A stretch of DNA of 43,327 nucleotides from Funneliformis mosseae (Eukaryota > Glomeromycota > Glomeromycetes > Glomerales > Glomeraceae). The notes under the pieces are model-generated. The model made no database searches, was not told the DNA's origin, and worked only from the letters and a program-made list of their open reading frames with translations. The translations under genes and the position numbers were made by a program. Location: the NCBI GenBank assembly GCA_910592005.1, contig CAJVPP010000160.1, positions 1-43,327 of the forward strand, written 5' to 3'. This document shows, piece after piece, positions 1-43,327 of the stretch; position 1 is the stretch's first letter, and each line of letters begins with the position of its first letter.

Positions 1-101
1 GCATCTTTGCTAGGATTATCTTCATTATCAGAAGCTTGATCATTTTGAAGTGAATCACTTCTAACTCTTTTAAGTTCGAAGCCGTATTGTAATAATGACA
101 T
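1..101 (-). CDS. 5' end of an unidentified protein gene, cut by the window edge
   Basis: An ATG on the minus strand at 101-99 opens a frame that stays open for 33 codons to the window edge. The translation begins MSLLQYGFELKRV and continues into a stretch rich in Ser, Asp, Asn and Gln (DSLQNDQASDNEDN), which looks like a disordered N-terminus rather than random AT-rich sequence. No domain can be recognised in so short a piece. It is divergent from the Crinkler-like relic, with about 190 bp between them. Such N-termini occur on transposase-like and nuclear proteins in related fungi, but that is only an impression. The rest of the gene lies outside the window. Confidence 0.4.
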   Translation of the reverse strand, partial: MSLLQYGFELKRVRSDSLQNDQASDNEDNPSKD

Positions 102-171
102 TATAAAATGCGATAAAATTTGAAAAAAAGATTATCATATTTTATATAATCATTTATTAGTGATACAAAAA

Positions 172-213
172 AACCGGAAATATTTTTTAATTTTTCGGTC
201 ACAAGTTCCGGTT
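172..213. repeat. Short inverted repeat AACCGGAA / TTCCGGTT
   Basis: Two 8 bp arms at 172-179 and 206-213 are perfect reverse complements separated by 26 bp. The same CCGGAA word recurs in the next 50 bp (about 226-262) within T-rich DNA. It could be a truncated repeat upstream of the relic gene. No coding content is seen here. Confidence 0.4.
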
Positions 214-289
214 AAAAAAAATAAATACCGGAATTTTTATCTTTTACCGGATTTTTTCCGAAATTTTTCAAGGTTTTTTTTTCACGCTG

Positions 290-988
290 ACTGGAATCCA
301 AGCAATAACGAAGCTGAATTTGTTTGTCTTATGTTATTTAAAAGTCATTGTGAAACTCCATCTATTATTGATTATGATTCAAACCCTGTTGCCAAGAAAT
401 TTCTTAAGTCCGGTATTTTTGTTGAGATTAATAGTCAAATACAGTTTACCGCCCCCATCATGCGAATTATTCTTATTCACCACTTGTTTGCTGATTCTGC
501 GAGACATCCTACTACTACCTTTAAAGAATTTTTAGAGAAGTCTATTCATCGTATGAGCCTATCTAAATTATCTGAATCACTTGGAAGAGGTGATAAATGT
601 AATTCACTATATGAGAGAAGCTGGCAGATGGAATGGTATCACGCTTCTACAATTGTAGTCCCTGCTAATGAATCAATAAGCGCTGATGTTAGTCCTTTAT
701 TCAGCTCCTTGATTTTTATGTTAATGGAGATTGTTGCTGGGGAATTGAGCTTATTCGCAAAGGTAGGCATTTGAAGGAACACGCAAAATGATTCGAAAAT
801 GGTGGTATATATAACAGAATTCCATTGAAACATTGGGTTATAATTGACTTTCGACACCATTCAAAAAAAATGTACGTGAAAAAAAACCAAATTTCTGGTA
901 TGCACTTTATGATGACAATTATAAACAAATTACTATTATACGTGAAGGACCTAATGATAAAGTTATTATCTTGTACGGTGATGAATAA
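290..988 (+). pseudogene. Broken Crinkler-like (CRN) nuclease-domain gene
   Basis: Three blocks in different frames join into one recognisable domain. The first (about 298-700) carries the ARHPTTTFKEFLE and LYERSWQMEWY segments, typical of the CRN-associated PD-(D/E)XK-like region seen in many Glomeromycotina proteins. After a frame change near 700-710 the second block reads through a WGIEL segment and HLKEHAK to an in-frame TGA at 789-791, where an Arg codon would be expected (a CGA to TGA change would explain it). The third contains a WVIIDFRHHS segment, shifts again in an eight-A run at about 863-870, and ends after a LYGDE segment at the TAA at 986-988. Two frameshifts plus a stop mean it cannot make the full domain. 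The open frame extends back to about 160, but that part is AT-rich and not recognisable. Family assignment is from memory of related sequences, so moderately sure. Confidence 0.6.
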
Positions 989-1606
989 CTTTATTCATGT
1001 TTAGAATATAGAGGATGTGCACATAGCTCCAAGCCCTGAGCTTGGACCGAACCATGTTTTAGGAAGATGCTTTGTTTTCACTATGAGTTACAATACTCAA
1101 TAAAAAGATTGAACATTGGCATTTCTTTGTTACGCATTTATAGAAACATTTATTAATTTATTTCGCTCATTTCTTTATCTTCATTCTTGTCAAAATTGCA
1201 CCTCGCATATTTACACCCGCAGTTTCTTAGTAAACTGATTTCGACTTCATTATTCTTGAAATTCTCCTATACATCGAATGATTTTGAACGAAAAGATTGC
1301 TGTCCGATCTTGATTTACCGAACCTTGACATACTGAAAATCCAATATAAAACAAAATCGAACTAAAATCACATGGTCGGCAGATTAGCGAAGCCGGGATC
1401 GTCACTCCGCATCAAACTTATCATACTTAAGCAAAGGGGGTAACGAAAACAAGTATGGTATGGTGACCGATGATGACGAATTTATGGTAGTTTTGACGGT
1501 TTTTCCTATAAATGTATGTTTATCAAACACCTTTTTGTTATATATAAATGATGTATACCATACATTCTTACATTTGTCACCATACATACATACATCGGTC
1601 AAAAAA
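989..1606. other. Intergenic stretch, no gene seen
   Basis: Between the Crinkler relic and the amidotransferase start there is no coding frame with consistent splicing. The stretch holds the small hairpin at 1028-1046 and, just before the next gene, a presumed 5' leader. An open frame runs into the next gene's first exon from 1460, but the ATG at 1607 fits the protein family better. Confidence 0.5.
1028..1046. other. Perfect 7 bp hairpin just downstream of the relic gene
   Basis: TCCAAGC (1028-1034) and GCTTGGA (1040-1046) are perfect reverse complements around a 5 nt loop, about 40 bp after the relic's stop codon. It may be a structured 3' end of the old transcript or part of a repeat; the function is unknown. 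Confidence 0.35.
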
Positions 1607-2771
1607 ATGTCAAAAATTCTTAAATTGGCTCTTCTTATTGCCGATACACCACTTCCTAAAGTTGTAAAACTATATGGAGACTATTACGTTCAATTCTCAA
1701 AATTTTTACAAAGAGCCGCTGATTCTAGCAAGGAACCAATTAGTCTAGATATACAACCTTTTGATGTGACGAAAATGGAATATCCGAATAAACAAGAATT
1801 ACTTGAAATCAATGGAATACTTATTACTGGGTCTGGTATGAAAGATTTGAAGAAATAATACAATGATTTCGTTTCATGTTATCTTCACTATTATTTCTCA
1901 AGCACATTAAATGTAATGTAACTACTTTAAAGCTGCATCAGCATATGAAGATCTTCCTTGGATTAATCGTTTAATTGAGTTTATGGGTTCAATTATAAAC
2001 GAATATCCAAAGATTAGGATTGTTGGGATTTGCTTTGGACATCAGATTATTGCCAGAGCGATGGGTGGTCAAGTTATTGTGAACCCCTTAGGTTGGGAGG
2101 TAAATGGAATTTTAAATCAAATGCTTTTTTTTTTTTTTCCTTTAATTTTCACAATTTAATTTAATGATTTAGGTTGCAGTTACGGAATTTTCTTTAACAG
2201 ATACCGGAAAGAAATTTTTCAAGACAAATAGGAAAGCATTGGTATAATTCTTATTATTTATAAAATAAATTTTATTATTAATGATTGCAGTTTAAGTTTT
2301 ATACTTATTATTTGCTCTAATTTCGAAGCGTCTTCAAGAAATGCATCGGGTAAATTATTTTAATTCTCCATAAACTCTTAAAAATAAAAACTTCTAATAA
2401 TGTTCTTTATAAGGATTATGTTTCGAGTATTCCTCCCAACTTTTCAAATATTGGGTTTACTAAAGTATGCGCCATTCAAGGGATGGTTAAAGATGATCAT
2501 GTGCTTACAATTCAGGCTCATCCAGAATTTGTAAGTGATGTAGTTAAAGAGATTATTAAAGCACGTCAGGAAAAACGAATCTTTACTCCTGAACTTGCGC
2601 AAAAGTTTTTGTTGGCAGCAGATTATGATGATGATAGCACATGGATAGGTCAAAAATGTGTGGAGTTTTTGACAGGTTAGTATGATTACGTAATGTAATT
2701 AATTTGATGGTTTTTTCCAACTAATAGAATTTCATTTAGGCGAGATTGAACCAGATGTCACCGATAGTTAA
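1607..2771 (+). CDS. Class I glutamine amidotransferase-like protein
   Basis: Six exons: 1607-1835, 1933-2099, 2173-2241, 2329-2349, 2414-2675 and 2740-2771, giving 259 residues with consistent phases and GT-AG ends. The nucleophile elbow GICFGHQ places the catalytic Cys near residue 110, and AHPEF supplies the His198/Glu200 pair, so the whole Cys-His-Glu triad of GATase1 is present. The protein is a stand-alone amidotransferase domain, like the YLR126C/GMP-synthase-like group of fungi and plants, not fused to a synthetase. By family it should hydrolyse glutamine or act as a peptidase on gamma-glutamyl substrates; the real substrate cannot be told. Translation starts MSKILKLALLIADTP. The 21 nt fourth exon is unusually small but keeps the frame (RLQEMHR). 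Cytosolic, no signal peptide seen. Next gene, same strand, is an asparaginase. Confidence 0.88.
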
Positions 2772-3554
2772 CAAATTTATTGGGAGAATCGCTTATAAAT
2801 AATGAATTTCCGGAAATTTTATTCAAAGAACTAATTTGTTGATTAATAAATAAAGAGAATGCTTATTTGTAAAATGACTATCAGATAGATATGTTGTACA
2901 AGTCCCTGATTGTCTAACAATTTTTGCGGTATATCGCTTGCATTCTTTGCGGCGACATTATTGAAGAATACAGTTATCATTTAATAGTAAAAATTATTTC
3001 AAATCTATATAAAGTTCTTTTTGCAATGTTTTATTTGTTCGATTTTTTTTTATATATATATTTTACCAAGCTTTTTAATGGCTATAAAATCACGCGTATA
3101 CCAATTTAATGAAAGTGAACTTTATTTAGACGTGGGAAACTCGGGTTATACTATTTCCCAAACGGATTTTCAGTGTAGTACTAAAGCTTAAATATTTTTG
3201 TTTGTGATACATACAATATGTTAAAATTTCACATATTATGCCAAATTTCGCTACGAAATTATGCGAACCGACAGTAGATCTCTTAATACCTAACTAATTG
3301 TTACTTTATCGCACGCATCAGATGTATAGAAATAAAACTCTGTAAGCGATTTTATATTTGAAATTGCAAATTGGCTTATATAATTTTTTTTATATCTTAT
3401 TTTTCAGCAATTTAATTGGATTAAATTATATTAATATAATGATATTCAAGATTTCATTATGATAATTTTTAGACTAATCAATCATTTGATATAAATTATT
3501 ATATAAATTGACGAATTTTTTTTTCCAAAATTTTTTTTTTTTAAACCAAGAATA
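2772..3554. other. AT-rich intergenic stretch
   Basis: No coding frame or RNA gene is recognised. It contains long T runs and, near 3230-3270, the repeated word CCAAATTTCG-like text without clear structure. It should include the asparaginase promoter. Confidence 0.5.
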
Positions 3555-5035
3555 ATGCCAAAAAACGTCGGATGCTTTTCATTTCTAAATGATTTCTATA
3601 CATTACTCATAGGTGATGGTGATGAAAACGAAAAATCCTCTTCTAGATCAGTTAGTTCATCTTAGAATAATATCACGTGTTCTGCCAATTATGAAACGTT
3701 TTATTTTATTTTTTTTTTATTTTTATTTTTTTTTTTTATAATAGAGTAAAGAGAACAATTATGGTCCAACTTTAGTGATTCATGGTGGCGCAGGAACCAT
3801 TGCTCGTAAAGATTTTTCTGAAAAATTACAAAATGAATATCTTGATGCATTAAAAGAATCTTTATTTGCTGGTTATAAAATCTTATTAAATGGAGGAAAT
3901 TCGATGGACGCCGTAGAAGTCGCAGTTAGAGTAATGGAAGGTTCGTAAGCAAGGTTAAGTTTTTTTTTAAAAAAAAAGAATTTTTCTTGAAAAATCAGAC
4001 TCTAATAAATTTTACTTGTAATAGATTGTCCTCTTTTTAACGCCGGTAAAGGGTCAGTCTTTACGATTGGCGGAAAGGTAAATTTAAAGACTTTTTTTTT
4101 TTTTTTTTTTTTTTGATCTTATCATCATCTGGCATTAATTATTCTATAGAATGAACTTGAATCTTCATTTATGATCGGAACTTCTGATCACCCAGCTGGC
4201 GCAAGCACTTTATTACATACAGTAAAAAATCCAATCACTTTAGCTAAAACTCTTTTACTTGATCCGGAGAATCCACATGTATTTCTTGGTGGTATAGAAG
4301 CTGAAGAATATGCTAAAAAGAAAGGACTAGAAATTGTTGATCCCGGTTATTTTTGGACAAAAGGAAGATGGCAACAACATTTGGAAGAGTTGAACAAGGG
4401 TAACAATGAAGTGGATTCACTATATCCTATGGGAACTGTTGGGGCCGTTGCTGTTGATAAAAACGGTATTATTGCTACGGCTACCTCTACGGGTACATTG
4501 AAATTTTTATCCTATGATTAATTTTATATACGATCCTAATATCATTATCCAATTAAAGGTGGCATGAATAATAAAAAAGATGGTCGAATTGGGGATACTC
4601 CGTTAATAGGATGTGGCACTTGGGCAGATAATGAAACATGTGGTGTTAGTGGCACCGGTAATGGAGAGGTAAATTTCGGAATGGAAATTTTTTATCTTAC
4701 ATTAATTCTAATCTATCTTGTGTCACTAAAGTTTTTTATTAGATATGGTATTGCTCAAGATGTATCTTCCAGAATGCGTTACCTTGGTGAGAATGTAAAT
4801 GAAGCAGCTAATGCTGTTATAGAAAATATGAGAAAGGTTGGAGGAGGTGGTGGTGTAATTGCGTTAGATAAATATGGTCATGGTAAGTTAAGTTCAAAAG
4901 AGGATTAAATTGACAACGTTTTGATTCTAATTTATTCTCTTCTTATCTATAGTTGCTATGCCATTTAATACAACTGGAATGTACAGAGGTTATATTAGAG
5001 TTTCCGAAAGTATACCATATGTTTTTATTTTTTAA
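3555..5035 (+). CDS. Isoaspartyl peptidase / L-asparaginase (Ntn hydrolase family)
   Basis: Exons are 3555-3650 (uncertain), 3745-3940, 4025-4077, 4150-4492, 4559-4668, 4732-4882 and 4953-5035, giving about 343 residues in phase. The N-terminal GPTLVIHGGAGTI strand, the GKGSVFT segment, the MGTVGAVAVD motif whose Thr (about residue 211) is the autocatalytic nucleophile, and the ATSTGG and IGDTPLIG segments are the signature of plant-type asparaginases such as human ASRGL1. The family cleaves itself before that Thr, then hydrolyses L-asparagine or beta-aspartyl dipeptides. Exon 6 uses the acceptor at 4730-4731, because the later TTATTAG site breaks frame. The first exon rests on an ATG at 3555 and a GTTAGT donor at 3651; it adds a 32-residue leader with no known counterpart, so the start is doubtful. 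The rest is secure. Confidence 0.9.
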
Positions 5036-5671
5036 TATTAACTTATTTTCTGATTACTAAAATTTTTTCCGAAAGATAATATTTCGAATATCGATTCATT
5101 ATTATACACTGACGTGTTATTGATAATAATCTTTTCTTTAATTAATTAAATTCTGATCAAAGACGCTATTTCGGTTGTTAAACCAAAAGATTTGTAATCG
5201 GATCGACTTAATCTCAAATAGCATTTGATATATTTTATAACTTAACGTAAATTTTTTTATAACCAATTTACATAATTAATTCATTGTAATAAGAAATATT
5301 TGTTTTATCGAATGCCATTCAAAAGAAGGAGGTCTATTAGGATTAGATAAAGCTAATGGCGGTTGATCATCAATAAATAAAGTTCTGAATTAATTCATTC
5401 CGAGTATAGGAAACTTTTTAGAAGAAAACGTTAATTTTGTCACGTGAAAGGGATTATTAAGCAAACAACTAAGTTAATTTAGAATGAAGTCGATCACTTG
5501 ACCCCACAAATTCCTTTAATTCCCTTATGATAAAGAGTATTAGTAATTCGGATAATTCGGATCTAATACGAAAAATTTTTTTCATCAGATTTGTACAACA
5601 ATGACTAAAAATTTATATAAACTTTCAAATTTAATGTTTCTCGGAAAAATAATAAACTTATTAAAGTCATA
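5036..5671. other. Intergenic stretch upstream of PGDH
   Basis: No gene is seen. It holds the TCACGTGA palindrome at 5440-5447 and is otherwise plain AT-rich sequence with presumed promoter and 5' leader of the next gene. Confidence 0.5.
5440..5447. promoter_or_regulatory. TCACGTGA palindrome (E-box type) upstream of PGDH
   Basis: A perfect 8 bp palindrome lies about 225 bp before the PGDH start. TCACGTGA is the classic site for fungal bHLH factors of the Cbf1 type. The same octamer occurs upstream of RPC34. Function is inferred from the word alone. Confidence 0.35.
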
Positions 5672-7342
5672 ATGTCAAAAGAACAAGCAGCCTTAACGCC
5701 CGTTACGAGTTTGACACGCTCTTCTTCCTTTACAGCGTTTCACCCTAAGGTGCTTAAACCTTTTAATTCAGGTGAAATAAAAATTTTGTTGTTGGAGAAC
5801 GTCAACCAGTGTGGTATAGATCTTCTGGCAAAAGAAGGATTTCAGGTAAGTTTTTGTTGTAAGGATAATGACCTTTTTTTTTTTAAAAAAAAATCTTAAA
5901 TAGCTGTTTTATATTTTCTAATTCATAATTATACCTTTATACGCGATAACAGGTTGAAGTCCACAAAAAAGCACTTTCGGAAGAGGTTCTTATAGAGAAA
6001 ATTCGTGATGCTCACGCGATTGGCATTCGTTCCAAAACCATGCTTACTAAAAAAGTACTTCGAGAAGCCAAAAAGCTCTTGGTGATTGGATGTTTCTGTA
6101 TTGGAACAAATCAAGTCGATCTTGAAGTTGCTGCTAAGCAGGGTATCGCAGTATTCAATTCTCCATTCAGTAATAGTAGAAGTGTTGCAGAATTAGTTAT
6201 TGCAGAGATTATTTCATTGTCTAGACATTTAGGTGATCGTAATATAGAATTACATCAAGGAATGTGGAACAAAGTTTCTTCACAATGCTATGAAATTCGT
6301 GGAAAGACTCTCGGTTAGTTTATGCTTATCCTGCATATATAATTGTTTTTTTTATCTAACATTTAAAACGATACTATCAACAATTTTGTGAAATCATTTT
6401 TATAGGTATTGTAGGATACGGTCATATTGGATCACAATTATCGGTTCTTGCCGAAGCCATGGGAATGACGGTATATTTCCATGATATCGTTCAGATTATG
6501 CCTTTAGGGACTGCTAAACAAGTTAATACGTTGTATGAACTATTAGAACGTTCAGATTTTATAACTTTGCATGTTCCTGAGACAGAAGAAACTAGATATA
6601 TGATTGGCGAGGAAGAGATTACACGTATGAAGAAAGGAAGCTATCTAATAAATGCTTCTCGTGGTAAAATTGTCCAGATTCCTTCATTAATCAAAGCCTT
6701 GCAAAGTGGTCATTTGTTAGGTGCTGCAATTGACGTATTTCCAAAGGAACCAGCATCCAACGGTCAAAATTTTAATGATGAAATGAATTCTTGGACATCT
6801 GACCTTTTGGCTTGCAAAAATGTGATCTTGACACCTCATATTGGTCAGTTATTTTTATAATAGATCTCGATCTATATTAATTCATTACTTAAAAAATATT
6901 TTTAAACTCCAAAAGGCGGTTCAACCGAGGAGGCACAATATATGATTGGTCTAGAAGTGGGAGCTGCGCTTGTGAAATACATTAGCTATGGTACTTCAAA
7001 TGGTGCTGTCAACTTTCCAGAGGTTGACCTTCGTGCTATTCAGGCTACAGAGAATTCGATACGTTTACTTTTTTGCCATCACAATGTGCCCGGTGTACTT
7101 AAGGTAATTTAAATAAATATTTTTTTCCCAGTTATCATTTATTGTTGACATGGTTTCTTTTTTTATAGGAAATCAATGAAATTCTTGCCGATCACAACGT
7201 TGAGAAACAATATACAGATTCACGAGGTGATATTGCTTATATGATGGCTGATATTTCTTCTGTGGACGAACATGATATAAGAAAGATTTATGAAAGCGTG
7301 AGTTCGAACAGGGCGAACATTTTGACTAGAATTGTATATTAA
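5672..7342 (+). CDS. D-3-phosphoglycerate dehydrogenase
   Basis: Five exons: 5672-5845, 5953-6313, 6406-6843, 6916-7103 and 7169-7342, encoding 444 residues, close to the 469 of yeast Ser3/Ser33. It catalyses the first committed step of serine synthesis, oxidising 3-phosphoglycerate with NAD+ in the cytosol. Visible features are the Rossmann motif GYGHIG (182-187) with an Asp after the second strand (YFHD, near 204), and the catalytic residues Arg264 (NASRG), Glu293 (VFPKEP) and His323 (TPHIGGS). The last 70 or so residues form an ACT regulatory domain (GVLKEINEILAD), which in the family binds serine for feedback control. The N-terminal 40 residues are Ser/Thr rich, as in yeast. All introns are short with GT-AG ends. 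The start MSKEQAALTPV is preceded by an AT-rich leader. It sits between an asparaginase and RPC34 on the same strand. Confidence 0.93.
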
Positions 7343-7377
7343 ATTTAGTCATAATAGAAAAGCATATTTATTTATTG

Positions 7378-7385
7378 TCACGTGA
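7378..7385. promoter_or_regulatory. TCACGTGA palindrome upstream of RPC34
   Basis: The same perfect octamer as at 5440, here about 150 bp before the RPC34 start and 36 bp after the PGDH stop. Likely within the RPC34 promoter; inferred E-box. Confidence 0.35.
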
Positions 7386-7532
7386 TATAAAATTTAAAAT
7401 AATAAAAAAAGTTTTTTTAATGATCACCATTATTAGTAATGTTTGTCCATTATGGCAATCAATTAAAAAAAATATAAATTCGATCGTAACCTTTATATAA
7501 ATAATGAATTTTTAACTTTTCTTCAATATAAA

Positions 7533-9164
7533 ATGACAAAATCGGAAGTTACTGAGGATGATTGGATGGTATGGGATGTTATAAATTCTCGCGGACAAGT
7601 GAGTTTTTCTTTTTTACTGACCACTTTCCTTAGTAAAAAAAAAAAAAGTGAAGGAGACAAAAGAAACAGTTTTTTCAAATTTTGAATTCATTTTTCTTAA
7701 TAGGTATTTGTTGATGAAATTAAAATTCATGAATTGATTCAAGAAACGTTACCTGATACTTCATGGGAAGTATTTCAAGATATTTTACTCAATTTATATG
7801 AAGTTGTAAGTAATTGAATTTATTTTTATCTAATTATAGATTATATACATTTATTAATAAAATGTTCTTGATATTTAGGGGTTAGTAAGAAAACGACAAA
7901 CTCACGATGAAAGATATATGTATCAAGCACGTTCTAAAGAAACAGCGGCAAAGTAGTTTATTTTAAACATTATTAAAATTCGCGTTTTTTCAGCGATTAA
8001 TTGATAATTATGATTTTAAAGACTTCAATCGCTCGAAAATCATGAATTTGAGGTTTATGAACTTATTGAGAATTCAGAACGCAAAGGTAATGCTTTTTTA
8101 AAAATTAAATTGATCAAATAATTCATTTATTTAATTAAATATTCTCAGGTATCTCAAAAACTGACATTCAAAAGCAAACAAAATTGGTACAGTCTTTGGT
8201 AGAAGGTAGTTTGAAAAACATGCAAGATCAAAAATTAATTAAAGAAGTTAAACCAAAGGTAACATATACGTGTGCATTTGTGTATATTATGAAGAATTTT
8301 ATTGAATTTAACGCGTTTTTTCTCTCCACATGGCTAGACTAAGAAGCTGTATATGCTATTTGATACTAAACCTCATGATGAATCATTAAGTAGATTAATA
8401 TATACAAACGGAGAACCGGATACATTTGTCGTGGAAACTTTAAAGTCAATATGTTATAATTTTATTTATCACAGAGTATGTACAAGAAGTCGTTCTTTAT
8501 GAACTAATTTATGGTGAATCTTACAAGATTTTTATATTAGAGCTTTCCCAGGGGGATGGATGAGGATGCAATTTTTTATCCCAATTATACTGGATATGTA
8601 ACCTTATCAAAGATTGTACAATGTGTACAAGAAACAAAAGTCACAGAAATCGAAATTGAAGAAGCCGATATAAGACAGATCCTTGATGTGCTTATATTTG
8701 AAGGGAAAATTATAAAAAAATTTATGAGTAATATAGATCCAAATTCGATGGTAACTGACGTCAATCGTCCTGATACCCAATTTGTGTATATAGCTAAAAA
8801 AGCTAGAAATATGAATAATGCTTGGACCCAAGCCCCATGTGGAAGATGTCCGGTGAGTATTAATTATTTATGGGATGATTTCAAGAATTATCAGGTTCTG
8901 AGAAATTTTTTTTTTTTGCATTTTAATCTGATAACTTCAAAAATAAAATGCAATAAAAAATCCGATATGTGTTAAACATTCCACGAACTTTGCAAAAAAT
9001 TAATTTCTCGTTTTCTTTAGTTTTTTGAAAATGAATGTACAGAAAATGGTGAAATATCTCCATCGACATGTATATTCTTTCCTCAATGGTTGAACAAAGC
9101 TATTAATATAATACAAGATGATGAGCAGGATCATGGTAAAGGAAAAGAAATTCTTGATTGGTAA
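7533..9164 (+). CDS. RNA polymerase III subunit RPC34 (RPC6 / RPC39)
   Basis: Eight exons: 7533-7598, 7704-7805, 7879-7952, 8022-8086, 8149-8258, 8344-8475, 8541-8852 and 9021-9164, for about 334 residues (317 in yeast). The exon 6 acceptor could equally be at 8338, adding two residues. Two N-terminal winged-helix units are visible (about residues 10-80 and 85-140), with the typical YELIENSERKGI helix start of the second. The C-terminal part carries GYVTLSKI and ends in four cysteines spaced C-x2-C-x6-C-x10-C (283, 286, 293, 304; APCGRCP, then GEISPSTC), the 4Fe-4S site of RPC34/RPC39. With RPC82 and RPC31 it forms the Pol III heterotrimer that contacts TFIIIB and opens the promoter. The exon joined at 7952/8022 is needed to link the halves; without it a short false protein ends at 7955. 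RPC31 is encoded 15 kb downstream. Confidence 0.9.
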
Positions 9165-9676
9165 AATGAATAATACGATTATAACGAACAATTATTTAAA
9201 GACAGACTTTTGCAACTACAATAAAGTTTTTTTTCATTGTAATAATTTTTTCATTATAAACCTTTAATGAAATTTAGAAAATAAGAATCAATTTTATTAG
9301 CAAAAAAAAAAAAAAAAAAAAAAAAATTCAATAGATTGATTGGATATAAGATGTAATATAATAAATAATAATAATTTTTTTTTTTTTCTGGTTCGTTTTG
9401 TTTAAATTTTTTTTTTTTTACACGATTTTTTTTTTTTTTTTTTTCTTCAAAGGAAGTTTATCATTTCTATTATGACCATTAATTCTCAAACCAATGAACA
9501 TGACAATTAAATAATAAAATGTTTCATGAAGCCTATTTATTAATTTACTTCTATTAAAACTGGTCCGATTAATTACCAATATTAATTTCAACGTCCACTT
9601 GTCAGAAGTCTTTTTCCATTTCCCTTACGTTCGCTGAGCCAAATCTACCAATTAAATAATTCTACCCTTATCAGAT
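9165..9676. other. Convergent 3' spacer with long A and T runs
   Basis: This separates the ends of RPC34 (plus) and the CK2 subunit gene (minus). It contains an A run of about 25 nt near 9302-9326 and several T runs of 9-18 nt around 9377-9444. No coding sequence is seen. Both transcripts' 3' ends should fall here. Confidence 0.5.
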
Positions 9677-11943
9677 TCAACCATCATAGTCCAACAATAT
9701 ATTATGATCCTTACCCAATACTGCTAGTGATACTGAATTTAATGCATCCCTTTCACATTTATTAAGATTTATTGTATTGATATAGGATTGATCGATGTTG
9801 GATTCTGTTGTTGGTAACGTATCATTTAACGTTTGTAATGATAAGGACGATGATGATGATGACGGTGATGATAACAATGGTGGTACGGTAGTAGAATTGC
9901 TCATTTTTATGGATTGCGTAGATATAATAGGAATATCGGGAGTGGTTAATAAAGGATGCAAGTTCGATAAAGTAGACATTCCGAAATTTCCATCTTGCGA
10001 GGTCGCAACAGATTCTAATTCTCGTGTGGATTGATCTCTGACGAGAACAAACGACTTGAGAGTTTGTGGCTTTGCTTTAACTGCGCACATACCCAACATT
10101 TCATTATTTCCTCCATTACTCTTTTGACCAAGTTTATATGAACGAATTATTTCAGTCTCATATACACCACTTTGAGTTGTGGTTTCAGGTGCACCATTAT
10201 TTTCACCTCCACCCTGATCCAATAATGACTCGTCATCCTCACCATCATCATTTTCGCCTTCAACATCTTCACCATCATCACCATCTTCGTCACTATTTAC
10301 ATCATTAGGACGCATCCTTAACCATTGCATCCTAGGCCCACTTCGACTCCTTTCGTTTACTTTAAACCCAAAGATCTTTGGTTCATATATTCTTGTTTGA
10401 TTATTTGGGAACAATTCCGGAAATTGTTGAAATAGGAGATGAGGAAATGTTGTACCGAAATAAGCTCCTATAAATATAATAATAATAAAAAAAAAAAGGT
10501 AATTAATTTAAGAGTATTAAAAATATGGTTTTATACAAAATAATTAATTACCTTACCATCAATATTTTGATATCTTGAACTAGGAGGTGTATATATATCT
10601 AAACAATTTGGACAAAAAAGCTTTACGGTTTCTAAACCGGGAACATCGCTTTGTCCACAAGGAACAACTGCAGTTGCATGACAGTATACTCTTGGACAAT
10701 GACCAAAATGATTGCTTTCATATTTATCAACCTATTAGTATAAATGAAAGAGGTAATTAATCAATCTGGTGATATATAAATTTCAAAAAAGAATAATGAA
10801 TATAATCAGATAATCTCCTACCATTTGTTGTAATCCTTGACGCGTCAATATATAACGTTGATGTATCATACCATATAACACTTCCGCAGAATTTTCGACA
10901 AGAGAGACGTCTGGTACTTTCAAACTTTCCTCTTCTAAAAAAAATAGAGACCAGCATTAGAATTCATTAATTAAATTGACTTTTGATATATTTATAATAC
11001 AAAATTGCAAATAATATGTGATATACCCGATCGAAAATTAGAAAAGATGAATGCATATACCAAATCGTTCTCCAAGTTAATAAACATAATTCAGGCCGTA
11101 CTTTGCAATACTTACCAGGTTCAACATCCAATATCATCTCTAATGCTTCTTTATAAAACGGGACTGTCGAATTTAAGCCGGTTAAATTAAAATCATCCTC
11201 TATGAAATCATCAGCTATTTCAGCAAAGTATTCATGACCGGAAAGGGAACAGAACCACGAAATCCAAGTCATAGATTCTGTACCAGTATCGTTGGAAGTA
11301 TCAGATTCTTGTTATTCGTAAAAATAGATAACGATTTTTTTTCGAAATTAAGTATCAGTTTGAGCATCTTAAATTAAAATCTAAATATCCATCTATCTTA
11401 GGTTCATAATATCTCTGGATTTTAAGAGTACATCATTGATCTAATCGAGCTCATGTCTTAACTCTTATTCATGATTTATTATTAACGCATATATCTCATA
11501 TTAACCATTCATTTTCTTTCGATAAACATTTTGACATGGGATCGATCATAAGGTTCAATTCAAAAGGACTCTAAAACTTTTTAATTTAACATTAATGAAG
11601 AAACTAATTTACTCAAATCAAAAATTTAACTAATGCACTCGAAGAAGTAGGGTAAGCATATAAAATTAATTTGCAAAGATTTAACATATAATGCGTCGTT
11701 TGCAAAGACGGAAACTCGGTAGCATTTCTCTCAATAATGTACAAATTCAATATATTTATAATATAAAAGAAAAAAAAACTTACCATAGAATTCCCCTTGA
11801 TATGGTCCACCACTTTCTTGTACAAGTTCTTCCTCTTCTTCTTCCTCCTCTTCTTCTTGATGCTGGATATTCCGTTCATTATTTGGATCATTAATGGACG
11901 AGGTTGAACCAGCTTGGACCGAAACTGTTGTTGCCTTCCACAT
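9677..11943 (-). CDS. Casein kinase 2 regulatory (beta) subunit with long C-terminal tail
   Basis: Minus-strand exons: 11943-11784, 11307-11116, 10934-10822, 10731-10557 and 10467-9677, for 476 residues. The CK2-beta core spans roughly residues 65-250. It has WISWFCSLSGHEYF at the start, an acidic loop (DDFIEDDF) and FNLTGLN, the helix ending in YILTRQG, and the dimerising zinc finger Cys167, Cys172, Cys195 and Cys198 (CPRVYC, then CPNC). It ends with the GAYFGTTFPHLLF strand. The subunit holds the CK2 tetramer together and steers substrate choice in nucleus and cytosol. Unusual are a 60-residue N-terminal part with a run of nine Glu, and a tail of about 200 residues that is very acidic, then Ser/Thr rich; the family is normally 215-280 residues. 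The first intron is 476 nt, the longest in the gene. CK2 regulates Pol III in yeast, and a Pol III subunit gene is the convergent neighbour. Confidence 0.92.
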
Positions 11944-12262
11944 TCTGGTTAATTCCTGTAATGCTGAATTTTCGTTCTAGATTGTAAATATTTATTGGGT
12001 CTTGACTACATGTAATTTATCTTGACAAAGATGTTCGGAAACTCCCGTGTTCTTAATATTTTATTATTGAACAACGACCAAAACAATTTTAATTTTTTTT
12101 TTTCTTTTTTTCTTTTTTTTTTTTTTTAAGAAGGAAACGCAATTTAATGCCTAGAACTTGAATATAAACATTCTAAAATGTTGATGTATTACAGTAAATG
12201 CAGATTGTGTCACTATCAAAAAATTTTATAATTGAAGCTCATTTTCATTTGAGGATCAAAAG
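11944..12262. promoter_or_regulatory. Divergent promoter region of the CK2 subunit and NCA2
   Basis: About 320 bp between two divergent starts. It contains a T-rich tract (12092-12127) broken by single C residues. No specific site is recognised; the promoter role is inferred from gene orientation. Confidence 0.45.
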
Positions 12263-15200
12263 ATGAGTTTCGTTCAAGAACGAGTTCGAGAAATACAGAA
12301 AGACTTAGATAATCTCTTTCAGTCTTTGGAGTCTAAATTTGTTAATGAAAATGTTTTCATTCGTCTTCGGCGTTCAAGTATCTCCGAGGTAGATTCTGCA
12401 AGAGCTCAAGCCTCTTCCACTTATAACGTTAATTCAGATATTTTAACTGAACGCGCAGAAGTTTTAAGAAAAGCAATTAACTCTATCCAACTTGATAATG
12501 GTAACATTCCAAAGATGAATTTAATTCTGAATCAATTGGATATGGTGGAAAAAAGCCTTCATGGAAATTGTAAGAGTGCTACGAGTGAAGTGCCACCCTT
12601 ATGGGAAAATGAGGAAAACGAGGAATTAGAAAGAGGAATTTCCTATTTAGAATGTTTGTTTCTTTCAAAAGTGACCATATCAATATACGGAAAGATGTTG
12701 GAAAGTTTTTTGGTATCAACTCTTCCATTATTGGATGATATTTATTATTGGAGAGAGCTGGAAGAAAACAAACTTTGGAGCTGGATTCATCTCTTTCAAA
12801 GTGACTTTGATTTATATTATTAATTTGTAGTATATTTAAGGTGCTGGGTAAACCTTAGAGGTTTCTAAAGGGTAAAAAAAAATAAACCTAGAGAAATTTC
12901 TATTAATAAACCTGGAAATGGCAAACTTAATCCTATTCAATTTCATAAATCCATCATACCTTATAATTTACCCGCTACACTATCAATACACTTTATACAA
13001 TATTTATAACACTAGTGATTGTATTTCTATTAAAAAAAAATTCCGTAAAACTAAAGGTTTTGCCAAATCCAAATACGGTTTAGACAAGCAACCTTAAGTG
13101 TACTGAAATTGTTTTGCTTAATACATTAATATTCATGGTAAAATTTAATCTTTTTTTTTTTTTATTATTTTAGCTATGCCTTTACGCTTGTATTCTTTAT
13201 CAGGAACTATATTCAACACAATTCGTAGACAATATCAAAATGTTCTACCAGATAATTCTCTATCTGTGAGGCAATTATTTTCCTTAGATGGTATGATCAA
13301 CCTTTTCCCTAGATATATGCATACGCGTTTTTTGATTGTTCCATCCCATTCTGTTTCATCTTTGGTCCGATACGAAATCCGTTATAAGAAATTGGTCCTT
13401 GCCTCTCTCATGGAGTATCAAGCAGCATGTATCGGATTATTAATAAACGAAGGGTTGGATTTCAAAAAAGTAACAAAGGAGATAGACGAGATGACCAACG
13501 AAGGACATATGGATGTTAACTTTGGTGATGTTATTGCAAAACAATTAACTAATTGTGTTGTGTGTATTGAGAGAATTTTAAATCAAGCTACAGGAATCGA
13601 TATTGAAAAAGGGGATATGCCAAACGTCAATAACCTTTTTGGTGAGAAATGCAGTTATTATAAAGTTATAGTTTTAAGCCATAAGTGATAATTATTCAAA
13701 AATAATGATCAAACAACATATAGAAAATATGAAGGTTCCGGATTCACCGTCATCTTTGTTGGCCCTTTATACCCATTTGCGCTCCATTATTACCACGCAC
13801 CTTCCTCATTATGATGAACATTCTAATCGGATCATTTCGATTTATGGTTGCCCATCACCTTTGACTCGATGGTGGTTACCTATTACCATTTCTACTGTTG
13901 TAGCTTGTAAAACTAGAGATCATTTCTTTAAGGTTGGTAACAATGTGTCCCACAATCTTATTCTATAATAAGCTACAAGCCAAAGTACAGTATATCTTTT
14001 CGTTACATACTTTTGTTCACAAGCATTATTGGCTTGGATTTTTCAAAAAGTTTCTGAAAATGATAAAATATTGTATAATTTGTACGAAATATTTAAAATT
14101 CTGGAGTTATATAACAATGTGATATTACTACTCTTCAGGAAGGATTTATACAAAGGCTTGATGAAGCTAAATCTACGATAGTTAACTTTTGGAGCGATTG
14201 GATTTGGGAACCCATTGTAAGGATGATGGAGACAATCCGTCACAGAGAGAGAAGATTGGTACTCATGGGAAAAGATAGTTTAAATTCTGATTTAGAGGTA
14301 GGTCTAAACTTCAACAGACTATTTAGTTCGTGTGATTGATATTATTGAATTTAAAAATAACGGAAAGTTATATTAATATTCAAGTCTCTCGAACGAATGG
14401 TATTAGACTTTGAACTTGGTCGACGTATACTTAATGATGAGGAAATGATTAATTTATCTAACCGAGTTCGCGATGGAGATTTATCAATGATATTAAAAGC
14501 ATATGAACAGCAATTGAAGGTTAATAATTTTTTTAATTATTTAATTATCTAAGGTCGCTTGCCAAAACTCGGTGAATTTTTTTTTCAGTTTCCATATTGC
14601 TTGCTGTAAGTCGAAATTTTCAAAAAATTATTAATACTCTATGATATTAACTCGTCAAAGTGAGTTTTGGTAGGCTGTCTTATTATTTAAATCGCTTATA
14701 TTAATCAATATTCACTTTAAATTAGAATCCATTAAAATCAATCGTTACAGGTAATCAAGCACGAAATCTTGTTGTATTAACATATTACAAAGATTTTACG
14801 TGATTAATGACCGTTTATAATTAATGATTCATTATTTTATATAGGTGCTCTTATTAGAACGTTGTCGATTCAAGTGCAAAAGACAAAGGTGGATCTAGAA
14901 ATCGCAATGGCTGCGTTAGATAAGTTACTAAAATCCAACGAGTTAAATTTTGCATTCTTGGCTGTCGGACCAAGTTTGTTTGTTGTCTATCTATTTTCTA
15001 CTTGGGTAAAAAACATTTTGTGGAGTAATGATACGTGGTCGAATAGAATCAAAGGTGCAAATGTTAAAATGAGAGAATCCTTACTGTATGCATAGAATGA
15101 TTTTTGTTATTTATACTTTTATAATTAAAAAAAAAAAAAATATGAATTAATCGATTTCTTTATAGAACCGTAGAACGACTGCTTGTACAAAATTATCGTT

Positions 15201-15412
15201 CCAATTCGACAAGCCTTCCATTTGCAACACAAGGTTTCGTAATTTGTCATGTACATCATCTTCGAACTTACGCGATGTATTTGCCTTCTAGGAATAATGT
15301 ACGTCAAAGCGTTTTAGATGATCTTCGAGAGTTAGATGATCCAAGATTAACAATTCGACAAAAAATTTGGACATGTGAACGAATCTGGCGTTGTTGGGAT
15401 TTTTTAAAGTGA
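12263..15412 (+). CDS. NCA2: NCA2 family mitochondrial protein (nuclear control of ATPase 2)
   Basis: Eight exons: 12263-12800, 13174-13641, 13724-13932, 14139-14297, 14385-14519, 14726-14750, 14845-15085 and 15166-15412, for about 673 residues (616 in yeast). Family segments are LPLLDDIYYW and the following MPLRLYSL, WEPIVRMMETIRHRERR, SLERMVLDF, and a C-terminal half with IQVQKTKVDLE, the hydrophobic span FAFLAVGPSLFVVYLF (membrane segment), and VICHVHHLRTYA. A second possible membrane stretch, WWLPITISTVVA, lies near residue 390. Yeast Nca2 acts in mitochondria on expression of the Atp6/Atp8 transcript; the mechanism is unsettled. The 25 nt exon (NPLKSIVT) is tiny but essential for frame. 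Donors GTGACT (12801) and GTTGGT (13933) are weak, so those joints are less certain. Introns 1 and 5 appear to hold small inverted-repeat elements. Confidence 0.88.
12836..13097. mobile_element. Candidate small inverted-repeat element in NCA2 intron 1
   Basis: The left end TTAAGGTGCTGGGTAAACC (12836-12854) and the reverse complement of 13077-13097 match at about 17 of 21 aligned positions with small gaps. Both ends carry TTAAGG. The 262 bp fit inside intron 1 (12801-13173), and no protein is encoded. A TTAA target would suggest a piggyBac-like origin, but no outer duplication is seen. Confidence 0.4.
14562..14670. repeat. 9 bp perfect inverted repeat in NCA2 intron 5
   Basis: CCAAAACTC (14562-14570) and GAGTTTTGG (14662-14670) are perfect reverse complements about 90 bp apart within the 206 nt intron, with partial similarity continuing outward. 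It may be a very small MITE or its relic; the ends are not defined. Confidence 0.35.
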
Positions 15413-16184
15413 CGAATCTTTCACTCAAGTGACAATAAGCTTTAAAGCTTAAAAAGATGTGTTCAGAACCTTTATTCCAAAGAAATATACAGTCGAATCT
15501 CTCTATATGCAGTCCCAAGCATATAGAGATCATATAAAAATTTTCTCTAAATGCATACTCTTTAAATGCACATTTTTTCAAATTCTCAGAGGGGTGCATA
15601 TAGAGAGGTCTGACTTTATATATACATACAGTCGACTTTGTCGTTATAGTTTTTTTAATTTGTTAATATATTTGACTTTTCTTAAATATTAATAAAATTA
15701 TGATTAAAAAACAGAAAAATTGAACCAAACGATATTTTTTTTTTTAAAAAAATAATAAAATATTCACCAAAAATTGATTTTTTTTTTTTTATTTAGAATA
15801 AATGATTTTTGATTGACACCTCCAGAAGTACAATTAAGTTTAATTTTTTTTACAATAGAAACTAATAAAACGTTAAAACATCTTACTTATGAACTCGTTC
15901 ACCAAATATAAAATATTTTTTTAAACCCAATTAACTAATGTATAAATTTCTACAATAAATGAAAAATCTAACAAAAATATGTGCACAGTGCAATTGACAA
16001 AAAAAAAAAAAAGGCAAATAACTTTTATGGTATTGATATTTATAATATTATGGAAACTTTACATAAAACAAAAATATATATATAGGTAAGAATAAGTTGC
16101 CTTGGTAGCAGAATCGGCATGCCGAAATGTGCTGGACTTGATATAATAAAAGAAACAAAAAAAAAAATTTTTAAACAAAATTCC
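15413..16184. other. Convergent spacer between NCA2 and the FYR-domain gene
   Basis: No gene is seen. It holds the MITE at 15490-15616, a further MITE-like terminus at 15629, several long A/T runs, and a 12 bp perfect palindrome TCGGCATGCCGA at 16114-16125, which is GC-rich for this DNA. Confidence 0.5.
15490..15616. mobile_element. Small pogo/Tigger-like MITE, 127 bp
   Basis: The left end CAGTCGAATCTCTCTATAT and the reverse complement of the right end (about 15595-15616) share GTC then CTCTCTATATGCA, flanked by TA on both sides (15488-15489 and 15617-15618). TA target duplication plus CAGT-type ends is the signature of pogo/Tigger non-autonomous elements. There is no coding capacity. The right end reads GACTT rather than GACTG, so it is slightly decayed. 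It lies 78 bp past the NCA2 stop. Confidence 0.6.
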
Positions 16185-18123
16185 TTATTCTTCGCTTTCC
16201 TCCCCCTCTGCTGAGTTGGACATTACTACGTCCCCACTACTGGCAGTTTCAACACCATTCTCCTCACGCGACTGTGCAATAGCAGAAGCAGGTGAACCGA
16301 CAGTACCATTTCTAACATTTCCGTTTGCTCGAGTTCCTGCACCTCGGCGTCGTCCACCGGCGACTCTGTTTTTCATGACCTCGAAGTTTTGCATCACATA
16401 ATTTTTGCATCTCTGAGCATTTGGCAAATCTTGTATCATTTTTCTAATCGTGGCTTGCGAAAAACCGAAATAATCAGGTCCAGAAGCCGAATTTGAGTGA
16501 TCACGTTGACGAATTGCGTTTGCTTCACGGACAACCGTCGTCCAGGCGCCAGTCGCCGTATTAGCGATGATTGGTTTGTTAGGCTGATCTTCTGCTTCAA
16601 TAACAAACTATTTTAAATACAAGAATTGCATAAGCTAATAATTTCGCAGAGGTGACGTTGGTATCAGAAAGTCGATAACAAAAATTATTCTTACTTTGGG
16701 GTTTTCGGTACCATCTTCAATTTTGCAAACGTACATCGTCTGAGCATTCGGATTAATCATACTATTATAAGCCCTATTTAAGAAACGAAAAGAATCAAAA
16801 GAATTAATATACGTTAACTTAAAAGGTTGATAATAAATAATAAAATACGAATATAATGAGAAGTAATCACGAATATTTACCTCTTGACAGCATATCCAAC
16901 AGGCCAAATGTATCTTTCGTTGTGGAAAGTATCACGATCATAAACTACTGTACCGAGATTTAAAACGGTCAATATACCGATTTGAACGGGGAGTTTATAA
17001 TTGCCTTTTTCATCTTGCTCAACGTGTTGAACCTTCATCGTCTTTGCATTCAATGGACGTTTGCTTGCGCGTTTTTTAGGGACCTTGCCAGAAGTATGAG
17101 TAATAGGGACAGAATTAACAATGTTATTAGCAGGCGTTGGAGGGGATAGCTTCTTATTAGTAAGACGACCACGTGCTTTTTTGATTTGACGAACGGAAGA
17201 AGCTTGAGAAAGTTGTGTGGATGAACCTATTAAAATAAATAAATAAAAAATATAAATAAATAAATATAAATATATATATATAAAACATTCAACCAAAAGA
17301 AAGAATAAAAAATTGTTCAAAGGTATTTCAAATTTAACTTACCATCTGAGTCTGATGTAGCATCTGAAGAGAGATCAACAGATTTTTCAGAATCAGAGCT
17401 ATCGGAATTTTCGTATTGGCTAATGCGATCTAACAATAATCTTTCGAGCAAAGGAAAAAAAGGTGAAGAGACGAAAGGTTAGATATTTAAAGTTGAAGGT
17501 AACACTAATCCAAATAATCATGTGTAAAACACGCACTCTTTTTCTCTCTTCAAGGATTTGATTCTTTTACGAGATCTCTCAAGTTCTTTAGTTAATTTGT
17601 CATACTCCTAATCGTATTAATTAAAATAAAATGATGAACATGAATATTAGTAAACTAATGAAACAATTTTATGTTATACAAGGTAAGACATGATATCTAG
17701 CATAAATATTTTTTTCGGAATAATAAAAGAAGAAATGTAATACTATCAAAGTCGATAAGTTAATTGATAATTGTCATAAAAAAAAAAAATAATAAACTCT
17801 CGAAGTCGTGGCGGTAACACCAAAAGTACAACGCTCGAAAGATAATAATAATATAAGTTTCAAAGAGGAATAAATATTTTTTAAGTATAACGTAGAGTAA
17901 CTTCATTGAATATCTTATATTTCTCATGAAAAATACTCGTTCTTCGCGATCTAATACTTCTTATATGAATATAAAAGCTACTTACATTTCGCATATCACG
18001 AACTTTGCGTTTAAGTTTTTGATAGTGTTCCTGAGTGACAGCACCATTTTCATGTGAAGAAGAAGTATGTCTTCCTCGACCAGAGTGTGGGTGGGAGTAT
18101 GAATGTGAATGTGATTGAGCCAT
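16185..18123 (-). CDS. FYRN/FYRC-domain nuclear protein (TBRG1-like)
   Basis: Minus-strand exons: 18123-17986, 17607-17537, 17440-17343, 17226-16881, 16773-16695 and 16607-16185, for 384 residues. Order along the protein: a His/Ser-rich start, a basic coiled coil (about 30-75, YQKLKRKVRDMR then KELERSRKRIKSLKRE), an acidic Ser/Asp stretch (SDSSDSEKS), a basic linker, then the FYRN motif (LGTVVYDRDTFHNERYIWPVG, split as LGTVVYDRD and FHNERYIWPVGY) and an FYRC region (SASGPDYFGFSQATIRKMI). The tail is Arg/Gly rich, then acidic. FYRN/FYRC pairs occur in chromatin proteins such as MLL, KDM5-type and TBRG1; the short size with a coiled coil and no PHD or SET domain fits TBRG1. A nuclear, chromatin-linked role is inferred. 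The exon 2 donor GTGCGT is slightly unusual but gives the right phase. Confidence 0.85.
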
Positions 18124-19897
18124 GTTAACGGCAAAAGGTTATTGAGAAAGGTAATCGACTGTCAACAAGGAAGAGTTTTTTTTGGGGGTTGTAAGATGTA
18201 GTAGTAAGCAGACCTTATTTTATAACAAAACAAGGTTGATTGGGGTTTTAAGTGGTTTATAATAGTATCAATAGTATTTTTATAGTTGTATGTATTTATG
18301 GTTGGTGCAGTGTGTATATAGCAGATAGTGCGCCCAACAATCTTCGGGTGTGTAAGGGAACAACGGGACTTAAGAGAGGTGAGTAAAGTTTTTTATCTGT
18401 GGGAAGAAAATTTTTTTTTTATGGGGGGGGGTTAAGTCCCAAATGAATTCGATAGATTATTTTTTGCAACGCAGACGTAATTCATTTGTATGGTAGTATT
18501 TATTATGTATGTTGTGAGGGGTTTTGGTTTGGAACATACTGGACGGACGTTTCGGAAGGCTTGTGTGTGTGCTCTTTTTCCAAGGACAAAAGCCTGCCTC
18601 TTTCAAAAGAGAAAATGATTTCATGCTGTCTCCAAACCTTTACTGTTTGCAATTTGATTGGTTGAAAAAGTGATGTGCAACGTCACAACATGCAGTTACT
18701 TTCCGTATTAAGTCAGAACTCGGTCGGGGTTACCAGTTGCTTAAATTTTGAAAATTATTGATGTAACAATATATAAAAGAATAATTTATAAATTAAATAT
18801 TATAAAATTGAGTACAAACTGTCATACTATATCATCATTAACAAATAAAATCTTTAGATTTTTTTTTTTTTTTTTCTTTCTTTAACCGAGCAGGATCAAA
18901 AAAAAATTTTTTTTTTTTTACATTGTGGAAGTTGTTGAGCTTTTTGAGGTCAAGTAATGTACGACAAATTTCAGATATGACAATTAAAGCAGATTACTTT
19001 AATTCTAAAATAAAATAAAATTGTAAAAATAAAAGGGGGGTTTATTTGAAATCATTTCACTTTGGGGTAATAAAGAAAGTTGTTAGAGGAATCTTATTAT
19101 TTAAAATTTATTTAAGGAGAAACCGAAAAAAAAAAAAAAATTCAAGAAAAGAAAATTTACAATTGGCTTCTGCGGGAAGTCAGGAAGATAATATCCCTTT
19201 CTATAAAGTTGATAAATCCAAAAAAAGTACAACTATGCCACATATTTCTAAAAACACCGGAAGTTGTACACAGCCATCTCTCACGTTCTTTCTTTACACT
19301 TTTATTTTTTTTGTACATCAATTATCATACAACATTCACTTTGATGATCTCTCCCTAAATCAGGAAGGAAATCCGGAATTTTAGACTTATTTTAAACAAT
19401 CTGCCACATTTATTTATATTATGCTATAATATTCTCCTAATCTTTAATCTCTGCCACGCATTCCGGTTTATCCCACTTTCATTTAGCAAATATATTCCTT
19501 TCTCAACGAAACCTGTTCACTTTAGAATAAAAAACATCCTTACTGTTATCTTTGAATCAATCTTTATTCGAGTAGGCGGCCTCCTTTTGATTCTCCCAGG
19601 AATTCTCCATCTTTTTAACGAAGATTATGTTTTTCCACAAAAAAAGGACCAACTTTATCACTTGCAAATGTCACTGTGACTACATAAGTGTAGATTGTAT
19701 AAAAAAACAATGAACCCTTGCGATGTTAAGGATTGCTTTTATGATTACATATCCCAAATCCCGGGTTTTTAGCACTTTTATTAGGTAATTTATAATGGCA
19801 ACATAAATAAAAAAAAAAAAAAAAAGGTTGTAAATCTAATCATGTGACATAATCTACCAGACATTAATCACATGATTCCGTATCATAATTCCTTGCC
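18124..19897. other. Long intergenic stretch with G/T-rich part
   Basis: About 1.8 kb without a convincing gene. The first 500 bp next to the FYR gene start are G/T rich on the plus strand, with a run of nine G at 18423-18431 and GTGTGTGTG near 18561, likely promoter and 5' leader. Runs of T and A lie around 18859-18919. An open frame at 19046-19384 lacks a good start and any domain. E-box-like CATGTGAC and TCACATGA words lie at about 19850-19877, beyond the Med11 3' end. Confidence 0.5.
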
Positions 19898-20668
19898 TTA
19901 TAATACCCTATATGGCTCATCGATTTCCATATTATCATTTTTCATATCTTGCAGCCCTCCCGCGACGGTTCCAATCTCCACAATCTTCTCAAGTTCTTTT
20001 CTTAAAATTTTTGCCGCGTTCATCCAAGTCTCATATTCTTTGGCTTCGCCATAGGTAACTGTCCTAATTGGAATGTCTCCAGAAGTTATTCCCATGTTTC
20101 GCATTTGACGAAATTTGCAACGTAATTCAACTTGTATTTTCTTAAACGTAAGAAAGTGCCAAAATAACATGATTAACTTCACCTAACCAATAAAAAAAAA
20201 TAAATACTTTGGACAACAGATAATGAATTCCTTCGCTCACATCTATCAATTCACTAAATTGTTTCGTCAAATCTTGAAAACTCTCAATACGTTGTTCAGG
20301 ACCAAGTCTATTTGCCATGGTTTCTGTCTTTCCATCGTTATTATTGACGTGACCGTCCAATACTAAGCTCATAATCGATCTAGATGCCGTGTCCATAAGT
20401 TCAACAATCATCTATAAAGTATAAAGTTTATACCATCAAAATGAAATCATAAAATATATATAAATAAATAAAATTCCACCTATAACCCGAATTTCACAAA
20501 GATTGTATAACGTGAAAATTTTTACTTTTTCGATGCCTTCAAGATCCCGAATATGTTGTGCACTACTTTCCGTATGTTCTAACTTAACTTAAGGGATATT
20601 AAAGGTTAAAAAATGGGTTGCTGATTCTTTTTTAAACAACGAGAAACTTATTTACCATGTTGGCTCAT
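19898..20668 (-). CDS. Probable Mediator complex subunit 11
   Basis: Minus-strand exons: 20668-20656 (13 nt), 20587-20526, 20411-20208 and 20140-19898, for 173 residues in phase. The first part reads HIRDLEGIEKMIVELMDTA, then a helix with ESFQDLTKQFSELIDVSEGI. This matches the Med11 pattern of a leading I-E-K helix followed by an LT-x-F-x-x-L helix. Med11 pairs with Med22 in the Mediator head and bridges to TFIIH and Pol II. The C-terminal third (from KIQVELRCKF) is charged, with an EYETWMNAAKILRKELEK helix. The 13 nt first exon encodes only MSQH plus one base, and the acceptor at 20589-20588 is chosen to keep phase. The family call is by pattern memory; another small helical complex subunit remains possible. 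It is divergent from the F-box gene. Confidence 0.65.
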
Positions 20669-21025
20669 GCTGATTTATAAAAGATCCAAGTTGTCTAAAT
20701 ATAAAAAAGAACGTAAGAGTTCACGCACTGCTCAAACGAAGAACGTTTTTTTGAGTTCAACAAAATTTATGGAAAACCTGAAATCAATCGGTTTGTGTAA
20801 TTTTGATATAACTGGGAAGGTACTTCAGCCAATCATTCCAAATTTGGTTTGGTAGAATATTCAAAAAAAAAGTCTCATGATTTTATCACAAAATACTAAA
20901 TTTGGTAATAACCCAATCAAATGACGCGACATTATAACCATTTTTTCACATGATTTAACTTGAAATATTGAAATTCTTCACATTCTATCAACCGATAAAA
21001 ACATAACGAATGATAAATTAAAAAT
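20669..21025. promoter_or_regulatory. Divergent promoter region of Med11 and the F-box gene
   Basis: About 360 bp between two divergent starts. A plus-strand open frame at 20667-20855 overlaps the Med11 start in reverse and shows no domain. A TCACATGA word lies near 20947-20954. Promoter function is inferred from orientation only. Confidence 0.45.
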
Positions 21026-22591
21026 ATGGCTTCTTCCTTACCAAATCTCTGTCTTCGAAAAATATTTGAATGTATTGAGGAGGATAAACCTTCTTTACAC
21101 TCGTGTCTTTTGGTGAACCGACACTGGTGTCAGGAAGTCGTACCGATCTTATGGAGAAGTCCCAATGCATACATGTCTAAACAGTTAGTCGAAGTATATA
21201 TAGCTTGTTTAAGTGAGGAAGAAAAAAAAATACTTAATGACAACGGTCTAAACCTTCCCCTTTCTACCGAGACACCTCCAACATTCGATTATGCTAAATA
21301 TCGGCGTGTTCTTCACATTGGCGGTTTATATCACCACTTGTGGTGGTGGTGTAACCTTCGAAGAGACGAATGTATAGGTGCAGAAGGTCGTTGGATACTA
21401 ACAGAATTGCTTCTAAAACTTTTTATAAGTCGTTGTCCCGCTATATATCGATTTTCTTGTGATGCTACTTGCTTACTAGAGAAATATGATATTACATCTT
21501 ATCCGGGGGCCGAGTCTTGCTTACCGCACATTCGACGGTTAACTCTTACCGGGAAAAGATTACGTAAATATTTTGAGAAATTTTCCATCTGTCATGGTAT
21601 ACGCCAATTAAAGACATATCTACCTATATATGAATGGGATACCGAAAAGCAATGTAGAGATATTGAAAAGTTTGAAGCTGAAGCGGAAGGGTTGGTCGAT
21701 TTCATTCAAGCCCAAAATAATTTGCAAGATTTAGAACTTCATGGGGATTATTATGGTCATGATACTGGTGGTAGAATCATTCAAGCTTTGGAAAGTCAAG
21801 CAAAGTCATTGGTGCGTTTAAAATTGAGTTACGTTCGTTTTGAAGGTCATCCACCATTTTATGGAATCGGTGCTTGCAAGAATTTGGAAATATTGGAATT
21901 TGATGGTTGTGATGGATTAACTAGTGAGATGTGCGCCCCGTTGATAACTTCATCATTACCTCGATTATCACAGCTTAATATTTCAAATTCTGATCTTCCT
22001 GTTGATATCGTGTCGGCATTGTCGAGTAATGCTAATACAAGTTTGCTTGAAGTTACTTTGTGTTCCACGCAAAGTTCTGAATATTTAGTGCAAGTCATTG
22101 AAGCCCTTGTAAGCCATTGCCCGAATATCACCAAATTTGAATCAAATCAGATTCATGGTACCGAAGAGGTATCTGCGATCTGTTCACTTTTGAGCAATTC
22201 GCAGCATCTTGAAAGCTTATCTATATACGGAGCAAGCTTGGACGCCGAAAAATTCTTACCCGCGATAGGGCAATCAATACCTAATAGTCTTCGGAGACTT
22301 TGTATTTCATCTGAATGGCAGTTTACAACGACTGCATTTGAATCATTTTTGGAACATTGTAAAGCACCATTGACCTGGTTAACGCTGTCCGGATGTGAAT
22401 GTATTACCGATGAATATCTGGAGCTTGTAGTACAGTATTTGGGAAAAACGTTACAATATCTTGGTGTATATCGTGCGGTATATACCAGGATGGAATCTTT
22501 TGAAAGAGTTAGGAAGGTTATACCCGAGGTTAATGCACCTGAAGAGGGTCATTTAAGATTTTATCAAAGACGTTGTCAACGCGACGATTGA
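21026..22591 (+). CDS. F-box protein with leucine-rich repeats
   Basis: A single uninterrupted frame of 521 residues, with no intron, unlike its neighbours. The N-terminal 45 residues form an F-box (LPNLCLRKIFECIEE, then SCLLVNRHWCQEVVPILWRSP), which would dock on Skp1 in an SCF ubiquitin ligase. From about residue 220 onward, repeats of roughly 25-27 residues carry the L-x-x-L-x-L pattern (LQDLELHG, LVRLKLSYVRF, LEILEFDGCDGLT, LSQLNISN, LESLSIYG, LTWLTLSGCECIT), as in the substrate-binding half of FBXL proteins. A local run of aromatic and His residues (YHHLWWWCNL) occurs near 105. Such genes are strongly expanded in mycorrhizal Glomeromycotina. The substrate is unknown. The start MASSLPNLCL sits directly at the F-box, so it is confident. 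Confidence 0.9.
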   Translation: MASSLPNLCLRKIFECIEEDKPSLHSCLLVNRHWCQEVVPILWRSPNAYMSKQLVEVYIACLSEEEKKILNDNGLNLPLSTETPPTFDYAKYRRVLHIGGLYHHLWWWCNLRRDECIGAEGRWILTELLLKLFISRCPAIYRFSCDATCLLEKYDITSYPGAESCLPHIRRLTLTGKRLRKYFEKFSICHGIRQLKTYLPIYEWDTEKQCRDIEKFEAEAEGLVDFIQAQNNLQDLELHGDYYGHDTGGRIIQALESQAKSLVRLKLSYVRFEGHPPFYGIGACKNLEILEFDGCDGLTSEMCAPLITSSLPRLSQLNISNSDLPVDIVSALSSNANTSLLEVTLCSTQSSEYLVQVIEALVSHCPNITKFESNQIHGTEEVSAICSLLSNSQHLESLSIYGASLDAEKFLPAIGQSIPNSLRRLCISSEWQFTTTAFESFLEHCKAPLTWLTLSGCECITDEYLELVVQYLGKTLQYLGVYRAVYTRMESFERVRKVIPEVNAPEEGHLRFYQRRCQRDD

Positions 22592-22978
22592 CAAAATGAT
22601 GTAAGGTTCGTTATCACTATGAACTTTTTTTTCCTTAATGGGAAGATTTTGATGACTAAATTCCGACTTTGTAACCCAATGATTCGAAATATGAATAGGG
22701 TAACAAGGGTTCGGATATTATATGGACTTTATTAGTCATGTTATGGAAATTGATCCTACTCTATTTGGTTGACGATTATATCAACTATGTATTTCTCGAG
22801 AATCGAGGACATATTTAACAAACGTCACATTCATTATAAGATTAACGGGACATCGTTAATGATTATAAGAACATTTGACACGTATCTAAAAAGAAACGTG
22901 ATGGTATCGATGATTATTGATCTTCATTGTTGTGAATTACTTTATTCGACTTACTTATATATGTACACATTTTACTTG

Positions 22979-23010
<32 letters not shown>

Positions 23011-23982
23011 TTTCCCCTATCTATATCACAGCATATTATTGACTTCTTTTATTTGTTTATTGATCGTTGTATCATTGTACCATTACCTCGTTTTAATGTT
23101 TAATGTTTTATTAGTTTCTAAATAAATGTTTCTTTTTCTTTTTTTATTCTTAAGCAAGTATGGTTCTAGAGAGAATTATACAATCGATTAATCATCCACA
23201 CCACTCGTATCTATACGGAATAGGAATAGCAGATAATTTTGTTTAATAGGAATCGTTGTTGGAAATTTTTTTGATCTCGATTACAACATTATTTCTTACA
23301 GTCTTTATTTAATTGCTTCGAATATCAATTTATGGTATCTCGTTTATTCTTTATTCTGTTGCTGTAGCTATGATTTTAAAATCAATTTAAGAGATTTTTT
23401 TATACCTACGAATAATAGTGAAATTAATTTGGGTTCATGATAAGCATTTATCTTAACAAAATCAATAGTTCACCAAGTTACCATTATCTCAACATTTGAT
23501 TATTCACGTTCAAAATTTTAAATTTTGGAAATTTACGAGCAAAATTAATAAACCCTTTTGAAATTGATGCCATTGGACTTACTATATTGAGGAGGTATGT
23601 GATAAAAGTTATATAGAAGGTATGATCTTTGCGTTTGATTTTAAAAAAGCAAATATAATTGTAATTAATTCATTGTATAAAATAAAAAATAAAAAAAAAA
23701 AAGAAAATAATAATCCCATAATATACTGTAATTAATATTAATAATATTGTAATAAAAAAAAAAAAAAAAAAAATAGTAAATTTTTATCAGAGATTTTGTA
23801 ACCTTATTTATCTATAATTTGATTGGCTGATAAAAAACATAGACGACGTTATTCTAACATTTTTTTTTTAAATCCCTTTTTTTCTTCATTCTCTCTGTTT
23901 ACAATATATATATTTTAAAGGATCAGAAATATTTTTTTTATTTAATCCATCATTTTCTTCATCGGTTAAATTTGTTAGAACG
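22592..23982. other. Intergenic stretch, AT-rich with homopolymers
   Basis: About 1.4 kb. The first 160 bp are probably the F-box gene 3' end. T runs at about 22980-23008 and A runs at 23693-23702 and 23755-23773 stand out. Open frames here (for example 22769-23125) are hydrophobic translations of T-rich DNA. No RNA gene is recognised. The last 200 bp should be the RPC31 promoter and leader. Confidence 0.5.
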
Positions 23983-25101
23983 ATGAATAGAGCTAGAGGG
24001 GGAGGACGTCGTGGTTTTGGTGGAAGAAGTGGGTCGGGATTTGGTCGACCGAATTTCTCAAGTGAATTACAGGCCTTATTACATCAAACTCTTTCAAACG
24101 ACACATCAGCTGTATTTCACCATATACTTTTCAACTAAAATAGCTCTTTTAATCAACTTTATAATTTGAAGTTAAATCTCAAATTCGAAATTGTATAGGG
24201 AATTGAATTTCAAGAACCAATACCACCCTCCGAAGATGAACATAAAATGCTTAATGCATTATTTGGATATAAAGCAGCTCTCAAAGATTCTGCTTTTTTT
24301 ATAACCCCACCACCACCACCACCTGGTATGATTCTATTATAAAAATCAAATGTTTTGTTTATAAATGACAAATTTTATTTTTTTTTATTAAAAAAAAAAG
24401 ATATTCAACGATATTCTGATCAATTCAAAAAAAAGAAAACAAAACATTCATTGCGAGATATTAAGACAGGTTTGAGTCCTTGCAGTTTAGGAACTATTAA
24501 AAATTATTATATAATGAAAAGTTGATCAAAACATGTAGATTTGGCATTCTTCCCACATGAATTACATACGGTTAAAGATGATTCAATAATAGCAACAATT
24601 TCTACAAATGGTATTATAAATTTATCAACAATTATTTATCATTTACATTATTATTATTATTATTAACATTTCTTTTTTCCTTTACAGAAACTCAAAGGAA
24701 GGTTCATTTTGATTTTGATTTGACATTTGGACAATTGCTAGAACAAGAAAATAAAGAAAAGGCTAAAAATGTAGAGGTATTTATAACCCATTTGATTCAG
24801 AATTTCTGCATAGTTTAAATATCAGGTATGATTTTAATACATGAATTATATAGCATGTCGTTGAAAATGAAATAGAAAAATATGCCGAGATAGAACCATT
24901 TCAGGAAGACGAAGAATATGGGGATGCTACGGATTATGTTGAAAGTTACTTTGATAATGGAGAGGCGGATGATGCATTTGATGACGATGGTAAAATTTTT
25001 TTTTTTTTTTTTGATAAAATTTTTTTTGTTATATTCTAATATATTTTTTCAAAATAAACAAAATAAATTCAGGTGGTGGAGGAGAGGCGTATTTTGATTA
25101 A
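23983..25101 (+). CDS. RNA polymerase III subunit RPC31 (RPC7)
   Basis: Seven exons: 23983-24111, 24199-24325, 24401-24469, 24539-24610, 24688-24776, 24854-24989 and 25073-25101, for 216 residues (251 in yeast). The N-terminus is the characteristic Gly/Arg-rich block (MNRARGGGRRGFGGRSG), followed by a Pro-rich IPPSEDE segment, a PPPPPP run, a Lys-rich patch (QFKKKKTKH), and a strongly acidic C-terminus (YVESYFDNGEADDAFDDD) ending EAYFD. This order (Gly/Arg, central, acidic tail) is that of RPC31/RPC32. The protein is the third member of the RPC82-RPC34-RPC31 initiation heterotrimer. All exons are small (29-136 nt) and the phases agree. Its 3' end converges on the orphan membrane protein gene, 157 bp away. 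Confidence 0.85.
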
Positions 25102-25258
25102 ATCTTGGATTGCAAAAAAAAAAAAATAATATAAAATAAATTGAAATAAAAAAATAATTGAAATCCTGCAAATTTCGTATGATAGAACTTTGTTTAATTG
25201 TTTTAATCGAAATTTGCATCAAGTAATAGATATACATGAAAAGATGAAAGTTTATCGA

Positions 25259-26374
25259 TTAAACATCCCCATGATTGTTGAAAACAATATTAGAATTAGT
25301 ATTATCAGGATTGGTAGTGGTATTTTCTAAAACAAAATCTTCAAAAGAATTAACGCTAGAATTCGGTATAATAAATAAATCCCTGGGAAGGAATTTCGAC
25401 TTGACAAAATTTAAAAAGCATTTAGGTGGCGGCATGGAAACATCTAGGATGAATAAAGTCCTATGAATGTAATCGATTGAATTTGATAATGGGTCATAAA
25501 ATATTCTAGGGCCTTTTGTCGTATTTAATATACAAAATATGAAGTAAGAAATAGCGATCAAACCCGACGTAGTCATATACCACCATCCAACTATAATGTT
25601 TTGTGGATTGATTGAAGGTGAATCATGAGAATTGGTTGAATTATTGAATCTAATTTGTAACCGAATTATCGGTTTGAATGTATATAGAAACGAGCACGCG
25701 ATTAGGATTGCTCCTAACGTCAATGATATTAATACCGTGATATAACTCATCCCATGTGGTGCCCTCGAGTATTTGATTTCATCACTATTTAGGATTAATA
25801 GCGTTATTTGTGTGATTATTACTATTGTATATAACACACATCCTATTATCGTTATGTTGTATAACGGTGTTTTCCATTTATTGGTCGGATAGAATTTTTT
25901 TCCCAAATCGAGAAAACACCATACCACTATAGACGTCGATTAAGGCGCAGCAACGAAGTTCGGTGGCGAAGCAAAAGTAAGCATCAAGAAATTTTTTTAC
26001 AAAAAAAAAAGTTCTAAAGGTAAAAGAAAGAACAACCTACCTAAAATAAGGTATATCATTGAAAAAATCAAATAGATCAGATGGTAAATGATGGGCTCAC
26101 TCACGCAGCCCACATATAACCATATTAAATTTATAATCGACACCAAAGTAGTTGACATGCAAATTATCCAACTATGAAAGAATGAAAAGAAAAGTCAACC
26201 GAAAGGAATTATGAAACGAAAAGCGAATTTGAGAAAGATAACTCACAAAATTATCCTTAATTGCGTTATTTTATTATATACATGATACCCTATAACTAAT
26301 ACGCCTATACTTGATATTACGATAGCTATTATGGGAAAGGTACTTTCGACGTCGCAATTTACCGTAATATCCAT
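25259..26374 (-). CDS. Orphan seven-helix membrane protein, receptor-like
   Basis: Minus-strand exons: 26374-26247, 26171-26041 and 25926-25259, for 308 residues. Seven hydrophobic spans can be traced: FPIIAIVISSIGVLVIGY; IICMSTTLVSIINLIWLYVG; LIYLIFSMIYLILVVWCF; ITIIGCVLYTIVIITQITLL; ITVLISLTLGAILIACSFLY; IIVGWWYMTTSGLIAISYFI; and a weaker YIHRTLFILDVSMPPP. The short N-terminus with a Cys, the seven-span layout and a Ser/Asn-rich soluble tail of about 60 residues fit a G-protein-coupled-receptor-like topology, but no family motif is recognised. It could equally be a transporter-like or unknown protein. The tail contains possible phosphorylation sites (SSVNSFEDF). Stop at 25259-25261. It converges with RPC31. 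Confidence 0.6.
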
Positions 26375-26687
26375 TGTAACGACGTTTCCCTTTCAATCGA
26401 TTTATGATGTGTATGTTCAAAGTTGATTTTCAATGTTATTAACCAAAGTTGATTCTTAGAGAAGTATAAAAAAAAAAAAAATCATTGTGGTTATTTCCTT
26501 TCAAGTGGAATATGTGTATACTTACTTTTTCGTAAATAAAAATCAAAGGATACTTATTATTTTTGTAATTTTTTTTTTTTTTAATAAACAAAAAATTGAA
26601 AAAATAAAATACAAAATCTTTTTTTAAAAAAAAAAAAAAACCACTAATAAATATGTCACAACATCTTTTAAGTAATATTTATTTGTG

Positions 26688-26731
<44 letters not shown>

Positions 26732-27908
26732 GGAAAAATTTTTATAAAAAGTCATTGGGTTTCTCAAAAAAAAGGTATTATTATAATAATAATACATAAT
26801 AGAATTTTTTAGCTAACGTGTAACATGAGATTGAATTAATGAATCTTTTTTGTCAAAACCTAAAGTTCATATTTTTAGACAAGCAAAGAACCTTTGTTTT
26901 TTTTTTTTGTAGATAGAAAATTCGAATTTTCTTTATCACGACAAAAGTTACCAATACGAGTATCAAAAATAAAGAGTAAGCCCCTCCTCCCCCCTCCCAA
27001 CGTGAGGTATATTGCCTCCCCATATATGGAAAAAGGTAATCGGCGTTGTGATACAGATTTTAATATCGTTTCAAGATTTTCCTACGATCTAAACTAACTT
27101 TAGGTAAAAGATCATTCATTTTTCTTTTATAGATTCATCAATCCTTGGCCTTCTATGAAATGGAAAGAGGGTATGTCAGCTATCAGCTGATGATTCTGTC
27201 GTGCGATTGGTCCTATTCGACGACACGTTATAGTAAATTAATAATTATTTATGTTTATTTTTATTTTATTGTTTTATTTATTTTTTTTTTATTCATAACC
27301 AAGGTAATTTTTTTTTTTAAAATAAAAAAAGAGAATAATCTTTTTTTTTCGCGTTTTTGCCCGAGAAAAAAAATGATGATTGGTTGAAACGGATATCAAT
27401 TGTAAAGAGGGAGTAGAATTAATTCAAATTCTTACTTATGTGTCAAATCAAATACAAACGTTACGATTTTAATTCATTCTATTTTAGGAAAAGAAATAAT
27501 ATCAAAGATATATTGAACTCAAATACCGTTTTTTAAAATTGTTTGTTACTGCGCCAATCGATCATGATTATTATAAGGAAAAACCCTTTGATTCAAGATG
27601 TTTTAAAATCCGTGAACAAATATGAAATTATTATTGCGTATTTAATTTAATAATAACCAAAAACAAAAAACAATAATTAGATATTCCTTACATCATTTAA
27701 TAAATCAATGTAAGTTCATAACTCAAAGATGAAAGAGGTATAAAAAAAAAAGTTTGATTAACTTCATATGATCGAATATTATCAAATTTACAAAATTCAC
27801 ATCAAAATAAATGACATCATTTGGCATCAAAATTTGCTTATATATTGGAATTTTTATTGTTTGTTCCTTTGAATTATATTTTCTTTTGAATTTCTCCCAA
27901 TTTCAAAA
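26375..27908. other. AT-rich intergenic stretch with mirror-like T/A runs
   Basis: About 1.5 kb. Between 26570 and 26730 several blocks of T run directly into blocks of A, including an A run of about 30 nt ending at 26729. The open frames at 26894-27097 and 27145-27387 have no domain. A TCAGCT/AGCTGA inverted word lies at about 27177-27190. No gene is supported. Confidence 0.5.
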
Positions 27909-28531
27909 ATGTGTCATGGTAAATAAATTTCGTAAAAAAAATAAAATAAAATAAAATAAAATAAAATAAAAAGCTAAACGTTTTTTTTTCTTACTTTTCT
28001 TTTTTTTTTTTTAAAAAAAAAAAAAAGCTACCCCTGAACAAACGACTTGTAGTGCTCCTGAATGCGATCGTCCAATTTATGTTGAAAGAAACGGGTACCT
28101 CATATTATTTATAATTTTCAATGACTTTAAATAAAGAAATATTTCTTGCGAATTTTTCAATAAATTTTAACGTTTATTATAGAACACGCCACCCATTCTG
28201 TGGACGTACTTGTGCAAGCCAATACGGAGATTATAAGTACAAAAATTGTAAACGCGTCGGTTGCAACAATTCTCCATTCGTTGATGCAAATGGCAGAGTT
28301 CACCCTTATTGTGGGAAAACTTGTGCAAATCATGATATAGCTTCTCGAATGAATATGAATACTCGTCCTTATGATCCTACGGATGGATTTGATCCACCTC
28401 CCGCTTACTTACCCCCTTCGAATAATAATAATAATTACTTTCCTAATACATTACGTAATTCAAACGTTTCTTCCTATTCTACTATCCCTTCTGAGGATTG
28501 TGTCGATGTTCAAACTGAATTATTCACGTGA
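27909..28531 (+). CDS. Small protein with repeated Cys motif (no PARP domain)
   Basis: Exons: 27909-27918 (10 nt), 28028-28094 and 28183-28531, for 141 residues in phase. Two copies of a Cys-rich unit are visible: C-x4-C..PIYVERNGTRHPFCGRTCA (roughly residues 10-40) and a second with KRVGCNNSPFVDANGRVHPYCGKTCA (about 50-77). The same unit occurs two to three times in the two PARP-like genes just downstream, so it is clearly the same family. The spacing C-x(3,4)-C-x(about 18)-C-x3-C suggests a small zinc-binding fold. The rest is low complexity, Pro/Asn rich, with a PPPAY motif that could bind WW domains. No catalytic part follows. It may be an adaptor or a shortened paralog. The first intron contains a (ATAAA)6 microsatellite at 27941-27970. 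Function unknown. Confidence 0.7.
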
Positions 28532-28647
28532 TTGTCAATTCGTTAATTTTTCAAAGTTCTTGTTTTAAATAAATTACATCAAAGCCCCTTTGAAATCATA
28601 ATAACAGATCGTCTACTGAATCAAATGTTCATTTCTTTAAATTTTTA

Positions 28648-28945
28648 TTAAGTAAACAATTTAAATCCGTTTGCATTATGTTCACGTCCATTGTTCATTA
28701 TTACGTTTTGATTCATTAAATCATAAAATGAAACATGTGTTTGCTTTTCCCGTAGGCGATCAAAGATATTAGAATTGCTATAAGCACGACTCGCACTCAC
28801 CACATCGCCAACGTAATCTAGATGTTTGAGAAAAGAACAAAAAAAAACGAAGCGCCACAAACATATGACAGAATTATATATTCATCCGTGCGTCACTCAC
28901 TTGCAATAATCTGTTGTGAGCAAACAAAAGAACCCAATTAATCAT
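28648..28945 (-). CDS. Possible small unidentified protein, two exons
   Basis: A tentative model with exons 28945-28897 and 28817-28648, separated by a 79 nt GT-AG intron with a T-rich tract before the acceptor. It gives 72 residues, starting MINWVLLFAHNRLLQ and continuing DVVSASRAYSNSN and DRLREKQTHVSFYD. The second exon has balanced composition and higher GC than the surrounding spacer, which is why it is listed. No family is recognised. It lies antisense between the Cys-motif gene and the first PARP-like gene. It could be spurious; the start and donor were picked by frame alone. Confidence 0.33.
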
Positions 28946-29324
28946 TACATTGCAACAGAATTTAATCATTACAAACTCGGATGAAGTATTTTATACGTTT
29001 AATTTGTGAGTATCATATGCAGATTGACTTCACCATTAGAATTATTATTTTCTCCCCCCCCCCCCCCCCCAATTAGTTAATCTTTACGAGACAATTAAAT
29101 TTTTTTTTTTTAAAAGATTATTTATTTACTGATTTTCTTTTTTTCTTTTGCATTAGGTTTCGAACGAAAATATTAATTTTGTTCGACCTTCTCATCTACG
29201 TAATAAATAAAAAAATTTTTTTACTTAATTGTTCGCGTTGTTATATTATTCTTTTAATCAATTTATATAGTTCAATTGTCCTTTAAATACACATCTTTTA
29301 ACATCTTTAGTACCCAATCTTACC
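28946..29324. promoter_or_regulatory. Spacer and promoter of the first PARP-like gene, with a C17 run
   Basis: A run of 17 C residues at 29054-29070 stands out in this AT-rich DNA. It lies about 255 bp before the ATG at 29325. The last 60 bp are pyrimidine rich. No gene is seen. Confidence 0.45.
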
Positions 29325-30266
29325 ATGTCCCAAATTTGCTCGCGTTCTGGATGTAGCAAGCCAGTGTACATCGAAACTAATGGATTTGTACATCCCTACT
29401 GCGGAAAAACATGCGCCTCTTTCGTACTCAACAAATTGAAGTTACCCCAACGTTGTAAGAATCCATCTTGTTCACGACAAGCTTATGTTGATCCAACAGG
29501 AATGCAATATAATTATTGTGGGAAAACTTGCGCGAGACAACATCTTAATTCTGAGGCACCTCATTGTACTCGATCAAATTGCCCAAGACGCGCTTATACA
29601 GACCCTCAGGATAAAAAAAAATTTCATTCGTATTGTTCTCCAACCTGTTACTGGATAGAATGTTCAACATTAACCAAAACTAAATTGAGCTTATTAAACG
29701 CAAATAATTTGGATTACATTGGGGCTCATCAAAGATTTATTTCAATGTTACCTCAAGCTAAAGTTCAAGCGATTTTTAGGCTTCAAATGCCCAAGAATTT
29801 GGTTGAAGCTCATCAAAATCTTAAGAAACAAATTGCCCAGCAACAAAATTTGCCATTAAACAAGGTCACTCATAAAATGTTTCATGGTACTAAATCTAAT
29901 TGTGATCCTTTACAATTTCTCAGTCGTCTTTCACCATTATGTTCGAATGGTTGTGGATTGTGTGGAATTGTTACTCAAGGAAACAATACTGCTTATTCGA
30001 GACATAATGGACAAATGTGGTTTGCAAACCATGCCTCAACCTCTTCAGGATATTGCAGTGGTGGTTCCGCAAATGTTATTTTTATGGTTGATGTTTTGGC
30101 ACCAACTGCCAATTCTATATTGATTGTAGGTCAAAATGCGGTAAGACTTTTTTTTACGAAATTTTATTTTATATTTTTTTTTTTTTTGTTTGTTTTTCTC
30201 TCGTCATAATGAATTTTATTTATCTTTCAGGCTACTCTACCGCGTTTTCTGATTTTATACAGATGA
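29325..30266 (+). CDS. Cys-motif plus PARP-like ADP-ribosyltransferase domain, copy 1
   Basis: Exons 29325-30140 and 30231-30266, for 283 residues. The N-terminal 105 residues hold three Cys units (CSRSGCSKPVYIE..HPYCGKTCA; CKNPSCSRQAYVD..YNYCGKTCA; CTRSNCPRRAYTD..YCSPTC), likely zinc binding. From about residue 140 a PARP-like fold follows: an alpha-helical lead, KMFHGTK (catalytic His position), CGLCGIV and a Gly, MWFANHASTSSGYC (matching the FA..AS.S..Y strand with the conserved Tyr), a MVDVLAP strand, and a terminal ILIVGQNAATLPRFLILY. His and Tyr of the H-Y-E triad are present. The Glu position appears to be occupied by Ala or another non-acidic residue, as in mono-ADP-ribosylating or inactive PARPs. 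The 12-codon second exon completes the last strand. It is tandem with copy 2, sharing the same intron position. The start MSQICSRSG sits right before the first Cys unit. Confidence 0.75.
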
Positions 30267-30554
30267 AATTGTTGTAGGAATTATTCTTTTTTTCTCTCTC
30301 TCTCGCGAATCTTACCCAGTATATTGTGGGTTACATCATTTATAATTATTCTTGCGATCTTAAAATAAAGTATATTTTTTTGATGCTGCATGATGTTTAA
30401 ATTAGGACATAATAACATAATCGAAATGTCGTAACCGTGTAACCATCCATCGTTACACATATTTGAACATATAAATTCCCTTTTTAAAGCCGTCATTTTG
30501 TAAAATGTCATTGTTTGTGTTGTCTTGTTCTCTTTCTCTTTCAAAAAAAAAAAA

Positions 30555-31522
30555 ATGCCAACAACTTCTCCTCAAATTTGTGCACGTACCGGATGTAATA
30601 AGTCAATATACATTGAAACAGGTGGTTTCAAGCATCCTTATTGTGGAAGAACATGTGCCACTAACATTATCAGCAAATCGAATGCATGTTTTAATCCAAA
30701 TTGTACACGACAAAAGTATATAGGTCCAAATAATGTTCAATTTGACTATTGTGGAAGAAGTTGCGCAAGACAACATCTTAGTTCAAATGCACTTTCTGCA
30801 CCTACTTGTTCTCGAACAAGCTGTCCTAAACGCGTATATACGGATCCCCAAAATAAGGCCAAGTTTCATGCTTTTTGCTCTAAAAATTGTTATTGGTTAG
30901 AATGTTCAACATTAACCAACACAAAGTTAAGCTTATTAAACGCAAATGATTTAGATCACATTTGGGCTCATCAACGATTCATTTCAATGTTACCTCAAGC
31001 TAAGATTAAAGGAATCTTTCGACTTCAAATGCCCAAGAATTTGGTTGATGCTCATCAAAATCTTAAGAAACAAATTGCTACGCAAAATAATTTGCCGTTG
31101 AATAGAGTTACTCATAAAATGTTTCATGGCACTAAACATTCTTGTGATCCTCTTCAATATATTAACCGTCCTTCACCAGTTTGTTCAAGTAATTGTGGAC
31201 TATGTGGAATTGTTTCTAAGGGAAATGTTTCTACTTTCTCAAAGTATAATGGACAAATGTGGTTTGCCAACAATGCTTCGATTTCTTTGGGATATTGCAA
31301 TGGAGGAACTACCAATGCTATTTTTATGGTAGATGTTTTGGCACCAACTGCCAATTCTATATTGATTGTAAGTCAAAATGCGGTAAGTTACGTTAAAAGT
31401 TTTTGTTTACGAACTTTGGTTTTTATATTTTTATTTTATTTTTATTGTTTTTATTAAAAAAAAATACGTCCTTCTATCTTTTTCAGGCTACTCTGCCACG
31501 TTTTATGGTCGTGTTTCAATAA
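30555..31522 (+). CDS. Cys-motif plus PARP-like ADP-ribosyltransferase domain, copy 2
   Basis: Exons 30555-31382 and 31487-31522, for 287 residues. It is a tandem paralog of the gene 290 bp upstream, with the same layout: three Cys units (CARTGCNKSIYIE..HPYCGRTCA; CFNPNCTRQKYI..FDYCGRSCA; CSRTSCPKRVYTD..FCSKNC) and a PARP-like domain with KMFHGTK, CGLCGIV, MWFANNASISLGYC and ILIVSQNAATLPRFMVVF. The intron falls at the same codon (GCG followed by GTAAG). Middle segments such as QRFISMLPQAK and RLQMPKNLV are identical, while the Cys region and tail have diverged, so duplication is not very recent. Again no acidic residue sits where the PARP Glu is expected. The ATG at 30555 is chosen because it aligns with copy 1; an in-frame ATG at 30525 would add a Phe/Ser/Lys-rich stretch. 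Function is inferred as ADP-ribosyl transfer or binding. Confidence 0.75.
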
Positions 31523-32885
31523 GGTTGTTTATTTCAGAAAGATGTATCTCTTCTTTTTTACCTTTTTTTTACACCATGTATATGTAGTTTTTCTTTGGCT
31601 TTCTTATATATATATACACAATATATACACACAATATATATAGTTTTTTTTTTTAAAGTGGGTTGGGATTTGGCGATATAGAGTAATTGTTTGCAACCTT
31701 TTTACCAATTTTTTTTATTTGTCAATTTAAGTTTCAAACAGGATGTAATCATTGCTTCTTAGTTTTTCATGAATTAAAAAAAAATATAAAAAATATATAT
31801 ACATATATGCTTTGCGTATATGATCCTATCAGTTTTTTCTCTGTTTTTTAATGATTATCACGTGATATACGTGTTTGGCCGTTGTAGACGGCATTACGAA
31901 ATTATGAAAATTCAACCTAAATTACCGGAAATTTTAACTGAAAATAAGATCTATTTTGCTTTTTATTACATCCAGTTGATGAGGTTTGTTGATTTTAATA
32001 AAGTTTTGGACATATGAAAATGTGTCCAAACCCTGTCCAAAACTGTCCAAAACTGTTGATTTACATATATCATTTCACATGGCAAACCACCTATTTATAT
32101 TTTAGAATATTTTTTTTATCATCATATTGCTTTAAAATTCGATTGATCGCGTTTGTGTTTTGGTTTCCAAATTATTATATCTATAAGCAAATATTATCTG
32201 AAATTGGGAAGGTGAAAAATTGAAGCAATATTATCATTCTTTATAATTTAATGGTGTTGGTGTGAGGTGTGTTAATATGCAGTGTATCATTTCACAGACT
32301 ACTTTGTGGACTGCGTGTTCGTAAGGGAAAGACTGCGTAAGAATCCCATGACGGTCTTCTTTTTTATGTGCAAATATAATAATTTGTCACTATTTTTTAT
32401 CCTTTCAAAAACAGAATGACAAAAATTCGATCATTTTTGGTTCAAAAGTTAATACTGATTGACGTAATTTGCAATATTACTTAAAAATTGGTTTTGACAC
32501 TAATATATAATCCAAGGAAATATGTATTGTAAAAAATTATGTATAATTAGTAATAGATGTTAAAAGACTTGTAGGTAATAATATAAAAATTATATATTTT
32601 AATGATATCATAAATATGTATTTGAACATTTTTCAATAAATTATTAAATCTAAATAATTATTTGTTAAACTAACCTGAAAATATTAGTAATTTTATTCAA
32701 AAGAATTAATATTGCAAAAATTAATTTATTTTTTTTTAAAATTTATTAATTTTTTAATAAATTCTAGCTATTTCCTTCTTTTCTACGTATTTTCTCTCTA
32801 AATTTATATACTCATTCAGTCTCAAGTAAATAAAAATTATATAAAAAATTCTCTTTGAATATATATTTTTTAAAATTTTTTCTAG
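31523..32885. other. Intergenic stretch at the border to the repeat-rich region
   Basis: No gene. It contains a TA/CA microsatellite at about 31606-31651, a TCACGTGA octamer at 31858-31865, and the hairpin plus 10 bp tandem repeats at 32003-32056. From about 32480 the sequence becomes very AT-rich, leading into the LINE 3' end. Confidence 0.5.
32003..32056. repeat. Hairpin followed by 10 bp tandem repeats (CTGTCCAAAA)
   Basis: GTTTTGGACATA (32003-32014) faces ATGTGTCCAAAC (32020-32031) as an imperfect inverted repeat. Then CTGTCCAAAA is repeated 2.4 times from 32033 to 32056. Probably the end of an old DNA element; no partner terminus was found. Confidence 0.45.
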
Positions 32886-32902
32886 TTTTTTTTTTTTTTT
32901 AT

Positions 32903-32926
32903 AAGTGCGGCAGTCTCGCATAATCT
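32903..32926 (-). other. Stem-loop at the LINE 3' end
   Basis: Immediately inside the poly-A (T17 on plus) the minus strand reads GCGAGACTGCCGCAC, which can fold as TGCG/CGCA with G-U extension. A 3' terminal hairpin next to a poly-A is what many LINE reverse transcriptases recognise. It is short, so the assignment is tentative. Confidence 0.4.
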
Positions 32927-33244
32927 TTATTAATATTTATGAATTTATAAGAAAAACAAAATAAAATAGAAAATACAAAAATATTTATAAACTAATCTAG
33001 TAAACTAAACTACTTTATCAATACCAACCTTGCATTTTATCAAACTAAACTATACATCAGAAAAGAAAAGAAAACTAATCTAAACTAAAATACAGATATC
33101 AAACATCTGAAAGGAAGAATATGATTACTGCTGTACCAGAAATTTGACCAGTAAGTACTATAGGCGATGGCTGCTGTAAATGAGAAGGGATTAATTGGAG
33201 GTGTTTGTACTGAATGAAAGAAACTAAAGGAAATCTAAACCACA

Positions 33245-36200
33245 GTGAAATCATCTTTAATGTTGTTTAACGTTTTCTATACTTGTAGTGAATTACATCT
33301 TTTCAGCCAGATATCGTGGATTAATGTAAATATATCATCAAATAGGAATGATAATAATCTAAGGGTAAGTTATTTGTTCATTATGATAGTGTTGATTGAT
33401 GAAGTGAAAGATGAAGGAATTATCTCTTTTAAAAGGTCAATTAAATATAAATTATTATTATTTGAGATGTAATCTCATATTGGAAACTAATCCACATAGA
33501 TGACAGGTATGTCATTATTAAGTCTATTAAGTTTTTTTAAGTGAGACATAAACGAACGTTTGTGTTCTTGAATAATAGTTTTAAGAGGTTTAGTATTGTT
33601 AAGACAAATCCAAATGTAATAAAAATCTTTAGTATTGAAGCAGCATTAGAAACAGTTATTCAAAACATAGGTTAGAGAATATCGAGCATTCATTATTGTT
33701 AAAGTAAAAAGTAGTTGTAAAAGTATTTTGAGTTTAAACTGTTTTCTTTTACAAGCGTCAAATGATGTGACCCTAGCATTTTCTGAGTTGTTAAGAACGT
33801 AAAACAAGGTTTGCCAATCAATGTGAAAATTGCTATACTTAGTAAGATATAGAAGGATTAGAAAATCTTCAACCCAAGAAGCTTGTTGCAAGTATTTGAT
33901 AAATAAGTAAGAAAGTATAATGATTGGTATATTATTGTGACATAGAACATATTTGAAATCCAGGTGTTTATTATTAATGTACAGTCAATTCTTGATATAG
34001 CAAATTCTTGATATAACAAATTTTTTAAATAAATATAATAAAAATACTCTTGTTATAATGAATTGGCCAATAAAATCTCTTAAAATCTTCACTATAGTCT
34101 TATAGCGAAGTTAAGGTTTAGGATATAAAGTTCGTTATAACAAGAGTTGACTGTATATATGGGCATTAGTAACTTGTTTAGCTAAGAGGTTAACTTGATT
34201 GTTGAAATGATCATTTTCATGGATTTTGACTTTAGTAAGTGTTAATTTGACATTGTGTATGGCTATAAGATGCAACATAATCATCCAAATATGAAAGTAG
34301 AAGATCTTGAATGCAGGGTTGAGAAAGGGAGATACCTTATAGAATGTTATAATCTTATTGTATAATATAATTACAGTTTGCAAATCAGTATAGATTTTAA
34401 TATTGGCATTGTGTAGTAACATATAAATAATAGTAAGAATAGCAATTATCTCTGCCAATATTGAGGAAGAAGAATATAATAGAAGTGTAACATTAAATAA
34501 AAGTGAGAGCTAATTCTGATCAGTCTATAACTACACAATACCTATCCAGCAGTTAGAAGATCCTAAGGATGTAAGAGAATTATCCGTATAAAATTAGAGA
34601 AATTCAGCATTAGTAAACTGTATTTTAAGTTAATCTAATCTATTGATAGAATTTTAGTCAAAAAAGAGAATTGTTAAATTAAGCAGAGATTTAGTTGGAT
34701 ATTGATAAGGGAAGGTTAAAGTTGATAAAGTTAATTCTTAAAATGTAAGGTAGGAAAGGTTACATCACTATCTCTTACGAAGTTTGTAAAATACTTTAAA
34801 TACAGAATAATATATTTTCAGTAATTTAATAATGCAGAAACTATGTCTTTGTTATTATTTGTATGGTATAAGAGCAAAGTGATTAAATATATTATATCTA
34901 ATATAAGAAGCAATAAACATTCAGTTACATTCTAATTAAGTTAGTAGGTAGTGTTATGCGTAAATGATTGTGTCTTCTTCTTTGGTAACTCTTTTTAATA
35001 TGAAGATCATATACTGATTAGATCAAATAATTACAAAAGTTGGATTGGTTGATAATGTAATAAAAGTGGTTGGTTGTATTAGTATTTTAATCAGAGATGC
35101 ATGAGAAAGGTATCTATTGGACAATTATCTAGTGGATTCATTGATTAAGATCTTTAATTCCAGTTAGTTAAATTATTTTGCACTATAAAATACAGAATCA
35201 TATATCATGTTGAGATCAAAAGCTGTAAATAAATTGATACCATCTATCGTTAAGTGTTGGTCAACATATAAGATTGATAGTGAACGTAATTACAAGATGT
35301 TTTGCTAGTAAAATTTTAGAGTAAGGAATTTTGAAATGGAAGTAAAGCCTCTGTCAATTTGTCTTAAGTTATAGTCTTTGTCAATATATTATTGAAAATG
35401 AAGACCATCATAATATGCAGCAGATAGAAAGTAAGACCACTATTCTTTAAAGAGTTTTGTATTATTATAAGGCCAATTGGTTAAAAAGGATAAAGGTAAC
35501 TATTCAAATAATTGAAGTTGTATATTGTGTAAGTTTGATATTAATCCAAGAATTGAGATGTCATTGATCATCTTTAAGAGATCAAATAATTTGATTTGCA
35601 TTTGTTTGTTATAAAAGTATGCAAGATTATCTTCAAATATTGAGTATATTACTAATGCTGGTACAAATCTTGAAAGACCTAATTTCTTTTTGAAGAAAGT
35701 TCTATAAAATGTTATCAGAATGTTACAAGTAGACTGAGAAACAAATATGAGTTTGGTTTTATATAATATACAAGAGATTACTATTATATTGAATATTGTG
35801 ATTATATACTTGACAGTCAGTTTTTTTTTGTTGAATACAGTTTTGGTTCTTTTAAATTCATCCTGAATTTGGTTTATGATGAATTGATTATTGTTAAAGA
35901 AGGAGACTCATACTCCTAGGTATCTTGTGAATTCATTATGTAAGAGTGAAAAAAGCCATATATCTTTGTTATTGAATTTGAAATTAATAAGATTAGGATC
36001 CTTATCATTGATCATCAGCACAGATTTATTTCAGTTGACTTGAATGCTATTTAAGGTATAGAATGAGTCTGCAATAATCATTATATTTTAAAAATCAGTT
36101 TGAGAATTAGCTATCCAGAGTATATCATTCATGTAAGCGAAGGTAGGAACATGATTTGAAAACTTTGTATTTCTCATTTTATGATATTAGCTTTTTAATT

Positions 36201-38464
36201 GACATGTTAAGTATAGCTATAAGATGAATTCTGTATCAAACATAATAGAAGATCATAATATATATACCAAAGGATGAGAAAAATAATCTCTTTTTAGTCA
36301 ATTTCTAAAAGGACTAAATAGGTGTCAGTATTATCGTACGTGATAAAAACTTGGTTAAAATGAGAAAAGAAGATTGAAATTAAAATTTAATAAAGGCTTC
36401 TGAAATGCATAAACAATTGAGAACTTTGATTAACATGGTGAAGTTGATATAATCGTAAGCTTTTAATATGTCTTGAAATAAAATCCAAAGGTAGTTGCAG
36501 TAAAATAAAGCATCGTATTTAATATTGTTGAAAATATTAATAGGTTCAAAGTACTTTTGCAAGGAAGGCTGGCAAAATTATTTCCTCTAAGGATGTTGTT
36601 GATGGACAAGATATTTAACAGTTAACTGTTGATTAATTTGATAAGTACTTTTTGTAAATATTCTAACAAGGTGATTGGATGAATATTTTATAAGATTATA
36701 TTCCCAAGGTTTGGGTTTAAGAATAGGATAGATAAAAGTTAAATTCCATTTGTTAGGTGATAAATTGAGAGTGAGACATCTGCAAATAATAGTCCAAAGA
36801 TATTTTGAAGAAAAAAGACTGAGATGTTTTAATATTTCATTCAATATTTTTGATAGTTCAGGGGCTTTATCATTAAAGAACGCCTTAATAATATTAAGTC
36901 ATTCTTCTTTTAAGGGAGGTTGTATAAGAGATCTGTAAATGTTAGGGTCAATTAATTCATCGGGTATATAAACTTACTTCTATATCTCTAAAAGTAATAG
37001 ATTAAAATATTGTGAGCCTACTACTCTTTGAAAGTGACATGTCATTTCTTTTTAAATATCTTTTAGATTTGTAAGAAGTTTTTTAGTTGTTTATACATCT
37101 ATCTAATATAATAGTACTACATGGTCTTTCTAATAGTGAGTCAAATATGGTCTTTTGGTCATCAATTATATTAATATATTATTGCTCGATAGCTTCATTA
37201 ATTGAATTCAACTTCGTTAAGTTTAGCTACTATGAAGAGAATTTTACAAAGGTTAATTAATAACAGTTTGGTAATGCCTATATAATTAATGGATGGTTGA
37301 CTAATATTCAGAAGTATAATTTCAAATTCTGATGAGAAAGTGCATATTTTTTATAAAGGATAATCTATTTAAGGTCAACATTATTCTGGGCAATACATTT
37401 ATTACTTAATTTACAAAGCTTTTATACTAATTTGATATGTTTATATATTAATCTGAAGATACGTAATTTTAGGCCTCAGGCATAATGTGAAGTATATTTA
37501 TTAGGAATTATTTTAGTAACAACATCAATGATCAATTTATGTAACAGATTCTAATAAAAATTAAGGTAGTGAATAGTGTAGATTTTATTTAGTGTGAGAA
37601 GATTTAATCTAGTGTTCTTACATCTGTGATTTATTGAAGCATTCTACTCATAATCAGATATATCCTGATATTGAAAAACTAATTTTTTTGTTATTAATTA
37701 TTGTACAAATAATGGATTGATAGTCGTTAATAAAATCCTAGCATGAACTATAGCATGATCAGATATATCATTATCCACTCTGATGACTACTTGATCCATA
37801 AGATCAGGAACAAATATTGAGTAAATAAAGATATGGTCAATGGTAGAACAGCTAGTATTAGTTATGTAGATAGTAAGATTAGAGGTAGACTTATGATTTT
37901 TGATTAAATTCAAGTTGTTAAATAAGTGTAGGTTATAGAGTGATCAAAAAATTCCTTTGAGTTTGTAGGGTTATGTACTCTTGATAGATCAGTATTAAAA
38001 TCACCAAGAAGAATTACTAAATAATCCTTTTGGTAAGCATTATTTATAAGATCTAATGTTTTCCTGTAAGTTTTGTGATGTAGTTGAATATTTGAGCTAA
38101 AAACATAAATGTTGATAATACAGAATTTAGTTTTATTTTTAAATTGAAAATTGAGCAATAGATGTGATAATAAAAGAATATGTAGTAAAATACGTGATCA
38201 GAAACTAACTCTAAAGCTCATGCTTTGTGAGGAGGGATCTGTATTAAAAAAGAGACAAATTTATTAGCACAAATGGGTTTTAAAAAATGTATATAAAATG
38301 AATTTTTTGAAGTTCATTTCTTATAAGACGATATTGTCTAAATTATGAAGAGTATAAAGATTAAAAAGGATTTGTTGTTTGTGTGATAAAGTAAAAAAAC
38401 GAGTATTGTAAATAGTAATATTAAAGGTGAGGGTACTATTTTGTATATATGATTGTGAGATCAT
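33245..38464 (-). pseudogene. LINE ORF2 remnant: endonuclease, reverse transcriptase, RNase H
   Basis: The ORF begins at an ATG at 38464-38462 (MISQSYIQNSTLTF). The endonuclease is shown by LLGDFNTD at about 38005-37994 and by STIDHIFIY and SDHAIV at about 37763. The reverse transcriptase is shown by NKWNLTFIYPILKPKPWEYN (36587-36844), WILFQDILKAYD (motif A, near 36470) and, at 36135-36124, YMND where YxDD is expected: the second catalytic Asp pair has lost one Asp. RNase H is shown by AEIIAILTIIY and IYTDLQTVI (34458-34135), with the last Asp apparently changed to Asn. After the nested MITE the frame resumes (INNKHLDF) and ends in a Cys-containing tail near 33500. Many stops; inactive. Confidence 0.75.
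33982..34153. mobile_element. Pogo/Tigger-like MITE nested in the LINE, 172 bp
   Basis: The left end CAGTCAATTCTTGATATAGC and the reverse complement of the right end (CAGTCAACTCTTGTTATAAC) match at 19 of the first 23 positions. TA flanks both sides (33980-33981 and 34154-34155). Removing the element with one TA restores the reading frame of the LINE RNase H region, a clean proof of insertion. There is no coding capacity. Internal GATATA(A/G)CAAA words repeat near the left end. Confidence 0.8.
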
Positions 38465-38465
38465 G

Positions 38466-40561
38466 ATTATTTAAAGAACAAATCAAGAGTTAAAACCTCT
38501 GTATCATATTCTAAAGTATTAATAGCATTAGGTAAGTTAAATTTGAGAATTAGAACTTTATAGCTAGGGTGAGTTTCATCATAAATCATATTTTGAATGC
38601 TGGTGACGGTTCAGAGAGCAATATTAAGTTTTTTGACAGTAACTTTATGATGAATGTATAATTCTTCATTTTCTTTATATAACTAAGCAATTTGTTTTTC
38701 ACGTTTAGTAACTTTAAAGTTAGAGATATCTACTTCAGATTCAAATACAGTATCAGTATCTATAACACCTTCTGCTTTATTAGCTTTGTTAAGTTTTACG
38801 ATTTTTTTTAAGGTGAGGGTGAAAATATTAAAGTGTTTTTTAACTTCATCAAGATGATGCATTAAGAAGGTAAGGTTATTATAAAGCATGACTAATATTA
38901 TTGTAATAGCATCTAATTTATTTAAAATTCTCTGTGTATCAGTCAACTCGTGCGTAAGTGTTTTAGTCGATCTGTATAGAGTATCCTTCTCTTTAATCTG
39001 TTCAGATTATAATTTACGGGTATAGATCGACTTGTTAAGGGATGATTGTTTAAGTTTTATGTTATTATTAAAAGAAGTTGAGTTAAAGGTAACTGTAAGT
39101 TTAGCGTTTTTAATCTTGTTTGCAAATGATCGTGAATTATTAGGATCAAATATTGTGTCTTGATCATGGACAAAGGTAACTTTAAGATGTGACATAGATG
39201 CTGAATAGTTTTTAAATTATACTGGTTTGAATCTTTGATACAAGTTTTAAGTTTATTTATCCTTTAGATTGGATCTTCTTTTTCTGCAGTTACGTAAGTC
39301 ATGTTTTAAAATAAAATAGTGTATGTATAAGTTAGTATCTGATGCAGTTTAGATAAATTTTCAATTGTTAAAATTTATCAGATCTCCATTTTTTGTAGCT
39401 TCTATATCCTCTTTATTGCGAAAGTGCGTAAAGGCGTATTAAAGGTTTTAATAGTTTGATCTGACTTTGGGAATCATCCAGATGGCTGCATTCACAGCTT
39501 TTCTAATCAGTTCTAATTCGCAGCCTATAATATCTTTCAGAAGGTTAGTTAATTTTAAGGTGAACTTGGATTTAGCTTTAGTTTCATCATTAGTAAGAGA
39601 ATATACATGTATTCTGATCATATTTTTTAAAATGAAGAGGCCTGCATTAGTGTTGAAAAATGAAAGATCTGTCTCAAATGCATATAAGATGGTCACTTGT
39701 TGTCAAAGGTTCTTTGTCATTATAGAGCATTTAATGATCATGTTGAATCAGGCAAATGTTGATCAGATGATCTATTTAGAGGTGAAAATGAAAATCTCAG
39801 TTACCTTGATTGATAATCTTAGGTCAAACTTAAATAGGATAGATGTAACAAATAGTTTAAATATGACTATTTTATATTAGAAATTTTGGTAACAATTGCA
39901 TAGTTAGTATTTTCACATGTTGTAAATCCTAATTAGATAATTTTTAACATTTTGTTATCAAGATCCTATTTTACTAACGCATTAATAAACAATAGGTATT
40001 CTGTATCATTGAATAATTTGCAAACTTTGTTAGTTTTTTACGAAAAGATTTATTAGAGAGGAAGGTTTCTGCAGCATAGTAAATATAGAAAGTGGTAGCG
40101 TCTTTGACTTTTTCAAAGGTAATAGTATTTCTATTAATATCTTTATCATTTAGTATATTTTCAGAAGTATCAAAGGTCTGATCTTCATTTATAACGTTAT
40201 TATCGTTAAAGGCCATCATTTCACTATCCTTTAGTTTTTAGATAGGTAAAGAGCTGGTGATAGAAGTTTCTTATATATCTTTATAGTCAGGAAACCAAGG
40301 GTCTTTACCATATTTAAAAGGTTTTTGCTTCAGCTAAAACTACTATAACTTGTTAGTCGACGCTTATGTTACCAGCTGATAAAATATTGTTAGTGGTTAT
40401 AACTTTTAAAGGTCCAGTTGGAGTTTTATTTGTTTGGTTAGACCTGATAGTCATAGTCTTTTTCTGTAAAAGTTTTTCTTTATTTTTTGTTAGTAAGCTA
40501 AGGCAGTTTCATAAGTTGTGATTGCTTTTTGTGAAAGATTTTGATTTTTTTCTTTTTCCAT
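38466..40561 (-). pseudogene. LINE ORF1 remnant
   Basis: The start at 40561-40559 reads MEKEKNQNLSQKAITTYETA before the first stop. Fragments follow in shifted frames: NEDQTFDTSENILND (near 40180), a segment with FTLKLTNLLKDIIG (39448-39696), one with DQDTIFDPNNSRSFANKI (39007-39195), and a Lys-rich coiled-coil piece (38683-38946). This is the usual layout of an ORF1 nucleic-acid-binding protein, but no specific zinc knuckle or RRM can be claimed. Multiple stops make it non-functional. Confidence 0.55.
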
Positions 40562-42932
40562 TTTTTGTAATTTTGGAAAGAAAGGAAATAAGTTTTTAAT
40601 TTTTACTATAGTTTCAAAAGGATACATTTAGAGAAAGATAATTATATTATATATTTTTTTTAAAATTCAAAATTTCATTATGTTTATTCTTTACCTACTA
40701 TATTTTTTTGAAATTATTAAAATATAATCTGAATTTATAATAAGTAAAATAATATTAATAAACTTTACAGATAAAGAAATTATACTACATATACTAGAAT
40801 AAATATATATAATTTAACCTAAAATATAAATACAAATAGTCAAATAATTCAAATCAAAATATGAAAAACAAAAGCATAATAAATAATATTTTTTATATAT
40901 TTTTTATATTTTCATCAAATCTACTATTAATAGGAAGTATTCAAATAGATCTAACTTTACTTCTTTTTTTTAAGGTAATAAATAACCCTTATTTGAATAA
41001 TGCTTTCTAAACCTATAATAAAATAATATTTTTAATAAATATTTAAATAAAAAACTAATAATTTATAAGAAATTACTCAAATTAATAATCAAATAAACAA
41101 AAAGTATAGAAATATAAATCTTTAATAATAATTAGTTTATTAATGATTTAAATAATTTTAAATATAAATCTAATTACAAAAATACCTAATTTAATTTTTA
41201 CTTTATTATTTTAAAAAATAATAATTATCTCATTAGTAAAAACTTTAATAAATATTTAATAAAAACTAGATATAATTATTTAGATTTCATTCTGTTTACA
41301 TTAAAAAAAAAATCAACTTTTGCTAATAATAATGATAATATGTAGCAAAGTATTTTGATAATAAAATTAAAAATAAAATAATAAATATTAGCAAGATAAA
41401 TATATATTATATTTTCTTCATATGATTTATATAAATACTTTAATATACAAACTTTAATAATCTTTTTTTTTAACATAAATAGCTTTAAACTTAATATAAT
41501 TATAAATCTTATTCTATAAATTTAAATTTTTCATGATTTCAGATAGTTTTTTTTTTAAATGTCATAATTTTTACAATTTTCTTTTTAGTAATTTAAATAT
41601 TAATATATTCTTAACAAATTTTCTATAATAATTTCTATTATATATTGATATTTAAATATACTTTTATAGTTAAATTGATTTATTTATATATATTATTTCA
41701 AAATTTATAAATATAAAATTATTTATAGAAAACTTTAAATATTTTAATATTTAATAATTATAAAAAGATTATTAAATTTATTAAAAGTATTAATTTTTTA
41801 TAATATATTTTAAAACATTTAAAAATAATTAAAAATGATTTTACTTTATAAATAAAATTATCTATAAATTTATAGAAAAACAATTAAAGCAATTATATAG
41901 ATTAAAATATTAAAATAAATATAGAGTAGCTATATCATATAATACAAAGTTTTAATATAAATAAAGAATAAAAGAAATAGTTTATCCTTTAGATTGTCTA
42001 GCAAGCAAATTTATCTGCAAACTTAAAAAAATGTATTATTTTTATAATAAAATATTAAATATTAATTTTAGTAATATAATAATTATATAAAAAATATAGT
42101 TTAATATTTATTTTATTAATTTTATTAGAAGAATTTTAAGTTTACAAGATATTTTTAAATAATTTAATTTTTAAATTTTAAGTTTTAAAAAATTTATTAT
42201 AATAATTTTTTAAAAAATTCTTTAAAATTTATATGTTTATAAATTAATTAAATCATTTTATTACTAATAAAAGTCATAAAATTTCTTAGTAAATTATAAA
42301 GGTATAATAATTAAAGTTATTCTTTATAATAAATTTTATAATATTCTATTATGATTAATATTACTAAAAATAAATATTAATAAGATTATCAAAGGTCAAT
42401 AACAAAATTTTTTAATTTATAATTTTTTTAAAAATTATAAATTTTTAGTTTATAAATAACTATAAATTATTTATTATATAATTAAAAAATAAAAATTATT
42501 ATAATATAATACATATTTATAAAATTAATTTAAAAAATTTTTTTAATTTTTCATAAAAATAAATCAGAAGGGAATTTATAGTAAATAAGCAAGTAAATTT
42601 ACTTGTGAATCTCTACAATCTAAGAAATAATATTTATAAATTTTATTAATAAAAAGTAATATTATATTTTTTATTTTTTTTTGAAAAATTATATATTTTT
42701 AATTAAGCTTTAAATGAGTTAAGTTAAATTAAATTATGAGTAAAAAATCTTAATTTTTAAAATATTATATATTAGTTAAATTTTATTTAAATAAAGATTT
42801 ATAATTATATAATATTACAAGACTAATTATCAAATAATAATTTATTAGGTATTAATTATTGAAAAGCAATTTATTAGATAGTAAAATAATAATTATATAA
42901 AATGATATATTAATTAAAATAAAATAAATTAT
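40562..42932. other. Extremely AT-rich, gene-free stretch
   Basis: From about 40640 the sequence is almost only A and T; for example 42061-42120 contains two G and no C. No open frame of meaning, no RNA gene. It holds one long-distance inverted repeat (41981-42630). It may be an old repeat eroded by C to T change, or a heterochromatic or centromere-like spacer. Confidence 0.6.
41981..42630. repeat. Long-distance imperfect inverted repeat in AT-rich DNA
   Basis: The left arm (41981-42020, with AGATTGT, GCAAGCAAATTTA) and the right arm (about 42588-42630, with TAAATTTACTTG, CAATCT) are reverse complements at most positions over about 40 bp, with a gap of a few bases. They are among the few stretches here with G and C, so the match is less likely to be AT noise. 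The 650 bp could be an eroded DNA transposon. Confidence 0.4.
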
Positions 42933-43083
42933 ATATTATAATTAAAGATAGTCACCGCAATTAAAAAAAATAGCGCAATTGAGTTGCAACTTATGGTGCA
43001 ATTAAATTTCCTTATGGCGCAATTAAGTTGTAACTCAATTGAAATTTGAAAATAATTATGGGGACCATCTTTAGTTATAATAT
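42933..43083. mobile_element. Foldback MITE, 151 bp, with double inverted repeats
   Basis: The outer arms 42933-42962 and 43054-43083 match at 25 of 30 positions as reverse complements (core ATAATTAAAGATRGTC). A second inner pair, CAATTGAGTTGCAACTTA (42976-42993) and 43024-43041, matches at 17 of 18. Between them TTATGGYGCAATT occurs twice as a direct repeat. The whole unit folds on itself almost completely. There is no coding capacity. Clear GC content against the AT-only flanks marks it as a younger insertion. Confidence 0.75.
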
Positions 43084-43327
43084 AATAAAAGATAGATTTT
43101 ATTAGATAAATATAGTTAGAATAGGTAAAGTATTAAATTATATAATTATAATTATACAATTAGTTAGGTAAATAATGATATAATTAGTCAAATACTTGTA
43201 ATTAGCCATATTTAGAATACAATAAGATAGAATATAAAAGTAACCAGAAAATAAAAATTGAAAACAAAAACAAAACGGAAATAAAAAAGAAAAACAGAAA
43301 TAAAAAATAGAAATATAGGCAAAAATA

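What the first reader, a model, noticed from the sequence alone, without database searches (positions are those of the whole stretch)
29325..31522. Tandem Cys-motif/PARP-like genes that lack the catalytic Glu
Two paralogs combine three N-terminal Cys units ending in YCGKTCA-type motifs with a PARP-like fold. They keep HGT (His) and the SxGY (Tyr) positions, but where PARPs have the catalytic Glu the last strand reads QNAATLPRF with no acidic residue. This points to mono-ADP-ribosylation, altered chemistry, or an ADP-ribose/RNA-binding role. The architecture is not one of the standard PARP layouts I know.
Basis: partly seen in the sequence, partly recalled or inferred. Interest (0 to 1): 0.75.

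Follow-up and report, generated by a model that had tools for sequence, protein, structure and literature searches.

The report
Fungal zinc-unit PARP-fold genes, rewired active site
Two neighbouring genes of an arbuscular mycorrhizal fungus encode PARP-fold proteins in which the catalytic glutamate and tyrosine have become isoleucine and tryptophan and a loop thought to recognise targets is missing, a change shared by relatives from many other fungi of this group.

The parts
29325..30266 (+). Gene A, 283 aa; exons 29325-30140 and 30231-30266 (stop 30264-30266)
   Evidence: 96% identical protein P0001 without the intron
29337..29648 (+). Gene A, three Cys units: 29337-29414, 29454-29531, 29565-29648
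29691..30263 (+). Gene A, PARP-like domain (residues 123-283), split by the intron
   Evidence: 67% identical to gene B, on whose protein profile, model and fold searches were run
29883..29966 (+). Gene A, HGT (triad His) and the following four-Cys cluster of the PARP-like domain
30015..30053 (+). Gene A, MWFANHASTSSGY: Trp at the triad Tyr position; Ser and Tyr of the nicotinamide pocket
30117..30119 (+). Gene A, Ile265 codon: position of the PARP catalytic Glu
30141..30230 (+). Gene A intron (90 bases), phase 0; donor at the same place in 7 of 7 family genes examined in this genome
30555..31522 (+). Gene B, 287 aa; exons 30555-31382 and 31487-31522 (stop 31520-31522)
   Evidence: identical to P0003
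30579..30890 (+). Gene B, three Cys units: 30579-30656, 30687-30764, 30807-30890
30933..31519 (+). Gene B, PARP-like domain (residues 127-287), split by the intron
31125..31208 (+). Gene B, HGT (triad His191) and four-Cys cluster C197, C210, C214, C217
31257..31295 (+). Gene B, MWFANNASISLGY: Trp236 at the triad Tyr position, Ser244, Tyr247
31359..31361 (+). Gene B, Ile269 codon: position of the PARP catalytic Glu
31383..31486 (+). Gene B intron (104 bases), same place and phase as in gene A
28048..28531 (+). Neighbouring gene C (first exon start not determined; exons about ..-28094 and 28183-28531): two Cys units of the same type and a Pro/Asn-rich tail, no PARP-like domain

Best explanation
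Both genes encode proteins with three small Cys units, probably zinc-binding, joined to a divergent PARP (ARTD-type) domain. The domain keeps the residues that hold the nicotinamide end of NAD+ (His and Gly of HGT; Ser and Tyr of SxxY), has Trp for the triad Tyr and Ile for the catalytic Glu, and lacks strand 4 and the acceptor loop. It is not expected to build poly(ADP-ribose) chains. Most likely it binds NAD+ and transfers single ADP-ribose units, as H-Y-I PARPs do, onto a target brought in by the Cys units. Shown by computation: homology, predicted fold, residues, deletion, conservation. Inferred: zinc binding, NAD+ binding, transfer, role of the units. Target unknown.
Against: The triad Tyr is Trp, and PMC10420676 (passage) says that loss of either the His or the Tyr prevents activity. 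Some 30 residues including strand 4 and the acceptor loop are missing. Single-sequence searches do not detect PARP: no Pfam family at E <= 10 for A or B; only alginate lyases at E 0.053-0.06 in PDB; 7 of 53 family members match PF00644, best E 0.0022. The PARP14 alignment of the last strand scores -1.8 bits by itself. Conserved pocket residues could serve binding alone. No assay.
Confidence: 0.45

Rival explanations
1. A pseudo-PARP: the domain no longer transfers ADP-ribose but still binds NAD+, nicotinamide or ADP-ribose, or serves as a protein- or RNA-binding scaffold, like PARP13 or TASOR.
For: Trp for the triad Tyr, Ile for Glu, strand 4 and acceptor loop deleted. PARP13/ZAP, TASOR and RCD1 are precedents (PMC7532188 passages).
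Against: Those precedents lack two or more NAD+-binding residues, the His among them in PARP13 and TASOR; here H, G, S and Y are kept in nearly every row.
Confidence: 0.4
2. The PARP fold has been taken over for a different NAD+ reaction or ligand (for example NAD+ glycohydrolysis, or phosphotransfer as in TRPT1), the reshaped Trp/Ile pocket giving new chemistry.
For: An invariant 'GN' (53 of 53) and a conserved four-Cys cluster near the pocket in sequence; TRPT1 (H-H-V) shows that an ART-fold enzyme can have other second and third residues (table; its phosphotransferase name).
Against: The four-Cys cluster is also in five of six H-Y-E relatives aligned in A5, so it is not tied to new chemistry; no direct evidence.
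Confidence: 0.12
3. Not an ADP-ribosyltransferase fold; the HGT and SxxY matches are chance.
For: No Pfam match for the two proteins themselves and no PARP in the single-sequence PDB search.
Confidence: 0.01

Closest known systems
Human mono-ARTs PARP10, PARP12, PARP14, PARP15 (H-Y-I/L)
   Same: Best fold and profile matches are PARP12, PARP14, PARP15; His kept, hydrophobic residue at the Glu position, HGT and SxxY kept.
   Different: Trp for the triad Tyr; strand 4 and acceptor loop absent; a four-Cys cluster after HGT; Cys units instead of the WWE or macro domains of several human ones (recalled).
Cys-unit H-Y-E PARPs: Suillus P0036, Candolleomyces P0039, unnamed P0034 and P0035; also the F. 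mosseae genes on C1100 and C566 with more divergent Cys motifs
   Same: Cys units followed by a PARP domain; the four-Cys cluster after HGT in P0034-P0036, not in P0039.
   Different: They keep Tyr and Glu and have 36-47 residues where genes A and B have 7; Pfam PF00644 recognises them above its cut-off. Cys spacing differs (C-x2-C in the basidiomycete ones).
Pseudo-PARPs PARP13/ZAP, TASOR, RCD1
   Same: PARP fold with an altered triad; PARP13 also pairs it with zinc fingers.
   Different: They lack two or more NAD+-binding residues (PMC7532188 passages); this family keeps H, G, S, Y.
TRPT1/Tpt1 (H-H-V)
   Same: ART fold with HGT, a second residue other than Tyr and a hydrophobic third one (table).
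   Different: Second residue His, not Trp; it was not compared with the family here.

Membership tests
PARP / ARTD | PARP catalytic fold | tested here: met
PARP / ARTD | Sequence homology to known PARPs | tested here: met
   Family profile: 17 of 17 PDB hits at E <= 10 are PARPs, best 9.7e-7; hhalign E 4e-20 to H-Y-E-type relatives
PARP / ARTD | Pfam PF00644 gathering score | tested here: not met
   No match for A, B at E <= 10; 7 of 53 family members match at E <= 1, best 0.0022
H-Y-E poly-ART | Glu at the front of strand 5 | tested here: not met
   Ile in A and B; 0 acids in 50 rows with a residue, 3 gaps
H-Y-hydrophobic mono-ART | His in HGT | tested here: met
   53 of 53
H-Y-hydrophobic mono-ART | Tyr in YFA of strand 3 | tested here: not met
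   Trp in 50 of 53 rows; others E, L, gap
H-Y-hydrophobic mono-ART | Hydrophobic residue at the Glu position | tested here: met
   Ile in A and B; family I 35, V 9, T 4, F 1, Y 1, gap 3 of 53
H-Y-hydrophobic mono-ART | Mono-ADP-ribosyl transfer | not testable with these tools
   needs an assay
Pseudo-PARP (PARP13/TASOR type) | Loss of the NAD+-contacting His | tested here: not met
   His 53 of 53
FCS/MYM- or TRASH-like zinc finger (Cys units) | Match to a curated zinc-finger model | tested here: inconclusive
   None for A and B; in the family zf-FCS 5 of 53, best E 0.013; YacG 3; YHS 2
FCS/MYM- or TRASH-like zinc finger (Cys units) | Zinc binding | not testable with these tools
   needs metal analysis

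The most novel reading that the evidence does not exclude
A Glomeromycotina-wide family of NAD+-dependent mono-ADP-ribosyltransferases that works with an H-W-I triad and without an acceptor loop, acting on a special acceptor (for example a nucleic acid or ubiquitin) delivered by its Cys-unit or NZF-like fingers; it would be a PARP that uses Trp in place of the triad Tyr.
Probability: 0.3. Interest if true: 0.75.

Novelty: new variant of a known kind. Interest (0 to 1): 0.52.

Why it matters
ADP-ribosylation in fungi is little studied (so says the abstract of PMC11569842 in the listing). A family found in many lineages of the arbuscular mycorrhizal phylum, with the NAD+ pocket intact but the triad and the acceptor side rebuilt, is a natural test of which parts of the PARP active site serve transfer and which serve binding. 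Relatives with an intact triad and a similar layout give a built-in control.

Tried and rejected
Chance match: rejected. Acidic residue hidden by misalignment: the column before the Glu position (residue 268) holds S 15, G 10, D 8, N 8, P 4, A 3, E 2, H 1, gap 2 of 53, so it is not a conserved acid. One MAFFT alignment (A5) places the last strand 40 columns away from the Glu of P0034; I set it aside because hhalign, HMMER against PARP14 (a stretch not significant by itself), MAFFT A1 and the strand starts of both models agree against it. Viral relatives: viral-contig scans with A4 and A2 gave 50 and 11 pattern matches and no relative. Prokaryotic relatives: the genome-contig scan could not run, so this is untested there. 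Secretion: no hydrophobic start seen by eye; no predictor run. Pseudogenes: open frames, shared intron, dN/dS 0.26. Rfam at gathering scores and tRNA scans of the window: nothing. NCBIfam: nothing at E <= 0.1 for P0001, P0003, P0034, P0036. A fold search with the P0034 model (mean pLDDT 66) was not run. The Cys-unit part was barely tested by the fold search and not modelled alone. Literature: searches of open-licence PMC papers. One search (H-W-I, H-W-E, H-W-L with ADP-ribosyltransferase) found 0 papers; in the others only 6 to 15 listed titles and abstract starts were seen of 9 to 2,575 matching papers, and none of those names this family. No paper was read whole: PMC10420676, PMC12572374, PMC1266365, PMC7532188, PMC10789625 by passages, PMC7955679 by passages and the first part of section 3 with table 1.

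Full report
Identity of the window. The window is a whole contig (C160) of an 82 Mb genome in 4154 contigs; the window has 28.7% G+C. P0003, a database protein of Funneliformis mosseae from a 43,327-base contig, equals the product of gene B, so the source is that arbuscular mycorrhizal fungus.

The genes. Gene A runs 29325-30140 and 30231-30266, gene B 30555-31382 and 31487-31522, both on the + strand, with GT-AG introns of 90 and 104 bases. The products have 283 and 287 residues; 194 of 290 alignment columns are identical. dN/dS by Nei-Gojobori is 0.26 overall, 0.27 in the Cys-unit part and 0.23 in the PARP-like part. The last intron lies at the same codon boundary, phase 0, in the 7 family genes examined in this genome: the donor in 7 of 7, the acceptor found in 6 of 7 within the stretch scanned. 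P0001 (96% identical to A, 1086-base contig of the lgn source) and P0005 (1031-base jgi contig) read across the splice junction without an intron, which suggests cDNA; this is inference.

The Cys units. Each gene has three: C-x4-C-x15-C-x3-C twice and C-x4-C-x17-C-x3-C once. A and B match no Pfam model; of 53 family members scanned, zf-FCS matches 5 (best E 0.013), YacG 3, YHS 2. The model shows a helix after the last Cys pair in units 1 and 2 (pLDDT there 53-85), as in small treble-clef-like fingers (recalled). Zinc binding is inferred.

The triad. PMC7955679 (table 1 read) lists the three motifs of human PARPs: PARP1 HGS/YFA/YNE, PARP10 and PARP12 HGT/YFA/PSI, PARP14 HGT/YFA/PSL, PARP13 YAT/YFA/PSV (inactive). 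The window genes read HGT/WFA/NSI. The third residue is fixed by four agreeing results: hhalign pairs SILIVSQNAATLPRFM with DEMVVYREDAVIPKYL of P0034 without a gap; HMMER pairs silivskdeatlPrfLilfq with SLFVAFYDYQAYPEYLITFR of PARP14 without a gap, though this stretch alone scores only -1.8 bits; MAFFT A1 puts the Ile under the Glu of P0034; and Ile269 of P0003 and Glu312 of P0034 are each the first residue of the strand before the last in their models. MAFFT A5 disagrees and was set aside. In A3 (53 of 59 family proteins; six short or partial ones, P0006, P0008, P0010, P0014, P0015, P0021, were left out) the columns hold: H 53; G 53; T 52, C 1; W 50, E 1, L 1, gap 1; S 50, C 1, gap 2; Y of SxxY 51, gap 2; Glu position I 35, V 9, T 4, F 1, Y 1, gap 3.

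The deletion. Between the strand ending at residue 262 and the Glu position there are 6 residues in P0003 and 38 in P0034, whose model has a strand, a helix and a further strand there. In A3 the length is 6 in 40, 7 in 2 and 8 in 8 of the 50 rows that cover it. Counted from one shared anchor residue, A and B have 7 residues and ten H-Y-E-type sequences 35-47. In PARPs this stretch holds strand 4 and the loop to strand 5, thought to recognise targets (PMC1266365 passages) and called the acceptor loop (PMC12572374 passage).

Distribution and origin. Two searches gave 59 family proteins; every row that bears an organism name is from Glomeromycotina (among them Rhizophagus, Glomus, Funneliformis, Gigaspora, Ambispora, Paraglomus, Geosiphon, Diversispora, Acaulospora, Entrophospora; Geosiphon looked up, the others by recall). 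The search only reaches proteins that share short words and lie within a length range, so absence elsewhere is not shown. A tree of 57 rows puts 50 family rows and 7 H-Y-E-type rows on two sides of one branch, support 100/100; three family rows were dropped as short (P0061, P0065, P0069) and P0039 was not given; the joining branches are long and the root is for drawing only. Other members carry RanBP2-type fingers (PF00641 in 4 of 53, best 1.2e-7) or N-terminal parts without a recognised domain. A Cys-unit plus PARP layout with Tyr and Glu occurs in P0034 and P0035 (unnamed origin), Suillus P0036 and Candolleomyces P0039, so the layout probably preceded the loss of the triad. This genome also keeps PARP loci with Tyr and Glu on C1100, C566 and C283 (C1100 and C566 above the Pfam cut-off).

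Mechanism. The residues that hold nicotinamide are kept in nearly every row while the Glu that polymerising PARPs need is gone, so chain formation is not expected (PMC10420676 passages) and NAD+ binding is likely. Whether transfer occurs is open: a hydrophobic third residue is normal for active mono-ARTs, but Trp in the second place and the missing acceptor loop have no precedent in the papers seen, and one review says that loss of the Tyr prevents activity. I put mono-transfer at 0.45, a binding-only pseudo-PARP at 0.4, another NAD+ chemistry at 0.12.

A lead towards the target. P0043 (unnamed) joins three Cys units of similar type to a NADAR domain, and in this genome the C566 H-Y-E PARP gene is followed on the same strand, under 2 kb on, by a NADAR open frame (E 6.9e-35), with a further Cys/His-rich open frame between them. 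NADARs reverse guanine ADP-ribosylation (PMC11125620, start of abstract in the listing). This hints that Cys-unit PARPs may act on nucleic acids; for genes A and B it is only a lead.

Novelty. None of the titles and abstract starts listed by searches names this family, and search 69 for an H-W-I, H-W-E or H-W-L motif with 'ADP-ribosyltransferase' found no paper; only open-licence PMC papers are covered. I rate it a new variant of a known kind.

Noticed in passing
window 28048-28531: Third neighbouring gene (C) with two Cys units of the same type and a Pro/Asn-rich tail, no PARP-like domain; first exon start not determined.
   Followed up: partly
L031 (G000:C566:22500-27200): A Cys-rich H-Y-E PARP gene followed on the same strand by a Cys/His-rich open frame and a NADAR-domain open frame: a possible writer-eraser pair.
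   Followed up: partly
P0043: Unnamed 318-aa protein with a NADAR domain and three Cys units of similar type.
   Followed up: no
P0040, P0042: Plant proteins (Lotus, Turnera) with a PARP-like domain reading Y-F-E (YGT/FTT/IEE) and the same four-Cys cluster; no PF00644 match at E <= 1.
   Followed up: no
L005, L006 (C1428, C1891): Family members with one (L005) or several (L006) fingers of the type CxxCTFxN..CxxC before the PARP-like domain; their likeness to ubiquitin-binding Npl4 fingers is recalled.
   Followed up: no
window 21026-22591: 521-aa open frame with a weak F-box-like match (E 7.5e-4, under the cut-off).
   Followed up: no
window 6459-6860, 8556-8975, 16877-17320 (-): Open frames matching a 2-hydroxyacid dehydrogenase, the RNA polymerase III subunit Rpc34 and an FYRN domain.
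   Followed up: no
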